Part shown: one piece after another, positions 1 through 64,000 of the stretch
How the letters are laid out: each line of letters begins with the position of its first letter
Numbering within the stretch: position 1 is the first letter of the stretch
NCBI RefSeq assembly: GCF_026319325.1
Contig: NZ_JAPDMU010000006.1
Coordinates: 28,723 to 92,722 of the forward strand
Reading direction: 5' to 3'
Length of the DNA stretch: 64,000 bases
Origin: Methylophaga sp. OBS3
GTDB taxonomy: Bacteria; Pseudomonadota; Gammaproteobacteria; Nitrosococcales; Methylophagaceae
Translations under genes and position numbers: made by a program
Notes under the pieces: generated by a model
What the model was told of the DNA's origin: nothing
Seen by the model: the letters and a program-made list of their open reading frames with translations, nothing else
Database searches by the model: none

Positions 1-1846
1 TACATAACTCGGTTTTACCAACACCCGTTGGCCCCAAGAATAAAAACGAACCGTTTGGTCGATTAGGATCTGACAACCCTGCCCGACTACGACGAATCGC
101 ATTAGCTACCGCATTAACCGCTTCATCTTGGCCAACAACACGCTCATGTAATGCTTCGTCCATTTTCAGTAGTTTGTCGCGTTCGCCTTCAAGCATTTTG
201 GACACAGGAATCCCCGTCCACTTAGAAACTACCTCGGCGATTTCTTCTTCACCCACTTTATTGCGTAGTAGTTTGAACTCAACCTGTTCGGCGGCATTGG
301 CTGCAGCGAGCTGTTTTTCCAACTCTGGAATACGACCGTATTGCAGCTCTGACATTTTCTCCAGATTGCCATTACGATTTGCCGCTTCTAATTCTAACTT
401 GGCTTTTTCCAACGCCTCTTTGATGTGTTGGCTGCCATGTAATGCAGCTTTTTCTGACTTCCAAACTTCTTCTAAGTCAGTATACTCACGCAGCAGTTTT
501 TTCATTTCGGTTTCAAGTGTTTCTAACCGTTTTTTCGAGGCATCATCGCTTTCTTTTTGTAGCGCAACACGTTCGATTTTTAACTGAATCAAACGACGTT
601 CCAGACGATCTAACACCTCTGGTTTAGAATCAATTTCCATCCGGATACGGCTTGCTGCTTCATCAATCAGATCAATCGCTTTATCCGGCAATTTACGATC
701 AGTAATGTAGCGATGCGACAACGTGGCCGCCGCAACAATGGCAGGGTCAGTAATATCAACACCATGATGCACTTCATAACGTTCGCTAAGACCACGCAAG
801 ATCGCAATCGTCGACTCAACAGTCGGTTCACCAACCATGACTTTTTGGAAACGACGCTCTAAAGCAGCATCTTTCTCAACATACTGACGATATTCATCTA
901 ATGTTGTTGCCCCAATACAATGCAATTCGCCACGCGCTAAAGCAGGTTTAAGCATATTGCCAGCATCCATCGCACCGTCCGCTTTACCCGCGCCAACCAT
1001 AGTGTGGATTTCATCAATAAACAGAATGATTGAACCTTCTTGTTTAGCCAGATCATTCAGTACGGCTTTGAGGCGTTCTTCAAACTCACCACGGAATTTG
1101 GCACCGGCAATAAGGGCGCCCATATCCAGAGACAATACGCGTTTATGTTTCATGCCTTCTGGCACTTCACCATTCACGATGCGTTGCGCCAAGCCCTCCA
1201 CAATCGCGGTTTTACCCACACCTGGCTCACCAATTAACACCGGGTTATTTTTGGTACGGCGTTGTAAAACCTGAATGGTGCGACGAATTTCATCATCTCG
1301 GCCAATTACTGGATCCAGTTTGCCGCTCTCTGCGCGAGCCGTTAAATCAATGGTGTATTTTTCCAATGCTTGGCGCTGCTCCTCAGCATTTTGATCGGTC
1401 ACTCGCTCACCGCCACGAATTTTATCAATCGCTGCATTTAAGCTGGTTTTACTGGCGCCATGTTGACGCAGTAACTCACCGGTCTGATTTTTGTCATCAA
1501 CTGCCGCTAAAACAAACAATTCACTGGAAATGTATTGATCCTGACGTTGTTGTGCCAACTTGTCAGTCTGATTCAACAAACGATTTAAGTCTTGGGAAAT
1601 GTGGATATCACCATTACCGCCCTCAACCTGTGACAAACGGTTTAGCTGGTTATCCAGATCGGCTTGATAACTGACGACATTCACACCACTTTGCGCCAAT
1701 AAAGGTTTGACCGAGCCACCTTGCTGTTTCAGTAAGGCAAGCATCAGATGCACTGGCTCAATAAATTGGTGATCTTTCCCTACCGCCAGACTTTGTGCTG
1801 CGCCTAAGGCTTCCTGAAATTTACTGGTCAACTTGTCGATTTGCAT
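1..1846 (-). CDS. clpB: ATP-dependent protein disaggregase ClpB (partial, C-terminus outside window)
   Basis: Cytoplasmic AAA+ chaperone that, with DnaK/DnaJ/GrpE, pulls proteins out of aggregates. The first 615 codons are visible and the gene leaves the window at its left edge. Seen: N-terminal Clp repeat domain (about residues 1-145), first Walker A GEPGVGKT near residue 205, Walker B LFIDEIH, the long charged coiled-coil M domain (about 400-520) typical of ClpB rather than ClpA, and the second Walker A GPTGVGKT just before the edge. The start [10 protein letters not shown] is preceded by AGGGA about nine bases upstream. It lies 82 bases downstream of the acyltransferase gene on the same strand. 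No heat-shock promoter was identified with confidence. Confidence 0.97.
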
Positions 1847-1928
1847 GACTGAAAGTCCCTATAAAAACTAAGTTAATTAGCAAAATGGGGGAGCTGCTAC
1901 CAAAATCAAGAGGAAGATTTATTTTTGT

Positions 1929-2603
1929 TTAATGACGGGCATTGTCCGTGTTTTCAATCACTTGTTGGACATGACTTAAACACTCATCTAAAGATGCCGT
2001 ATTAACCTGTATCGGCTGTGCCACGGTCAATTGCACATGACTTGGAATAAATGGTGCGGTTATCACATTTCCCGGCGCACCAACGCCATCAATTCTGACT
2101 GGAATAACAGGCGACTCTGTCCAAGCGGCTAAACGAGCAAAGCCTGCTTTAAGTTTTCTGGGTGGATCGCTATCTAGGTGAATTTTACCATGTGGAAATA
2201 AGGCTATCACCTCTCCCTGTTGCAGGGCTTTTAATGCTTGGCGAAGTGATTTTTCGGGTCGCCCATCTCGGTCAACCGGAATACAACCTGCGGCTTTAAA
2301 CAACCATCGCAGACCAAAGCGTTGGTATTCTTCGCGAGCGATAAGAAAACGAAGTGGTCGCTTACTTGCGGCGATTAACAATAAGGGGTCAACACCTGAC
2401 ACATGATTGGCAACCACGATAGCAGCGCCAGATTCTGGCAAAGCAATTTGCTGTTTACCTAATCGATGCAGACCACGACACAAAATTCGTGTCCAACCAT
2501 CGAGCCAATTTACATGTGGCCCGCCCCAATTTGCTTTAGCAGTGAGCAGCCCAATTATCCAAATACTCATTAGTGGTAATAGCCACCAAAGAAATGTGGT
2601 CAT
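1929..2603 (-). CDS. PlsC-type lysophospholipid acyltransferase
   Basis: Membrane-associated acyltransferase of the PlsC/LPLAT family, which moves an acyl chain to a lysophospholipid or related acceptor; the acceptor cannot be read from sequence. Residues 1-25 form a hydrophobic anchor. Motif I is NHVSGVD, keeping the catalytic HxxxxD. Motif III reads FPHG where the family usually has FPEG, so the Glu that helps bind the acceptor phosphate is His. Motif IV VIPVRIDG is present. At 224 residues it is near the usual size. It overlaps the end of yciO by four bases (ATGA), so it is probably cotranscribed with rnm and yciO. It is an extra member compared with the enteric yciV-yciO pair. Confidence 0.85.
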   Translation of the reverse strand: MTTFLWWLLPLMSIWIIGLLTAKANWGGPHVNWLDGWTRILCRGLHRLGKQQIALPESGAAIVVANHVSGVDPLLLIAASKRPLRFLIAREEYQRFGLRWLFKAAGCIPVDRDGRPEKSLRQALKALQQGEVIALFPHGKIHLDSDPPRKLKAGFARLAAWTESPVIPVRIDGVGAPGNVITAPFIPSHVQLTVAQPIQVNTASLDECLSHVQQVIENTDNARH

Positions 2604-3226
2604 GCCACCTCAAATGGTGCGGTATCACCGCCGCCACTACGAATAATTTCAGGTACATCATCGATAAACTCAACAACGGTAGTTGGCGTTGCACCGCAAG
2701 CGCCACCATCGATGATTAAATCTACATGTTTACCAATAGCATCAACAATATCTTCTGCCTCAGTCATCGGCATATCATCGCCTGGCAAAATTAATGTCGA
2801 ACTCATCAATGGCTCATTGAGTGTTTCCAGCAACGCCAAAGCAATATTGTTAGTTGGGATGCGTAAACCAATGGTTTTACGCTTGGCATGTTGCAGGCGA
2901 CGCGGCACTTCTTTGGTCGCTGGCAAAATAAATGTGTAAGGCCCCGGTGTATGCGCTTTCAGCATACGAAACACTGAGTTGTTCACTTTTGCATAAAGCG
3001 ATAGCTCAGAAAGATCACGGCAGACCAAGGTGAAGTTATGGTCGTCATCCAGCTGTCGAATGCGACGAATCCGTTCCATGGCGTTTTTATCACCAAGATA
3101 ACAACCCAAGGCATAACCTGAGTCCGTTGGGTACACCACCAGACCACCGCGCTGAATAATGTCGCAAGCTTGTTTAATTAACCGTGGTTGTGGGTTATCA
3201 GGGTGGATTTGAAAAAACTGACTCAT
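2600..3226 (-). CDS. yciO: YciO, Sua5/YciO/YrdC family protein
   Basis: Cytoplasmic protein of the Sua5/YciO/YrdC fold, related to the threonylcarbamoyl-AMP synthase TsaC. The opening MSQFFQIHPDNPQ, the YPTDSGYALGC stretch and KRKTIGLRIP match YciO rather than TsaC. YciO members are reported to have little or no tRNA t6A role in E. coli, so the biological function remains open. Length 208 residues, typical. The KxR/SxN-like nucleotide-binding residues sit within the first 70 residues. It overlaps rnm upstream and the acyltransferase downstream, four bases each, suggesting translational coupling. Confidence 0.93.
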   Translation of the reverse strand: MSQFFQIHPDNPQPRLIKQACDIIQRGGLVVYPTDSGYALGCYLGDKNAMERIRRIRQLDDDHNFTLVCRDLSELSLYAKVNNSVFRMLKAHTPGPYTFILPATKEVPRRLQHAKRKTIGLRIPTNNIALALLETLNEPLMSSTLILPGDDMPMTEAEDIVDAIGKHVDLIIDGGACGATPTTVVEFIDDVPEIIRSGGGDTAPFEVA

Positions 3227-4089
3227 GCAAATTTCCGTTCATCAGACTGCGGCCATGTCGACCAAATCGGCGTCACATGCGCCGGCAAAGGCGTAATTTT
3301 GCCTAACTCTGTCCAAGTTTGCTCAGGACTATGAAAATCACTGCCAGAAGATGCCAATAATTCAAACTTATCGGCAAGTGCAGCCAAATGTCTGACTTCA
3401 TCACCATGCTGCACACCTGAGCAGACTTCAAAGCCAACGCCGCCCAATTCTTTAAACTCAGCGATAAGTCGGCGTAGCTTAGTCGCTGTCATTTTGTATC
3501 TGGCTGGATGGGCGATAACGGCCTGACCACCAGCCGCATGAATCCAGCCGAGCGCATCCTCAAGCGTTGCCCATTCGCCGGGAACATAACCGGGTTTATT
3601 TCTGACCAGATATTTTTTAAAGACTTCTCGGGTATCTTTAGCGTGTCCTGCTTCGACCAGAAATTGCGCGAAGTGCATACGTCCCAACATGGTTTCCGAA
3701 GCATATTTGCTTGCACCTTCATAAGCCCCCGCAATACCGGCTTTTGCTAAACGATTTCCAATTTCGACAGCACGACCAGAGCGATAATCTCTTAAGGCCG
3801 ATAAGCCGTTTTGCAACTGGACATTATTGATATCAATATTTAGGCCAACAATGTGTAAGGTGTTAGCACCCCATGTGACGGATATTTCAACACCAGCAAC
3901 ACAGGTGATTGGCAAACTTTCAGCAGCTTGCTGCGCTGCAGTAATACCTTCTGTACCATCGTGATCGGTCAGCGCCAATACATCGACACCTTTTTCAACG
4001 GCGCGCGCGATCAACGCCTCAGGTGGCAGTGCACCATCAGAAACATTTGAGTGGCAATGTAAGTCGTAGACAAGTGGTTGTTGCGTCAT
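3223..4089 (-). CDS. rnm: 5'-3' exoribonuclease RNase AM (YciV/TrpH), PHP domain
   Basis: PHP-domain metallo-phosphoesterase. E. coli RNase AM (YciV) trims 5' ends of 5S, 16S and 23S rRNA precursors and hydrolyses 3',5'-bisphosphonucleotides. Metal-binding motifs are visible: DLHCHSNVSDG near the start, LTDHDG, EISVTWG, HPARY and the late GSDFHSP. I chose the ATG at 4089 (MTQQPLVYDLHCHS, 288 residues, close to the enzyme's usual length). A longer reading to 4143 adds 18 unconserved residues and would run into the start of the divergent yciB. It is first in the minus-strand run rnm-yciO-acyltransferase. Confidence 0.94.
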   Translation of the reverse strand: MTQQPLVYDLHCHSNVSDGALPPEALIARAVEKGVDVLALTDHDGTEGITAAQQAAESLPITCVAGVEISVTWGANTLHIVGLNIDINNVQLQNGLSALRDYRSGRAVEIGNRLAKAGIAGAYEGASKYASETMLGRMHFAQFLVEAGHAKDTREVFKKYLVRNKPGYVPGEWATLEDALGWIHAAGGQAVIAHPARYKMTATKLRRLIAEFKELGGVGFEVCSGVQHGDEVRHLAALADKFELLASSGSDFHSPEQTWTELGKITPLPAHVTPIWSTWPQSDERKFA

Positions 4090-4142
4090 AAGTTTTGATT
4101 TTACGTTAGAATACCGACTCACGCAGGTTTTGAAGATAAACA

Positions 4143-4730
4143 ATGAAATTACTCAGCGATTTTTTACCGATCATTCTCTTTTTTATTGCCTATAAATTTG
4201 GCGGTGGCACTTATGAATGGGGCGGACAAAGCTATGAAGTTGCCGGTATTTACGCCGCAACGTTTGTCATGATGGTCGCCACTTTATTGCAAGTGCTTTA
4301 CACCTGGTTGCGCTATCGTCGCACTGAAAAACAACATCTCATCACGCTTGCTTTAGTCATGGTGCTGGGCGGTGCAACTTTATGGCTGCAAAATCCTGAG
4401 TTTGTTATGTGGAAACCAACGGCTGTTAATTGGTTATTTGCTGCAGCATTCATCGGTGCCAAAATTTTCACCGACAAAACCTTGCTTGAACGCTTGATGG
4501 AAAACCATATTCAACTGCCAACTTTTGTTTGGTCTCGCTTGAATACTGCTTGGGTGCTTTTCTTCATTTTCTCCGGCTTTCTCAACATTTATATCGCCTA
4601 CGGTTATTCAGAAGAAACATGGGTCAACTTTAAACTGTTTGGCTCATTAGCTATCACCATCGTCTTTATTGCGGGTCAGGCGCTGTACTTATCAAAGTAC
4701 GCCACTGAAGTCCCTAAAACGCGAGATTAA
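4143..4730 (+). CDS. yciB: Inner membrane protein YciB (IspZ/septation protein A family)
   Basis: Polytopic inner-membrane protein of the YciB family, implicated in envelope integrity and cell elongation/division in enterics; the biochemical activity is unknown. The N-terminus MKLLSDFLPIILFFIAYKF is family-typical. About five hydrophobic helices are visible, with the conserved stretch around WSRLN and AYGYSEETWVNFKLFG in the last third. It has 195 residues, slightly longer than the enteric protein. It diverges from rnm across 53 bases and begins the plus-strand run yciB-yciI-bolA-PilZ. Confidence 0.94.
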   Translation: MKLLSDFLPIILFFIAYKFGGGTYEWGGQSYEVAGIYAATFVMMVATLLQVLYTWLRYRRTEKQHLITLALVMVLGGATLWLQNPEFVMWKPTAVNWLFAAAFIGAKIFTDKTLLERLMENHIQLPTFVWSRLNTAWVLFFIFSGFLNIYIAYGYSEETWVNFKLFGSLAITIVFIAGQALYLSKYATEVPKTRD

Positions 4731-4733
4731 GGT

Positions 4734-5033
4734 ATGTGGTACGCGATTATCAGTGAAGATAAAAATGATAGTTTGGAACGTCGCTTAGCCGCTCGACCAG
4801 CACATTTAGCACGCCTACAATCTTTGCAAGACGAAGGTCGTTTGTTACTAGCAGGCCCACACCCAGCGATTGATAGTGAAGATCCTGGCGCTGCAGGTTT
4901 TACTGGCAGTCTAGTGGTTGCTGAGTTTGATAGCCTGCAAGCTGCTCAAGCTTGGGCCGGCGCAGATCCGTATATTGATGCTGACGTCTACGAAAAAGTC
5001 ACTGTTAAACCTTTCCGTAAAGTATTGCCATGA
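4734..5033 (+). CDS. yciI: YciI-like protein
   Basis: Small cytoplasmic protein of the YCII superfamily (ferredoxin-like fold), 99 residues. Seen: [28 protein letters not shown], an LLLAGPHP segment with the conserved His, and the C-terminal [22 protein letters not shown]. Family members are proposed to be small enzymes with a His-Asp pair; no substrate is known for this subgroup. It starts three bases after yciB with AAGG just upstream, and its stop overlaps the start of the BolA gene. The yciB-yciI adjacency matches enteric gene order. Confidence 0.93.
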
Positions 5034-5296
5034 GTACCGAAGATATACTGCGTGAACGTCTCCAGTCACTAAATCCTGACACATTAGAAATCATTGATGA
5101 AAGCCACTTGCATGCTGGTCATGCAGGTAATACCGGTGGCGGTCATTTCAATATTTTTATTGTCAGCGAGCAGTTCTCTGGCTTACTGCCATTAAAGCGT
5201 CATCGCTTAGTATTTGATGCTGTGGGTGATTTGATGCAACAAAAAATCCATGCACTCAGTATCAAAGCCAAAACGCCGGCGGAATTTAACGGTTAA
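5030..5296 (+). CDS. BolA family protein
   Basis: BolA/IbaG-type protein of 88 residues. These proteins pair with monothiol glutaredoxins to bind or deliver [2Fe-2S] clusters, and some bind DNA. The conserved block [20 protein letters not shown] carries the invariant His-Arg-region of the family, and [21 protein letters not shown] precedes it, including a His-rich loop that can act as cluster ligand. The gene overlaps yciI by four bases and is followed two bases later by the PilZ gene. I cannot distinguish BolA from other subfamilies with certainty. Confidence 0.9.
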
Positions 5297-5298
5297 AA

Positions 5299-7482
5299 AT
5301 GGCTGATGCCGATAGCCGCCAGAAAAATCAGGCGTTCCTGCAACAAATGGAACGTCAGCGGCTACAAAAGCCTTGTCTACGGGCTATTGATTTACGGGGC
5401 AAAGTCATTGGTGAATGTCAGGCTTACCAAATTGGTCAGCAAACACATTATCTCGACGATCGAAGTTACCTTCTACTTAAAACCCTACTCGAACGCAGCG
5501 ATAATAAATTTACCGTTGGGGTGTTTGAAGCTTGGCAAAAAGCACGCGAATTACTCGATAAACAAACCACCACACCACAAGCGCAGGCCCCAAAGCCCAT
5601 TTTGCTTCGCGATGCTGACCACTATCAAAAAATAGACTTCTCTCAACCGATTTTAAGACGCGAACTTCGGCTTAACATCGCGACCAATGTGCTGGTTGAT
5701 GTCGATGAACTTCGTTATCACGCCACCACAATTGATATGAGTGTGAGTGGTATGCGGATCAGTATGCGACCCACGCAGTATTTGCAAAAAGACCAGCATG
5801 TCTTGATATCACTGCCGCAGTTACAAGAAAACGCGCCAGAAAACCTGTTAACCGAGCTGACCTATCAAATCACCTCGTTACAACATACACCACAGCAAAC
5901 CATTGCCATCATCCAACGCCAATGCAGTGATGATATTCAGTTAAATTATTGGCTTACGCAGTGGTTACATGACAAGCAATCACTGAGCGTTGTGAATCTT
6001 GATAGCGAATTACTGAATATCGCTAACGAATATTATCTAAGACTATTCTGCCAATACTTTTCAAGCCCACTATTTTGGGCTGAGCAAGACTTAAGTAATA
6101 TTTTGTTTACACACTCAAGTGAACCAGCAGAGTCCGTTTTAAATTCGCTAGAAAAAGTACAAGTGCTTAACAAGCTTCCTATTCAAGCCTTAGAAACAGC
6201 ACAGGCCGTTCTGATACAAATTAATCAGGATGATACACTCTCTTGGGCTGACACGAATGATGCTGTACAAATACAGCAACTGTCTTCTCATAAGGCCGCT
6301 AAAAAACAGTATTTGTTACGTAAACAAACAATTACTTTTTCAGCTGAACAAGTTTCTCAAACGCTTGAGCCACTTGCAGCGCGCCAATCAGATTTAGCCC
6401 TATCACTTGCTGAGAAATTGCAGCAATGCCAACTTTTGTTAACCCTGACCGATATCTCTACTGGTAATCATGACTTCGTTAAATCAGATGATATTAATGA
6501 GCATGAAAATGTGTCTGAAACGTCGATTTCATTGCCAGAAGCACAGCGCTTAAGCCTTTACATCACCCGCAGTACTGAGCGTTACGAAATCCATACTCCA
6601 ATCCAACTGCATATCAATCAGCAGCAGTTATCACTGGTAACCAACGAATTATCAGCGGGGGGCTTATCGGTGAGAGTACCGGCATCACAATCAGTGACCA
6701 CCGGTAGCCGAGTCAACGTTGATTTCACTCGCTGGCAACAACAAAGCAAATTGAAACTCACCCAAGTACCGTATGAAGTGCGTAGCCAACAACATTGGCA
6801 GGGTATGACATTGTTAGGCCTGCGCAGATTAGTTGAGAGCTGCCCTAGCAGTATCAATACTTTTTTTGATCAGATCCTCGCCGAAAATAAACCTACATTA
6901 AGTGTTCGTAATGATGATCTTGCCCTGCAACTCAGCAGCCGATTATTTGCAAATCAACTGCGCGATAACTTGGCTGATGTTTTGTTATTTTTTGGTTTAG
7001 ACGCTGACAACAACCGTATTTTGCAAGCTGTTGCCTCAACAACCAACAATAACGCCAATTCCCACCAGTCGCTATGGCAAGCTATCAGTTATGCCACAGG
7101 CCGCATCACTCAACCGCTTAAACTACCGATTAGCGACTTGCAAGCAGGGTTGCAGTTTGGTCTGTATGCGTTTAGTCGAACCACAGAGTCAGAATGGCAA
7201 ATTAGTAGTGATCTCTTGTTTGAAGATATGGCAAGTAAACAATTCTTTATTAACCGAGCGATGAACTCGGCGGAATATCGATTCTTTAATTGCCAGTTGC
7301 AGCCAATCAAACCAACAACTTGGTCAGCCGCTGCCGATTTGCAGCAGCAATTAACGCAACTTCGCCGTCACAATAATCACAAAGTGAAGCAAATCCGTGA
7401 AACGCTTAGTAGTTTATTTGTAATCGCGCAGCTCACCGATATTACCCAAGTACTTGTTAACCAGTTTGGAAATAAGTCTTAA
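5299..7482 (+). CDS. Large protein with two PilZ-like domains
   Basis: A 727-residue cytoplasmic protein with no signal peptide or clear membrane helix. A PilZ-like segment lies at about residues 110-210, with RRELR followed by DMSVSGMRI, matching the RxxxR and D/NxSxxG c-di-GMP contacts. A second lies at about residues 430-520, with ERYEIH (second Arg missing) and NELSAGGLSV (NxSxxG kept). The N-terminal 100 residues, the central region and the C-terminal 200 residues resemble nothing I recognise. I infer a c-di-GMP-responsive protein; the output is unknown. It starts two bases after the BolA gene, and its TAA shares a TTAA with the stop of the convergent pmbA. Confidence 0.8.
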   Translation: MADADSRQKNQAFLQQMERQRLQKPCLRAIDLRGKVIGECQAYQIGQQTHYLDDRSYLLLKTLLERSDNKFTVGVFEAWQKARELLDKQTTTPQAQAPKPILLRDADHYQKIDFSQPILRRELRLNIATNVLVDVDELRYHATTIDMSVSGMRISMRPTQYLQKDQHVLISLPQLQENAPENLLTELTYQITSLQHTPQQTIAIIQRQCSDDIQLNYWLTQWLHDKQSLSVVNLDSELLNIANEYYLRLFCQYFSSPLFWAEQDLSNILFTHSSEPAESVLNSLEKVQVLNKLPIQALETAQAVLIQINQDDTLSWADTNDAVQIQQLSSHKAAKKQYLLRKQTITFSAEQVSQTLEPLAARQSDLALSLAEKLQQCQLLLTLTDISTGNHDFVKSDDINEHENVSETSISLPEAQRLSLYITRSTERYEIHTPIQLHINQQQLSLVTNELSAGGLSVRVPASQSVTTGSRVNVDFTRWQQQSKLKLTQVPYEVRSQQHWQGMTLLGLRRLVESCPSSINTFFDQILAENKPTLSVRNDDLALQLSSRLFANQLRDNLADVLLFFGLDADNNRILQAVASTTNNNANSHQSLWQAISYATGRITQPLKLPISDLQAGLQFGLYAFSRTTESEWQISSDLLFEDMASKQFFINRAMNSAEYRFFNCQLQPIKPTTWSAAADLQQQLTQLRRHNNHKVKQIRETLSSLFVIAQLTDITQVLVNQFGNKS

Positions 7483-8804
7483 GCAGCAACGGTCATTCGG
7501 TCGATGAGCACTGAGCCACTGCGGGTATTACCGCGAAGATCGATATCATTACCAACCGATTGAATACCCATAAACATGTCTTGTAAGCGGCCCGCAATGG
7601 TGAACTCATCAATGGCGTGTTGGATTTCACCATTCTCAACCCAAAATCCAGCAGCCCCTTGAGAATAGTCACCAGTAACGATATTACTGCCCATGCCCAT
7701 GGTTTCGGTGACGATGACACCGCGGTCCATTTGCTTCAGTAATCCAGCAAAATCTAGATCACCGGAATCAATGGTCAGATTATGTACACCGCCAGCATTA
7801 CCCGTGGTGGTGGTGTTCAATTTACGTGCTGAGTAGCTGTCTAAAACATAACCTTGCAACACACCGTTTTGGATAATATCGCGTGCTTTGGTGGCAACGC
7901 CCTCACCATCAAAGTTAGCACTGCCCATGGCTTTTTGGATATGTGGTTGCTCATGGATATGCATAAACTCAGGGAATATTTGTTGGCCTTTCGCATCCAG
8001 TAAAAAACTGGCTTGACGATATTGTGCGCCGCCACGAATGGCTGAAATCAATTGACCAAACAGGCTACTCGCCATTTCAGCAGCAAATAATACTGAGTAT
8101 TGGCCCGTTTTAACCTCTTTGGCATTTAGTCTTGATAACGTTCGCTCAGCAGAACGTCGGCCAATAAACGTGGCATCTTGCAGATCATTGGCATCACGGG
8201 CCTGGTCATACCAATAATCCCGTTGCATGCCTTTTTTATCTTGGGCAATCAACGTACAGCCAATGCTATGACGGCTTGATTGGGTGCTACCAGCAAACCC
8301 TAAGCTATTGGCATACACTCTTCGACCTTGATGTGTTGAGACACTGGCGCCTTCAGAGTTTGTGATTTGTGATGAAAAATCTCGCCCAGCTTGTTCACAT
8401 TGCATCGCCAATTCAATCGCTTTATCAGGCGAAATATCCCAAGGATGATAAAGCGACAAGTCAGGAAACTCTGTCGCTAACAATGATTTATCTGGCAAAC
8501 CAGCAAACTCATCTGCTTGGGTAAACTTGGCAATGCTGCAAGCCATCGCGACAGTTTCCGCAATAGCAGATTCACGTAAATCAGATGTGCTTGCTGATGC
8601 CTTACTCTGACCGAGATAAACCGTGATCGCCATACCGGTATCGTTGTTGTGTTCTAGCGTTTCGATTTCTGCCTGACGCACAGAGACAGATAAACCATGG
8701 CTATTTGAAATACCGACCTCTGCAGCAGTGGCGCCCAATTGACGTGCTTTATCCAGCGCAAATTCTGCGGCTTTTAACAACGTCGCTTCGTCATATTGAC
8801 TCAT
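7479..8804 (-). CDS. pmbA: Metalloprotease subunit PmbA (TldE)
   Basis: Partner of TldD in the TldD/TldE protease, which cleaves modified peptides such as microcin precursors and unfolded antitoxin. PmbA is the subunit without its own zinc-binding HExxxH motif, and none is seen here. Family hallmarks include the N-terminal segment ending VSVRQAEIETLEHN, the GEGVATKARDIIQNGVL block and the C-terminal SVGNDIDLRGNTRSGSVLI. The length of 441 residues is normal. It is the last gene of the minus-strand run from rsmE and overlaps the JAMM gene by four bases. TldD is not in this window. Confidence 0.95.
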   Translation of the reverse strand: MSQYDEATLLKAAEFALDKARQLGATAAEVGISNSHGLSVSVRQAEIETLEHNNDTGMAITVYLGQSKASASTSDLRESAIAETVAMACSIAKFTQADEFAGLPDKSLLATEFPDLSLYHPWDISPDKAIELAMQCEQAGRDFSSQITNSEGASVSTHQGRRVYANSLGFAGSTQSSRHSIGCTLIAQDKKGMQRDYWYDQARDANDLQDATFIGRRSAERTLSRLNAKEVKTGQYSVLFAAEMASSLFGQLISAIRGGAQYRQASFLLDAKGQQIFPEFMHIHEQPHIQKAMGSANFDGEGVATKARDIIQNGVLQGYVLDSYSARKLNTTTTGNAGGVHNLTIDSGDLDFAGLLKQMDRGVIVTETMGMGSNIVTGDYSQGAAGFWVENGEIQHAIDEFTIAGRLQDMFMGIQSVGNDIDLRGNTRSGSVLIDRMTVAA

Positions 8805-9211
8805 ATGATTAAATCTACCTCTTCGAGTTTTCCTGACTGACGGTCAAAGCCACGCATTTCCAACACCCCTTTTGTATTCAGCGATATCAGCAAATACAAC
8901 GCCTCGGGAAAGTCAGCAACATCTTCATCAGTAATCGCGGGCAATGCTGGTGAATTTGGGTGTGAGTGATACACCGCATATAACGCTTGCTCGGCTGCCT
9001 CTATAGCTTTTATAGCTGTTAATTGCTCGCTAGCATTTAAAGCAAACATGACGCTCGCATCAGTTTCCTGCATTTCTAATGGATAGCAAACACAGTCATC
9101 TTGCTTACGGCCCACTAGCCCACAGACTTCACGGCTGGGTGAAAGCTGCGCCTGATGTAACAGTGCGTTAACTAACGTACGCGGTATACGCACGGTTTGT
9201 TTCTGCGTCAT
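8801..9211 (-). CDS. JAMM/Mov34 (M67) family peptidase-like protein, catalytic Ser replaced
   Basis: A 136-residue MPN/JAMM-domain protein. Bacterial members such as Mec of Mycobacterium trim C-terminal adducts from ubiquitin-like sulfur carriers. Zinc ligands are present: Glu in SREVCGLVG and His-Ser-His-Pro followed by an Asp at the expected spacing. The consensus is HxH-x7-S-xx-D; here the Ser position is Ala (HSHPNSPALPAITD). The start at 9211 was chosen because AAGGA lies six to ten bases upstream and it follows the moeB TAA after one base. A reading to 9295 only adds out-of-frame moeB coding sequence. It overlaps pmbA by four bases. No ubiquitin-like partner is nearby. Confidence 0.85.
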   Translation of the reverse strand: MTQKQTVRIPRTLVNALLHQAQLSPSREVCGLVGRKQDDCVCYPLEMQETDASVMFALNASEQLTAIKAIEAAEQALYAVYHSHPNSPALPAITDEDVADFPEALYLLISLNTKGVLEMRGFDRQSGKLEEVDLII

Positions 9212-9212
9212 A

Positions 9213-9968
9213 TTATTTTCCTTGAGCATGGCAGACCGGACAGGCCGGATCTTGCGGGAGTCGCATTTCCCGTATTTGCAAACTGAGTGCATCAATCATT
9301 AATACTCGTCCAGAGAGTGACTGACCGGCATCGGTTAACAATTTGATGGTTTCGATGGCTTGTATGCTACCGATTAAGCCCAATAATGGCGATAAAACAC
9401 CATTTTCAGCACAGCTTTGTGGCGTTTCATTGCCTTCGTCATCATATAAACAGCGATAGCATGGTGCCCCCCCCTGGCGTGGGTCAAATACCGTAACTTG
9501 GCCCTCCCAACGTATTGCCGCACCGGAGACCCATGAGGTTTGAGTTTGTTGGCAAAGACGATTGAGTAAAAATCGACTGGCAAAGTTATCAGTACAATCC
9601 ACCACCACATCAATGTCAGGCAATAATGTGCTTAACTCGTCGTCATCGAGACGCTTAGCAATACACTCAACGACAACCTCTTCGTTTAAGGCATTGATTG
9701 TCGTTGCTGCGGAATCGGTTTTGAGTTGGCCGACCGTCTCAGTACGGTGGATAATTTGGCGCTGTAAATTGGTTAGCTCGACCTCATCATCATCGACCAG
9801 TACCAAGTTACCGACACCACTTGCTGCCAGATAAAGTGCAACCGGTGAGCCTAAACCGCCCATACCGATAATCATTACACGACTATTAATCAGCTTTTGC
9901 TGGCCATCGTATTCAAGGTGCGGCAACAAGATATGCCGACTGTAACGTAATAATTGTTGGTCATTCAT
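9213..9968 (-). CDS. moeB: MoeB/ThiF/HesA-type E1-like adenylyltransferase
   Basis: Cytoplasmic enzyme that adenylates the C-terminal Gly-Gly of a small sulfur carrier (MoaD in molybdopterin or ThiS in thiamine synthesis). Seen: ATP-binding GMGGLGSPVALYLAASGVG, the conserved NLQRQI with Arg, DCTDNF, and two zinc-binding Cys pairs (YRC with its partner Cys, and CPVC at the C-terminus). The length of 251 residues fits MoeB; there is no C-terminal rhodanese domain. It overlaps prmC by four bases and abuts the JAMM gene. I cannot tell whether MoaD, ThiS or another carrier is its partner. Confidence 0.92.
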   Translation of the reverse strand: MNDQQLLRYSRHILLPHLEYDGQQKLINSRVMIIGMGGLGSPVALYLAASGVGNLVLVDDDEVELTNLQRQIIHRTETVGQLKTDSAATTINALNEEVVVECIAKRLDDDELSTLLPDIDVVVDCTDNFASRFLLNRLCQQTQTSWVSGAAIRWEGQVTVFDPRQGGAPCYRCLYDDEGNETPQSCAENGVLSPLLGLIGSIQAIETIKLLTDAGQSLSGRVLMIDALSLQIREMRLPQDPACPVCHAQGK

Positions 9969-10816
9969 ACCGGTATTTTACCTGATGGCAACTGCCCCAT
10001 GACCACCCTGTCCTGTCCACCAAAATCTTGATGACCACTAACCTCAATAAACCCAGCAGCTTTAAATAAATTCTGAACAGCTTCTGATTGGTTCCAGCCA
10101 TGCTCAATCAAAAGCCAGCCGCCTGATTTCAATACATCAGGTGCTTGATGCACGATATGTCTGATGTCATCCAGTCCATCGCTGCCTGAAGCGAGTGCTG
10201 AGCGTGGTTCAAAACGAAGGTCGCCGGTCTCAAGATGCGGGTCGTCATCTTCAATATAGGGTGGATTACTCACCAATAGATCTAAACGATTGGCAGCTAT
10301 CATCGTCGCCCAAGCACCTTGAGAAAACTGCACATTTTTCACTGCATAGGTTTCAGCATTTTGACGAGCGACTTTTAACGCGGGAAGTGAATAGTCACTT
10401 GCCAACCAAAAACTGTCTGACCGTTGCTTGGCTGCTGCTAACGCAATTGCACCACTACCGGTACCAAGATCAGCACACACCGCATTTATAGGCATTTTAC
10501 TTAATGCCAGTGTCACTAAAAGCTCAGTATCGGGCCTAGGTATTAACGTGGCATCGGTGACCGCCAGATCCATATCCCAAAAACCACGATAGCCCATCAG
10601 ATACGCGACTGGCTGGCCTGAGTTTCTGGCATCGATCAGCTGAAAAAACGTGACAGCTTCATTATCAGAGAGTGGTTCGTTGGCATCGGTCACCAGTTTT
10701 ACCAATGAACACCCCAGCACATGACACAGCAATAACTCGGCTTCTTGACGAGCATCCTGAGTATTTAATTGGGCACTGGCTTGCTGTAACGCTTGCGTCA
10801 GCGTTATCTCACTCAC
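9965..10816 (-). CDS. prmC: Peptide chain release factor N5-glutamine methyltransferase PrmC (HemK)
   Basis: Uses S-adenosylmethionine to methylate the GGQ glutamine of release factors RF1 and RF2. The SAM motif is DLGTGSGAIALA and the catalytic signature is SNPPYIEDDDPHL; LIPRPDTELLV is also diagnostic. The N-terminal helical domain starts at SEITLTQALQQA. The start is uncertain: GTG at 10816 has GGTGA five bases upstream, while an in-frame TTG directly follows the stop of the upstream receiver gene (10828). Both give normal length. prfA and hemA, its frequent neighbours, are not here; it sits between the receiver gene and moeB. Confidence 0.95.
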   Translation of the reverse strand: MSEITLTQALQQASAQLNTQDARQEAELLLCHVLGCSLVKLVTDANEPLSDNEAVTFFQLIDARNSGQPVAYLMGYRGFWDMDLAVTDATLIPRPDTELLVTLALSKMPINAVCADLGTGSGAIALAAAKQRSDSFWLASDYSLPALKVARQNAETYAVKNVQFSQGAWATMIAANRLDLLVSNPPYIEDDDPHLETGDLRFEPRSALASGSDGLDDIRHIVHQAPDVLKSGGWLLIEHGWNQSEAVQNLFKAAGFIEVSGHQDFGGQDRVVMGQLPSGKIPV

Positions 10817-10828
10817 TAAGTTCACCAA

Positions 10829-11836
10829 CTATATGACGCTGATGATAAGTGCAGCTAAGGCAATACCAATTGCCGCCCAAGCTAACGTCACATTACGTTT
10901 ACCAGCATTTTCTAGTTCTGCACGTTGGCTCTGTAACTGTGTTGTTAATGCAGCATTTTGTTGCGCCATCGCTAACTCCAACTGTGGCGTAATGGCTGAG
11001 TTTAACTGCGTTGATAATTGCTGTTGAACTTGCGTCGAAATCATCTCAGCAAGCTGCGTATTCATTGTTGATTCAATCGATAACTGTTGCTGATGAAGCC
11101 ATTCAACTGACTGTTGCTGTAATACCGCTTGCCATTTTTCCGACACATCAAAGTTTTGAAATGCCTGCTCTAAAGCTGAGTTGACTGTTGCCGACACTTG
11201 GTTAGTGTCAACTTGTTGCTGAGATTGAGACTGGCTCTGCGCAACCGATGCGGCAATTTGCTGGCGAATGACGGGCAATACCGCATCAACGATTGATTGT
11301 TTTGCAGCGTCAATCTGCTGGCTTTGTTGCTGTGCCAACTCAACACGCAGTGCTGGCAATGCTTGTTGTTCAATTTGCTGGCGAACTTCGCTGATAACAG
11401 CAGAAATATCCAGTGTTGGTGTGACTGCTTCAGGCTCAGCTGTTATTGCTGTTTCTGCTGCTTTAGTAGGCAACTGACTTAACACTTGTTGTAACGCTTC
11501 TGAGGCTGGCGGTTTAGCTAATACGGTTTCTGCGCCAGCTTCTACAGCAGCATTTTTCTCGATATCACTATCATTTCCCGTACAAATCACCACAGGAACC
11601 GCCTGTAATTTCCCATCAGCTTTGATAGTACGTGTTGCCGTCAGGCCGTCCATGCCAGGCATCATTAAATCCATAAAGATCACGCTCGGCAAATGTGTTT
11701 GCTGTGCTAACCATGCCAATGCATTTTCAGCACTGTCGTGCTCAACGACGTCGAACTGTTGTGCCAGCAGGAGTTTATTTAGCGTCAACCGCGCCACTTT
11801 GGAATCATCAACCACTAATGCCAATTTATTTGTCAT
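10829..11836 (-). CDS. Response-regulator receiver protein with C-terminal membrane anchor
   Basis: 335 residues in three parts. Residues 1-125 are a complete CheY-like receiver: VVDDS acidic pair, phospho-acceptor Asp in FMDLMMPGMDG, ICTGND with the switch Thr, and LAKPPA with the conserved Lys. Residues about 140-305 are extremely Gln/Ala-rich and predicted helical or coiled-coil. Residues about 315-335 form a single hydrophobic helix (VTLAWAAIGIALAALIISVI) at the extreme C-terminus. There is no DNA-binding or enzyme domain. I infer a tail-anchored receiver at the inner membrane. No kinase gene is adjacent. It lies between the DUF3301 gene (10 bases) and prmC (no gap), so it is probably cotranscribed with both. 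Confidence 0.88.
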   Translation of the reverse strand: MTNKLALVVDDSKVARLTLNKLLLAQQFDVVEHDSAENALAWLAQQTHLPSVIFMDLMMPGMDGLTATRTIKADGKLQAVPVVICTGNDSDIEKNAAVEAGAETVLAKPPASEALQQVLSQLPTKAAETAITAEPEAVTPTLDISAVISEVRQQIEQQALPALRVELAQQQSQQIDAAKQSIVDAVLPVIRQQIAASVAQSQSQSQQQVDTNQVSATVNSALEQAFQNFDVSEKWQAVLQQQSVEWLHQQQLSIESTMNTQLAEMISTQVQQQLSTQLNSAITPQLELAMAQQNAALTTQLQSQRAELENAGKRNVTLAWAAIGIALAALIISVI

Positions 11837-11846
11837 AGCTTGTTAC

Positions 11847-12158
11847 CTATGCCACTCGATGAGGATCTAATTGAATATTCTTTACCCGTTTGCCCAGCAT
11901 AACAACCTCACCACGATAACGCTGATTACCATCACTAGAAAACTCAAAAAAATAACTCCGCTCAAAAGCCATACGACCTTTAAGGTTTCGCTTTAAACGG
12001 ATTTTCTGCCAAGCCACTGTGTCGTTTAAAAAGCTGACATTCATTGACTCACAATATTGCTTAGCGACTCGGGTTGCATGCTCAGCAACACCTCGGCTAT
12101 CCCACCAAAACCAGCCGATAGCCATCAACAAAATTAAAACAATCGTACTGTCACTCAT
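11847..12158 (-). CDS. DUF3301 family membrane-anchored protein
   Basis: Small 103-residue protein with one N-terminal hydrophobic segment (TIVLILLMAIGWFWWDS), followed by a basic soluble domain with KQYCESMNVSFLNDTVAW and a YFFEFSSDGNQRYRGEVVMLGKRV region. This matches the DUF3301 family of gammaproteobacteria, whose function is unknown. It overlaps the end of rsmE by four bases and precedes the receiver gene by ten. The single Cys in the first third is a family feature. No function can be inferred. Confidence 0.88.
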   Translation of the reverse strand: MSDSTIVLILLMAIGWFWWDSRGVAEHATRVAKQYCESMNVSFLNDTVAWQKIRLKRNLKGRMAFERSYFFEFSSDGNQRYRGEVVMLGKRVKNIQLDPHRVA

Positions 12159-12883
12159 CCAATATCACCCCAACTTGCTTGGACAATGGCCAATGCTGCC
12201 GCTGAGGCCGTTTCTGTTCTTAAAATGCGTGGCCCAAAACGTAATGCGGTATAGCCACTTTGTTTCGCATCCAGAATTTCGCTATCGCTAAGCCCACCTT
12301 CAGGCCCGATAAGTAAGGTCACTGCCTTTTGCTTGGCAAGTCCACTAAAGCCTTGATCGGCTGTTGGGTCTAAAACCAATTTACAATCCGTTTGACTGTT
12401 AGCAAGGGCATCTGACAAATCCACAACAGGTGCCAATGTCGGTAACACCGCTCTGCCACTTTGCTCGCAAGCACTGACCATCACACCATGCCAATGTGCC
12501 CAGCGTTTATCAGCCCGCTCTCCTTGGAGCTGAACATTACAGCGCTCAGTGATGACCGGCACGATATGTTGCACCCCCAGTTCAACGGCTTTTTGTATCG
12601 CATAGTCCATGCGCTCACCACGCGAGATGCCTTGTAGCAAAAATACCGGTAAAGGTGACTCACTATTATTTTCTACTTCGCTTGTAAGCCTTGCTTTTGC
12701 TTCACGTTTGGCGACATCGGTGATCTCGGCGAGATATTCAGCCCCCTCACCATCAAATAATTGGATTTCAGCCCCTGCTTTTAGACGTAATACCTGAATT
12801 GCATGACGAAATATCGTGTCAGGTAGCGAAAAAGCTTCGTTCCACTGATATGGGCCGGGATAATAAAAACGTAAACTTCGCAT
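12155..12883 (-). CDS. rsmE: 16S rRNA (uracil1498-N3)-methyltransferase RsmE
   Basis: SPOUT-family methyltransferase that makes m3U1498 in 16S rRNA. Diagnostic segments are the N-terminal PUA-like part with HAIQVLRLKAG and the C-terminal knot motifs LLIGPEGGLSDSEI and LRFGPRILRTETASAAALAI. At 242 residues it has normal length. It is first in the minus-strand run rsmE to pmbA, seven genes with at most ten bases between them. Its divergent neighbour is the inositol-monophosphatase family gene, 96 bases away. Confidence 0.96.
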   Translation of the reverse strand: MRSLRFYYPGPYQWNEAFSLPDTIFRHAIQVLRLKAGAEIQLFDGEGAEYLAEITDVAKREAKARLTSEVENNSESPLPVFLLQGISRGERMDYAIQKAVELGVQHIVPVITERCNVQLQGERADKRWAHWHGVMVSACEQSGRAVLPTLAPVVDLSDALANSQTDCKLVLDPTADQGFSGLAKQKAVTLLIGPEGGLSDSEILDAKQSGYTALRFGPRILRTETASAAALAIVQASWGDIG

Positions 12884-12963
12884 GAAATATTGCGCTTAAT
12901 TAATGTTGATAATGGCAGTTTACAGGCTGCTTCACTGGCTTTGAATAAGCAGGTAAAAATCAC

Positions 12964-12972
12964 TGCTATACT
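12964..12972 (+). promoter_or_regulatory. Candidate extended -10 promoter eight bases before an ATG
   Basis: TGCTATACT has the form TGnTATAAT of an extended -10 element. The ATG of the phosphatase gene begins at 12980, so a transcript starting about seven bases after the -10 would begin at or next to the start codon. No purine-rich ribosome-binding site lies between. A TTGAAT upstream is about 20 bases from the -10, too far for a standard -35. This is inference from sequence only. Confidence 0.4.
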
Positions 12973-12979
12973 CTAGCCC

Positions 12980-13780
12980 ATGAAAATTGACTTGCCGCAG
13001 CTTCAACAACTCGTCACGATCACCGTACAACAAGAGCTTATGCCTTTGTTTAATGCGGTTACGAGACGTTATAAAAATGATGGCAGTGTCGTCACCATTG
13101 CCGATCAACTGCTCCAACAAAAATTAGGTGATGTGCTGACTGGTTTTTATCCCGGCAGCGTTATGCTCGGTGAAGAGATGTCGCCAAGCCAACAACAAGA
13201 ATTGATGCAAACAGCAAGTCCTCTATGGGTGTTAGACCCAATCGATGGCACAAGCAACTTTGCCGCTGGTTTACCTTTTTTTTCCGTGTCGCTAGCTTTA
13301 ATTCAGAATGGTGAAGTGACCCATGGGATTGTCTATGATCCGCTAGCGGATGAGTGTTTTGCTGCTGCTATCGGTGAAGGTGCTTGGTGTAATGGTCAGG
13401 CACTAAAAACAAGTCCCAGTGGACTGACACTGAAACAAACCATTGCGATTGTCGATTTCAAACGCTTACCGACTGAGCTAGCAACAAGAATGGTTAAAGA
13501 AAAACCTTATGGCTCACATCGTAGTATTGGGTCGATTGCACTTGAGCTATGTTGGTTAGCCGCTGGCAGAGCCCAAGTTTACCTGCATGCTAAACAACAC
13601 CTATGGGACTATGCTGCGGCCCAATTGATCTTAAGTGAGGCTGGTGGCTTTCTCTGTACGTTAGATAACGAACCTGTCTTTAGCGCAGACTTAACGCCAC
13701 GATCCACTTGCGCTGCCATCGATGAAACCCTCTTTGCCGCTTGGCGAGACTATCTCCATGTGCCCCGCTGGAATGGCTGA
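12980..13780 (+). CDS. Inositol-monophosphatase family protein (SuhB/CysQ-like)
   Basis: Mg-dependent, lithium-sensitive phosphatase fold. The metal-site motifs are LGEEM, WVLDPIDGTSNFAAGLPFFSVSLAL and the later HLWDYAAAQLILSEAGG. These define the IMPase family, which includes inositol-1-phosphatase, fructose-1,6-bisphosphatase and 3'-phosphoadenosine-5'-phosphatase members; the substrate cannot be fixed from sequence. 266 residues, typical. The ATG at 12980 follows a candidate promoter without a Shine-Dalgarno sequence. The end overlaps the start of pgeF by eight bases. Confidence 0.92.
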   Translation: MKIDLPQLQQLVTITVQQELMPLFNAVTRRYKNDGSVVTIADQLLQQKLGDVLTGFYPGSVMLGEEMSPSQQQELMQTASPLWVLDPIDGTSNFAAGLPFFSVSLALIQNGEVTHGIVYDPLADECFAAAIGEGAWCNGQALKTSPSGLTLKQTIAIVDFKRLPTELATRMVKEKPYGSHRSIGSIALELCWLAAGRAQVYLHAKQHLWDYAAAQLILSEAGGFLCTLDNEPVFSADLTPRSTCAAIDETLFAAWRDYLHVPRWNG

Positions 13781-14510
13781 CGAATTTATTCTCCCCGACT
13801 GGCCTGCCCCCGCCAACGTTCATGCGTTGGCTACAACTCGGTTTGGCGGTCAAAGTCCAGCGCCATACGACAGCCTTAATTTGGGCGATCATGTTGGTGA
13901 TGATCTGCAAAATGTTTTGGCTAACCGTCAATATTTAACTGAGCACGCATCCCTACCCTCTTCACCACTATGGTTAACTCAAACGCACTCAACCATTGTG
14001 CTTAATAGTCAGGACTGGCAACAAGCTATCGAAGCTGACGCAACGGTGTCACAACAAGTTAATGCGGTTTGTGTGGTTATGACAGCTGATTGTTTACCTA
14101 TCCTGATTTGCGATACAGCGGGTACTGAGATTGCCGCCATTCACGCTGGCTGGCGAGGCTTATGTGATGGCATTATCGAAAATACGTTAAAAAAACTTTT
14201 TTCTGACACAAGCAACTTAATGGCTTGGCTTGGTCCTGCGATTGGGCCATCAAAGTTTGAGGTAGGCGAAGAAGTAAGAGACGCTTTTTTAGCGCATTCT
14301 GCCACTGCAGATAGCGCATTTCAGCCCTCTCGACCGAATCATTATTTTGCTGATATTTATCAATTAGCTAAACAACGTCTGGCGGCCTGTGGACTAACAA
14401 GTGTTTACGGTGGCGACTATTGCACGGTTAGCGAACCTGAGAAGTTCTTTTCATATCGACGAGATAACGTCACAGGAAGAATGGCATCACTTATCTGGTT
14501 GTCCACGTAA
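13773..14510 (+). CDS. pgeF: Peptidoglycan editing factor PgeF (YfiH, laccase-domain/DUF152)
   Basis: YfiH/DUF152 family. In E. coli it removes wrongly incorporated L-Ser from the peptidoglycan stem; homologs also show purine-nucleoside or polyphenol-oxidase activity in vitro. The metal-binding Cys-His set is seen in TQTHSTIV, MTADCLPILICD and AIHAGWRGLCDGIIE. The late block DYCTVSEPEKFFSYRRD is also typical. I chose ATG 13773 (MADEFILPDWPAP, 245 residues), which matches the family start. An in-frame ATG at 13722 would extend 51 bases further into the upstream gene. Confidence 0.94.
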   Translation: MADEFILPDWPAPANVHALATTRFGGQSPAPYDSLNLGDHVGDDLQNVLANRQYLTEHASLPSSPLWLTQTHSTIVLNSQDWQQAIEADATVSQQVNAVCVVMTADCLPILICDTAGTEIAAIHAGWRGLCDGIIENTLKKLFSDTSNLMAWLGPAIGPSKFEVGEEVRDAFLAHSATADSAFQPSRPNHYFADIYQLAKQRLAACGLTSVYGGDYCTVSEPEKFFSYRRDNVTGRMASLIWLST

Positions 14511-14549
14511 GTGGTATGATCTGCCGATTATTTGCGCTGTTGAGTTGTT

Positions 14550-15362
14550 ATGGATTTATTAATCTGGATCGTCGCCTTTAGTTTAATTGGCGGCTTATTG
14601 AGTGTCGGCATTGCCTCATCATTCTTACTTCTATCAGAAAAAGCCCGCAACCATATGGTGCCGCACTTGGTTAGTTTCGCAATCGGGGCACTTCTCGGCG
14701 CATCCTTCCTGGGCTTGATACCACATGCTATTGAGCACCAATTTTCAGTGGAAGCCCATGAACTTGGCCTGACCTTATTATTAGGTTTATTACTGTTTTT
14801 TGTCTTAGAAAAGATGGTGCTTTGGCGTCACTGCCATAGCCATCATGGCCACGAACACATTCCTGAGTTGGGTCCTGATCATCACTCACATGATGGTCAT
14901 CATCATGCTCATGGGAAAGCTGCAGGCACACTCATTCTTGTCGGTGACACAATTCATAACTTTGTCGATGGTATTTTGATTGCTGCCGCATTCTTGACCG
15001 ATGTGCATTTAGGGATTGTGACGGCTCTGGCTATTGCCGCCCATGAAATCCCACAAGAATTAGGAGATTTTGTCATTCTTCTGCATAGCGGTTACAGCAG
15101 AAGTAAAGCCCTTTACTTCAACATGCTATCGAGTTTGGGTACGGTTTTGGGCGCCGTTTTAGCCTACTTCTTGCTCAGCGACTTACAGCATTTATTGCCT
15201 TATGTATTGATTGTTGCCGCTTCAAGTTTTATCTATGTTGCCGTTGCTGATTTAATACCTGGTCTACATTCACGAGTCCGCCTAAGTGAAACCTTGCAGC
15301 AAATTTTATTAATTGCCGCAGGGGTTGTATTTATCTATTTCGCGCACAGCACACTGCACTGA
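14550..15362 (+). CDS. ZIP family metal cation transporter
   Basis: Inner-membrane divalent metal transporter of the ZIP family, 270 residues with about eight hydrophobic helices. The metal path is marked by HNFVDGILIAAAF in helix IV and HEIPQELGDFVILL in helix V. Between helices III and IV is a His-rich loop with fourteen or more His in about 35 residues, a presumed metal sensor or filter. Zn2+ is the usual cargo, with Fe2+ or Mn2+ possible. It ends on the A of the waaF ATG region (one-base overlap). No Zur-like site was recognised upstream. Confidence 0.93.
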   Translation: MDLLIWIVAFSLIGGLLSVGIASSFLLLSEKARNHMVPHLVSFAIGALLGASFLGLIPHAIEHQFSVEAHELGLTLLLGLLLFFVLEKMVLWRHCHSHHGHEHIPELGPDHHSHDGHHHAHGKAAGTLILVGDTIHNFVDGILIAAAFLTDVHLGIVTALAIAAHEIPQELGDFVILLHSGYSRSKALYFNMLSSLGTVLGAVLAYFLLSDLQHLLPYVLIVAASSFIYVAVADLIPGLHSRVRLSETLQQILLIAAGVVFIYFAHSTLH

Positions 15363-16375
15363 TGTCAGAACGCATGGCGATTTTGATTATCGGCCCATCA
15401 TGGGTGGGCGATATGGTAATGGCACAATCGTTGTTTATCGCGCTTAAACAACAACATCCTCATTGTGAGATTGATGTCTTAGCGCCAGCTTGGACTCGTC
15501 CACTGTTGGATAGAATGCCTGAAGTTCGTGCGGCTATTGATATGCCAGTTACCCACGGTATGTTTGCTTGGCAAGCCCGCAAAGAGATTGGCAAATCATT
15601 ACAAGGCCAATACGACCAAGCCATTGTCCTGCCTAACTCATGGAAATCAGCTTTAATTCCATGGTTTGCCAAAATCCCTAAACGCACTGGTTGGCTTGGT
15701 GAAATGCGTTATGGTTTGCTGAATGATATTCGTAAACTAGATAAGCATGCGCTACCGTTAATGGTAGAACGCTTCGTAGCACTCGCATTCCCGAAAGCCC
15801 AGTCATCTCAAATGCCAAGCTGGCAACCACCAGCAATGAAAGCGTCAGCGATTGATTCTGAGTTAAATCCAGTACGTGAGAATAATCAGCAACGTTTAAT
15901 TTTGTGTCCTGGTGCAGAGTTTGGCCCTGCCAAGCAATGGCCTGTGAGTCACTATGGTGAGTTGGCAAATCACTTTTTAACGCAAGGCTGGCAGGTATTA
16001 ATCCTTGGCTCTAAAGCTGACAAAAAAGTGGCTGGCGAGATTGTCGGCTCTGTACAAAAAGAGCTGCGAGAGCAGTTATATAATTTGGCCGGAAAAACCC
16101 AATTGGCTGAGGCAATAGACTTATTGGCTACTGCCGATCAGGTTGTGACCAACGACTCAGGTCTGATGCATGTTGCGTCGGCATTAAATCGACCGCTTTT
16201 GGCGATTTATGGGCCAACATCGCCATCATTTACACCGCCACTTTCTCAACAAGCTAAAATAGTGCAGATCCCGGTTGAGTGTGGCCCCTGCTTTAAAAGA
16301 ACCTGCCCTGAAGGGCATCACAGCTGTATGCAAGAATTAACTGCTGCTTCCGTCATTTATAAGTTAGATAAATAA
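15362..16375 (+). CDS. waaF: ADP-heptose:LPS heptosyltransferase II WaaF
   Basis: GT9 enzyme that adds the second L-glycero-D-manno-heptose to the LPS inner core on the cytoplasmic face. Hallmarks are the N-terminal MAILIIGPSWVGDMVMAQSLF, PNSWKSALIPWFAKIPKRTGW, the nucleotide-site FGPAKQWP and TNDSGLMHVASALNRPLLAIYGPTSP. The C-terminal CGPCFKRTCPEGHHSCM Cys cluster is usual for WaaF. 337 residues, near normal; a second Met at residue 5 is an alternative start. It opens the LPS core locus, and a kinase gene follows 21-39 bases downstream. Confidence 0.95.
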   Translation: MSERMAILIIGPSWVGDMVMAQSLFIALKQQHPHCEIDVLAPAWTRPLLDRMPEVRAAIDMPVTHGMFAWQARKEIGKSLQGQYDQAIVLPNSWKSALIPWFAKIPKRTGWLGEMRYGLLNDIRKLDKHALPLMVERFVALAFPKAQSSQMPSWQPPAMKASAIDSELNPVRENNQQRLILCPGAEFGPAKQWPVSHYGELANHFLTQGWQVLILGSKADKKVAGEIVGSVQKELREQLYNLAGKTQLAEAIDLLATADQVVTNDSGLMHVASALNRPLLAIYGPTSPSFTPPLSQQAKIVQIPVECGPCFKRTCPEGHHSCMQELTAASVIYKLDK

Positions 16376-16414
16376 ATGTGACTGAAAAAACTCAGGATGA
16401 GAGACAATTCAAGC

Positions 16415-17164
16415 ATGGCATTTAATCTAAAAAAGCGTAGTTACTTCAACCCAAAGCTCTGGAGCAAAAAATACCGACAAAGCTTCTCTCAACTTTGGGC
16501 CTTACCCAAAGACTGGTTTGAGCCACCAAATAAAGCCAGAGGTGGTTGGAGTGGCGTTTCAAGAGCCTATATTGAAACGCGAGAGGGTAAAACCGCTGTC
16601 TTTGTAAAAAGACAAGAGCAGTATGTAAGTCGAACTTGGCTACACCCTATCCGCGGCATTCCAACATTTCAAAAAGAACTTCAGAATATCCAACGGCTTA
16701 AAAAACTAAAAATCCCAACGCTTCGTCTCGTATATTTTGGCAAAGAAAATGACCGAGCATTGTTGATCACAAAAGCACTTGATAAGTATGTTTCGCTTGA
16801 TAAATTGGATCCAACATCGCTTACCCAAGCAGAACGTCGGAAACTTATTCGCAAGTTAGCTAAACTAACTCGAAAGCTGCACCGCTCTCATTATGTACAT
16901 AATTGTTTTTACCCAAAACATGTCTTTGTTAGGCTGAGCAAACAAGGGAAGTGGAAAATCCGCTTTATTGATCTTGAAAAGCTTCGCTGGAGATTTAGTT
17001 CAAAATTAGCCATGAAAAGAGATTTAGCCAGCTTTAATCGTCATGCCGACTTAAAATGGAGTGCTAAGGACCGAGTTTATTTTTACAAAAATTACATGAA
17101 ATTAACCTCATTAAATAAAAAAAATAAAAAAATTCTCCGCTCAATGATGAGTAACAATAAATAA
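16415..17164 (+). CDS. InaA/KdkA-like lipopolysaccharide core kinase
   Basis: About 249 residues of the lipopolysaccharide-kinase (Kdo/WaaP/InaA) family, a small protein-kinase-like fold. Seen: VFVKRQEQYVSRTWLHPIRGIPTFQKEL with the ATP-site Lys and Glu, the LHRSHYVHNCFYPKHVFV loop (InaA-type variant of HxDxxxxN) and FIDLEKLR with the metal Asp. Likely phosphorylates a core sugar; the position is unknown. The start is ambiguous: ATG 16397 has AGG directly abutting it, so I prefer 16415 (MAFNLKKRSY). Noticeably AT-rich, with Lys-rich codons near the end (runs of A around 17110-17135). It follows waaF. Confidence 0.83.
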   Translation: MAFNLKKRSYFNPKLWSKKYRQSFSQLWALPKDWFEPPNKARGGWSGVSRAYIETREGKTAVFVKRQEQYVSRTWLHPIRGIPTFQKELQNIQRLKKLKIPTLRLVYFGKENDRALLITKALDKYVSLDKLDPTSLTQAERRKLIRKLAKLTRKLHRSHYVHNCFYPKHVFVRLSKQGKWKIRFIDLEKLRWRFSSKLAMKRDLASFNRHADLKWSAKDRVYFYKNYMKLTSLNKKNKKILRSMMSNNK

Positions 17165-17180
17165 CAAAAAAAGAGCATTC

Positions 17181-18689
17181 ATGTTTTACAAACTTGCCTC
17201 AAACCCAACCTATATGCCATCCCAACTAATGGTTAGGCTTTTTACAGCAATCGCAAGCCTTCTCCTCTCCGTTTATGCATTTGCAACAGATGACCTTATC
17301 AATTCTGATGGGGTTCTCTATATAGACATGGCAAGGGCTTTTTTGGAGGGTGGCCTATCCCAATCTGCCGAGCTTTATGACTGGCCGTTCTTTTCCATTT
17401 TGGTTGCGGCAATACACTTATTAACAGGTATACCTCTTGAAAGAAGCGGTGAACTCTTAAATATTGTGCTTTTTGTTGTATTTACGGACGCCTTGCTTTT
17501 GATAGGTCAAAAGTTACTCCCCAATACTCGACACCTTTTAATTGCAGGATTGTTTATTCTTGGTTTTACCTTATTTGTAGATTACAGGGCATACCTATTT
17601 AGAGACCTTGGCTATTGGGCATTTATAAGTTTAAGCCTTTATTTCTTTATTACATTTCAGGAAGCACCTAAACTTTCTAAAGCCATTTATTGGCAATTAT
17701 CAATACTTTTCGCAATATTGTTCCGAGTGGAGGGTGTTGCTTTTGCAGCATTAATGCCGCTTTTGCTTCTCGCTAAGCAAGAGCCAGTAGTTAATCGCGT
17801 AAAAAACCTTGCAATGCTATGGGCACCTTTCCTTATTATTGCGATATCAGCGATAACCTTTGCATTAAGTACATCAGAAATATCAAGCTCATTCGCCAAA
17901 CTCGGAGAAGTTTTAAGATATATTAATTTTTCAGATAACCTTGAAAACTTTTACGAGCGGGCAGACGTAATAAACTTGCACGTTCTAAGTCAATTCGCTA
18001 AAGATGATGGTGCGCTTGTGCTTTTCTCGGGGCTACTCGTCATGATGGCTGTTGATGTAATAACAGCATTAAGTATTGGTTATTTGATTCTATACTTAAT
18101 TTCTAGACACCAAACTAAACCTCTACAGATAAACCCTATTACAAAAAATACATTAGAAATATTTATTCTAATTAATATTTTAATTTTAGCTGTTTTTTGT
18201 TTAACAAAGTTTTTCCTCAGTACTCGGTATGCATTCATGCTGGTAACAGCATTATTTTTACTGATGTTACCGAGACTTTGTCAGTATGTTGATCAAGCCC
18301 TAATAAATAAATCAAAGTTTGGGTTAGCGCTTACCTTTTTAGTTTTGATTTCAGGGCCAATTGATGGTCTAACGAGCTCGGTTTCTAAGTCCTATATAAA
18401 AGAATCTGCTTTATGGGCTGCCCAAAACTTACCGGAGAATACTTCGACATTGGCGTTTGACACCATTAGTGATTATTACTTACGTGAAAATCAAGCCAAA
18501 ACCGATGTTCACCTCGCCGTTAGAACGCCAAAAATTAAAGACAGAAATTATGACTATCTCATTGTTGTGGTTAAGAAAAAAGACACTGACTTACAAAGCC
18601 AGTTAAAACAGATTAATAGTCGGGTTATTTTCTCATCGGAAAACAATAGAGGCGACAAGTCCCTCGTCCTTCAAACTATGTCAGATTAA
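17181..18689 (+). CDS. Polytopic membrane protein, probable GT-C-type glycosyltransferase
   Basis: 502 residues with roughly ten to eleven hydrophobic helices and a soluble C-terminal segment of about 100 residues. An acidic first loop (DDLINSDGVLYIDMARAFLEGG) after helix 1 fits GT-C enzymes that use polyprenyl-phosphate sugars and keep a catalytic Asp in that loop. I infer a periplasmic glycosyltransferase acting on LPS, but no family-specific motif proves it. AAGAG lies six bases before the ATG. AT-rich like its neighbours, suggesting acquisition. It sits between the InaA-like kinase and a GT4 gene. Confidence 0.7.
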   Translation: MFYKLASNPTYMPSQLMVRLFTAIASLLLSVYAFATDDLINSDGVLYIDMARAFLEGGLSQSAELYDWPFFSILVAAIHLLTGIPLERSGELLNIVLFVVFTDALLLIGQKLLPNTRHLLIAGLFILGFTLFVDYRAYLFRDLGYWAFISLSLYFFITFQEAPKLSKAIYWQLSILFAILFRVEGVAFAALMPLLLLAKQEPVVNRVKNLAMLWAPFLIIAISAITFALSTSEISSSFAKLGEVLRYINFSDNLENFYERADVINLHVLSQFAKDDGALVLFSGLLVMMAVDVITALSIGYLILYLISRHQTKPLQINPITKNTLEIFILINILILAVFCLTKFFLSTRYAFMLVTALFLLMLPRLCQYVDQALINKSKFGLALTFLVLISGPIDGLTSSVSKSYIKESALWAAQNLPENTSTLAFDTISDYYLRENQAKTDVHLAVRTPKIKDRNYDYLIVVVKKKDTDLQSQLKQINSRVIFSSENNRGDKSLVLQTMSD

Positions 18690-18698
18690 AACTTAACA

Positions 18699-19811
18699 AT
18701 GCAAACGTCATCTAAGTGTCACTATGTGTTACAAATTTGTCATAGCTATTATGACCCTTTCCTTGACTGTGCAAGACAATATGCGGCGCTATTCAACAGT
18801 AAACCTTTCAAAGTTATCACTGTGTTTTTGTCAGGGGAAAAATCTGATGAAGTTGCTAATAAAGCGGGGGCAGATGAAGTCGTATTTTTGGAATACAGCA
18901 GTAAGCAACTGACAGGCTTAAAATTAAACATCATCAGTGATATTCGAAAAATATCAAAACAATACCCGTTTGATTTTTGCATCGCTCACCGTATAAAACC
19001 CACCTATGTTGCTTTGATGGCTACGAAACTTCCGGTGCTTAGTATTCAGCATACATTTGGCTGTTTTGATCGTTTGGGTCGTCAACTTTTAGTTAACTTA
19101 TTTAAACAACGGGTAAATATAATTGCAGTTTCAAATGCTTTAAGAGATGAAATTCGTAACCGTTTTAATAAATGGCCAAAAAATAGGATTACAACCCTCT
19201 ATAACCATTTAGATATTAGTAAAGTTACAAATGAACAAGTATCTCAATTAGAGGCTAGAAAAAAACTCCAAATCCCGGAAAATGCCTGGATTATCGGTAA
19301 TGTAGGTCGACTGCATCCCGATAAGGACCAAGCAACTTTGATTCGTGCATTCGCCAAAGCCAAACCAAACCTTCCAGAAAACAGTTACCTAGTTATCGTT
19401 GGAAAAGGAAGGCTGGAAGATGAACTAAAGCAACTTTCCAGAGCCCTTGCTGTAGATACACATATTATTTTTACAGGCCCTGTTACCAATGCTAGCGCTT
19501 ACTTTAAAGCTTTCGATATTTTTGTGCTGAGCTCAGACAGCGAGCCCTTTGGAATGGTACTACTTGAAGCAATGGCCGCAAATATCCCAATTATATGTTC
19601 TGATTGTGGCGGAGGTGGGGAGATAACTCAGCCTATTGGACATTTATTCCCTTTTCAAAATGAAGAAGTTTTATCAGAGTTGATTACCGTTCAAGCTTTA
19701 AGTCATGAAGATGTTAACCACATCCCCTACCTCGCTCAAAACTTTTCAGATGAGGCCGTAAGTAGAACATTTTGGGAAACATCTTACCCAGCGTTAACAA
19801 AAAATTATTAA
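18699..19811 (+). CDS. GT4-family glycosyltransferase
   Basis: GT-B fold glycosyltransferase with a retaining GT4 C-terminal domain: IIGNVGRLHPDKDQATLIRAFAKA, YLVIVGKGRLEDELKQL, DIFVLSSDSEPFGMVLLEAMAANIPII with the EX7E motif (SEPFGMVLLEAMA). The N-terminal acceptor domain starts at YVLQICHSYYDPFLDCARQY. 370 residues, complete. Donor and acceptor are not predictable; the context says outer-core LPS sugar. The gene starts nine bases after the GT-C-like gene and has no strong ribosome-binding site. Confidence 0.88.
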   Translation: MQTSSKCHYVLQICHSYYDPFLDCARQYAALFNSKPFKVITVFLSGEKSDEVANKAGADEVVFLEYSSKQLTGLKLNIISDIRKISKQYPFDFCIAHRIKPTYVALMATKLPVLSIQHTFGCFDRLGRQLLVNLFKQRVNIIAVSNALRDEIRNRFNKWPKNRITTLYNHLDISKVTNEQVSQLEARKKLQIPENAWIIGNVGRLHPDKDQATLIRAFAKAKPNLPENSYLVIVGKGRLEDELKQLSRALAVDTHIIFTGPVTNASAYFKAFDIFVLSSDSEPFGMVLLEAMAANIPIICSDCGGGGEITQPIGHLFPFQNEEVLSELITVQALSHEDVNHIPYLAQNFSDEAVSRTFWETSYPALTKNY

Positions 19812-19838
19812 CTTCACCGTATAAATTAAAAGATAATC

Positions 19839-20742
19839 ATGGCCAATATTTCGATTGTTAAGTTGATTCCATACTTTGGTAAATGGCCTGATTGGTTTGA
19901 GCTTTTCTTACTGAGTTGCGAGTTCAATACCACTGTAAACTGGATATTCTATACAGACTGCCCTATCCCAGACAAAACGTTGCCAAATGTGAAGTTCATC
20001 CAGACTAGTTTTGAAAATTACAAAAGCATGGTCAGTGACAAACTGGATATCAAATTTACTCCTACATCTGCATATAAACTTTGCGATCTTAAGCCTGCAT
20101 TAGGCTATATTCACCATGAGGAAATTGCTGGTTACGACTTTTATGCCTTTGGCGATATTGATGTTATTTATGGCCAAATTCGACAGTTCATCACAGATGA
20201 AATGCTCAACAAATACGATGTTATTGGCACACATGATCGGAGACTTTCAGGCCACTTTTGCTTCTTTCGTAATAATGAAAGAAACCGAAATGCTTTTAGA
20301 AAAATAAAGCACTGGCAGAAACTATTGGAAACCGAACAACACCTTGGCATTGATGAGTCTAAGTTTTCTAAAATATTTGTTGCCCACAAAAACCATCCAA
20401 AATGGTTACAAAAACTTTGGAGTATATCTTCTCGACATCAAAGAAAAGTAATATATAAAGAACAGTTTAGTACTATCCTCTCACCAATCCTCTGGTGCGG
20501 CGGACAAAAAACATCCTGAATCATGGCGTTGGCATAACGGTAACTTATCCAACGACATAGATGATAAGTGTTTTATGTATCTGCACTTCATGAACTGGAA
20601 GTCTAGTCGATGATTACCAAAGCAATATAGAGGGAACGGCGCTGCATGGGAGAACGTGAGCCCCTTAGTGAAGGTATCTATAAATACCGCTAGGCAAGAA
20701 GGTTTTAAAATTTCGACTGATGGTTTTACTGCTATCAACTAA
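19839..20742 (+). pseudogene. Broken DUF6625-like glycosyltransferase-type gene (frameshift plus stop)
   Basis: The open part (19839-20519) encodes 226 residues starting MANISIVKLIPYFGKWPDWF, with YDFYAFGDIDVIYG, a DxD-like nucleotide-sugar site; I assign it to the DUF6625-type putative glycosyltransferases. It breaks at an A6 run at 20506-20511. Removing one A joins GGQ to KHPESWRWHNGNLSND and runs through FMYLHFMNWKSSR to a TGA at 20611-20613. The same frame then continues LPKQYRGNGAAWENV to a TAA at 20740-20742. So there is one frameshift and one in-frame stop, the latter explainable by TGG to TGA. Either a recent pseudogene or sequence errors. AT-rich. Confidence 0.75.
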
Positions 20743-20817
20743 AAATACAGTTAATAACGCCAACTCTAATTCGCTTGTTATAATTAAACGTTTATTTTTC
20801 AAATATCGACTTAATTT

Positions 20818-22542
20818 ATGATTATTCTGGGTTTGTCCGGTGCAGTAAGCCATGATGCTTCAGCTGCAATCTATGTTGATGGTAAGTTAATTGCCGCAGC
20901 CGAAGAAGAACGTTTCCTCAGAGACAAGCATGCTAAAGGCAAAATGGCTTATGAAGCCACCAAGTTTTGCCTCGAACAAGCCGGCATTCGTCCCGATGAA
21001 GTTGATGTCGTTGCATTTCCTTATGCCAAAATTGGCCTGAGTTCTCCTGCGAGATGGCACTATGCTAAACGGCATTGGTATGCACCCGACCGCGCAATAA
21101 CAGCGTTATTTGCTGGTAACCGCCGTTACTGGCGTAATCATCGTCAGGTCATGAAATTGCTTGATGATTTGGGCATTGACTCAAAACGCGTCAAATTTAT
21201 GCCTGTAGAACATCACTTAGCGCATGCAAGTAGTGCCTATCACTTAAGTGGATTCAAAGAAAAAACGGCCATCATTGGTATTGATGGTAAAGGTGAATAT
21301 GCGACCACTTTCTTTGGTTATGGCGAGAATGGCCGTATTCATAAAATCAAAGAGTTTTATGATCCAGATTCACTTGGTGGCATGTATGGTGCTCTAACTG
21401 AATTTCTTGGCTTTGAAATGCTCGATGGAGAATTTAAAGTGATGGGTATGGCACCTTATGGTGATCCCAAGCGCTTTGACTTTTCCCCTTTGATTTCATG
21501 CAAAGACGGTGACTTTAAGGTCAACACCAAACTCGTCAATACTGTTGGCTGGCGTCGATATAAACAAGACGGCAAAGGTTATTTCTTTAGCCCAGAACTC
21601 ATTGATTGGCTGGGCCCTATGCGGCACGGCGATGAAAAGGATGAGCCGTATATTGATTATGCCGCCAGCATTCAAGACTTGCTGGAGAAAACCGCCTTAC
21701 ATCTGATCGATTTTTATCTGGGTGACATTATTCGCGAAACCGGAAAAATTGCTTACGCAGGTGGTGTGGCATTAAACGTAAAACTCAACCAACGTATTAT
21801 TGCGATGCCGGGCGTAAAAGAGCTGTTTGTACAGCCGGCTGCAGGGGATGCTGGTACAGCGATTGGTGCAGCAAGTTATGCCTCTGAGTTACTTGGTACG
21901 CCAGTTGAGAAAATGACACATGCTTATTTGGGGCCTTCTTATACCAACGAGCAATGTATTGAGGCCTGTGAAAAATACACGCGTCCGGTCAGCTGGCAAT
22001 ATTTAGATGATGTCTGTGCGCAAACTGCGAAACTGCTTGATGATGGTAATCCCGTTGCTTGGTTCCAAGGCCGCATGGAGTTCGGTCCTCGAGCATTAGG
22101 TAACCGCAGTATCTTAGGCTCTCCAAGCCATTCTGGTGTTGCCGATCGTATTAATGAACAAATCAAATACCGTGAGCGCTGGCGTCCATTCTGCCCAAGT
22201 ATGCTGGATAAAGTTGCGCCAGAAATTTTGCAAACAGATCACCCTAGCCCATACATGACATTTACTTTTGATGTCGCTGAAAGTTGGAAGTCTCGCATTC
22301 CGGAAGTTGTTCATGAGGATGGCACTGCTCGCGCACAAATTGTGACCAGAGACACCAACGCACGTTATTACTCGCTTTTAGAAGAGATGGAAAAACTTAA
22401 TGGCAATGCTGTTATGTTGAATACATCTTTAAACCGTCGTGGTGAGCCGATGGTTTGTAGCCCAACAGATGCTTTGAATATGTTCTTTGGCTCGGATCTT
22501 CAGTATTTAGTAATGGAAGACATATTGGTAACTAAAGATTAA
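20818..22542 (+). CDS. Carbamoyltransferase, NodU/WapO family
   Basis: 574-residue O-carbamoyltransferase of the NodU/CmcH/TobZ type, using carbamoyl phosphate and ATP. The N-terminal Kae1-like domain opens ILGLSGAVSHDASAAIYVDG and carries the metal-binding EHHLAHASSAYH, then AYAGGVALNVKLNQRI. The C-terminal YrdC-like domain has FGPRALGNRSILGSP and MLNTSLNRRGEPMVCSP. Full length. In Pseudomonas aeruginosa a core-locus member (WapO) carbamoylates a heptose at O-7; the location beside waaF and heptose genes suggests the same here, by inference. Composition returns towards the genome norm. Its TAA shares TTAA with the stop of the convergent CgeB-like gene. Confidence 0.92.
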   Translation: MIILGLSGAVSHDASAAIYVDGKLIAAAEEERFLRDKHAKGKMAYEATKFCLEQAGIRPDEVDVVAFPYAKIGLSSPARWHYAKRHWYAPDRAITALFAGNRRYWRNHRQVMKLLDDLGIDSKRVKFMPVEHHLAHASSAYHLSGFKEKTAIIGIDGKGEYATTFFGYGENGRIHKIKEFYDPDSLGGMYGALTEFLGFEMLDGEFKVMGMAPYGDPKRFDFSPLISCKDGDFKVNTKLVNTVGWRRYKQDGKGYFFSPELIDWLGPMRHGDEKDEPYIDYAASIQDLLEKTALHLIDFYLGDIIRETGKIAYAGGVALNVKLNQRIIAMPGVKELFVQPAAGDAGTAIGAASYASELLGTPVEKMTHAYLGPSYTNEQCIEACEKYTRPVSWQYLDDVCAQTAKLLDDGNPVAWFQGRMEFGPRALGNRSILGSPSHSGVADRINEQIKYRERWRPFCPSMLDKVAPEILQTDHPSPYMTFTFDVAESWKSRIPEVVHEDGTARAQIVTRDTNARYYSLLEEMEKLNGNAVMLNTSLNRRGEPMVCSPTDALNMFFGSDLQYLVMEDILVTKD

Positions 22543-23594
22543 TCAACAATTACCTTATCTATTTGATTAAGCATATCATTTACCCTGACAGGCCAAGTGT
22601 ACAGTTTAGAGACCTTCTCTCTAGCTCGCTGTGCAATGGCCTGTCTTGATGAGTCATTTTTTAAATAAAACTGTACCTTATCTCGTAATTCATCAGAGCC
22701 ATTGAATGTCTCAATTTCTTTACCTAACTCAAATATATTTGCCACTTCGTCGCAATAGTCAGTCAACATAAAGCACCCTGCAGCCATTGCCTCAAAAATA
22801 CGCAAGTTGATACCCGTTTCTGCTGCATAAAATGGTGCTCTGGTGATATTTAAGATAATCTTTGCGTTAGCCATATGCTGATACAAGTCATTACCCCAAA
22901 CAGGCTTATCAGTCACAGATTGTTTTAGTGCATCTGACATTAGAGGGAAGTGTCGCTTCCAACGGCTACCAAAGACTGATACATATTCAGCAATATGCTC
23001 TAGCATAAAAATGCGCCGCAAATCACCGCTTCCTACAAAAAGCACATCTCGGTCAACCTTATTTCTTTCTGGCAACTGCACTGAATGAGCTCCAAAAGGA
23101 GAGAACGAGGCTTGATAGCCCTTTCTTTGCAGAAAGTCAGTTACAACTTTAGAAAAAGAAAAAACGTGATCATAGACTGAAATTTCTTGCTGCAAAAAGA
23201 AAATAAACTCACGACGATTCGAGTAGAGATTACAACTGTCAGTATCGTACAGAAATAATTTGGCTTTATACCGCATAGCAAGATTCTTAAGTGCTTTTGG
23301 ATCAATGAATCTGTATACAAAACCAACGACAATCACAATATTAGGCTGATTCAGTTTAAAAATACCCTCCAAAGCATCAAATCGACACTTCGGCAAATAG
23401 GTGAAACTATCTTTATCAAGCTGCTTATTACGTATTTTTTTAATTGCTTCCCTAGGTTTATAAAAACGTAGTCTTGGAAGGGATGCAAGGTTGCAATATT
23501 GGCTTCTTTCTCCTAAATCAAGCACTGACTGATGAATATCTTTTCCAAGTGAAATCCCCCCGATTCCATCCAAAATCAAAATATTCTTTGTCAT
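22539..23594 (-). CDS. CgeB-like glycosyltransferase
   Basis: About 351 residues. The C-terminal half shows the glycosyltransferase group-1 pattern INLRIFEAMAAGCFMLTDYCDEVANIFELGKEI, as in CgeB spore-maturation-like enzymes. The N-terminal half has a Rossmann-like start (NILILDGIGGISLGKDIHQSV) and a VLFVGSGDLRRIFMLEHIAEYVSVFGSRW link. Donor and acceptor unknown; the context says LPS. I chose ATG 23594 because GGGTG lies about seven bases upstream; Mets at residues 1 and 4 of the longer reading lack spacing. Last gene of the waaP run, 135 bases after the YrbL-like gene; AT-rich. Confidence 0.78.
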   Translation of the reverse strand: MTKNILILDGIGGISLGKDIHQSVLDLGERSQYCNLASLPRLRFYKPREAIKKIRNKQLDKDSFTYLPKCRFDALEGIFKLNQPNIVIVVGFVYRFIDPKALKNLAMRYKAKLFLYDTDSCNLYSNRREFIFFLQQEISVYDHVFSFSKVVTDFLQRKGYQASFSPFGAHSVQLPERNKVDRDVLFVGSGDLRRIFMLEHIAEYVSVFGSRWKRHFPLMSDALKQSVTDKPVWGNDLYQHMANAKIILNITRAPFYAAETGINLRIFEAMAAGCFMLTDYCDEVANIFELGKEIETFNGSDELRDKVQFYLKNDSSRQAIAQRAREKVSKLYTWPVRVNDMLNQIDKVIVD

Positions 23595-23729
23595 TGCCAT
23601 CACCCACAAAATTAATGCGTATTTTTACCAAGCAGCTTAACCCCTATACAGAATCAATGCTCTCGAGTTATCAACAGCCCAAAAAGAGCGCTTCCGTTTT
23701 GTCGACACTCCATCATTTCTTAACAAGAC

Positions 23730-24347
23730 TTAAATTAACCCCATTAAACTTAAAAGCTTATCGTTAAACGGATACATTCGTTTAATACGACGCTCAAAGT
23801 CTTTCCATTTGCGTTGAATTTTGTGCCTACCTAAATAAGGCACATAGGTCATGATTGGTATCCAATCAGAGTTACCGATATTATCGACAATCACACAGCG
23901 CCACCTGTCTTCATTAACTTGCTGAAAAACAATATTTTTCGGCTTTAAAGACATAGTGATAATGTTAAACCGAAGTAGATAATTTTTGAGTTCATTAAAC
24001 TCAAAAATCAACTCATTGAGGTGAGCTTCCGTTAATTTTGCATCCCCAAGATAATACTCCAATGTTTTAGAGACATGACCGCTAGTATCACGAATCAATT
24101 CAAACATTGCTGCAGGGCCAAGGTTTGTCTCTACGTTACCGTAAAATTTGGGCAAACCTTCCCAAGAGATTTTTCTTTTTTGTAATAACGCGTAATAACC
24201 TTGTTCACGTGCTTCTTCCTGAGAGCCACGATTCACCCTGTTACGATCAACCCTAACTTTTATACATCTATCTGGAAAATCTGGATGTAAATAAACATCA
24301 CGATGTAAACCCTGGCCGATCAGTAGGCCAACATTAAGCTCGATCAA
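23730..24347 (-). CDS. YrbL-like kinase-fold protein
   Basis: 205 residues of the YrbL family (in E. coli a PhoP-network protein of unknown biochemical role). Family markers are the opening IGQGLHRDVYLHPDFPDRCIKV, the GLPKFYGNVETNLGPAAMFELIRD block, the catalytic-loop equivalent ITMSLKPKNIV (no Asp before KPxN, as in other YrbL proteins) and VIVDNIGNSDWIP. It belongs to the protein-kinase-like fold near LPS kinases. It overlaps galE by four bases (ATGA) and lies in the waaP-to-CgeB run. I infer a role in core phosphorylation or its control, with low confidence. Confidence 0.85.
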   Translation of the reverse strand: MIELNVGLLIGQGLHRDVYLHPDFPDRCIKVRVDRNRVNRGSQEEAREQGYYALLQKRKISWEGLPKFYGNVETNLGPAAMFELIRDTSGHVSKTLEYYLGDAKLTEAHLNELIFEFNELKNYLLRFNIITMSLKPKNIVFQQVNEDRWRCVIVDNIGNSDWIPIMTYVPYLGRHKIQRKWKDFERRIKRMYPFNDKLLSLMGLI

Positions 24348-25369
24348 TCACCGTATCCTTCTGGATTTTGTTGTTGCCATCGCCATGCATCTATCAGCAT
24401 GTCTTCCAATGTTTTTTCTGTTTTCCAACCTAGTAAGGCACTCGCCAATGAAGCATTCGCGTAATAAATAGCAACATCGCCAGCACGACGGTCAACTAAT
24501 TCATATGGTATGGAAATACCGGTTACAAGCTCGAAAGTCTTAACAATTTCTAGAACACTATAACCATGGCCAGCACCAAGATTGATTGGTGTGCACATGC
24601 CTGCTGATTGTTTTTCCAAGAATTGTAACGCTTTAACATGACCTCGCGCCAAATCAATAACGTGGATATAGTCCCGGACACCGGTACCATCTACCGTCGG
24701 ATAATCACTACCAAAAACCGACAACTTCTCAAGTTTCCCAATAGCAACTTGCGTCACGTAAGGTAATAAGTTGTTGGGGATTTGGGCCGGATCTTCGCCA
24801 ATCAAGCCACTTGGATGCGCGCCGGCCGGGTTGAAATACCTTAGTAGCGCCACCTTGAATAGTTCTGGTCTTGACTGCACAACATCCGCCAACATCTGCT
24901 CAATAAACAGCTTACTTCGACCATAGGGATTTGTCGCAAACAATGGAAAAGACTCATCCATTGGCACCGTTTCAGGGTCGCCATAAACCGTTGCGGAAGA
25001 ACTAAAGACAAAGTTGCCTACATTGGCTTGCTGCATAACCTGTAGCAATACCAATGTCGAATCCAAGTTATTTTGGTAATAGCGAATAGGCTCGGCACAA
25101 GACTCACCAACAGCTTTCAAACCAGCAAGGTGAATAACGGCATCGATAGAATGGGCCTTAAATACCTCAGATAAGGCTTCTGCCTCTCTGACGTCTTGAT
25201 GATAAAAGTGAACTTTTTTTGCTGTAATTCTTTCAATGCGTTCAATGACGGCGAAACGACTGTTAGACAAGTTATCAACAACGACCACATCATAACCAGC
25301 ATCAAGCAACTCGACGCAAATGTGACTACCTATGTAGCCAGCACCACCGGTGACAAGAACAGTTTTAAT
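24344..25369 (-). CDS. galE: UDP-glucose 4-epimerase GalE with AUU start codon
   Basis: NAD-dependent short-chain epimerase interconverting UDP-glucose and UDP-galactose, supplying galactose for LPS. The NAD motif TGGAGYIGSHICVELL, catalytic SSSATVYG with YGRSK, and the late DYIHVIDLARGH are all present. The conserved N-terminus KTVLVTGGAGYIGSH lies upstream of every in-frame ATG, GTG or TTG. The only sensible first codon is ATT at 25369-25367, giving the family's normal start and 341 residues, with AAAAAGGA eight bases before it. The next start-like codon, TTG at 25309, would delete the NAD-binding loop. The start overlaps the waaG stop by five bases (ATTAA). Confidence 0.93.
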   Translation of the reverse strand: MKTVLVTGGAGYIGSHICVELLDAGYDVVVVDNLSNSRFAVIERIERITAKKVHFYHQDVREAEALSEVFKAHSIDAVIHLAGLKAVGESCAEPIRYYQNNLDSTLVLLQVMQQANVGNFVFSSSATVYGDPETVPMDESFPLFATNPYGRSKLFIEQMLADVVQSRPELFKVALLRYFNPAGAHPSGLIGEDPAQIPNNLLPYVTQVAIGKLEKLSVFGSDYPTVDGTGVRDYIHVIDLARGHVKALQFLEKQSAGMCTPINLGAGHGYSVLEIVKTFELVTGISIPYELVDRRAGDVAIYYANASLASALLGWKTEKTLEDMLIDAWRWQQQNPEGYGD

Positions 25370-26507
25370 GGCTTCTATCCTTTTTACTTTTTGCTAAGTC
25401 TTCAATCAATTTCGCAGCCTTCTGCGGCATGCTATAGAGGTCTTCATTTTTAGCATAATGAATTGCATTATCAGACCAGCGCTTTAGCTTGTCTGAATCT
25501 AACATCTCAACTAACAACTTGGTAAAAGAGTCCGTGTTTTCGGGAGACTCAATTAAGTGGCCAGCCTGAGACTGCTCAACATGATTTGCATAACCACAAG
25601 CACTACTAACCAACTGTGGTAATCCGGCAACCATCGCTTCAAGGATCACGGTTCCAGTATTTTCAGAGCGTGCTGGATGCATAAATAAATCGGCCGCTTG
25701 TAACCACTGGGGAACATCACTTCGCCCCCCCATAAAGTTTACATTTGCACTGATATTTAATTGCCGGGCCAAATATTCAAACGGCTTTTGATTATCTTCA
25801 CCAACAACAAAAATATGGGTTCTATTACGAAGCGCTTCGGGTAAAGATGCAATTCCTTTAATAGCAAAATCGACACCTTTACGTTTGAAACCAGATCCAA
25901 TCATAAGCAATAAAAAATCGTCACTCGTCAGTCCTAGAGTTTCTCGAAGTGTTTGACGTTGTTGTTGCCAATCAGCTGGTCGGGTTCTCTCCGGATCGAT
26001 ACCTGGTGGTAAATCAACAAGTCGACTATCAGGTGTCTTGTATATTTCTTGGAACAACCGACGTTGAACCGAAGAAATCATCATTGATACCGTTTTGGTA
26101 TCACGACCAAATACAGCTCGCTCCCATTCAGAATAAAATTTAACACGTCCAAATAATCTTGAAACAGGATAGTGCCACTCTTGTCGAGCTCGAGCTAAAT
26201 AACATGGATCAGCCGCATAGTAGAGATCCAAGCCGGGCATCTTATTAAATCCGATAACAAGATCGTAATGACCCGCTGATAATTTTGGTTGAACTTGATG
26301 ATAAAAATCACGCATTCTCGCGTGGTTACTATACCCTGAGACCTCTATATTTATACGGTTAAACCCCGGAATATCTTCACCGTGCCACTCGATACAGTAG
26401 ACATCAATTTCATCACCAGCGTCTCTTCGCAATTCAAGAATTCGACGAAAATCTCTAGCCAATCCTCCAAACGGAAAATATTTATAGAGACAAACTGCTA
26501 ATTTCAT
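25365..26507 (-). CDS. waaG: LPS core glucosyltransferase I WaaG
   Basis: GT4 enzyme that adds the first hexose (glucose in enterics) of the outer core to heptose II. Matches WaaG closely along its length: CLYKYFPFGGLARDFRRI at the start, VIGFNKMPGLDLYYAADPCY, VDLPPGIDPER, GSGFKRKGVDFAIKGIASLPEALRN and VILEAMVAGLPQLVSSACGY with the EX7E Glu residues. In Pseudomonas the WaaG homolog transfers GalNAc, so the sugar here is uncertain. 380 residues. It overlaps the upstream kinase gene by 26 bases and galE by five. Confidence 0.94.
   Translation of the reverse strand: MKLAVCLYKYFPFGGLARDFRRILELRRDAGDEIDVYCIEWHGEDIPGFNRINIEVSGYSNHARMRDFYHQVQPKLSAGHYDLVIGFNKMPGLDLYYAADPCYLARARQEWHYPVSRLFGRVKFYSEWERAVFGRDTKTVSMMISSVQRRLFQEIYKTPDSRLVDLPPGIDPERTRPADWQQQRQTLRETLGLTSDDFLLLMIGSGFKRKGVDFAIKGIASLPEALRNRTHIFVVGEDNQKPFEYLARQLNISANVNFMGGRSDVPQWLQAADLFMHPARSENTGTVILEAMVAGLPQLVSSACGYANHVEQSQAGHLIESPENTDSFTKLLVEMLDSDKLKRWSDNAIHYAKNEDLYSMPQKAAKLIEDLAKSKKDRSH
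25378..25385 (-). promoter_or_regulatory. Ribosome-binding site that decides the ATT start of galE
   Basis: AAAAAGGA on the minus strand lies eight bases before the ATT at 25369, inside the last codons of waaG. No ATG, GTG or TTG stands at a useful distance in the galE frame, so this site supports initiation at ATT, possibly coupled to waaG termination. Confidence 0.65.
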
Positions 26508-27888
26508 TCATTTCCATCACTTTGTTAATTTGACTTGCAACATCACGACCATCCCAATTGGCCATAAAGCGCCGCTTATCCTGCTCATGGAGCAGGTTAA
26601 ATTTCTTATCTTTTACTTGGCGCATTGCATCTAAATCTATCAGCCATAGCTTGCCATCTTCATCTACCAGCAAATTATTCGCTTTCATATCGCCATGCAC
26701 GATCTGATTTTGGCGTAATACAAGAAATAATTCGCCGATTTGCTTTAATAAAGACGGTGCTTTTAATTGTTCATCACTTAACTCGAGTAAAGGCTTACCA
26801 ACCAAGTTTGAACACACGTAATATGAGCGATGTCTGAGCCCCAAAATACGGCGCTCAAGGAATCCCAATGGCTTTGGTGTTGCTATCCCAACGTAATTCA
26901 ATAAATTCGCGTTAAGCCATGATGTTCTAGCCCGACTTGGGCGCATACAACGACGCAGAAAGTGCCAAAAACTTTTCATATTATAGCGTTTAATGACAAC
27001 TTCTTGACCGGCATAAAAACTCTGAATGACGGTTGCAGAATTGCCCAGTTTCAATGGCTTTCCATCATTCATGCAGGCTTCTAATTGAATATAGGAAAGC
27101 GTTTGAACTTCCCCTCTTCTCCATGCTTTTTCTTCACGAACGGATTTCTTATATTCCGTCATCGTGCAGTTACGTAATTGTTTCTTTAAATAATGACGTT
27201 GATGATGCTGACGCGCTTTTTGATAATGGCTTTGAATCTCTATGCTTGCTTGTTGATTAAAGGTTAAAGCCCGTTTTGTAAAATAACTAGGCAGCTTAGC
27301 CTGTAGTTCAGGCTGCATAGTTTCGGGCCACTGTACAAGTAGTGAAGCGATATTTTTGAAGCCCATCGCTAATGAAATAGGCTTGCCAGAAATCACTACA
27401 GAAGCTAAATCCAAAAGATAAAGCTTGCCCCCAGACAGTACAAAGTTACCTAAGTGAGGATCATCTTGATAGCAGCCAGCCAAATGACATGTAGCAAACA
27501 ACTCAAAAAGTTTGTCTAAAGGCTGAGCATCAAAACTCATGTTTGATATTTCAGTGGCATCAGGTAAATATTGATAGGCAATCGCACTGACACCATTATC
27601 TGAGTTCACCTCAGAACGAATACTTGGAACGGGGATCTGGTGCTTACAGCAATAGCTATGCACGCTAAGCTCATGTTCAAATTCTCGTTGGCCTTTACCT
27701 GACGCTATAAATAGCTTCAGAACTAGCAATTCAGCACTTTCCTTTTCTCGTACTAAAAGTGTTGAACGGCGGCCTTGAAGATGTCTTAAGGTCTTAAGCA
27801 GCTCATAATCTTGACCATTAAAATGCAGAGCGCCTGAAATAACTGGTGCTTCATGGTTTAACAAACTATTGGGTGTGTAACTCATCAT
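26482..27888 (-). CDS. Tandem two-domain LPS core kinase
   Basis: 468 residues holding two kinase-like halves. The N-terminal half (about 1-230) has VLKLF with the ATP-site Lys, then DDPHLGNFVL and LYLLDLASV (DxxxxN and metal Asp). The C-terminal half (about 245-460) has VVIKRYNMKSFWHF, IVHGDMKANNLLV (complete HxDxxxxN) and LWLIDLDAM. Both keep the residues expected for catalysis. This resembles the long InaA-family kinases of the Pseudomonas core locus. I infer phosphorylation of inner-core heptoses at two positions or a dimer-like arrangement; the site is unknown. It overlaps waaP by four bases and waaG by 26. Confidence 0.85.
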   Translation of the reverse strand: MMSYTPNSLLNHEAPVISGALHFNGQDYELLKTLRHLQGRRSTLLVREKESAELLVLKLFIASGKGQREFEHELSVHSYCCKHQIPVPSIRSEVNSDNGVSAIAYQYLPDATEISNMSFDAQPLDKLFELFATCHLAGCYQDDPHLGNFVLSGGKLYLLDLASVVISGKPISLAMGFKNIASLLVQWPETMQPELQAKLPSYFTKRALTFNQQASIEIQSHYQKARQHHQRHYLKKQLRNCTMTEYKKSVREEKAWRRGEVQTLSYIQLEACMNDGKPLKLGNSATVIQSFYAGQEVVIKRYNMKSFWHFLRRCMRPSRARTSWLNANLLNYVGIATPKPLGFLERRILGLRHRSYYVCSNLVGKPLLELSDEQLKAPSLLKQIGELFLVLRQNQIVHGDMKANNLLVDEDGKLWLIDLDAMRQVKDKKFNLLHEQDKRRFMANWDGRDVASQINKVMEMNEISSLSL

Positions 27889-28685
27889 TCAGCCAGTAAT
27901 GTTTCAGCGCGCTGCTGCACATGTTTCCAGAAATCTGATTGTGTTTGTAATAGTTCGCGTAATGGCAGCCCACTGTACTGTTTCATAAAACGCAGTAAAT
28001 CTCGTGAGGTCAGAGGCACTCTGCTTGCGGAAAAGAATAGACTACCCAAATCTTTGACAAGCCATCTTTCGGGTATTTTTTTTCGGATCTGAGCTCGGTG
28101 TAAATCGATTAGATAAATTGGCATATCTTCAGTGTAAGTATTATGCGAAGCAAAAGACTCATCCAAAAGAAAGTGACAAAGATAAAAGTCGCGATGATTG
28201 ATGCCATTGGTATGCATTACTCGGCTAATATGAGCAAGCTTACTAATGAGTGTTTGTTTTGTCTGAAAGGTCGGCGGCTGACTCTGCCATTGTTCGCCCA
28301 CCCACTCTAGACTCATTGTCTTTGTTAACTCATCAGTAATAACAAAGGATTGGCGTTTAGCGGGGTTCCAGCCTTTTTCACCATAAGCTGCAAGTGTCAT
28401 GGTATCTAGACCAAGCTTCTCTAGAAACTGTATCGCCTGCCACTCATTGCGCGCACTAAAGATAGGTAAACGAAAAGCGATGAGGTTTTTGAATACCTCT
28501 TGCCAACCAATACCTGCATGATATTTCAGAAAGTAAGAATGATTTTGAAAATCAAAGCGTAGTGTGCGACGCCCTTCTTTATCCCGAAAAACATCACCCG
28601 TTATGGATTTAACTTGAGAAAAAACTGACTTATTAGCCCAAGCCAGCTGAAACTCTTTGCGTAAAAATAGCTTGTCATTATTCAT
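27885..28685 (-). CDS. waaP: LPS core heptose I kinase WaaP
   Basis: ATP-dependent kinase phosphorylating heptose I of the LPS inner core, needed for outer-membrane integrity and essential in P. aeruginosa. Strong family matches are GDVFRDKEGRRTLRFDF, SYFLKYHAGIGWQEVFKNL with the ATP-site Lys, EWQAIQFLEKLGLDTM, the catalytic loop HTNGINHRDFYLCHFLL and YLIDLHRAQIRKKIPERW. 266 residues, normal length. First gene of the overlapping minus-strand run waaP-kinase-waaG-galE-yrbL-like-cgeB-like. It diverges from gmhA over about 100 bases. Confidence 0.95.
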   Translation of the reverse strand: MNNDKLFLRKEFQLAWANKSVFSQVKSITGDVFRDKEGRRTLRFDFQNHSYFLKYHAGIGWQEVFKNLIAFRLPIFSARNEWQAIQFLEKLGLDTMTLAAYGEKGWNPAKRQSFVITDELTKTMSLEWVGEQWQSQPPTFQTKQTLISKLAHISRVMHTNGINHRDFYLCHFLLDESFASHNTYTEDMPIYLIDLHRAQIRKKIPERWLVKDLGSLFFSASRVPLTSRDLLRFMKQYSGLPLRELLQTQSDFWKHVQQRAETLLAE

Positions 28686-28788
28686 TATGGCTTTTGGGCG
28701 TGTGATTTATGCGGTTGCGAATAACGTTTTGCTACACTATCCGCAAAGAAGACAAATATTAACACCTGACCCCATAAAGAGGTACACC

Positions 28789-29346
28789 GTGTCATTCCAC
28801 TCTACATTAAGTCGCCATCAACAAATGGTCGACAGTTTGTTTGCCATGACGCCACAACTTGAGGCGTTATCAAATCGTATTAACGAATGCGTGTTGGCCG
28901 GAAACAAAGTTTTGTTCTTTGGTAATGGTGGTAGCGCGGCAGATGCGCAACATATGGCTGCGGAGTTTATTGTTCGTTACAAAGATGACCGCCAACCTTT
29001 AGCTGCCATTGCATTAACGACTGATACCTCAATTCTGACAGCACATAGCAACGACTATAGTTTTGACTCTGTATTCGATAGACAAATATTGGCACTAGGA
29101 AAGCCTGGGGACATTGCGATTGGTTTATCCACATCCGGTAACAGCAAAAATGTCATTAATGGCGTTAAAGCAGCGCAATCATTAGGCATTTATAGTGTGG
29201 CATTTACTGGTGATAGTGGTGGCCAGTTACTGGAGATTGCTGATGAATGTGTGCGTATTCAAAGTACGGAAACAGCACGCGTTCAGGAAGGCCACATCAT
29301 CATTGGCCATTGGCTGTGTGAAGCGTTAGACGCGCAGTTAGCGTAA
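28789..29346 (+). CDS. gmhA: Sedoheptulose-7-phosphate isomerase GmhA
   Basis: Converts sedoheptulose 7-phosphate to D-glycero-D-manno-heptose 7-phosphate, the first step to ADP-heptose. SIS-domain motifs are FFGNGGSAADAQHMAAEF, LSTSGNSKNVING and the late VQEGHIIIGHWLCEAL. I chose GTG at 28789 (185-186 residues), with AAGAGG about six bases before it. A longer reading from 28657 would extend into waaP on the other strand and adds residues absent in the family. It is followed two bases later by the FAD oxidoreductase gene, so the three plus-strand genes here look like one operon. Confidence 0.92.
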   Translation: MSFHSTLSRHQQMVDSLFAMTPQLEALSNRINECVLAGNKVLFFGNGGSAADAQHMAAEFIVRYKDDRQPLAAIALTTDTSILTAHSNDYSFDSVFDRQILALGKPGDIAIGLSTSGNSKNVINGVKAAQSLGIYSVAFTGDSGGQLLEIADECVRIQSTETARVQEGHIIIGHWLCEALDAQLA

Positions 29347-29348
29347 CG

Positions 29349-30542
29349 ATGACTGAAAAGCATATTCAAGCCGATGTTGTCATTGTTGGAGCAGGCATAG
29401 CAGGCTTATGGTTACATAATCGTCTTAATCAGCTTGGCTACCATGCTTTATTGTTAGAAAAAGGCAAAATTGGTCAGGCACAAACACTGTCTGCGCAAGG
29501 CATCATCCACGGCGGAAGTAAGTACGCACTAAATGGTATTTTATCCAATGCGGCACAAGCCATTAGTGCTATGCCCACTCGCTGGCAAGCTTGTCTATCT
29601 GGACAGGGTGAGATTGACTTAAGTCAGGTCAAAATCAACACCAATCACCAACTGTTATGGTCAACCAACAGTTTGTCATCAAAGATGGTGTCATTCTTTG
29701 CCAGTAAAGCCTTACAGAGCCGTATGCAAGCTGTACCTAAAAGCGCACGACAAGGCTTGTTTGCGGATCCAAGTTTCCAAGGTTCACTTTATGAATTAGA
29801 TGAACCTGTATTAGATGTTCATAGTGTTTTAACGCAGCTTACCCAAACTTATCCTGAGCGGATTTTGCAGCTCCCAGATGGCGAAATGTATTGTGATTTT
29901 GAGAAAGTGCGACTGCAGTCTATTCATTACGGTGATGTACAAATAAGTGCCCAACAATTTGTCTTTACTGCTGGCGAAGGTATGGCAGATATATTGTCAG
30001 CGCTCGGTTTGAAAAAGCCAAAAATGCAATTGCGACCATTACAAATGCTGCTTTGTAAGGCAAAAAATCCAGAAACACCATTACCGAAAATTTATGCACA
30101 CAGTCTCGGCAGTGGCAGCAAACCTATCGCCACGATCAGCAGCCATTCAGATAAAGACGGCAATATCGTTTGGTATCTCGGTGGTAATATCGCTGAAGAA
30201 GGGGTTGGGAAGCCCACCAATGTTTTGATAAAAGAAGCACAAGCTTTATTAAGTCAGATTTTGCCTTGGTACAGTCCACCAGAATTAATTTGGGCGACAC
30301 ATAACGTTAATCGAGCCGAACCTAAACAATCAGGGTTTGCACGACCCGATAGCGCCTTTGTCTCATCTCATGAGAATGTGCATATCGGCTGGCCAACGAA
30401 ACTTGCTCTCGCACCCGATTTGAGCGATAAAGTGATTGCCGCTTTGGAAACCCAAAACTTGCAAAAAAACGCACCGCAAAATACTGATGCCTTACCACGA
30501 GCAGAAATAGCCGAACCGTTATGGGATCGTGCATTCCAATGA
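29349..30542 (+). CDS. FAD-dependent oxidoreductase (DAO-like)
   Basis: 397 residues beginning with the FAD dinucleotide-binding motif VVIVGAGIAGLWLHNRLNQLGYHALLLEK, followed by QTLSAQGIIHGG, usual in D-amino-acid-oxidase-like flavoproteins that act on alcohols or amines. QQFVFTAGEGMADIL and the late NVHIGWPTKLALAPDLSD fit the same superfamily. No signal peptide, so cytoplasmic. The substrate is unknown. It lies between gmhA (two-base gap) and an aldo/keto reductase (four-base overlap), suggesting sugar or cofactor redox linked to core synthesis, but this is only positional. Confidence 0.8.
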   Translation: MTEKHIQADVVIVGAGIAGLWLHNRLNQLGYHALLLEKGKIGQAQTLSAQGIIHGGSKYALNGILSNAAQAISAMPTRWQACLSGQGEIDLSQVKINTNHQLLWSTNSLSSKMVSFFASKALQSRMQAVPKSARQGLFADPSFQGSLYELDEPVLDVHSVLTQLTQTYPERILQLPDGEMYCDFEKVRLQSIHYGDVQISAQQFVFTAGEGMADILSALGLKKPKMQLRPLQMLLCKAKNPETPLPKIYAHSLGSGSKPIATISSHSDKDGNIVWYLGGNIAEEGVGKPTNVLIKEAQALLSQILPWYSPPELIWATHNVNRAEPKQSGFARPDSAFVSSHENVHIGWPTKLALAPDLSDKVIAALETQNLQKNAPQNTDALPRAEIAEPLWDRAFQ

Positions 30543-31339
30543 CGCTAACATTACCCCAAAAAAACATTGCGGGAACTGATATTAGTGTCTCAGTTTTAGG
30601 ATTAGGCACCGTTAAACTCGGCCGCGATAAAGGCGTCAAATACCCGACCAGTTTTACGATTCCAGATGATGAAGCTGCACTCGCATTGCTTGATGAAGCA
30701 TGGAATTTAGGAATCAATTTAATCGACACCGCACCCGCTTATGGCAATAGTGAGCAACGACTAGGGCAGTTACTCCCACAACTCCCTCATCCGTTTGTTA
30801 TTTGCAGTAAAGCGGGTGAGTTATTCGATAATCAAACGGGTGAATCTCACTTTGATTTTTCGGCTGACGGACTTCGCCGCAGTGTCGAGACCAGCTTGGG
30901 GCGTTTAGGTCGAGATAAGATTGATATTGTGTTGATTCATTCAGATGGAAATGATGTCCCAGTAATCGAAAAATTTCGAGCATTAGACACATTAAACCAA
31001 CTGAAATCTGAAGGCCTGATTGGTGCAACCGGTATGTCTAGCAAAACTGTCGAAGGTGGACTATTAACGCTCGCACAATCAGATATCGCCATGGTGACAC
31101 ATAATCTCGACTATCAAGGCGAACAAGCTGTGGTAAATAAAGCGGCAGAACTTGGTAAAAGTATTTTTATCAAGAAAGCCTTTGCCAGCGGTCATTTACC
31201 CGCAGGCAAAGACGCCATCACTGAAAGTTTCAAACTTATCTATGCTAACAAGGCAATCGCGAGTGTCATTATTGGTACGATTAACCCGATTCATCTCAAA
31301 GATAATGTTGCTAAAGCGATAAAAGTACTTTGCCAATAA
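30539..31339 (+). CDS. Aldo/keto reductase
   Basis: NAD(P)H-dependent aldo/keto reductase of 266 residues. The catalytic tetrad is visible: Asp and Tyr in NLIDTAPAYGNSE, Lys in VICSKAGE and His in DIVLIHSDG. A C-terminal cofactor-binding part reads ASVIIGTINPIHLKDNV. I chose ATG 30539, which overlaps the stop of the flavoprotein gene (ATGA); a reading from 30521 adds six residues that only duplicate coding sequence of the upstream gene. Substrate unknown. It converges on hldE with a 22-base gap and no obvious terminator. Confidence 0.88.
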   Translation: MTLTLPQKNIAGTDISVSVLGLGTVKLGRDKGVKYPTSFTIPDDEAALALLDEAWNLGINLIDTAPAYGNSEQRLGQLLPQLPHPFVICSKAGELFDNQTGESHFDFSADGLRRSVETSLGRLGRDKIDIVLIHSDGNDVPVIEKFRALDTLNQLKSEGLIGATGMSSKTVEGGLLTLAQSDIAMVTHNLDYQGEQAVVNKAAELGKSIFIKKAFASGHLPAGKDAITESFKLIYANKAIASVIIGTINPIHLKDNVAKAIKVLCQ

Positions 31340-31361
31340 GTTTATAAGTTGGCGTTTTTAC

Positions 31362-32804
31362 TTAGCTTTTCTGGTTAATCTTGTTCACGATGGCAGTCGT
31401 TGAACAGTTTTCGACCAAACTCATCACTTTAACTTTGCCGCCATAGCCTTCAACAATTTCCCAACCGACCACACCTTTTTTATCGTAGTCGCCGCCTTTG
31501 ACCAAAATATCAGGCTGAACTTCTCTTAATAACGCTTCCGGCGTATCACCTTCAAAGCACGTTACCCAATCCACATCGGCAAGGCCCGCCAGCACAATTT
31601 GACGTCGCTCAGCAGTATTAATCGGTCGTCCGGGTCCCTTGAGCTTGCTCACAGATTCATCAGTATTTATCGCAACAATTAGGCGGTCACCTAAGCGGCG
31701 CGCCTCATGCAAATAACTGACATGACCAGCATGCAAAATATCAAAGCAGCCATTGGTGAAAACGATTTTTTCACCTCGTTTTTTCGCTTGTTCTACAGCG
31801 ATTTTCAGTTGTTCAACCGTCACTGCACCAGCAAAAGAATGATCACTTTGATGCTGCCCTTGATGACGCTCAAACTCTGCTTGTAACTCTGGACTCCCTA
31901 AGGTTGCCGTCCCCAGTTTACTAACCACAATACTTGCCGCCACATTTGCCAATGTCACAGCTCGCTCTAAGCTTTCACCAGCAGCCAATGCTGCCGCCAG
32001 TGTTGCAATAACCGTATCACCAGCACCAGTAACATCTGCCACTTCTTTTGCAATCGCAGGAAGATGTAACTCACTTTGATCGGCACGAACTAATGACATG
32101 CCGTTTTCACTTCGCGTGATCAGTAATGCCCCGATATCAAGCTGGCTGATGAGTTGGCCAGCTTTTACTAATAAGTCCGCTTCTGAGCTAACAGGGCCAA
32201 CTACAGCCTCAAACTCGGTCATGTTGGGCGTGATGACATCTGCACCGCGATACTTTGCAAAGTCCTGTCCTTTTGGATCTACTAAAACCTTGAGACCTGC
32301 CTGTTTAGCATGCTGAATTAAAGGCTGTGGGTCACTGAGTGTGCCTTTATTGTAGTCCGATAAGACCAAGACCTTACTTTCACCAAATAATGGCGCACAA
32401 GTGCTAGCTAGCGCTTGATTATCGACAGGCGTAAACGGTGTTTCAAAGTCCATCCGCAAGAGTTGCTGATGGGCGCTGATGATCCGAGACTTGATAATGG
32501 TCGGCTTATCACTTTTGAGAAAATGACAGTTAATGCCCACCGCATTCAAACGTTGGGTCAAAACATCGGCCGCTTCATCTTTGCCGGTAATACCTGAGAG
32601 CTGGCAACTCGCACCGAGCGAAGCGATATTCATTGCCACATTGGCAGCGCCGCCTGGAATATCTTCAAGGCGCTCAACATTGACAACAGGTACTGGCGCT
32701 TCCGGAGAAATACGCTTAGTTTTACCGAAGTAAAATCGGTCTAACATCAAGTCACCAACTACCAACACGGGTGCTTGGTAAAAATCGGGAAAAGGCAATT
32801 TCAT
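31362..32804 (-). CDS. hldE: Bifunctional heptose-7-phosphate kinase / heptose-1-phosphate adenylyltransferase HldE
   Basis: Makes ADP-D,D-heptose by phosphorylating C-1 and then adenylylating. The N-terminal ribokinase-like domain (about 1-320) shows VVGDLMLDRFYFG, NVERLEDIPGGAANVAMNIASLGA and DVTGAGDTVIATLAAALAAG. The C-terminal cytidylyltransferase-like domain has VFTNGCFDILHAGHVSYLHEA and VKGGDYDKK. I use ATG 32804 (MKLPFPDFYQAP, 480 residues), matching family length; the reading to 32861 adds a Cys-rich tail of no conserved character. Works with GmhA and WaaC/WaaF in this window. GmhB and HldD are not seen here. Confidence 0.95.
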   Translation of the reverse strand: MKLPFPDFYQAPVLVVGDLMLDRFYFGKTKRISPEAPVPVVNVERLEDIPGGAANVAMNIASLGASCQLSGITGKDEAADVLTQRLNAVGINCHFLKSDKPTIIKSRIISAHQQLLRMDFETPFTPVDNQALASTCAPLFGESKVLVLSDYNKGTLSDPQPLIQHAKQAGLKVLVDPKGQDFAKYRGADVITPNMTEFEAVVGPVSSEADLLVKAGQLISQLDIGALLITRSENGMSLVRADQSELHLPAIAKEVADVTGAGDTVIATLAAALAAGESLERAVTLANVAASIVVSKLGTATLGSPELQAEFERHQGQHQSDHSFAGAVTVEQLKIAVEQAKKRGEKIVFTNGCFDILHAGHVSYLHEARRLGDRLIVAINTDESVSKLKGPGRPINTAERRQIVLAGLADVDWVTCFEGDTPEALLREVQPDILVKGGDYDKKGVVGWEIVEGYGGKVKVMSLVENCSTTAIVNKINQKS

Positions 32805-32883
32805 TGCGTATTGGCCTGTATATCTGCGGAGCTTATATTCAATTTTATGACAGCAACACATGTTTGCTACATAGACTAACGGC

Positions 32884-33921
32884 TTATTTTGCGGGCAAAA
32901 GCGCTTCTAGTCCATTCCAGACCATTTCTGGTGTCATCTCTTGCATACAAACAGGCTGACCGTCATCAGCTTCTTTAAGCGGACAACTACGTTTGTAACA
33001 AGGCGTACAAGATTTTTCGCTGATCAGATGCTGTTGGTTTTTACCATAGGTGCCAATTAGCGCTGTATCGGTAGAACCGTACAATGTTAGCGCAGGCAAA
33101 CCAGCTACTGCCGCAAGGTGAGCAAGGCCTGTATCACTACAAACAGCTGCTGTTGCATGATGCGTCAGCGCTGCCATATCGTTTAATGACATGCGTGGCA
33201 GAGCATGAGCTTGTTCGTCGACTAAAGCGATTTGTTGCGCTCTGACATATTCCGCATCATTACCACTTGGTAGCAACACGGAATAACCCGCTTCAGTAGC
33301 GAGTAATGCTAAACGTTGCCAATGTTTGACTGGCCACATTTTGCTTAGCCAACTGGCATTTTGTACAAACAATAAATACTTTTCAGGTAACGGAAAATCT
33401 AGTGCTGGTAAATCATTGTGACGAAAGTCAGCCGCGTAATTGGCTTTAGTTGTCGGTACTGAATAACCCAATGCCTGAGCAAGAATCTGCCGCATACGTT
33501 CGACTGCATGTTGCTGCGGATCAACATGAATCGGCACTCTATAGGCAAGATGTGCTGGCTTTTCACGACAAGAATCTTTATCAAGACCAGCAACGGGGCC
33601 GCGTCTTAACATACTGACTAATGCACTTTTCAAGTTATTCTGCATATCGACGACAACATCGTAGTCGCCTGCATTTAACTCTTGATAAAAAGCGCGTAGT
33701 TCACCGCCGCTTATTGTTTGCCAAAGTGATTTTTTCCAGCGGCGATGTGAAGTCGTGATGACATTTTTAACGGCAGGATGCCATTGCGGTACTTCTGCAA
33801 AGGCTTCATCGACCACCCAATCAAACTCGATACCGGGAATCGCTTTAGCCGCATCACTCAGTGCTGGCAAAGCATGCATCAAATCGCCCATGGATGTGAG
33901 CTTAATAATCAGAACGCGCAT
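32884..33921 (-). CDS. waaC: ADP-heptose:LPS heptosyltransferase I WaaC
   Basis: GT9 enzyme attaching the first heptose to Kdo2-lipid A. Markers: MRVLIIKLTSMGDLMHALPALSDA, FDWVVDEAFAEVPQWHPAV, the DMQNNLKSAL segment, KMWPVKHWQRLA and CSDTGLAHLAAVAGLPALTLYGSTD. A Cys cluster near the C-terminus (CTPCYKRSCPL) resembles the WaaF one. 345 residues. Its start overlaps the last base of thrB. HldE follows 79 bases downstream on the same strand, so substrate maker and user are adjacent. Confidence 0.94.
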   Translation of the reverse strand: MRVLIIKLTSMGDLMHALPALSDAAKAIPGIEFDWVVDEAFAEVPQWHPAVKNVITTSHRRWKKSLWQTISGGELRAFYQELNAGDYDVVVDMQNNLKSALVSMLRRGPVAGLDKDSCREKPAHLAYRVPIHVDPQQHAVERMRQILAQALGYSVPTTKANYAADFRHNDLPALDFPLPEKYLLFVQNASWLSKMWPVKHWQRLALLATEAGYSVLLPSGNDAEYVRAQQIALVDEQAHALPRMSLNDMAALTHHATAAVCSDTGLAHLAAVAGLPALTLYGSTDTALIGTYGKNQQHLISEKSCTPCYKRSCPLKEADDGQPVCMQEMTPEMVWNGLEALLPAK

Positions 33922-34877
33922 CAGTGAGTGCTGATACCGTCGATTGGCATTGGCTGCGATTGATGTTGGCGCAGAATTTTCAAAAATGCATCCGGGTTTT
34001 TGATTTGGGTGATCTCACCTTCTCGAGGGAAAAGCTGATCCTGCAAGCGTGATAACCAAAAACGCAGTGCTGCCGCACGCAACACCAGATTCCAATTATC
34101 TTTTTCTGCCATCGTTAGAGGTCGGCGGCTCAAATAAGCCTGCATTAAGGCCTGATAATGGCCCATATCTAACAAACCATTCTCAGCAACACACCAGTCG
34201 TTTACAGCAACGGCAAGGTCATACAGCAGATATTCGTCACAGGCGTAGTAAAAGTCGATAATGCCCGATAATTTATCGCCTTCGAATAAGGCGTTATCAC
34301 GGAAAAGATCTGAGTGAGTTACCCCCCAAGGCAAATCAAGCTCCGCATAATTTTTTTGAAACTCAAGTTCGGTTTTGAGCAACTCAGCTAGCGCTGGTTC
34401 AAGATGGGGTATTAGTCCACTTGCCATTTGCTGACGCCAATCAGGTCCGCGAGTACTCGGACGACGTGAAGCAAACTTCTGACCAACCAAATGCATCTGC
34501 GCCAACATGTCACCAATTGCCGCGCATTGGCCAATCGTGGCAACGCTATCAACCGTTTTACCTGCTAGGCGATGTACTAATGCCGCCGGCTTACCAGATA
34601 ACGTCTTAAGGTATTGCCCCTGACGATCGGCAGCAGGATGCGCTGAAGGAATAGCTTGCTGATAAAAAAACGTCATCACATCCAAGAAGTAAGCAAGTTC
34701 GCTGAAGTCATGCTGTTCAAACAGCGTCAGCACAAACTCACCTTGTGTGGTCGTGACAAAGTAATTGGTATTTTCGATTCCAGCGCTAATGCCTTGGTAG
34801 TCTTGCAACTCACCCAAGTCATAATCGCCGAGGAACGCAATCAGATCGTCGCGCCCGACTTCAGTATAAACAGACAT
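33921..34877 (-). CDS. thrB: Homoserine kinase ThrB (aminoglycoside-phosphotransferase fold)
   Basis: Phosphorylates L-homoserine in threonine synthesis. This is the APH-fold type found in Pseudomonas and relatives, not the GHMP type of enterics. Seen: GISAGIENTNYFVTTTQGEFVLTLFE, LPWGVTHSDLFRDNALFEG (catalytic HxDxxxxN) and SGIIDFYYACDEYLLYDLAVAVNDWC. 318 residues. Although it abuts waaC and has a kinase fold, the ThrB-specific ENTNYFV and DFYYA segments argue against an LPS role. The DUF2782 gene lies upstream on the same strand and polA beyond it, a conserved grouping. Confidence 0.93.
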   Translation of the reverse strand: MSVYTEVGRDDLIAFLGDYDLGELQDYQGISAGIENTNYFVTTTQGEFVLTLFEQHDFSELAYFLDVMTFFYQQAIPSAHPAADRQGQYLKTLSGKPAALVHRLAGKTVDSVATIGQCAAIGDMLAQMHLVGQKFASRRPSTRGPDWRQQMASGLIPHLEPALAELLKTELEFQKNYAELDLPWGVTHSDLFRDNALFEGDKLSGIIDFYYACDEYLLYDLAVAVNDWCVAENGLLDMGHYQALMQAYLSRRPLTMAEKDNWNLVLRAAALRFWLSRLQDQLFPREGEITQIKNPDAFLKILRQHQSQPMPIDGISTH

Positions 34878-34899
34878 GTAAACTCAGTTTAGAAGTGGC

Positions 34900-35229
34900 T
34901 TACCACTCAAGCAAAATCCAGTTAGGAACCTCTGGATTATCTAGCTCGTTACGGGTAGTTTCGAGGTTACCATCGCCATCAGTATCCATCAGATAGTAAG
35001 CTGGCCCAACAATTGGAATGACCTTAATCATATACAGCTGACCATTAACGCGGTATTCCTCAATGGTACGGTCATCTTGCTGAATAATGTTGATCTCAGG
35101 CTCGATGCTATCACCGCTTTCCATACGTTGCGGCAACTCAGGTGTCTGATCGATCAATTCTTCATTGGCCCAGACAGCTACTGTCATTAACACGCCTAAA
35201 GCGCCTACAATAGCGATTTTGTTCAACAT
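34900..35229 (-). CDS. DUF2782 family exported protein
   Basis: 109-residue protein with an N-terminal signal peptide (MLNKIAIVGALGVLMTVAVWA) and a small domain with EINIIQQDDRTIEEYRVNGQLYMIKVIP and YYLMDTDGDGNLETT, matching DUF2782. A role is not known. I chose ATG 35229, which starts the signal peptide and has GGAGCA upstream; a longer reading to 35385 would overlap the start of divergent polA. The thrB-DUF2782-polA arrangement is conserved in many gammaproteobacteria. Confidence 0.88.
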   Translation of the reverse strand: MLNKIAIVGALGVLMTVAVWANEELIDQTPELPQRMESGDSIEPEINIIQQDDRTIEEYRVNGQLYMIKVIPIVGPAYYLMDTDGDGNLETTRNELDNPEVPNWILLEW

Positions 35230-35322
35230 AGCTGCTTGCTCCAGATGATTTTTGCTAAAGATAGCATTTCCATTACGATGATAAAAGCAATCTATGTGCC
35301 CGCATATCAGGCTTTGTGACTT

Positions 35323-38079
35323 ATGACTCAATCTGCACCACTTATCCTTGTTGATGGCTCGTCGTATTTGTACCGAGCATTTCACGCTATGTATAACGCT
35401 GACCTACGTAATTCTGCTGGCGAACCGACCGGCGCAGTGCGCGGTGTCACCGCCATGTTGCGGCGTTTAGCCAAGGATTATCCGGATAGTCATATCGCGG
35501 TGATTTTTGATGCCAAAGGCAAAACCTTTCGTGATGAATTATTCGCTGAATACAAATCACAGCGCCCACCGATGCCCGATGATTTACGTGCTCAGGTACA
35601 ACCTATTCATGACATTGTTCGCGCTATGGGCTTACCGCTTTTTTCTGTTGAAGGTGTCGAAGCCGACGATGTCATTGGCACGTTAGCGCAAGAAGCGACG
35701 GAAAAAGGCTTAGATGTTGTCATCAGTACCGGTGACAAAGATATGGCGCAACTGGTGAATCAGCACATCACACTGGTTAACACCATGACCGAAACCGTTT
35801 TAGATATTAAGGGTGTTAAACAAAAGTTTGGCTTACCACCAGAACTCATCATCGACTTATTGGCATTGATGGGTGATAAAGCTGACAACATTCCTGGCGT
35901 ACCGGGTGTTGGCGAAAAAACCGCCCTCGCCTTATTGCAAAATCTCGGCAGCATTAAAGACATTTACAGTGATCTCGAAGCTGTCCGCACGCTGGATTTC
36001 CGCGGTGCGAAAAAAATGCCCGAGAAATTGGCTGAAAATAAAGAAATGGCTGAGCTCAGCTATCAACTTGCCACGATTAAATGTGATGTTGAGCTGGACC
36101 TGCACATCGATGATATTCGCAACCAACCGCAAGATAACGCAACATTATTGCGTTTATTTAAACAAATGGAGTTTCGTAGCTGGATAAATGAACTTGAATC
36201 AGGTGATGACCCACGAGTTGAAGCGCCAGTTAAAGTCGCTGACGTAGAAGTAAACGCCGAACCTGAAAATAAAATTTACGACATTATCCTCACCGAACAG
36301 GCTTTGGATGATTGGTTAAGCAAACTCAAAGCAGCAGATTTGTTTGCTTTTGATACTGAAACCACGAGCCTCAATTACCTACAAGCAAAAGTCGTCGGAT
36401 TGTCTTTTGCTGTCACACCAGGTGAAGCAGCCTATCTACCGTTGGCACATGATTATCCGGGCGCACCAGACCAACTAAGTTTTGAACAAACCCTCGCTAA
36501 GTTCAAACCACTACTGGAAGATCCTAAAGCACTTAAAGTTGGTCAAAATCTCAAATATGACCGTCATGTATTGCTAAATCACGGTATTGACCTGCAGGGA
36601 ATTGCCCATGACACGATGCTGCAGTCCTATGTTTTGGATAGCACTGCCACACGTCATGACATGGATTCATTAGCTGAAAAATACCTTGGCAAAACCACCA
36701 TTCATTTCGAAGATATTGCTGGCAAAGGTAAAAAACAGCTGACCTTTAATGAGATTGGTCTTGAAGAAGCTGGCCCTTATGCCTGTGAAGATGCAGATAT
36801 CACGCTGCAACTGCACCAAAAACTCTGGCCGAAGATTCAGGCAATTCCAAGCTTAGAAAAAGTTTATCGTGAATTGGAAATGCCATTACTGCCGGTGCTA
36901 AACACATTAGAGCGCAACGGCGTACATATCGATATTTTTATGTTGCAACAACAAAGCGATGCTTTGGCACATGATATCGATCGACTCGAAAAAGAAGCTT
37001 ACGAAATTGCCGGTCAAAAATTTAACTTAGGATCACCAAAACAATTACAAGAAATTCTTTACGACAAACAAGAATTGCCGGTTTTGAAAAAAACCCCAAA
37101 AGGCCAACCATCAACGGCTGAAAATGTTTTGCAGGATCTGGCCGACCAAGGCTATCCATTGCCACAGGTCATTATGCAATACCGCAGCCTGAGCAAGTTA
37201 AAGTCAACCTATACAGACAAGCTGCCACAGCAGGTAAATCAACAAACCGGCCGGGTGCATACGTCTTATCACCAAGCGGTTACAGCAACAGGTCGATTGT
37301 CTTCATCTGACCCGAATTTACAGAACATTCCGATTCGCACCGAAACCGGTCGTCGCATCCGCGAGGCATTTGTACCTGAAAAAGGCTTTAAATTACTTGC
37401 AGCGGACTATTCACAGATCGAACTTCGCATCATGGCGCATTTGTCGGGTGATGCCAGTTTGCTGAAAGCTTTTGCTGATGGCGAAGATATTCACCGCCAT
37501 ACTGCTGCAGAAATTTTTGATGTGGCCCTTGATGACGTTTCCAACGATCAACGTCGTAGCGCTAAAGCCATTAACTTTGGTTTGATTTACGGAATGTCAG
37601 CACATGGTTTATCAGTGCAACTCGGGATTGAACGCCATCAAGCGGCGAAATACATGGAAACCTATTTTGAGCGTTATCCTGGCGTGCGTCATTACATGGA
37701 TAACACCCGAGAACAAGCCAAAAAAGATGGCTATGTAGAAACCATTTTTGGCCGTCGTTTGTATTTGCCCGAAATTAATTCTAGCAATGGGCTACGTCGT
37801 CAATATGCCGAGCGAACAGCGATTAACGCGCCAATGCAAGGTAGTGCCGCAGATATTATCAAGCGCGCTATGATCAATATTCATCAGTGGTTATCTGAAA
37901 ATGACACCGGTATTCATATGATCATGCAGGTGCATGACGAACTGGTTTTTGAAGTACCTGAGGACAAGCTTGAACTGGCGCAAAAAGAAATTGAGCAGTT
38001 TATGATTCAGGCCGCTGAGTTAAATGTGCCGTTAGAAGTTGGTATGGGCGTCGGTGATAACTGGGAACAGGCGCACTAA
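35323..38079 (+). CDS. polA: DNA polymerase I PolA
   Basis: 918 residues with all three domains. 5'-nuclease (about 1-290): [54 protein letters not shown]. 3'-5' exonuclease (about 310-520): [11 protein letters not shown] keeps the DxE catalytic pair, so proofreading looks intact. Polymerase (about 540-918): [36 protein letters not shown] (motif A), [20 protein letters not shown] (motif B) and [11 protein letters not shown] (motif C). It acts in repair and Okazaki-fragment processing. Divergent from the DUF2782 gene. Confidence 0.98.
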
Positions 38080-38139
38080 AATAATTACAGATAAGCCAAA
38101 CAGTTAACTACTTAACTTATCGTTTTTGTGTCTGAGGCT

Positions 38140-38823
38140 CTAAGTGTTATCAATTCTAAAAACGTTATAGTTTGCTGGCTCCGAGAGACCATTTAATTCT
38201 TGAATAGCCAGAGTAATATTTTCAAAACTAAGTCCTTCTAGCACTTTAGTATCTAATTGCCACCACTCTAAATCACAAAGTTGATTAATTAGTTCTTGGC
38301 TAAAACGGAATTTAATAACTCTGGCGGGTACTCCAGCAACAATCGCATAAGGTGGAACATTTTTAGTTACAACAGCTCTAGAAGCTACTATTGCGCCATT
38401 TCCTATCTCAATACCATCCATCACAATAGCATCTCTTGCTATCCAGCAATCATGTCCGATAGAAACTTTAGTTACTCCACTTCTAAGACTCTCATATTTT
38501 TCCGATAAAGCTCTTGAAAATAACGATGTAGAAAGCCAGTTTGTTGGATGCTGATTCCTGTCGAGTCCTAAAATTACATTATTGCCAATCGAGCAAAAGC
38601 GTCCAATCTCAATATTTCCATATAACTCATAACCACTCCTTAAATAACTATAAGCACCAATCTTTAGAGAATCAGATTTTAATAATCCATTTGCAACAGA
38701 AGCATTTTCCTCAATATCAACTTTTTGTCTTGCTCTAAGCGAATTTAGACTTGGACTAAATTTAATCCCATGCTTTTTGAGTCTTCGCTTTAAAAGAATT
38801 TGTTTCAGGTAGTTAATTAACAT
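38140..38823 (-). CDS. Hexapeptide-repeat acetyltransferase (CatB/WbbJ-like)
   Basis: 227-residue left-handed beta-helix acyltransferase. Hexapeptide repeats run from about residue 50 (ENASVANGLLKSDSLKIGAYSYLRSG, IEIGRFCSIGNNVILG) to 180. The diagnostic C-terminal motif KVSIGHDCWIARDAIVMDGIEIGNGAIVASRAVVTKNVPPYAIVAGVPARVIKFRF is split here only to show the His and the GVPA ending. Likely acetyl-CoA-dependent O- or N-acetylation of a surface sugar. Strikingly AT-rich compared with polA and xerC on either side, and it interrupts a housekeeping area, so probably acquired. It lies 60 bases after polA, convergent. Confidence 0.87.
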   Translation of the reverse strand: MLINYLKQILLKRRLKKHGIKFSPSLNSLRARQKVDIEENASVANGLLKSDSLKIGAYSYLRSGYELYGNIEIGRFCSIGNNVILGLDRNQHPTNWLSTSLFSRALSEKYESLRSGVTKVSIGHDCWIARDAIVMDGIEIGNGAIVASRAVVTKNVPPYAIVAGVPARVIKFRFSQELINQLCDLEWWQLDTKVLEGLSFENITLAIQELNGLSEPANYNVFRIDNT

Positions 38824-38844
38824 CGAAATTATCTGTTTAAATAC

Positions 38845-39762
38845 TTAAAGCTTTCGTTTTTTAGCACGCGGATGAGCGGAGTCGTAGACTTTGGCGAGAT
38901 GCTGGAAATCCACGTGGGTATAGATTTGGGTTGTGCTGATATCGGCATGCCCCAATAACTCCTGCACGGCCCGTAAATCGCCACTGGATTCAAGCATATG
39001 TGATGCAAAGGCGTGACGTAGTCGGTGTGGGTGAACATGTTGTGATAAACCATGTTTTTTACCCCAAAATGCCAAGCGCTGCTGGATACTTCGTACTCCC
39101 AGCCGACGTCCTTGTTGAGTAATAAATAAGGGCGTAGGCATAATCAGCCCCTGCTGCTCGCGTTTATCTAACCATGCTTTGATAGCTTCAATCGCTTTGC
39201 CGCCCATCGGTAATAAACGGTCTTTGCCGCCTTTACCCTCTTTGACTTGGACCAATTGTTGGCCAAAATCGATATCACGCATATCCAGTGCAGCAAGCTC
39301 GGCCAAACGCAAACCTGATGAATAAAATAACTCCATCATGGCGCGATCTCGACAAGCAACGAAAGTGTCAGAAGGCGTCAAATCCAATAACGCCTTCATT
39401 TGATCAACATCTAGGGTTTTGGGTAAACGCTTTTCTGTTTTTGGTGCTTGTACGGATTGGGCTGGATTGTGGTCAACCAATGCTTCCCGGATCAAATAAC
39501 GGTAGAAACTACGGATAGCAGACAGCATGCGGTGAATGGTTCGTGCCCCTAAACCTTTGCGGTGAAGATGTGCGATAAATTGTCTTAAATCAGCTGGCTT
39601 AACAGCCTGCCAACTGCTTATATGCTGCTGGTTACAGAAATCGAGCAATTGTTGGCAGTCACGCTGATAATTGTTAACGGTATGTGTCGAGACCCGGCGT
39701 TGTTGCGCTAGATAATCGATGAATTGTTGCAGTGTCGATTGCAACTCAGTTGTGTTGCCCAT
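38845..39762 (-). CDS. xerC: Tyrosine recombinase XerC
   Basis: Resolves chromosome dimers at dif with XerD and FtsK. Catalytic residues: Arg in SSGLRLAELAALDMRDID, Lys in VKEGKGGKDRLLP, HPHRLRHAFASHML (HxxR), LLGHADISTTQIYTHVD (His/Trp position and nucleophile Tyr). The N-terminal SAM-like DNA-binding domain covers about 1-95. 305 residues. It overlaps the DUF484 gene by 17 bases in the dapF-DUF484-xerC arrangement of gammaproteobacteria, which distinguishes it from phage integrases. Confidence 0.96.
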   Translation of the reverse strand: MGNTTELQSTLQQFIDYLAQQRRVSTHTVNNYQRDCQQLLDFCNQQHISSWQAVKPADLRQFIAHLHRKGLGARTIHRMLSAIRSFYRYLIREALVDHNPAQSVQAPKTEKRLPKTLDVDQMKALLDLTPSDTFVACRDRAMMELFYSSGLRLAELAALDMRDIDFGQQLVQVKEGKGGKDRLLPMGGKAIEAIKAWLDKREQQGLIMPTPLFITQQGRRLGVRSIQQRLAFWGKKHGLSQHVHPHRLRHAFASHMLESSGDLRAVQELLGHADISTTQIYTHVDFQHLAKVYDSAHPRAKKRKL

Positions 39763-40453
39763 GATAGAAACGACGTAATAAACGCATCAGCACCTCACCT
39801 AAAAACTGCAGGTATTCAGTGCCCATATCCGCATGGAAACGGTTGGCATCTTCACTGGCAATCGCCAATAAGCCTGCGCAAGGCTCATGCCCTAATGGCA
39901 AACAGGCAATAGAATGGACATTGTCAGCATCATCAGCGAACAATAAAGTTTTTTGCGCTTTGGTGAGTCGACCACAAACGGGTTGTTGTTTGCTAATCAT
40001 CAAGTCAAATACTTTCAGCTGTGGATCATCAGCTGCCAGTTCTGCCACATTTTCATCAGTCTCTGGCAGGCCAATCGCATTCCCATCGTGATAGAACAGA
40101 CGCAAAGCGACCGCATCCGCAGCAAACTCTTTTTTGAGCTTTTCCATCACAGTATTCAGTAATGCACTTCCGTCCTGACAATCTAATAAATCTAAAACCA
40201 GTTGGTGTACACGTGATTGCAGGGAGGTGTTGCTATGCGCGTTATCAAGCAAAGCATGCAGTTGATCTTGCAGTTGCTGGTTTTTTTGCTGGAGTTGCTC
40301 TCGTTGACGTTGTGCCAATGAGATTGTGCCGGGCGGGCTGTCTGATAATTCTAATTGCTGCAAGACATCAGGTTGTGTCAGCAGGAAATCTCTGTTTTGT
40401 TGTAAATAAGCGCTTACTTGTTCTGCGCTCAGAGATTGTTCAGTGTTGCCCAC
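39746..40453 (-). CDS. DUF484 (GAF-like) family protein
   Basis: 235-residue DUF484 protein with an N-terminal helical part ([29 protein letters not shown]), a coiled coil rich in Gln (about 45-75) and a C-terminal GAF-like domain ending [46 protein letters not shown]. The function is unknown; conserved linkage to dapF and xerC is the main clue. It overlaps the end of dapF by 25 bases and the start of xerC by 17. Confidence 0.92.
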
Positions 40454-41277
40454 GCTATTTCTCCATCAAAAACATGTGTTGCCGGTCCGGTCATGGTGAC
40501 ATTAGCCTCTTCATCTGGCCAGCTAATTAATAATTGCCCACCAGGTAATGCCACCGCAACGTCTCTTGCCAGTAGACCTCGACGTATACCACTGACCACC
40601 GCAGCACAAGCACCGGTGCCACATGCGCTAGTCTCACCTGAGCCACGCTCAAAGACACGTAGTTTAATCGCATCGTGACTAAGCAATTGCATAAAACCGG
40701 CGTTCACCCGTTCAGGAAACTGTGGATGTGACTCGATTAATGGACCTAGTGTCAGTACCGGCGCTGTATCGACATCATCAACCAACATCACCGCATGCGG
40801 ATTGCCCATCGATAATGCCGCAATTTCGATCTGATGTCCCGGCTCAACGGCCAGCATATAAGTGGTTGCCGCTTCATCAGCTTTAAAAGGCACTTGCTCA
40901 GGTAAAAATCGCGGTCGCCCCATATCAACGCTAATTTGGCCATCAGCTTGTAGCGTTGGATAAATCACACCCGAAGCTGTCTCAACGGCAATGGTGTTTT
41001 TGTTAGTGAGCCCCTGCTCGTAGACAAACTCTGCAAAACATCGGGCACCGTTACCACATTGAGCAACTTCGCCGCCATCGGCGTTAAAGATACGATATTT
41101 GAAGTCAACATTTGGCGTATCACTTTGCTCGACCATCAACAGTTGATCACAGCCGATACCAAAGTGTCTGTCCGCCAGAAAGCGAACTTGAGCAGCACTC
41201 AGCGAAACGTCTTGGCGAATGGCATCGATGACAATAAAGTCATTACCTAGTCCATGCATTTTGCTGAATTTCAACAT
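40429..41277 (-). CDS. dapF: Diaminopimelate epimerase DapF
   Basis: Converts LL- to meso-diaminopimelate for lysine and peptidoglycan. Two catalytic Cys: [15 protein letters not shown] and [17 protein letters not shown]. The start [19 protein letters not shown] is diagnostic. 282 residues. It follows lysA by three bases, so the two lysine-pathway genes are likely one transcript with lptM upstream and DUF484-xerC downstream. Confidence 0.97.
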
Positions 41278-41280
41278 GCC

Positions 41281-42528
41281 TTAATCCTGTAACAGGTGTT
41301 CACCTTGATACAAACTTTCTATTGTTTCACGCTCACGAACGACAACAGCCTTATCACCATCAACCATAATCTCAACCGCGCGAGGTCTAGAATTGTAGTT
41401 CGAGCTCATAGTAAAACCATACGCCCCAGCTGAGCGAACTGCCAGCAAATCTCCTGCTTCAATTGCCAATTCTCGATCTTTACCAAGGAAATCACCAGTT
41501 TCACAAACAGGGCCAACGATATCGTAATTTAGCGGAGCGACATCGCGCGGCTTAACAGCGTCAATCGCCATCCAAGATTGATACAGCGCTGGACGCAAAA
41601 GATCATTCATCGCCGCATCGACAATAGCAAAACGCTTTTCTTCCGTCGCTTTGATAAATTCGACTTTACTGACCAAAATACCGGCGTTACCAGCGATGGC
41701 ACGCCCAGGTTCCATTAAGATTTCTAATGACCGATCTTTCAGCAAAGCTTTCATTGCTTCAGCGTATTCAGCTGGTGTCGGCGGCGTTTCATCTTTGTAT
41801 TGAATCCCCAGTCCACCACCGATATCTAGGTGATAAATTTCGATGCCGGCTTCTGCCAACTCATCGATTAGTAGCAAAACACGCTTTAATGCATCAACAA
41901 ATGGGGTAACTTTGGTCAACTGCGAACCGATATGGCAATCAACCCCCACAATATTGAGGTTTGGCATGGCAGCAGCTTGTTGATAAACCGCTGTTGCTAG
42001 ATTGATATCAATACCGAATTTGTTTTCTTTTAAGCCTGTCGAAATATATGGATGCGTCTGCGCGTCAACGTCTGGATTGACACGAATTGAGATAGGCGCG
42101 ATAACACCAAGCTCACCGGCAACTTGATTAATTCGCTCAAGCTCAGCGACAGATTCGACGTTAAAGCAGCGGATCTTCTGCTCTAGTGCGTAAGCGATTT
42201 CTTCTGCTGTTTTACCCACGCCAGAAAATACAGTGCGATCGGCTCGTCCACCAGCAGCCTGTACCCGTGCCAATTCACCAGCAGACACGATGTCAAAACC
42301 CGAACCGAGTTTTGCTAACACGTTAAGCACAGCAAGGTTTGAGTTAGCTTTCACCGCGTAACAAACCAGATGTGGCAGGCTTTCAAACGCCTCATCAAAT
42401 GCACGCCAATGACGTTCTAAAGTCGCGCGGGAATATACATAAGCTGGTGTGCCATGCTGTTCAGCAATCGCAGTTACCGCAACATTTTCGGCGAATAATT
42501 CGCCATTTTGATAATCAAAGTGGTTCAT
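41281..42528 (-). CDS. lysA: Diaminopimelate decarboxylase LysA
   Basis: PLP enzyme that makes L-lysine from meso-diaminopimelate. PLP Lys in LVCYAVKANSN, glycine loop LDIGGGLGIQY, ILMEPGRAIAGNAGILV, and the catalytic Cys at VGPVCETGDFLGKDREL. Alanine-racemase-like barrel plus C-terminal beta domain, 415 residues, full. It is five bases downstream of the small lptM gene and directly upstream of dapF. Confidence 0.97.
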   Translation of the reverse strand: MNHFDYQNGELFAENVAVTAIAEQHGTPAYVYSRATLERHWRAFDEAFESLPHLVCYAVKANSNLAVLNVLAKLGSGFDIVSAGELARVQAAGGRADRTVFSGVGKTAEEIAYALEQKIRCFNVESVAELERINQVAGELGVIAPISIRVNPDVDAQTHPYISTGLKENKFGIDINLATAVYQQAAAMPNLNIVGVDCHIGSQLTKVTPFVDALKRVLLLIDELAEAGIEIYHLDIGGGLGIQYKDETPPTPAEYAEAMKALLKDRSLEILMEPGRAIAGNAGILVSKVEFIKATEEKRFAIVDAAMNDLLRPALYQSWMAIDAVKPRDVAPLNYDIVGPVCETGDFLGKDRELAIEAGDLLAVRSAGAYGFTMSSNYNSRPRAVEIMVDGDKAVVVRERETIESLYQGEHLLQD

Positions 42529-42533
42529 GAAAC

Positions 42534-42662
42534 TTACGCAACCTCAATCGTTTGCGCATTTCCCTCCGGTAAATATAAATCGCCTTTCAGGCCGCATGCG
42601 GCTAAAAGCCCAACTGTACAAAGAATGATAGCTAGCGCTCGCCAGCCGGTAACTTGTCGCAT
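42534..42662 (-). CDS. lptM: Small LPS-assembly lipoprotein LptM (YifL)
   Basis: A 42-codon gene. The product begins MRQVTGWRALAIILCTVGLL, has lipobox LAAC with the lipidated Cys at residue 23, and continues GLKGDLYLPEG, the conserved LptM/YifL signature directly after the Cys (CGLKGxLYxP). In E. coli LptM binds LptD/LptE and supports correct disulfide formation in the LPS translocon. The tail after PEG is shorter than in E. coli. The position directly upstream of lysA-dapF is conserved. It was found by reading the lysA-pilB gap; the stop TAA is at 42536-42534. Confidence 0.88.
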   Translation of the reverse strand: MRQVTGWRALAIILCTVGLLAACGLKGDLYLPEGNAQTIEVA

Positions 42663-42805
42663 GATATCTTTCCCATAAAGGTGAATTGCAGGCAGACTAT
42701 ACGTTATTGCATCCGCGACCTGAATTGGAAACTAGAATTTATCGCGTAACTCCCATACTATTGGCGCATTGGAGATAGCGTTATGTTAAGGAATCCCAAC
42801 TAGTC

Positions 42806-44524
42806 ATGGCAAATATGGCAGCACCTATCCGACTGAGTGGTCTGGCACGGCGTCTTGTTAGTGAGGGCCTGCTAAGCGAAGACGAAGCCCAAACCGCGCA
42901 AAATTCGGCGCGACAAGCCAAACAATCTTTTGTGACTTTTGTCGTCAACCATAAGCTGTTGGCCAGTCATAAAATCGCAATTATTGCCTCCCAAGAGTTT
43001 GGTGTGCCGTTGTTTGACATCGAATCACTCAACCTTGAACTGGCGCCCACCAGCCTTTTCCAAGAAAAACTTATCCGCCAGCACAATGCTTTGCCATTGT
43101 TTCAGCGTGGCAAACGTCTTTATGTCGCTGTTTCTGATCCAACCAACCTACAAGCGTTAGATGAGTTTCAGTTTAATACCGCACTTAACACTTATCCGAT
43201 TCTGGTCGATGAACAGAAACTCGCGCTGACTATTGAAAAAGCGCTGGATAAACGTGAGCAGCAATTGGATGAGTTTGCTGATGCGGAATTAGATGATATT
43301 GACCTCGGTCCTGATGATGATATCGATCGTGGCCAGGATGTTACTGAAAGCAATATTGATGACACACCTGTTGTTCGCTTTATCAATGGCATTTTGACCC
43401 AAGCGATCAAAGCTGGTGCATCAGATATTCACTTTGAGCCCTACGAAAAGAAATACCGCGTGCGTATTCGTATCGACGGTATTTTGCATGAATCTAAAAC
43501 AGCGCCGGTTGCACTTAGCGGCCGTATTGCAGCACGTCTTAAAGTGCTTTCACGAATGAATATTGCTGAGCGACGTGTGCCACAAGATGGCCGGATGCGT
43601 TTGAAGTTGTCAAAAACCAAAGCCATCGATTTTCGTGTGAACACCGTACCAACCTTGTTTGGTGAAAAAATCGTATTACGTATCCTTGATCCAACCAGTG
43701 CCCAGCTAGGTATTGATGCGTTAGGTTACGAAGAAGACCAAAAGCAAACCTTCCTCGAAACCATGCATAAACCTTACGGCATGATTTTGGTAACAGGTCC
43801 CACCGGTAGTGGTAAAACGGTATCACTCTATACGGCGTTGAATATCCTCAATACTGATGACCGCAACATCTCGACAGCAGAAGATCCAGCAGAGATTAAC
43901 TTGCCGGGCATCAATCAGGTCAACGTTCATCCGCAAATTGGGCTTGGGTTTTCTGAATGTCTTCGTGCCTTCTTGCGTCAAGATCCAGATATCATCATGG
44001 TGGGTGAGATTCGTGACCTTGAAACAGCAGAGATTGCGATTAAAGCAGCACAAACAGGTCACATGGTATTTTCAACATTACATACCAACGATGCGCCGCA
44101 AACATTAACGCGTCTCGCCAATATGGGTGTACCTGCATTTAATATCGCCTCGGCAGTTTCGTTAATCATCGCTCAGCGTCTTGCTCGTCGTTTATGCTCG
44201 AAATGTAAAACCCCGGAAGATCTGCCAAGAGAAGCACTGGAAGAAGAAGGTTTTACACCAGAACAGATCCAGAGTGGCTTTAAAGTCTATCGTGCCGTAG
44301 GTTGCGACTCGTGTACGGCAGGCTATAAAGGCCGGGTAGGTATCTATCAAGTTATGCCGGTTTCTGACGCCATGGGTCGAATCATCATGGAAGGTGGTAA
44401 CTCGATACAATTGGGTGATCAAGCTAAAGCTGAAGGCATCGATGACTTAAGAGCTTCGGGCCTGAAAAAAGTCATGGCAGGTTTGACCAGCCTTGAAGAA
44501 ATTAATCGTGTGATCAAGGAGTAA
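42806..44524 (+). CDS. pilB: Type IV pilus assembly ATPase PilB
   Basis: Cytoplasmic hexameric ATPase that powers pilus extension. N-terminal MshEN-like domain (about 1-150), with SLFQEKLIRQHNALPLFQRGKRLYVAVSDP typical of the first c-di-GMP-binding type. ATPase core: ASDIHFEPYEKKYRVRIRIDG, Walker A VTGPTGSGKTVS, Asp box ISTAEDPAE, Walker B RQDPDIIMVGEIRD, His box GHMVFSTLHTND. The zinc tetra-Cys motif is CSKC...CDSC. 572 residues. First of pilB-pilC-pilD; no pilin gene is in the window. Confidence 0.97.
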   Translation: MANMAAPIRLSGLARRLVSEGLLSEDEAQTAQNSARQAKQSFVTFVVNHKLLASHKIAIIASQEFGVPLFDIESLNLELAPTSLFQEKLIRQHNALPLFQRGKRLYVAVSDPTNLQALDEFQFNTALNTYPILVDEQKLALTIEKALDKREQQLDEFADAELDDIDLGPDDDIDRGQDVTESNIDDTPVVRFINGILTQAIKAGASDIHFEPYEKKYRVRIRIDGILHESKTAPVALSGRIAARLKVLSRMNIAERRVPQDGRMRLKLSKTKAIDFRVNTVPTLFGEKIVLRILDPTSAQLGIDALGYEEDQKQTFLETMHKPYGMILVTGPTGSGKTVSLYTALNILNTDDRNISTAEDPAEINLPGINQVNVHPQIGLGFSECLRAFLRQDPDIIMVGEIRDLETAEIAIKAAQTGHMVFSTLHTNDAPQTLTRLANMGVPAFNIASAVSLIIAQRLARRLCSKCKTPEDLPREALEEEGFTPEQIQSGFKVYRAVGCDSCTAGYKGRVGIYQVMPVSDAMGRIIMEGGNSIQLGDQAKAEGIDDLRASGLKKVMAGLTSLEEINRVIKE

Positions 44525-44527
44525 GTC

Positions 44528-45769
44528 ATGGCGCAAGCTGCTTCGGCGAAGAAGAAAAAAATCGTCGTCCCCACCATGTACTTGTGGCAGGGCACTAACC
44601 GCCATGGCCGCCGAGTCAAAGGTGAAGTTGCGGGTGAGAGCGTACAGGATGTTCGCGCCGACTTAAGACGCCAAGGTATTACGCCAATCAAGGTGCGTAA
44701 AAAGCCAAAAGATTTATTTTCTCCTCGCAAACCGCCTATTAAACCAGCTGATATCGCGGTGTTCAGCCGTATGTTAGCCACCATGATGTCATCTGGTGTG
44801 CCATTGATGCAGTCCATGCAAATCATTGGTGAAGGCCATGAAAAAGCCTCAATGCAAGAAATGATCTTGGCGATTAAAGCGGATGTCGAGTCAGGTACAA
44901 GCCTTGCCGAATCATTAGCCAAATTCCCACTGCATTTCGATGATCTATACGTAAGTTTGGTTAATGCAGGTGAACAGTCAGGTACGCTGGAAGCCTTACT
45001 TCATGAAATTGCTACCTACCAAGAGAAAACGGAAGCCTTAAAAGCCAAAATTCGTAAGGCATTGGTTTATCCAGCAGCAATCATCGTCGTGGCATTTATC
45101 GTTACGGCCATTTTGATGATCTTTGTTATCCCTCAGTTTGAGTCGCTGTTTACCGGCTTTGGTGCAGACCTACCAGGATTAACTAAAATGGTCATCCATA
45201 TTTCTGAAGTCTTCCAAGAGAAGTGGTGGTTAATTTTCGGTACCTTAATTGGTGGGGTTATGGGCTTTATGGCCGCCAAAAAGCGCTCCCGAAAAATCCA
45301 GCACTTTCTCGATAGGTTATTACTAAAACTGCCTATCATTGGCGATGTATTAACCAAAGGTGCCATTGCGCGTTTTGCACGTACTTTCGCGGTTATGTTT
45401 AAAGCCGGTGTACCGATGGTTGATGCAATGACTTCCGTTGCCGGTGCAACAGGTAATATCGTTTACTCAGAAGCCACCATCATGATGCGTGATGATGTTG
45501 CTACAGGTACGCAGCTCAACAAAACCATGGTAGATACCCAGTTATTTCCCAATATGGTGATTCAAATGGTCGCCATTGGTGAAGAATCGGGTTCATTAGA
45601 CGCCATGCTAGGTAAAGTCGCAGACTTCTTTGAGCGTGAAGTTGATGATGCCGTTGATAATATGACTGCCTTGATGGAGCCATTCATCATGGCATTCTTA
45701 GGTGTTTTAATCGGTACACTGGTCATTGCGATGTACCTGCCTATCTTCAAACTCGGCGCTGTCGTATAA
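44528..45769 (+). CDS. pilC: Type IV pilus inner membrane platform protein PilC
   Basis: 413-residue GspF-type platform protein. N-terminal cytoplasmic part includes YLWQGTNRHGRRVKGEVAGES. Two GspF domains each start with a run like FSRMLATMMSSGVPLMQSMQII and FARTFAVMFKAGVPMVDAMTSV. Three membrane segments are visible (AAIIVVAFIVTAILMIFVIP, the WWLIFGTLIGGVMGFMA area and PFIMAFLGVLIGTLVIAMYLPIF). It works with PilB in extension. Starts three bases after pilB and is followed directly by pilD. Confidence 0.97.
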   Translation: MAQAASAKKKKIVVPTMYLWQGTNRHGRRVKGEVAGESVQDVRADLRRQGITPIKVRKKPKDLFSPRKPPIKPADIAVFSRMLATMMSSGVPLMQSMQIIGEGHEKASMQEMILAIKADVESGTSLAESLAKFPLHFDDLYVSLVNAGEQSGTLEALLHEIATYQEKTEALKAKIRKALVYPAAIIVVAFIVTAILMIFVIPQFESLFTGFGADLPGLTKMVIHISEVFQEKWWLIFGTLIGGVMGFMAAKKRSRKIQHFLDRLLLKLPIIGDVLTKGAIARFARTFAVMFKAGVPMVDAMTSVAGATGNIVYSEATIMMRDDVATGTQLNKTMVDTQLFPNMVIQMVAIGEESGSLDAMLGKVADFFEREVDDAVDNMTALMEPFIMAFLGVLIGTLVIAMYLPIFKLGAVV

Positions 45770-46639
45770 ATGCAGCTCATTGAACTATTGGCCAGCTCGC
45801 CACTGGCCTTTATCAGCGTTATTTTTGTTTTAGGTTTACTGGTTGGCAGTTTTTTAAACGTTGTCATCCATCGGCTACCATTAATGATGCATCGAGAATG
45901 GCAACAACAATGCCATGAGTTAATCGGTAGCGATGTCCCTGAAGCCGAACCATTAACGCTTAGCCGTCCAAGATCACGTTGCCCTCACTGCCAACATGCC
46001 ATTACTGCACTAGAAAATATTCCTGTCGTTAGTTATTTATTTTTACGTGGCCGCTGTCATGACTGTCAGGCACGTATTTCTGTTCGTTATCCTATTATCG
46101 AAGCTTTAACAGGCATCTTTTCCGGTGTCGTTGCCTGGCACTTTGGTTTTAGTTGGACTTGTCTAAGTGCATTGTTATTAACTTGGGCACTCATCGCACT
46201 TACATTTATTGATATTGATGAACAATTATTACCAGATAGCATTACTCTGCCTTTAGTTTGGCTAGGTTTATTTTTCAACTTGTTTGGTCAATTTACTGAT
46301 CTGCAAAGTGCGGTTATTGGTGCTTTGGCTGGGTATTTATCTTTATGGTCGGTCTACCATCTATTCAGAATTGTGACCGGCAAAGAAGGTATGGGTTTTG
46401 GTGACTTTAAGCTATTGGCAGCATTAGGCGCGTGGTTAGGTTGGCAGTTTTTACCCGTCATCATTTTGTTGTCATCTCTGGTTGGTGCTGTTGTCGGGAT
46501 TAGTTTAGTTTTGTTTTTCAAACATCAGCGCAGTCAACCAATTCCGTTTGGTCCATACCTTGCTGCCGCAGGCTGGTTAGCCTTAATTTGGGGCGAGACG
46601 ATTAATAACACATACCTTCGTATAAGCGGACTTAGTTAA
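45770..46639 (+). CDS. pilD: Prepilin peptidase/N-methyltransferase PilD
   Basis: Inner-membrane aspartic peptidase that cleaves and N-methylates type IV prepilins and pseudopilins. The tetra-Cys zinc site is CPHCQHAI and CHDCQA. The catalytic Asp residues are in TFIDIDEQLLPDS and KEGMGFGDFKLL (GxGD). Eight hydrophobic helices, 289 residues, typical. No gap after pilC; its TAA overlaps the A of the coaE ATG. Confidence 0.97.
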   Translation: MQLIELLASSPLAFISVIFVLGLLVGSFLNVVIHRLPLMMHREWQQQCHELIGSDVPEAEPLTLSRPRSRCPHCQHAITALENIPVVSYLFLRGRCHDCQARISVRYPIIEALTGIFSGVVAWHFGFSWTCLSALLLTWALIALTFIDIDEQLLPDSITLPLVWLGLFFNLFGQFTDLQSAVIGALAGYLSLWSVYHLFRIVTGKEGMGFGDFKLLAALGAWLGWQFLPVIILLSSLVGAVVGISLVLFFKHQRSQPIPFGPYLAAAGWLALIWGETINNTYLRISGLS

Positions 46640-47253
46640 TGGCCTTAACGGTTGGTTTAACCGGGGGAATTGCGAGTGGTAAAAGTACTGTCTGTTCACA
46701 ACTCGCGCAACTCGGTGCCGGCATTATCGATGCGGATGTTATTGCCAAGGTTGTCTGTCAGCCGGGTCTGCCCGCATATCAAGAAATTATTGAAAAATTT
46801 GGTCGCAAGGTTGTTATGGCTGATGGGCAATTAGACCGCAAAGCCTTACGCAATATTATTTTTAATGATGCACAAGCTAAAGTAGATCTGGAAACCATTA
46901 TTCACCCCAGAGTACGTGAACAACTGTTAGCACAATTAGCTGAAAGCACGCATATGGTCACCATCATTGCTGTACCGCTGCTTATTGAAGCTAAAATGCA
47001 GTATCTCTTCGACCGCATTTTGGTTGTTACCACTTCCCGTTCTCAACAAATTAAGCGTTTATTACAACGCGACGGTATTTCTGAGCAGTTAGCCAAGCAA
47101 ATGATCGGCGCACAGATTGATGATGAGCAGCGTTTACACTATGCTGATGACATTATTGATAATAACGGTGACTTTAATGCACTCACCGAGCAGTTAGAAA
47201 AACTGATGAAAACTTATCAAAAACTTGCGGTTAACAACCAATTAACTCATTAA
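46639..47253 (+). CDS. coaE: Dephospho-CoA kinase CoaE
   Basis: Last step of coenzyme A synthesis. P-loop VGLTGGIASGKSTV, DADVIAKVVCQPG, IIHPRVREQL, VPLLIEAKMQYLFDRILVV and LLQRDGISEQLAKQMIGAQ are all family hallmarks. 204 residues. Sits between pilD and zapD, a conserved gammaproteobacterial order. Confidence 0.97.
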   Translation: MALTVGLTGGIASGKSTVCSQLAQLGAGIIDADVIAKVVCQPGLPAYQEIIEKFGRKVVMADGQLDRKALRNIIFNDAQAKVDLETIIHPRVREQLLAQLAESTHMVTIIAVPLLIEAKMQYLFDRILVVTTSRSQQIKRLLQRDGISEQLAKQMIGAQIDDEQRLHYADDIIDNNGDFNALTEQLEKLMKTYQKLAVNNQLTH

Positions 47254-47265
47254 AACAGAATTGAC

Positions 47266-48036
47266 GTGTCAACCACTATTACCTACGAACAACCGCTGAA
47301 TGAACGTATCCGGACTTTTTTACGTCTGGAGTTTTTGTTTGCTCGTGTCGACAAAGCCATGCAGTTTGATGATGAACTTAGTCATCGTGATGCCATTGAT
47401 GCGATGTTGGATATTTTGTCGGTTTTTGAGCGCAATGACTTAAAAGCGGAAGTGTTAAAAGAAATCGAGCGACTGATCACCAATCTTTCTGCTTTAGAAA
47501 ATATTGCTGGTGTTAACCGTTCAGCGTTAGACGAGTTACTCAGTGAACTTGATCAAACCCTAGATGCATTACAGCTCCGCAAATCTGGTGTCGGCCAAGC
47601 TCTAAAAGAGAATGACTTTCTCTATAGTATCCGTCAGCGCTCAAGTATCGCTGGAGGTACTTGCGACTTTGATTTACCGGCTTATCACTACTGGCTGCAA
47701 CACACACCCGTCGAAGGCAGAATCCATCAATTACAGTATTGGTTGGAGCAGTTTGTCGCTGTCCGCGCAGCTATTGATATTAGTTTACGGCTCATTCGTG
47801 GTGCGACGCCTTTTGCTGATATGCAAGCCGAAGCGGGATTCTTTCAACGCAGTTTGGATGGTAATCAACCAACCCAACTGATTCGCGTGCAAATACCAGC
47901 TGAAACACCTTATTTCCCTGAAATAAGCGGCGGTAAACACCGTTTTACCGTTCGTTTTATGTTATTTGATATTAACCAGCGGCCGCAGCAAATTTCTGAG
48001 GATGTTGCCTTCCGGCTCAGCTGTTGCAGTATGTAA
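47266..48036 (+). CDS. zapD: Cell division protein ZapD
   Basis: Cross-links FtsZ filaments at the division ring. 256 residues starting at GTG ([25 protein letters not shown]), with SFVNHxx-free but family-typical blocks: [64 protein letters not shown]. The GTG start follows a 12-base gap after coaE and is supported by the conserved [16 protein letters not shown] block. Ends one base before yacG. Confidence 0.95.
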
Positions 48037-48037
48037 T

Positions 48038-48223
48038 ATGCCAATGAAAGTAAATTGCCCAACCTGTAATCGTAAGGTCGAGTGGATTGAAGAAAACACT
48101 TACCGTCCATTTTGTAGCGAACGTTGTAAGCTAATTGACCTCGGCGAATGGGCTGCAGAAAATCACCGAATCGCCGGCGAACCAGCTTTAGATCCTAACG
48201 ATCCACAATTTGAGAAGCATTAA
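48038..48223 (+). CDS. yacG: DNA gyrase inhibitor YacG
   Basis: 61-residue zinc-ribbon protein that binds GyrB and inhibits DNA gyrase in E. coli. The zinc site is [10 protein letters not shown] and [23 protein letters not shown] is also typical. Start at 48038 ([10 protein letters not shown]), one base after the zapD stop. An ATG two codons later is possible. A longer in-frame reading only covers the end of zapD. Confidence 0.95.
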
Positions 48224-48230
48224 GCTACTA

Positions 48231-48632
48231 TTAGTTTTGATAGTAACTTTTCACCGCGCTGACGATAGCACTGTTAGCCGCAGGAAACTCATGTTCATCT
48301 AGCGCGTTGAGGGGACACCATTTTATTTCTTGCCCTTCGCGTCCAGCAATTTCACCACTAAACTGCTCTACCAACCACACATCTAATGTGACTTTTCGGT
48401 CAGTGTAGTCATGCTCAACCTGAAATAAGTCTTCGGCTTTTTCTACCAATAAACCCACTTCTTCTTGCAGTTCACGCTTTAATGCATCTAGACGGCTTTC
48501 CTCGGGTTCACGTTTACCCCCAGGGAATTCCCATAAATTACCTTGATGCTGATGGGCCTGACGACGTGCGATGAGCACTTCTTGTTGAGCGTTAACAATA
48601 ACGCCAACAGCGACTTGGAGATGTTTAATCAT
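48231..48632 (-). CDS. mutT: 8-oxo-dGTP diphosphatase MutT
   Basis: Nudix hydrolase cleaning 8-oxo-dGTP out of the nucleotide pool. The Nudix box is GGKREPEESRLDALKRELQEEVG with all Glu residues. The opening IKHLQVAVGVIVNAQQEVLIARR and LWEFPGGK match MutT rather than other Nudix enzymes. I use ATG 48632 (133 residues), overlapping the stop of the upstream zinc-finger gene (ATGA). It converges on yacG with seven bases between stops. There is no fused thiamine-phosphate synthase domain as in some relatives. Confidence 0.93.
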   Translation of the reverse strand: MIKHLQVAVGVIVNAQQEVLIARRQAHQHQGNLWEFPGGKREPEESRLDALKRELQEEVGLLVEKAEDLFQVEHDYTDRKVTLDVWLVEQFSGEIAGREGQEIKWCPLNALDEHEFPAANSAIVSAVKSYYQN

Positions 48633-48817
48633 TACTTCATTAGTTTGTACAAAGTACCGCAATAAGGGCAGCGAACTTCATCTTGTGCTTCTAGAGACAG
48701 ATAAACTCGAGGATGTGAGTTCCACACTGCCATTTCTGGCAGTGGACAACTTAGTGGCAGGTCTTCCGGGCGAATTTGATAATACTTATCAACGTTGGCT
48801 TGCTTAGCATCCATCAC
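48632..48817 (-). CDS. zf-CHCC zinc-finger domain protein
   Basis: 61 residues with LPLSCPLPEMAVWNSHPRVYLSLEAQDEVRCPYCGTLYKL, giving Cys, His and CxxC ligands in the zf-CHCC arrangement (related to the mitochondrial complex I NDUFS6/13 kDa subunit). No bacterial function is established. It overlaps mutT by four bases. nadA lies 13 bases away: nadA is upstream on the same strand, so nadA, this gene and mutT may share a transcript. Confidence 0.88.
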   Translation of the reverse strand: MMDAKQANVDKYYQIRPEDLPLSCPLPEMAVWNSHPRVYLSLEAQDEVRCPYCGTLYKLMK

Positions 48818-48830
48818 CCGCTCCTTGAAA

Positions 48831-49943
48831 TTAGATAGGCAGATCCAGCATCCGTTGTAGGGCTAATTTTGCCTGACTGGCCGTTACTTCATCGACTGAA
48901 ACCTGGTTGACGACATGGCCTTCAACAAGATTTTCCAGTACCCAAAGTAAATGTTGTGGGTCGACACGGAACATGGTCGAGCACATACAGACTGTTGGTG
49001 ACATGAAGTGAACTGATTTGCCCTCAGACTCAAACTGCTCATGCAGACGATTGACCAAGTTTAGCTCAGTACCAACTAACCAGCGTGTTCCTGGTGCACT
49101 ATCAGCGATGGTGCGAACGATATATTCAGTTGAGCCAATATAATCAGATTTTTGACAGACCTCAAAGCTACATTCTGGATGAGAAATTACTTTGGTTTCT
49201 GGATATTTCGCCAAAAAGTTATCGATCTGAACCGGCTGGAACATTTGATGAACAGAACAGAAACCTTTCCAAAGAATCATTTTGGCGTTTCTGATCTCGT
49301 CAGGCGTTAAACCACCCATCGGTTTATCAAAATCCCACACCACCATTTCTTCTAACGGAATGCCCATCTTAAAGCCAGTATTCCGACCCAAATGTTGATC
49401 TGGGAAGAATAGAATTTTTTCACGTTGTGAAAATGCCCAATCCAAGACATGTGGCGCATTGGTTGAAGTACAGACGATACCGCCATGCTTGCCGCAAAAT
49501 GACTTCAAATCCGCCGCAGAGTTGATGTAAGTAATGGGTGTGACAAGTTCGTCTGGGTCAAAGACTTCAGACATTTCCTGCCAAGCACGATCAACATTGA
49601 TGCGATTAGCCATATCGGCCATTGAGCAGCCTGCCGCCATATCGGGGAGGATCGCGACTTGATCAGGTCGTGACAGAATATCTGCCACTTCAGCCATAAA
49701 GTGCACACCGCAAAACACGATATATTTCGCGTCTGAGCTTGCAGCATTCCGAGATAACTTTAACGAGTCACCAGAAAAATCTGCATGTTTGAACACTTCA
49801 TTACGCTGGTAATGATGACCAAGAATGACCAAATCATCGCCAAGCGCTTGCTTGGCTTCGATGATTCGTTGCTCACACTCAGCATCATCCAGAGCAAAAT
49901 ATTCCTCGAAGGGAATTGGACTGCTTGCCAGTTCAGTTGCCAC
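48831..49943 (-). CDS. nadA: Quinolinate synthase NadA
   Basis: [4Fe-4S] enzyme that condenses iminoaspartate and dihydroxyacetone phosphate to quinolinate for NAD. Seen: LGHHYQRNEVFKHADFSGDSLKLSR, CGVHFMAEVADIL, VTYINS-like TPITYINSAADLKSFCGKHGG, HPECSFEVC and SPTVCMCSTMFR. Cluster Cys residues lie in the CGVHF, HPEC and CMCSTM regions. I place the start at GTG 49943 (370 residues): AGGAGG lies six bases before it. The upstream ATG at 49958 contains this ribosome-binding site within its own coding sequence. Confidence 0.95.
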   Translation of the reverse strand: MATELASSPIPFEEYFALDDAECEQRIIEAKQALGDDLVILGHHYQRNEVFKHADFSGDSLKLSRNAASSDAKYIVFCGVHFMAEVADILSRPDQVAILPDMAAGCSMADMANRINVDRAWQEMSEVFDPDELVTPITYINSAADLKSFCGKHGGIVCTSTNAPHVLDWAFSQREKILFFPDQHLGRNTGFKMGIPLEEMVVWDFDKPMGGLTPDEIRNAKMILWKGFCSVHQMFQPVQIDNFLAKYPETKVISHPECSFEVCQKSDYIGSTEYIVRTIADSAPGTRWLVGTELNLVNRLHEQFESEGKSVHFMSPTVCMCSTMFRVDPQHLLWVLENLVEGHVVNQVSVDEVTASQAKLALQRMLDLPI

Positions 49944-49949
49944 TTTTGT

Positions 49950-49955
49950 CCTCCT
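49950..49955 (-). promoter_or_regulatory. Shine-Dalgarno AGGAGG setting the nadA start at GTG
   Basis: AGGAGG on the minus strand lies six bases before GTG 49943. The alternative ATG at 49958 would need this motif inside the reading frame, so the GTG start is favoured. Confidence 0.7.
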
Positions 49956-49979
49956 CATTCACCGCCGGGTGAAGGCTAA

Positions 49980-51764
49980 TTAGCTCTCAATTACCGGTGC
50001 TTTGCGCAGGCGGATATTTAATTCTTTCAATTGGTCATCAGCGACAGCACTTGGCGCATCAGTCAACAAACATGCCGCTGACTGCGTTTTCGGGAATGCC
50101 ATTACATCACGAATGGACGCTGATCCTGTCATCAACATAGCCAGTCGGTCCAGACCAAAGGCCAAACCACCATGCGGTGGACAACCAAATTTCAATGCTT
50201 GTAGTAAGAAGCCAAATTTCTCTTCTGCTTCTTCAGCGCCAATGCCCAATAATTCAAAGACTTGTTTTTGCACATCGCTCTTGAAGATACGCATTGAACC
50301 GCCGCCCAACTCTGTACCGTTAAGAACCATATCATAGGCTCTAGACAAGCATTTACCTGGATCAGTTTTCAACAAGTCGAGATCTGATTCACGTGGTGCT
50401 GTGAATGGGTGATGTAATGCAAACCAACGTTGCGATTTCTCATCCCATTCAAACATAGGGAATTCAACCACCCAAAGTGGACGCCAGCCATGCTCAACCA
50501 TGCCTAAGTCATGACCCAATTTGACGCGTAACGCACCAAGTGACTCATTTACGATGCCCGCTTTATCAGCGCCGAAGAACACCAAATCTCCTGTTTCAGC
50601 GTTGGTGCGCTGCATAATGGCATCAACAACCTCATCAGGTAGGAATTTCAAAATTGGCGACTGCAAACCTTCACGGCCCGCTGAAAGATCGTTGATCTTG
50701 ATGTAAGCCAGACCTTTTGCACCGTAGATACCGACGTATTTAGTGTAATCATCGATTTCTTTACGGCTCAGGTTGTTACCACCCGGAACACGTAAAGCGG
50801 TTACACGACCATTTGGATCTTGTGCTGGGCCAGAGAAAACTTTGAAATCGACATTCGCCATCAGGTCACTGATTTCAACCAGTTCTAATGGGATACGTAG
50901 ATCTGGTTTATCACTACCAAAACGATCCATTGCCTCAGCATAAGTCATTCGAGGGAATGGGTTTGGTAATGCCTCCTCCAAGACATTGGCAAACAACTTA
51001 CGAATCATTTCTTCCATCATCGACATCAGTTCTTCTTCTGATACGAATGAGGTCTCAATATCCAGCTGCGTAAATTCAGGCTGACGATCTGCACGTAAGT
51101 CTTCGTCACGGAAACAACGAACAACTTGGTAATAACGATCCATACCAGCAACCATCAACAACTGTTTAAACAACTGTGGTGATTGTGGCAAAGCAAAAAA
51201 CTCACCTGGATGGGTACGGCTTGGGACTAAGTAGTCGCGCGCACCTTCAGGAGTTGCTTTCGTCAGAATTGGTGTTTCGATATCCATGAAACCATGGTCA
51301 TCGAGATAGTTACGTAATTGACGGGTAATTTGCGAACGAAAACGCAGCTTTTGCAGCATTTCAGGACGACGCAAGTCAATATAACGATGACGTAAGCGTA
51401 CATCTTCACTGACATCAATCTGTTCAGATAATGGGAACGGCGGTGTTTCAGCGCTGTTTAAAATTTGAACTGATTTAGCAATGATTTCAATTTTGCCGCT
51501 TTTCAAATCGACGTTTTCACTGCCAGTAGGACGTTCACGTACAACGCCTTCAATTTGCAGTACATATTCACTGCGTACTTTTTCGGCGATGGCAAAAGTG
51601 TCAGCATCTTCAGGGTTACATACCACTTGCACCAGACCTTCACGATCACGCAAGTCGATAAAAATAACACCACCATGATCTCGACGACGGTGCATCCAGC
51701 CGGCCACTGTGACCGTTTGTCCCACTAAAGTTTCGTTCACTCCGCCGCAATAATGGCTACGCAT
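49980..51764 (-). CDS. aspS: Aspartyl-tRNA synthetase AspS
   Basis: Class II synthetase charging tRNA-Asp. N-terminal OB fold: [31 protein letters not shown]. Class motifs: [41 protein letters not shown] (motif 2), [12 protein letters not shown] (motif 3). It carries the bacterial GAD insertion (about 290-420). 594 residues. Whether discriminating or not (Asn) cannot be read. Preceded by the FmdB gene with a terminator between. Confidence 0.97.
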
Positions 51765-51791
51765 AATGGTTCCAACAATTTCTGATTAATT

Positions 51792-51820
51792 AAAACAAAA
51801 ACCGCCCCAGTCTGGGCGGC
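51792..51820 (-). terminator. Rho-independent terminator between the FmdB-like gene and aspS
   Basis: On the minus strand a CCGCCC/GGGCGG stem (paired positions 51802-51807 and 51814-51819) with a six-base loop is followed by TTTTTGTTTT. It stands about 66 bases after the stop of the FmdB-like gene and 28 bases before aspS, so aspS must use a promoter within or near this element, or read-through. Confidence 0.75.
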
Positions 51821-51885
51821 ATGATAAATTCTTTATTTTTTACGAATGATGTTTTGTCTTTTAATTTCGTAAAGTTTGTCTGACT

Positions 51886-52107
51886 TTAGGCGGAATCACC
51901 GCTGTCAGCCAAATTGCGTTTACTACCTGATTTAAAGTCAGTCTCATACCAACCATCACCTTTCAGGCGAAAACCGGCTGCCGAAATGAGTTTTTTCAGT
52001 GCGGGCTGGTCACAAGCAGGACAATGCTTTAAAGGCTCATCGCTAATTTTCTGTAATGCCTCAAAATCGTGGCCACAACTATCACAACGGTATTCATAAA
52101 AAGGCAT
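51886..52107 (-). CDS. FmdB family zinc-ribbon protein
   Basis: 73-residue protein opening [24 protein letters not shown] with two CxxC pairs (CDSC, CPAC), the FmdB/CxxC_CXXC_SSSS signature. Such proteins are described as putative regulators linked to formamidase/amidase operons; in most genomes, as here, no such operon is adjacent. The rest reads [23 protein letters not shown], also typical. Divergent from the ABC exporter gene over 156 bases. Confidence 0.92.
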
Positions 52108-52263
52108 GGTTTATCTCCAACATGCAGCAAAAACATCATTGCATACCTTAATAAGGTGCTGCGGTCTCGTTTTCAAGATTTAGAACTAACTGATTATAAC
52201 CAAAAAACCTACTTTTCGTCTTTGTCTTTCACGCCAACTTTAGCAATGCAGTAAACTGCGCTC

Positions 52264-54039
52264 ATGAGAAACCATCCCGACTGGCGGGCTATCCGCAGTT
52301 TATTACCTTTTCTATGGCAATTTAAAAGCCGCGTCATTATTGCGCTGCTACTTTTGCTGTTAGCCAAGGTTGCGAATGTCGGTGTGCCACTCGCGCTTAA
52401 AGGTGCAGTAGATGCGCTAGACCCTCAACAGCAGGCTTTAATTTACTTGCCTGTCATGTTGTTAGTTACCTATGGCTTACTTCGTCTTGCCAGCAGTTTG
52501 TTTAGTGAGCTTCGGGATGCCTTGTTTGCGAAAGTGATTTATCACTCTATTCGCCGAATCGCCGGACAAGTATTTCAACATCTACATAAGCTTTCATTAC
52601 GCTTTCATCTACAACGTCAAACTGGTGGTATTTCTCGTGACATAGAGCGTGGTAGTCGCGGTATCAGCTTTTTGCTGAACTTTATGATCTTTAACATCTT
52701 GCCAACCCTGGTAGAGATCGTCCTCGTCACCGTCATTTTATTGGTTAATTACGATGCGATTTATGCCCTGATTACCACCGGCACCATCGTTTTGTTTATC
52801 GCATATACCTTACTCATCACTGAGTGGCGCATGCGGTTTCGTAGGGCAATGAATGACAAAGATTCAGAAGCGAATAATCAAGCTATTGACAGTCTGCTGA
52901 ACTATGAGACCGTAAAGTATTTTAATAATGAAGCGTTTGAAGCTAACCGCTATGACCTGAAACTGGCAGATTGGGAGCGTTCAGCGGTTAAAAACCAAAC
53001 CTCAATCTCAGTCATGAATATTGGCCAAGGGCTGATTATCGCTGCAGGCCTGACTGCACTGATGTTATTGGCTAGTCAAGGTGTTGTTGCTGGTGAACTC
53101 ACCATTGGTGACCTGGTTTTAGTGAATGCTTATTTATTACAGCTCTATCTGCCGCTAGGTTTTCTCGGGTTTGTTTATCGAGAGATCAGGCATTCGCTGG
53201 CCGACATGGAGCGTATGTTTTCGCTCATGGACCAACATCAGGAAATACAAGACATCGACAATGCTAAGTCACTAGAAAATGGTGATGGCTATATTCGCTT
53301 TAAAAATGTCAGCTTTGCTTATGATGCTAATCGCCCGATTTTACAAAACATCAGTTTTGACATTCCGGCAGGTCATAAGGTAGCTGTTGTTGGCGCCAGT
53401 GGCAGCGGTAAATCGACACTGGTTAGATTGTTATTTCGCTTTTATGATCCACAACAAGGTGAAATATCCATTGATGATCAAAATATACGCTCAGTCGACC
53501 AACACAGCTTACGCCAGAAAATTGGTGTGGTTCCTCAAGATACCGTCTTGTTTAATGAAAGCTTGCTACACAACATTCGTTACGGCTATCCAAGCGCAAC
53601 GCAAGCTGAAGTCGTCAAAGCGGCACGTCAGACTCACATTCATAATTTTATTAGCGAGTTACCTGAGGGCTATAACACCTTGGTTGGTGAGCGCGGTTTA
53701 AAACTCTCTGGTGGCGAAAAACAACGTGTGGCTATTGCCAGAACGTTACTCAAAAACCCTCGCATACTGATTTTTGATGAAGCAACTTCGGCTTTAGACA
53801 GCCATGCTGAGCAGGCTATTAATCAACAATTACAGAGATTGAGTCAATTTAAAACGACACTTGTTATCGCTCATAGGCTGTCTACTATCATTGATGCCGA
53901 TTTAATTTTAGTCATGGACAAAGGTCGCATTATTGAGCGTGGTAATCATCAAGCCCTATTGGCTTTGAATGGTCATTATGCTGCGATGTGGCGTCTTCAA
54001 GAACAAGGCCAGCCAACGGCTGATCTTCTTGATTCTTAA
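52264..54039 (+). CDS. Atm1-type ABC exporter (heavy metal/thiol conjugates)
   Basis: 591-residue half transporter with six N-terminal membrane helices and a C-terminal ATPase. The membrane part has the Atm1/HMT1 signature SLRFHLQRQTGGISRDIERGSRGI and NYETVKYFNNEAFEANRY. ATPase: GASGSGKST (Walker A), LSGGEKQRVAIART (signature), ILIFDEATSALDS (Walker B). Works as a homodimer; relatives export glutathione-linked metals or Fe-S precursors. Divergent from the FmdB gene; pseudoazurin lies 209 bases downstream. Substrate cannot be fixed. Confidence 0.93.
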   Translation: MRNHPDWRAIRSLLPFLWQFKSRVIIALLLLLLAKVANVGVPLALKGAVDALDPQQQALIYLPVMLLVTYGLLRLASSLFSELRDALFAKVIYHSIRRIAGQVFQHLHKLSLRFHLQRQTGGISRDIERGSRGISFLLNFMIFNILPTLVEIVLVTVILLVNYDAIYALITTGTIVLFIAYTLLITEWRMRFRRAMNDKDSEANNQAIDSLLNYETVKYFNNEAFEANRYDLKLADWERSAVKNQTSISVMNIGQGLIIAAGLTALMLLASQGVVAGELTIGDLVLVNAYLLQLYLPLGFLGFVYREIRHSLADMERMFSLMDQHQEIQDIDNAKSLENGDGYIRFKNVSFAYDANRPILQNISFDIPAGHKVAVVGASGSGKSTLVRLLFRFYDPQQGEISIDDQNIRSVDQHSLRQKIGVVPQDTVLFNESLLHNIRYGYPSATQAEVVKAARQTHIHNFISELPEGYNTLVGERGLKLSGGEKQRVAIARTLLKNPRILIFDEATSALDSHAEQAINQQLQRLSQFKTTLVIAHRLSTIIDADLILVMDKGRIIERGNHQALLALNGHYAAMWRLQEQGQPTADLLDS

Positions 54040-54163
54040 AATAAAAAAGCCATCAACTGAAACCTAAAAAGTCACTTTTCCTTGGACAGGCTAATTTAAG
54101 TCAGGTTAGACTTCGGCGTTTGGTCTAGGGAAAAACCAAAAATTAATTACAAAAAAATGACGG

Positions 54164-54183
54164 TTGTTCAGTCATTGTTCAGT
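54164..54183 (+). repeat. Two direct repeats of TTGTTCAGT 11 bases apart
   Basis: TTGTTCAGT occurs at 54164-54172 and again at 54175-54183, one helical turn apart, about 65-85 bases before the pseudoazurin ATG. This spacing is what a regulator binding one DNA face would need. Candidate -35/-10 sequences overlap or follow it (for example TTGTTC at 54175 with CTGAAT 17 bases later). The function is inferred. Confidence 0.6.
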
Positions 54184-54248
54184 TTGCTTGTGCGAGACTG
54201 AATTCGCAATAAAAGCAAAACCCTTAAGAAAAACGAGAGGAACGAAAT

Positions 54249-54692
54249 ATGAAATTTGGCAAAACGTTAACTGCTGCAATGTTAGGCGCTTCTACACTGT
54301 TTTCAGCTGCTGCCATGGCAGAAGTTCACCAAGTTGAAGCTTCATTGACTTCTTTTGACCCATTGGTTGTTAAAGTACAACCAGGTGATCAAGTTGCTTG
54401 GTCAAAAATGGGTGGTCACTTGGTTAATACCAAATTCACAAGTGCTTCAGGCGTAGATGAGTACATCCCTGAAGGCGCAACTGGCTTCATGTCTCAAATG
54501 GGTGACAACTTCACCACTGAGCCACTGACAGTTGAAGGTGTTTACCTGTACAAATGTGACCCACACTGGGGCGCAGGCATGGGTGGTGCGATCATCGTTG
54601 GCGAACCAACAAACTTACAAGCCATCGTTGATTCTAAGCCTAAAGGCGCTCTGAAACGTCTGGTGAAAAAAGTACAGCAAGCGACTGAATAA
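54249..54692 (+). CDS. Pseudoazurin (type 1 blue copper protein)
   Basis: Periplasmic electron carrier, 147 residues. Signal peptide of about 24 residues ending AAAMA. Copper ligands follow the pseudoazurin pattern: His in MGGHLVN and the KCDPHWGAGM set (Cys, His three later, Met five after that). The C-terminal helical extension (NLQAIVDSKPKGALKRLVKKVQQATE) is typical. Partners in other bacteria are nitrite reductase, amine dehydrogenase or cytochromes; here it precedes the bc1 operon and the window also has a PQQ dehydrogenase. Strong AGAGGA site about seven bases before the ATG; a terminator follows. Confidence 0.93.
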   Translation: MKFGKTLTAAMLGASTLFSAAAMAEVHQVEASLTSFDPLVVKVQPGDQVAWSKMGGHLVNTKFTSASGVDEYIPEGATGFMSQMGDNFTTEPLTVEGVYLYKCDPHWGAGMGGAIIVGEPTNLQAIVDSKPKGALKRLVKKVQQATE

Positions 54693-54716
54693 TTACACGT
54701 CGTTTACACTGTAATA

Positions 54717-54746
54717 GAAAAAGCCCGCTTAAAGCGGGCTTTTTTG
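54717..54746 (+). terminator. Rho-independent terminator after pseudoazurin
   Basis: Nine-base perfect stem AAGCCCGCT/AGCGGGCTT (54721-54729 and 54733-54741) with a three-base loop and a T-tract on the plus strand. It separates the pseudoazurin transcript from petA. A-rich bases before the stem could also let it work on the opposite strand. Confidence 0.9.
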
Positions 54747-54858
54747 ATCATAACGCTAGTCGCCTGTGCTAAAATTCAAGGGTTTAATTGCTCTTAAGTG
54801 GAATTTTATACGCCATTTATAGCAAGCTCTATCAACGAATATCAGGGGATCTCATCTG

Positions 54859-55455
54859 ATGAGTAACAGCGTAGATGCCGGTAAACGGCGTTTTTTAACA
54901 GCTGCCGCTAGTGTTGTAGGCGGAGCTGGCGCGATTGCCGTAGCTGTACCTTTTGTCGCTTCGGTTGCACCGAGTGCCAAAGCGGAAGCTGCCGGTGCAC
55001 CAGTTCTAGTCGATATTAGTCAGCTTGAAGTCGGTCAGCTATTAACCGTTGAGTGGCGCGGTAAACCAGTCTGGATTTATCGTCGTAGCACTGATGTATT
55101 AGAAGCGCTGCCAACACTTGACGATGATCTGCGTGACCCATCTAGTGAAGTTGCTTCACAACAACCTGCCTACTGCCAAAATGATTTGCGTTCAATTCGC
55201 GATGAAGTGATGGTTCTTGTTGGTATCTGTACGCATCTAGGTTGTTCCCCAACCTACCGCCCAGAGCTCGCACCAGCTGACTTAGGTGCTGAGTGGAAAG
55301 GTGGATTCTTCTGCCCATGCCATGGTTCAAAATTTGATTTGGCTGGCCGAGTTTATCAAGGTGTACCAGCACCAATTAACTTGGAAGTTCCGCCTTATCA
55401 TTTCCAAGGTGATAACACCGTTATCGTCGGTGAAGACGCTAAAGGAGCTGCGTAA
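54859..55455 (+). CDS. petA: Ubiquinol-cytochrome c reductase Rieske iron-sulfur subunit
   Basis: 198-residue subunit of complex III. Twin-arginine-like N-terminus (GKRRFLTAAASVVG) with the single membrane anchor, then the Rieske motifs VGICTHLGCSP and GFFCPCHGSKFDLAGRVY that bind the [2Fe-2S] cluster through two Cys and two His. Transfers electrons from ubiquinol to cytochrome c1. Starts 166 bases after pseudoazurin past a terminator; its TAA overlaps the A of the petB ATG. Confidence 0.97.
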   Translation: MSNSVDAGKRRFLTAAASVVGGAGAIAVAVPFVASVAPSAKAEAAGAPVLVDISQLEVGQLLTVEWRGKPVWIYRRSTDVLEALPTLDDDLRDPSSEVASQQPAYCQNDLRSIRDEVMVLVGICTHLGCSPTYRPELAPADLGAEWKGGFFCPCHGSKFDLAGRVYQGVPAPINLEVPPYHFQGDNTVIVGEDAKGAA

Positions 55456-56669
55456 TGGCCAAGCTAATGGACTGGGTCAACGACCGCTTCCCTGCAGGTA
55501 AGATGTGGAAAGAGCACTTATCTGAATACTACGCACCAAAAAACTTTAACTTCTGGTATTTCTTTGGCTCATTGGCCCTGTTAATTCTGGTAATGCAGAT
55601 CATTACCGGTATTTTCTTAACCATGAACTACAAGCCAGACGCCGCATTGGCCTTCGCCTCTGTTGAATACATCATGCGTGATGTCGAATGGGGTTGGTTA
55701 ATCCGCTACTTACATTCGACCGGTGCATCGGCATTTTTTGTCGTTATTTACCTACATATGTTCCGTGGTTTGATATACGGCTCTTACAAACAACCGCGTG
55801 AACTTATCTGGATTTTCGGCATGTTGTTATATGTCGTGCTGATGGCTGAAGCCTTCATGGGATACCTGTTACCTTGGGGTCAGATGTCTTACTGGGGTGC
55901 ACAGGTAATCATTTCATTGTTCGGTGCGATTCCTGTTGTCGGTGAACAGCTTGCTTTATGGATTCGTGGTGACTTTGTTGTCGCAGATGCCACTCTGAAC
56001 CGTTTCTTTGCTTTCCATGTTATTGCCTTACCAATCGTTTTACTTGGTTTGGTAGTAATGCACATATTGGCATTACATGAGGTTGGTTCGAACAACCCTG
56101 ATGGCGTTGAAATCAAGAAAACTAAAGATGCTAATGGCAAGCCGCTTGATGGTATCCCATTCCACCCTTACTACACTGTTAAAGATTTAGTAGGTGTTGT
56201 GGCGTTCTTATTTATATTTGCTTTGGTATTGTTCTACGCACCTGAAGGTGGTGGTTGGTTCTTAGAGAAAGATAACTTTGTGCCGGCTGATCCCTTGAAA
56301 ACGCCTGAGCACATTGTGCCGCTTTGGTACTTCACACCTTTCTATGCCATTTTGCGTGCCGTTCCTGACAAGCTTATGGGTGTTATCGCCATGGGCTTAG
56401 CGATTGTCATGTTGTTCTTATTACCATGGCTGGATCGCAGCAAGGTTCGTTCAGTACGTTACCGCGGCCCATACTTCCGTACTGCATTGGTCGTGTTTGT
56501 TATTAGCTTTATTGCTTTAGGTTATTTAGGTACACAAGCAGCAACCAGTCTTTATACGATGCTGGCACGAGTATTTACCGTTCTCTACTTTGCTTTCTTT
56601 ATTTTGATGCCGTTTTACACGCGTTTTGATAAAGACAAAGAAGTGCCAGAAAGGGTGACATTTAAATGA
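55455..56669 (+). CDS. petB: Cytochrome b subunit of the bc1 complex
   Basis: 404 residues with eight hydrophobic helices. Heme-binding and quinone-site segments: RYLHSTGASAFFVVIYLHMFRGLIYGSY, AFMGYLLPWGQMSYWGAQVI, RFFAFHVIALPIVLLGLVVMHILALHEVGSNNP, and PEHIVPLWYFTPFYAILR (PEW-type Qo loop, here PEH). Fused b6/subunit IV type, as in proteobacteria. One-base overlap with petA and four with petC. Confidence 0.97.
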   Translation: MAKLMDWVNDRFPAGKMWKEHLSEYYAPKNFNFWYFFGSLALLILVMQIITGIFLTMNYKPDAALAFASVEYIMRDVEWGWLIRYLHSTGASAFFVVIYLHMFRGLIYGSYKQPRELIWIFGMLLYVVLMAEAFMGYLLPWGQMSYWGAQVIISLFGAIPVVGEQLALWIRGDFVVADATLNRFFAFHVIALPIVLLGLVVMHILALHEVGSNNPDGVEIKKTKDANGKPLDGIPFHPYYTVKDLVGVVAFLFIFALVLFYAPEGGGWFLEKDNFVPADPLKTPEHIVPLWYFTPFYAILRAVPDKLMGVIAMGLAIVMLFLLPWLDRSKVRSVRYRGPYFRTALVVFVISFIALGYLGTQAATSLYTMLARVFTVLYFAFFILMPFYTRFDKDKEVPERVTFK

Positions 56670-57379
56670 AAGCATTAATCATTGCAGCCATGATGGCAAT
56701 GGCAGGCTTAGTTTCAGCACCATCTATGGCTGCTGCCCCAACTGCCAAATTAGAGCACTTTGAAGTTGATTTGTATGATCAAGCATCATTGCAACGTGGT
56801 GCACAAATCTTTACCAATTACTGCCTAAGCTGTCACTCAGCCAGCTTTATGCGTTACAACCGTATGGCTAAAGATTTAGGTCTTACCGAAGAGCAGGTTA
56901 AACAAAACCTGATGTTTGCTACGGATAAGATTGGTGACACTATGCAAGTTGCCATGCGTCCAGAAGATGCTAAAAAATGGTTTGGTGTAACACCACCCGA
57001 TCTTTCTGTTATCGCACGTGCTCGTGGCACTGACTGGTTATATAGCTACCTGAATAACTTCTATTTAGATGCTAGCCGTCCTATGGGTACCAATAACCCA
57101 TACTTGGTTAATGCCGGTATGCCTCATATCCTGTGGGAGCAACAAGGCTTCCAGGCTTTAGACCATGAAACTGGCAAAATGGAGCTGACTGAACAAGGTG
57201 CATTAACACCACGCCAATATGACCAATACGTTGGTGATTTGGTGAACTTCTTGGCCTATATCAGTGAGCCATCAAAGTTAGATCGTTTAGCCCTCGGCCC
57301 TTGGGTTTTGTTGTATTTGGCTGTTTTCTTCTTCATTGCATTAGCACTGAAAAAAGCCTATTGGAAAGATGTTCATTAA
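56666..57379 (+). CDS. petC: Cytochrome c1
   Basis: 237-residue c1 subunit with a cleavable signal peptide (residues 1-22, ending SMA), heme attachment motif YCLSCHSASFMRYNR (CxxCH) and a C-terminal membrane anchor (LGPWVLLYLAVFFFIALALKKAYW). MPHILWEQQ contributes the Met-side region of the heme pocket. Passes electrons to soluble carriers, which here may include pseudoazurin. Overlaps petB by four bases. Confidence 0.97.
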   Translation: MKALIIAAMMAMAGLVSAPSMAAAPTAKLEHFEVDLYDQASLQRGAQIFTNYCLSCHSASFMRYNRMAKDLGLTEEQVKQNLMFATDKIGDTMQVAMRPEDAKKWFGVTPPDLSVIARARGTDWLYSYLNNFYLDASRPMGTNNPYLVNAGMPHILWEQQGFQALDHETGKMELTEQGALTPRQYDQYVGDLVNFLAYISEPSKLDRLALGPWVLLYLAVFFFIALALKKAYWKDVH

Positions 57380-57388
57380 TACGGCATG

Positions 57389-57410
57389 GCTAGCAGCGTA
57401 AGCTGCTGGC
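57389..57410 (+). promoter_or_regulatory. Intercistronic hairpin with GTAA tetraloop between petC and sspA
   Basis: A nine-base stem (57389-57397 with 57402-57410, one G-U pair) closes on GTAA, a GNRA tetraloop. No T-tract follows, so it is not a standard terminator; it could be an RNA-stability or processing element between the bc1 message and sspAB. If sspA starts at 57386 it would lie within the coding sequence. Confidence 0.5.
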
Positions 57411-57427
57411 CTCGTAATTTAGCTATC

Positions 57428-58036
57428 ATGTTAGATAATCCCGAACGCCGAACACGATTAACACTTTATAGTGAGTCTAGCTGTCCATTTGGCCAGCAAA
57501 TCCGCTTTGCTCTAGAAGAAAAAGGTGTCGACTATCAATTTGTCACACTTGAATCAGGGGAGTGGCCAGAGTTTCTCGCAGATATTAATCCCACAGCCTC
57601 AGGCCCAACGTTAATTGATCGTGATGTAGCGCTGTATGATCCCTGCATTATTCTTGAATACTTGGATGAGCGTTATCCCCATCCAGCGTTAATGCCTGCA
57701 TCACCAGCAGATAGAGCGCGTATCAGATTGATGTTGTCACAGCTTAGCCAAAACTGGCAGCCATTAATTCATCAACTACAAGGTCGTTCGGCAACAAAAG
57801 CCCGTCGTACTCTTAAAGAGGACATTACGGTCATGGCACCGTTATTAAGCAATAATGAGTTTGCTTATGGGCAACAGTTCAGTTTATTAGACTGCTTTTT
57901 ATTACCATTCCTATGGCATTTGCCGGAGTTTGGCGTTAAGCTGCCGGCATCAGCCGCTGCTGTAGAGCGATATGCAAAGCGTTTGTATAGTCGCCCAGCA
58001 TTTAAAGCGAGCCTAACGACAGCAAGTAAGGACTAG
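57428..58036 (+). CDS. sspA: Stringent starvation protein A SspA
   Basis: GST-fold RNA-polymerase-associated protein; in E. coli it alters transcription during starvation and acid stress. RLTLYSESSCPFGQQIRFALEEKGVDY covers the thioredoxin-like start; CIILEYLDERYPHPALMP and RLYSRPAFKASL complete the GST pattern. Both possible ATGs (57386 and 57428) lack a good ribosome-binding site. I chose 57428 (202 residues), nearer the family start, leaving the hairpin outside the gene. Conserved with sspB and petABC. Confidence 0.9.
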   Translation: MLDNPERRTRLTLYSESSCPFGQQIRFALEEKGVDYQFVTLESGEWPEFLADINPTASGPTLIDRDVALYDPCIILEYLDERYPHPALMPASPADRARIRLMLSQLSQNWQPLIHQLQGRSATKARRTLKEDITVMAPLLSNNEFAYGQQFSLLDCFLLPFLWHLPEFGVKLPASAAAVERYAKRLYSRPAFKASLTTASKD

Positions 58037-58041
58037 CAGTA

Positions 58042-58437
58042 ATGAGCGATATGACGCCGCAGAAACCCTATCTTGTTCGCGCGATCTACGAGTGGATTCT
58101 GGATAACAATTGCACACCTTATTTATTGGTTAATACCAAAGTTGAAGGCGTAACGGTTCCACAAGAGTACATCAGAGATAATCGTATCGTACTCAACCTA
58201 GCTCCCGATGCTATCCATCAATTGACCATGGATAATGAGTGGATAAGTTTTTCAGCTCGTTTTTCTGGCAAATCGATGGACTTGTTTATCCCGATTGCTG
58301 CTGTGCAGGCTATCTACGGTAAAGAAAACAATGAAGGCATGTTTTTCCCAGAAGATACGCCGCAACCACCACAACCTACTGCACCACCGACGCAGCCTTC
58401 AAGCACATCAAAACCGAGCCTAAAAATCGTTAAATAA
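58042..58437 (+). CDS. sspB: ClpXP protease specificity-enhancing factor SspB
   Basis: Adaptor that brings ssrA-tagged proteins to ClpXP. 131 residues: substrate-binding domain (KPYLVRAIYEWILDNNCTPYLLVNTKVEGVTVPQEYI, GKSMDLFIPIAAVQAIYGKENNEGMFF) followed by a flexible Pro-rich linker and the C-terminal ClpX-docking tail SLKIVK, as in E. coli (LxVVK type). Six bases after sspA. Converges on the response-regulator gene with a five-base gap and no terminator. Confidence 0.96.
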   Translation: MSDMTPQKPYLVRAIYEWILDNNCTPYLLVNTKVEGVTVPQEYIRDNRIVLNLAPDAIHQLTMDNEWISFSARFSGKSMDLFIPIAAVQAIYGKENNEGMFFPEDTPQPPQPTAPPTQPSSTSKPSLKIVK

Positions 58438-58441
58438 CGCT

Positions 58442-59812
58442 TTACAGGCCGTGCTTTTCCATTCTATAGCGCATCGCCATACGGCTTAAGCCAAGCTGTC
58501 TCGCAGATTTAGAAACGTTACCACCGGTTTCTTGCAAGGTTTGTGAAAGCAAATACTTTTCGATTTGTTCAAGCGTCATATCTTGCAACATAGCTGGCAT
58601 CATCATGGTTTTCTGAGGCTTACTATCAAGTAGTAAATCTGAGCTGCTAATAATTTCATGCTTGGCTAACATCACCGCTCTTTCAAGCACATGGCTTAAC
58701 TCTCTGACATTACCAGGCCATGGATATTCTTGCATTTTACGCATCGCATCAAAATCTAACCGCGGTTGATTAACCCGATAACGACGTGCATATAACTCAA
58801 TAAAGTACTGCGCAAGCTCGGCAATATCTTGTTTACGGTCACGGAGTGCTGGGATCTTCTGCTCTAAGGTATTTAACCGGTAATACAGGTCGCTACGAAA
58901 TTGCTTCTCGTCAACTAAACTCGCTAAATCTCGGTTACTGGTCACGACAAAATGTGCTTTAGTTGGCCGCTCAATTAACTCACCAACACGCCGTATCACC
59001 CTGCGCTCAAGTACATTAAGTAGCTTGGCTTGTAGTGCCAAAGGCAATTCGCTGATTTCATCTAAGAGAATAGTGCCACTTTCAGCAACCTCGATTAACC
59101 CCGGTCGTGAAGGATGAGCATGGCTAGCAAAGTTAGCGGCGACACCGAATAGTTCAGCCTCAGCAGTTTCTGTGGGTAAGGCCGTACAATCAACGTGAAC
59201 AAAGGGTTGCTCTCGCCAGCTTCCTGATTGATGGAACCACTTCGCAGCAAGTTCTTTTCCTGAGCCTGTTTCTCCTGTTAGCAATAGGACCGGGCAGCCA
59301 TCCTCATTGTTATCCATCATATTTGCAATATGAGTAATGGACTGTTTTAGTTGGCTCAATTCATCAGAAGTACCAATAAAATTAACTGGCTCATTCGCTT
59401 TTTGACCACGGATTTGTGAAAAGTTGAGTTGCTCACGCGTACGTTTCGCTTGCATGACCTTTTCTAGTGTCAGCATTAACTCGTCTAAATCCACTGGTTT
59501 CTTTAAGTAATCGTTGGCACCTAACTTCATGGCAGCAACTGCATCTTCAAGCTCACCATAAGCTGTCATCATTATCACAGCGGTGTTTTGCCAAGCCGAG
59601 TCTGACGCTCGTAAGCGCTTAAGCAAATCCAGCCCATTACCATCTGGCAGACGGACATCTAGCAGTAATAAATCAAATTCAGTATGAGATAAGTATTGCT
59701 CAGCTTCAGTTATCGAAGCTGCTATTTTGGCCTGATATCCATCAATTTCCAAACGACGAAGTACTGATTTTGCAAATAACTTTTCATCTTCAATAATCAG
59801 AATTTCAAGCAT
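58442..59812 (-). CDS. NtrC-family response regulator lacking the GAFTGA motif
   Basis: 456 residues: receiver (about 1-120; Asp in LLLDVRLPDGNG, Thr in MMTAYGE, Lys in LKKPVDLDEL), AAA+ domain (about 145-385; Walker A GETGSGKE, Walker B TILLDEIS, Arg finger region FRSDLYYRLN) and a Fis-type HTH at the C-terminus (GGNVSKSARQLGLSRMAMRYRMEKHGL). Where sigma-54 activators have ELFGxxxGAFTGA, this reads ELFGVAANFASHA, so the sigma-54 contact loop is not conserved. It may act with sigma-70 or as a repressor. Overlaps the kinase gene by eight bases. Confidence 0.92.
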   Translation of the reverse strand: MLEILIIEDEKLFAKSVLRRLEIDGYQAKIAASITEAEQYLSHTEFDLLLLDVRLPDGNGLDLLKRLRASDSAWQNTAVIMMTAYGELEDAVAAMKLGANDYLKKPVDLDELMLTLEKVMQAKRTREQLNFSQIRGQKANEPVNFIGTSDELSQLKQSITHIANMMDNNEDGCPVLLLTGETGSGKELAAKWFHQSGSWREQPFVHVDCTALPTETAEAELFGVAANFASHAHPSRPGLIEVAESGTILLDEISELPLALQAKLLNVLERRVIRRVGELIERPTKAHFVVTSNRDLASLVDEKQFRSDLYYRLNTLEQKIPALRDRKQDIAELAQYFIELYARRYRVNQPRLDFDAMRKMQEYPWPGNVRELSHVLERAVMLAKHEIISSSDLLLDSKPQKTMMMPAMLQDMTLEQIEKYLLSQTLQETGGNVSKSARQLGLSRMAMRYRMEKHGL

Positions 59813-61292
59813 CTTGTTTCATTTCCGGCTGATTGATGGGGAGCTCGATACGCACGCGTGTACCAGGCTCTAACCCGATATGTGATATCTCACCACCATG
59901 TAAGTGCATAACACGATCGGCAAAAGGTAGACCCAATCCACAGTGCAAAGGTTTTCGACCATCTGATTCTGACTGCTGATCTTTTGAATAAGGTTGTTTC
60001 ATTCCGCGTCCCTGATCATCAATCTCGAGACTAATTCGCCCATCATTAAGTCGCTGAAAACGTAAACGTAGCTCACTAGCATCAGGAGAGGCTTCAATGG
60101 CATTTTGGATAAGGTTACAGAGCGTCTGCTCAATCAGATCACCATCAAGTTGCGCCTCATGGAGATCGTTTTCCCAGCCTTCTCGCTCTACGGTTAACTG
60201 TTTATCAGTGATTTGCATTTGTATCAGCGATAAAGCATTGTCAGCTAATGTGGTTAGTTTTAATGACGAGAAATGGGGCTGCATTGGATGGAGATACATT
60301 AATAGTGATGTCACCCACCGCTCTAAACGATCGACAGCCACAATAATGTCTTGTGAAACCTGACGGCTCTGTTCTGGCAAACTTTTATCACTGAGACTAA
60401 CCTGTGCTGCCGCACGAATACCTGCAAGCGGATTACGGATATTATGTGCCACCAATGGAATTAAATCGGCCATTTCGGCTTGTTTACGCGCCTCAATAAG
60501 GTTGTCGTGATTATTGATAAGATCTGTCGCCATTTGATTAATGGCTGCCGTTAAATGCTTTAAATCCGCCACACCATGTTCAGGTAGTGCATATCGCCAT
60601 TCACCCTGCGCAACGTGACGCGCACCTTCAATCACATTTGTGAGCGGCATCAAAACTTGTTTTTTTACAAAGTGTCTGGACCAGATCAACAGTCCCAATG
60701 CCAGCAAAATGGGCAATAACCCCATCCAGAAAACTTGAGTTAACCAGCGCTGTTGTTTAGCTGCCAATACCGACTGACTACTTTGCAGGTATTCCTCAAA
60801 GTCGTGAAATAAGATCTCAAAGACATTGAGGGTGAATTGCTCCAGAGGTTGATCCAGCAATAGCAACTGTTTATCAGTTAACTCTCTGTCCTCAGTTTTG
60901 ACGTAGGTTTGTGTTTCGGCGTAAAACGCATCATAGGTATCAGCAATTTTTTGTACTTGTTGTTGCTCACTTTCGGATCTTGCCAGCAACTGCATCTGGT
61001 TAAGTTCTCGATTAATCGTCTGGCTGTAACCAAAATACTGCTGAACTGCACTGCTATCATCAAGAAAAATCACATCAAATACTTCTTTAATCTGACGATA
61101 TAAATCCCCGCGAACATGTTGCATATGGGTATTTAAAGCGGTTAAACGCAACGATTCCTGCGAATTATTCTGCCATGCCAGCACCCAACTGCCCCCTAAG
61201 CCAGTAGTCAGTATGATAATCAGCACAAAGCTCAGCTCGTGAAACAGTAATGAGCCTTGAATGGTATTAAAGCGGTCTTTGATTCTATGCAT
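59805..61292 (-). CDS. Membrane sensor histidine kinase
   Basis: 495 residues. Two membrane helices (about 20-40 and 186-206) flank a periplasmic domain of about 145 mainly helical residues. Then HAMP (PLTNVIEGARHVAQGEWRYAL), the His box LVAHNIRNPLAGIRAA, N box LCNLIQNAIEAS, G boxes DDQGRGM and HCGLGLPFADRV. It should phosphorylate the downstream regulator (eight-base overlap); the signal is unknown. The ATG at 61292 stands directly on the T-tract of the terminator of the upstream exported-protein gene and has no ribosome-binding site. Confidence 0.93.
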   Translation of the reverse strand: MHRIKDRFNTIQGSLLFHELSFVLIIILTTGLGGSWVLAWQNNSQESLRLTALNTHMQHVRGDLYRQIKEVFDVIFLDDSSAVQQYFGYSQTINRELNQMQLLARSESEQQQVQKIADTYDAFYAETQTYVKTEDRELTDKQLLLLDQPLEQFTLNVFEILFHDFEEYLQSSQSVLAAKQQRWLTQVFWMGLLPILLALGLLIWSRHFVKKQVLMPLTNVIEGARHVAQGEWRYALPEHGVADLKHLTAAINQMATDLINNHDNLIEARKQAEMADLIPLVAHNIRNPLAGIRAAAQVSLSDKSLPEQSRQVSQDIIVAVDRLERWVTSLLMYLHPMQPHFSSLKLTTLADNALSLIQMQITDKQLTVEREGWENDLHEAQLDGDLIEQTLCNLIQNAIEASPDASELRLRFQRLNDGRISLEIDDQGRGMKQPYSKDQQSESDGRKPLHCGLGLPFADRVMHLHGGEISHIGLEPGTRVRIELPINQPEMKQDA

Positions 61293-61320
61293 AAAAAAAA
61301 CGGGCTGTTAAAGCCCGCTT
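61293..61320 (-). terminator. Rho-independent terminator whose U-tract abuts the sensor kinase ATG
   Basis: On the minus strand CGGGCT/AGCCCG (61312-61317 with 61301-61306) with a five-base loop is followed by eight T (61300-61293), then directly the kinase ATG at 61292. It ends the exported-protein transcript; kinase expression needs read-through or a promoter inside this element. Confidence 0.8.
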
Positions 61321-61336
61321 TATTTAAAAAGGACTA

Positions 61337-62020
61337 TTACTGCTTTTCATAGCTCGTAAAGGTTATCGACTCATCAATCAAAGCCGGTTCGCCCTCTGAC
61401 CAGGTTGTGCCATCGGGCACGATGGTACGAATTTGATATATTTCACCAGGAATTTCTTCAGACATGGTGAAGATGTAGTATTTGCCAGCATACAACTTGT
61501 ACCGACTACTCTTCGGGTCATTCACATAAGGGCGAATCGTAAACTGGTTCGCTTTAATGGTTTCACCGTTATAGTTAACTTCAACTTCTTTCTTATCGGC
61601 ACCTTCCGCCATGGCCCAACGAATTTTGCGTTGGAAATAACGCCATTCACCACCAGTACGACGTTCCATTTCGTGAATATCAAACTCTAGGAAATAGACA
61701 AATACGCCATTGCCACGTTGATCCGGCATCGCTTGATAGGGACGATTATGCTCGCCTGTAAAGAAAACAAATTCGGTATCACGACGACCCGTATTACGAA
61801 TATTGTCTACCGACATCTCGATCGTGTCTTCACGGTTACCTTCGGTAAAACTTTGTTTTTCGTATGTATACGTTAGCTTAGCTGGTTCGTTGATATTTTT
61901 TAAATGCGACTTATCAAATAACTCATTATTTATTTCTGAATAGCCTGGAATGGCAAAAGCACTACCGCTTAGTAATGTTAAACAAAATGCCCAGACTAAT
62001 GTGAAACCTGATTTTTTCAC
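61337..62020 (-). CDS. Exported protein of unknown function
   Basis: 227 residues with a clear signal peptide (MKKSGFTLVWAFCLTLLSGSAFA, cleavage after SAFA). The mature part has no Cys, is rich in charged and aromatic residues and looks all-beta (TYTYEKQSFTEGN, FVYFLEFDIHEMERRTGGEWRYFQRKI, YAGKYYIFTMSEEIPGEIYQI). I do not recognise the family. It sits between the sensor kinase and, divergently, the DUF302 lipoprotein, near the PQQ dehydrogenase end. A periplasmic role in the dehydrogenase system, or as a ligand for the kinase, is conceivable but unproven. A terminator directly follows. Confidence 0.75.
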   Translation of the reverse strand: MKKSGFTLVWAFCLTLLSGSAFAIPGYSEINNELFDKSHLKNINEPAKLTYTYEKQSFTEGNREDTIEMSVDNIRNTGRRDTEFVFFTGEHNRPYQAMPDQRGNGVFVYFLEFDIHEMERRTGGEWRYFQRKIRWAMAEGADKKEVEVNYNGETIKANQFTIRPYVNDPKSSRYKLYAGKYYIFTMSEEIPGEIYQIRTIVPDGTTWSEGEPALIDESITFTSYEKQ

Positions 62021-62100
62021 GCGCTCCCCCTACTTCTCTCTTATTTATATAGTGTTATTCTGTAGGCTCGTAAGTTTAACGAAAATACAGTGTCTCATCT

Positions 62101-62559
62101 ATGACTATTCTAAAGCGCCCAAAGATTCTGATAGCAATCATTTGCTTTGTTTTATTATCAGCATGCCAGCCAGACACCTCTGATCGTTACTATCAATCAA
62201 TAAGCCCTTATAACTTTGCTGAGACAATGCAAAGTCTCGATATTGCTATCTCTGAATTTAACTACCGCATTATTCATCGAAGCGATATTGGACAAGCCAT
62301 TCGTGATCGCGGCGAAGAAAACTTTCCACTATCGACGATTGTGAGTTTCTGCAATATCACTTATGCACATGAAATGATGTTGATTAATGACAACCTAATC
62401 AACGATATGCCCTGTAATGCCGCTGTTCGTGAAACTGAGCAAGGCGTTATTGTAAGTAGCCGTTTAATGGATGAAACGGCGGGAACTGCTGAACAGCAAG
62501 CTTTCGCTAAAAAGATTAATAATAATCTGAAGAAAATTATTGAGGCGGCCACACTATAA
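62101..62559 (+). CDS. DUF302 family lipoprotein
   Basis: 152 residues with a lipoprotein signal (MTILKRPKILIAIICFVLLSAC, lipobox LSAC, lipidated Cys at about 22). The remainder follows the DUF302 pattern: FAETMQSLDIAISEFNYRIIHRSDIGQAIRDRGEENFPLSTIVSFCNITYAHEMML with the His and Cys typical of the family. Function unknown. It is divergent from the exported-protein gene (about 80 bases) and convergent with the MxaJ/XoxJ-type gene. Confidence 0.82.
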   Translation: MTILKRPKILIAIICFVLLSACQPDTSDRYYQSISPYNFAETMQSLDIAISEFNYRIIHRSDIGQAIRDRGEENFPLSTIVSFCNITYAHEMMLINDNLINDMPCNAAVRETEQGVIVSSRLMDETAGTAEQQAFAKKINNNLKKIIEAATL

Positions 62560-62607
62560 AGCCTGACCGCCCCATAATTAATAACCAATTAGTTCGGCAT
62601 CAGCCTA

Positions 62608-63489
62608 TTAATCGTCATCATCTTTACGTTCACGTTTGGCCGGTGTTGGGCTAACGTTTTCTAGTGATGGCAAGTTATATTCAGCAATGATCGCTGTAAT
62701 ATCATCTTGGCGTTTGTCGATAAACTTATTCAACAATGCAGTCCATTGTGGTTCACCATAACGTGTGCCCATTGAGAAGCTAAATACGTGACGCTGACCA
62801 AGCTCGTTTAAAGGCTGCACGGCAATATCCGTATCTTGCAGGCTTGCATAGTAACCAGCGATTGGTCCCCACATTGGTACCACATCTACTTTACCCGCCG
62901 CTAAGTCTTCGATAATACGACCCGGTGTGGTTTCCCAACCACCAGACATCATTTGGTAATAGACAATATTGTCACCTAGGCCCATATCGATGATGTGCTT
63001 TGTCGTTAATGCGCGGTCAAACAAACCGATTTTCAGTGGGCCGTGTTCTTCATTAGCCTTTTTGATATCAGCAAGGCTCTTGATTTCATAACCTTCGCCA
63101 GTGCGGTAAGCAACAACTTCGATTGATTCGTAATATGGTTTTGTGACTTTTACAAAGTCAGTTGTTGATGACATGTTTAGAGATACATCACACATGTAAT
63201 GACCGGTTTCAGGGTTTTCTTTCTTCAACGTATTACGGCTGTAGCCTAAACGCTGTGGAAACCAGTAATACTCAACTGGAATACCCAGCTCTTCTCCCAG
63301 CATCGCGGCAATTTTATTGTCGTAACCCTCTAATTTATCGTTAGAGTAAGGCATATTATTTTTATCAGCGCAGACTCTCAGCACCTCTTGGCCTTTTAAT
63401 GGCTTCAGGTCTTCAGCGACAGCTGTTGTTGTAATTGTTGCTGCCATCAGTCCTGATAATAAAATTGTCCATTGCTGTCTTATCTTCAT
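62608..63489 (-). CDS. MxaJ/XoxJ-type periplasmic binding protein of quinoprotein dehydrogenase
   Basis: 293 residues, periplasmic solute-binding protein fold associated with PQQ methanol dehydrogenases; MxaJ/XoxJ are thought to help assemble or activate the dehydrogenase. Signal peptide ends TTAVA. Seen: EVLRVCADKNNMPYSNDKLEGYDNKIAAMLGEELG, YYWFPQRLGYSRNTLK, VDVVPMWGPIAGYYA. The last residues are strongly charged (KRERKDDDD). I chose ATG 63489 (MKIRQQW), preceded by AAAGGA about ten bases upstream, over a longer reading to 63567 that would include the terminator. It lies downstream of the dehydrogenase gene on the same strand. Confidence 0.88.
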   Translation of the reverse strand: MKIRQQWTILLSGLMAATITTTAVAEDLKPLKGQEVLRVCADKNNMPYSNDKLEGYDNKIAAMLGEELGIPVEYYWFPQRLGYSRNTLKKENPETGHYMCDVSLNMSSTTDFVKVTKPYYESIEVVAYRTGEGYEIKSLADIKKANEEHGPLKIGLFDRALTTKHIIDMGLGDNIVYYQMMSGGWETTPGRIIEDLAAGKVDVVPMWGPIAGYYASLQDTDIAVQPLNELGQRHVFSFSMGTRYGEPQWTALLNKFIDKRQDDITAIIAEYNLPSLENVSPTPAKRERKDDDD

Positions 63490-63549
63490 TCTCTGATCCT
63501 TTTTTTGTTGGTTTGGATAAGCTATGACACTTAATAACGTATCTGGTTT

Positions 63550-63590
63550 CAAAAAAAAACCCGGCATCTTTCGATACCGGGTCTTTTTCT
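63550..63590 (-). terminator. Terminator after the PQQ dehydrogenase gene
   Basis: Nine-base stem CCCGGYATC/GATACCGGG (63560-63568 with 63573-63581, one G-U) and a TTTC loop. On the minus strand it is followed by nine T (63559-63551), ending the dehydrogenase transcript before the MxaJ/XoxJ gene; a shorter T-run on the plus strand suggests it may work both ways. Confidence 0.85.
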
Positions 63591-63629
63591 AGAGCTTAAG
63601 TATATTTAATCAAACAATATACTTTGGTC

Positions 63630-64000
63630 TTACAGGCTGAATACGCTCAGAACACCACCCAGGTTAGTCCAGCTAGACAGTGACTTGTAAGCACCGACTG
63701 CACCCAGACCATCTGATTCGTTTTCTAAGCTAGGAATAGCCATACCGATACCAGCCCAACCACCTACACCAGACAGAACAGAGATGTACTGTTTGCCGTC
63801 ATGTTTGTAAGTGTTGACGTTACCGATAACACCTGAAGCTGTTTTGAATCTCCACAGTTCACGACCTGATTGAGCGTCAACTGCTTTCAGGTAACCTTCC
63901 AGCGTACCGTAGAACACAACATCAGAAGCAGTTGCTAAAGCACCTGACCATACTGAGAAACGTTCTGGGTTAGACCAAACGATTTTACCAACGCGAGCAT
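63630..64000 (-). CDS. PQQ-dependent methanol dehydrogenase, large subunit (C-terminal part)
   Basis: The last 122 codons only; the gene continues beyond the right edge. The visible part carries the eight-bladed propeller's last tryptophan-docking repeats: [58 protein letters not shown] and [13 protein letters not shown], shown here in fragments. These are typical of MxaF/XoxF. Periplasmic enzyme oxidising methanol to formaldehyde or formate with PQQ and Ca2+ (MxaF) or a lanthanide (XoxF). The diagnostic active-site Asp lies outside the window. Absence of mxaG and mxaI after the MxaJ-like gene favours XoxF. Confidence 0.9.

Follow-up and report, generated by a model that had tools for sequence, protein, structure and literature searches.

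The galE gene of Methylophaga sp. OBS3, which encodes UDP-glucose 4-epimerase, very likely begins with an AUU codon, and comparison with related genes indicates that this start is real and conserved. The gene lies in the window, that is, the stretch of 64,000 nucleotides of contig NZ_JAPDMU010000006.1 that was analyzed. Judged by the ten species and two genera in which the same ATT is found, it is not the error of one assembly. The weak start probably holds the output of GalE low and makes it sensitive to IF3.

The galE frame and its neighbors

The galE gene occupies positions 24344 to 25369 of the window and consists of 341 codons, counted from the ATT, and the stop; like the features of its start region and the two adjacent genes, it is read from the minus strand. 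From the proposed start codon at 25367 to 25369 the gene reads ATT AAA ACT GTT CTT GTC ACC GGT GGT. Upstream, the sequence closes the frame with an in-frame TAG at 25394 to 25396, and the codons leading from it to the ATT are TAG CAA AAA GTA AAA AGG ATA GAA GCC. The preliminary description of this DNA had claimed that galE lacks an ordinary start at the expected place, and this proved correct: no ATG, GTG or TTG is present in the galE frame between the ATT and that TAG. The first canonical codon inside the gene is the TTG at 25309 (codon 21), which stands after GGAGYIGSH, so that a start there would cost the NAD-binding loop, as had been stated.

The protein read from the ATT scores 438.5 bits with TIGR01179 (cut-off 262.3) and covers positions 2 to 331 of the 332 in the profile. 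Thirty-one distinct PDB sequences (E<=1e-60), all named UDP-glucose or UDP-galactose 4-epimerase or GAL10, align with it from residue 1-4 on. When the protein is begun at the TTG, the Pfam Epimerase profile is matched only from position 19 and its first 18 positions are lost.

The Shine-Dalgarno site AAAAAGGA (25378 to 25385), predicted to form a duplex with the 16S tail, is separated from the ATT by the eight bases TAGAAGCC, the distance given in the preliminary description. The gene preceding galE encodes a glycosyltransferase (25365 to 26507, ATG start, PF00534 Glycos_transf_1). It ends with AGC CAT TAA, and base 25367 is common to this TAA (25365 to 25367) and the ATT, which bears out the overlap noted earlier. 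Its name, waaG, is the label used in that description; none of the NCBIfam models exceeds its cut-off with the waaG-like protein among the best 25 of 31 matches. The next gene in the run after galE is YrbL-like (23730 to 24347; PF10707, 137.7 bits). Its listed start is a TTG overlapping the galE stop as TTGA at 24344 to 24347, and at locus L238 the listed start of the YrbL-like gene is an ATG, again overlapping the galE stop. Elsewhere in the window, the listed start of a gmhA-like frame (28657 to 29346) is probably too early, because the phosphoheptose isomerase profile matches from residue 41.

The start region in the Methylophagaceae

A GalE search of 57 genomes of the family gave 24 matches at E<=1e-90 in 23 genomes. 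The comparison is based on 21 family genes; three more distant copies (L018, L042 and L043, 53-59% identical) were left out, and L021 of genome G022, in two pieces and with an ATG start, is also outside this set. At that locus (G022:C1:1132227-1133247) the galE match is split into two pieces that overlap, which looks like the effect of a frameshift. Codons are numbered from the first G of GGxGYIG.

In ten of the 21 genes codon -7 is ATT and codon -8 is not canonical. These are the window gene, the only one of the ten in genus g1, and the genes of nine species of genus g4 (G028, G034, G026, G074, G073, G061, G071, G077 and G076); their proteins are 62-67% identical to that of the window. The remaining 11 genes have a canonical codon at -8, ATG in ten and GTG in one (G005, where the GTG is followed by ATT). 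The AUU start proposed in the preliminary description is thus well supported by the comparison, in which nine other species have ATT at the identical codon. ATG at exactly this codon occurs in none of the 21 genes, and the ATG or GTG of relatives is placed one codon further upstream. Since 11 of the 21 genes use that upstream codon, the AUU is not indispensable. Five of the ten AUU genes (the window, G028, G073, G061 and G071) are devoid of canonical codons from the upstream stop to the motif, and the other five have such codons distantly upstream in frame, at -15 to -33. The gene of G034 has an additional ATG two codons downstream of the ATT.

The place where coding begins can be seen codon by codon in the ten AUU genes. 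Codons -16 to -8 vary regardless of the protein, except for AGG or GGG at -11 and AGA at -10, which constitute the Shine-Dalgarno block. Codon -7 is ATT in all 45 pairs of genes. It is followed by three codons, -6 to -4 (K-T-V/I), with both synonymous and non-synonymous changes, the latter in 9, 17 and 24 of the 45 pairs, and then by codons -3 to +14, over which the protein is constant save for A/S at +2 and the codon changes are synonymous (for example, in 36 of 45 pairs at V-2 and 37 of 45 at L13). The AUU therefore stands in frame at the edge of the protein-type conservation in all ten genes. Every codon listed from -7 to +19 (27 in all) occurs in more than one spelling, with the sole exception of ATT. 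Isoleucine elsewhere in such galE genes is spelled ATT in 110 of 212 cases (ten rows, with L043 included and L039 excluded), and a plain isoleucine would therefore be likely to vary in spelling. This argument is weakened because in seven of the ten genes the third base is dictated by the waaG TAA; the three AUU genes without the overlap still have ATT, and the alignment reads ATTAA in all ten.

Control loci were fetched from genomes (the best 80 of 591 matches of the contig search) and from viral contigs (80). The GalE motif was found in 72 and 79 of them, respectively, one of the 72 being a family member, L074 of Methylophaga sp. 41_12_T18. A canonical codon is absent from the range -30 to -4 in 5 of the 21 family genes versus none of the 72 genome and none of the 79 viral-contig loci. 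Over the tighter range of -12 to -4 the corresponding numbers are 9 of 21 versus 2 of 72 and 3 of 79. These five of 151 controls do contain a canonical codon, but at a greater distance of up to 30 codons upstream; long N-termini therefore do occur. The lack of a canonical galE start in the family is more than chance.

The database prediction for this contig, P0001, starts at the ATA at 25376 to 25378 and reads MEAIKTV. Among the best 120 of 7994 GalE database proteins the motif is present in 118, of which 11 begin inside LVTGG. The ten nearest proteins (77-93% identical to the window) include five that begin inside LVTGG and one that begins later still, which is expected if a gene caller meets no canonical start; the remaining four have a longer start and then V-I-N-T. 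P0002, the nearest (93%) among the matches listed, starts MVTGG. The starts of P0002 to P0011 were deduced from predicted proteins, which the end of a contig could likewise shorten. Database starts are gene calls and not DNA, and they serve therefore as supporting evidence only; they suggest that gene calls in these bacteria truncate GalE.

Initiation at AUU and its possible role

Attenuation combined with sensitivity to IF3 is the most likely role of the galE AUU, and is considered fairly probable. Ribosomes guided by Shine-Dalgarno pairing would place fMet-tRNA on the AUU, initiation would be slower than at AUG, and IF3 would reject part of the initiation complexes, as it does for infC. The E. 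coli infC gene starts with AUU and is autoregulated by IF3. At the infC start position ATC was found in all 31 loci read, which comprise those of 30 relatives (L044-L073, of 50 genomes with a match) and that of the organism itself (L248, G000:C3:854300-856300). In 12 of the 30 relatives, a stop lies two codons upstream, and the choice is narrowed to AAC and ATC. The organism's own genome and others contain an in-frame ATT three codons before the ATC, and AUC is therefore the likely, but not the only, choice there. Given the ATC of infC in the family, discrimination of the IF3 type is to be expected, and it should extend to the galE AUU.

A Shine-Dalgarno site is present at a working distance in all ten AUU genes, and the distance from the block to the ATT is constant within a base or so. 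Pairing was calculated with the 16S tail ACCUCCUUU, read in the relatives G034, G076 and G022. Tail patterns ending in CCTTA were absent from the organism's own genome and ten relatives; a shorter pattern matched in three of these 11 genomes, its own not among them, and showed ACCTCCTTT. The predicted duplex has an energy of -5.6 kcal/mol in the window and is stronger, at -7.4 to -9.0 kcal/mol, in the other nine AUU genes, versus -4.8 to -7.1 kcal/mol in the eleven ATG and GTG genes. The difference between AUU and ATG/GTG genes has a p of 0.0008 in a rank test that disregards kinship, and is not significant on the tree, where it amounts to three independent pairs. RNA structure at the galE start of the window is nothing unusual (z 0.68), and none is predicted from the alignment of the ten AUU genes.

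Several other explanations of the ATT have to be weighed. An error of assembly or sequencing, or an inactive galE truncated to the TTG at 25309, is extremely improbable: nine other genomes carry the same ATT, the first codons after it are conserved as protein, the score of the full frame is that of a GalE equivalog, and the protein from the TTG would be without its GGAGYIG loop. A start at the in-frame ATA, which would add three residues, is very improbable too. This codon was chosen in P0001, and the excerpts of PMC13009471 describe ATA as a weak start in ccpN; here, however, it overlaps the Shine-Dalgarno site, leaving zero spacing, and the other nine AUU genes read AGA or GAG at this place. 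The AUU might also be real and have no regulatory role, being a drifted or ancestral weak start that is tolerated since the cell requires little GalE; initiation would then proceed in the ordinary way through the Shine-Dalgarno site. The presence of canonical starts instead of AUU in 11 of the 21 family genes and the merely average Shine-Dalgarno site of the window agree with such tolerance. It is nevertheless unlikely, since ten divergent genes share the ATT although ATG is one base change away, and in nine of them it follows a strong Shine-Dalgarno site whose spacing is nearly fixed. AUU starts are, moreover, extremely rare, with one switch to AUU among 61,358 ancestral AUG starts given in the excerpts of Belinky et al. 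(PMC5622118).

The remaining alternative is that ribosomes finishing waaG re-initiate on the AUU, so that the amount of GalE follows that of WaaG. In seven of the ten AUU genes, those of the window and six relatives, the waaG TAA and the ATT overlap, as such coupling would have it. The waaG stop is 17 bases upstream of the ATT in G073 and 28 bases upstream in G071, and a gene other than waaG ends 118 bases upstream of it in G074 (neighboring genes were listed in three of 14 stretches), yet all three have kept the ATT. Because the overlap is absent in these three, it does not explain the AUU. All ten genes also have a Shine-Dalgarno site, as for independent entry, and re-initiation is reported in the excerpts of PMC2268962 to be lower when IF3 is raised. 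Coupling is on the whole rather unlikely, although it is compatible with attenuation by a weak start and both can hold. In the seven species, ribosomes ending waaG would stop atop the AUU and may add to the ribosome supply, as an accessory and not as the cause; coupling of galE to waaG, suggested in this form, is a possible extra to attenuation.

The history of the start was traced on a GalE tree of 28 rows, from which the start codons had been left out. The 21 family genes group in a single clade (100/97); within its genus, the window is the first to branch off (group 99/95; the rest without the window 89/85). AUU and canonical starts require four changes on this tree in all: with AUU in the family ancestor, three of them fall inside the family and one on the stem, and with a canonical codon in that ancestor, all four fall inside. 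A single old AUU that was replaced three times is thus as short a history as separate gains of AUU. The canonical codons are one codon upstream in all eleven genes, as if they had been gained beside an old start.

Relation to known weak starts and significance

To our knowledge, few AUU starts are known to be conserved. As judged from its sequence, galE likely joins the rare genes known to start with AUU, namely infC, pcnB, cvfC1 and pncA. The infC genes of E. coli and of the family, the latter with ATC, resemble galE in having a weak AUN start behind a Shine-Dalgarno site, at which rejection by IF3 is expected. They differ from it in that infC is autoregulatory, as is mentioned for E. coli in the excerpts of PMC13009471, whereas galE encodes a sugar-nucleotide enzyme within a lipopolysaccharide-type gene run.

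The same excerpts describe cvfC1 (AUU) and ccpN (AUA) of S. aureus, in which a weak codon is combined with a strong, extended Shine-Dalgarno site and the non-canonical starts give about 10% of the output of an AUG reporter in poor medium. The nine galE genes of genus g4 are similar in their conserved non-canonical start and strong Shine-Dalgarno site, and the site of the window is weaker. The two S. aureus genes differ in that they belong to Firmicutes, encode a 61-residue protein and a transcriptional repressor, and were tested at the bench. A trend toward strong Shine-Dalgarno sites with weak codons is reported for GUG and UUG in the excerpts of PMC5622118.

The pncA gene (BBE22) of Borrelia burgdorferi is, like galE, a gene for a metabolic enzyme, albeit a different one, with an AUU start. 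According to the excerpts of PMC13398362, databases truncate the N-terminus of its product, and the start is supported by genetics, biochemistry and structure, whereas that of galE is deduced from sequence. The apparent truncation of GalE in gene calls parallels that of Borrelia PncA. Streptomyces sigR has a GTC start repressed by IF3 (excerpts of PMC5472188) and is comparable to galE as a non-canonical start that keeps one product of an operon low; it differs in the codon, in being a sigma factor gene and in that the effect of IF3 was shown.

E. coli pcnB, a translationally limited gene, resembles galE in its AUU, according to the title of a reference in PMC13009471. It was considered as a second AUU gene in the genus of the window and rejected there, because ATG stands at the shared place in all 16 genes among the matches listed. 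Separately, six genomes of family f2 in the same order (G035-G040; loci L265-L267, L269, L273 and L277) have no in-frame ATG, GTG or TTG in pcnB before the conserved PRSEH-like start region, which suggests an AUU or AUA start. A literature search for galE with AUU and for Methylophaga with galE found no paper on this start codon among the matches listed.

The AUU galE genes of ten species, standing beside sister species whose ATG or GTG is displaced by one codon, provide a natural before-and-after series on the purpose of a weak start. A more far-reaching and tentative proposal, less likely than attenuation itself, is that AUU is ancestral in the Methylophagaceae as a selected throttle read by IF3, that infC (AUC) and galE (AUU) together make up a small regulon of IF3, and that several lineages escaped from it via an upstream ATG or GTG. 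If this were true, the regulon would make the UDP-galactose available to the cell surface depend on the state of the initiation machinery.
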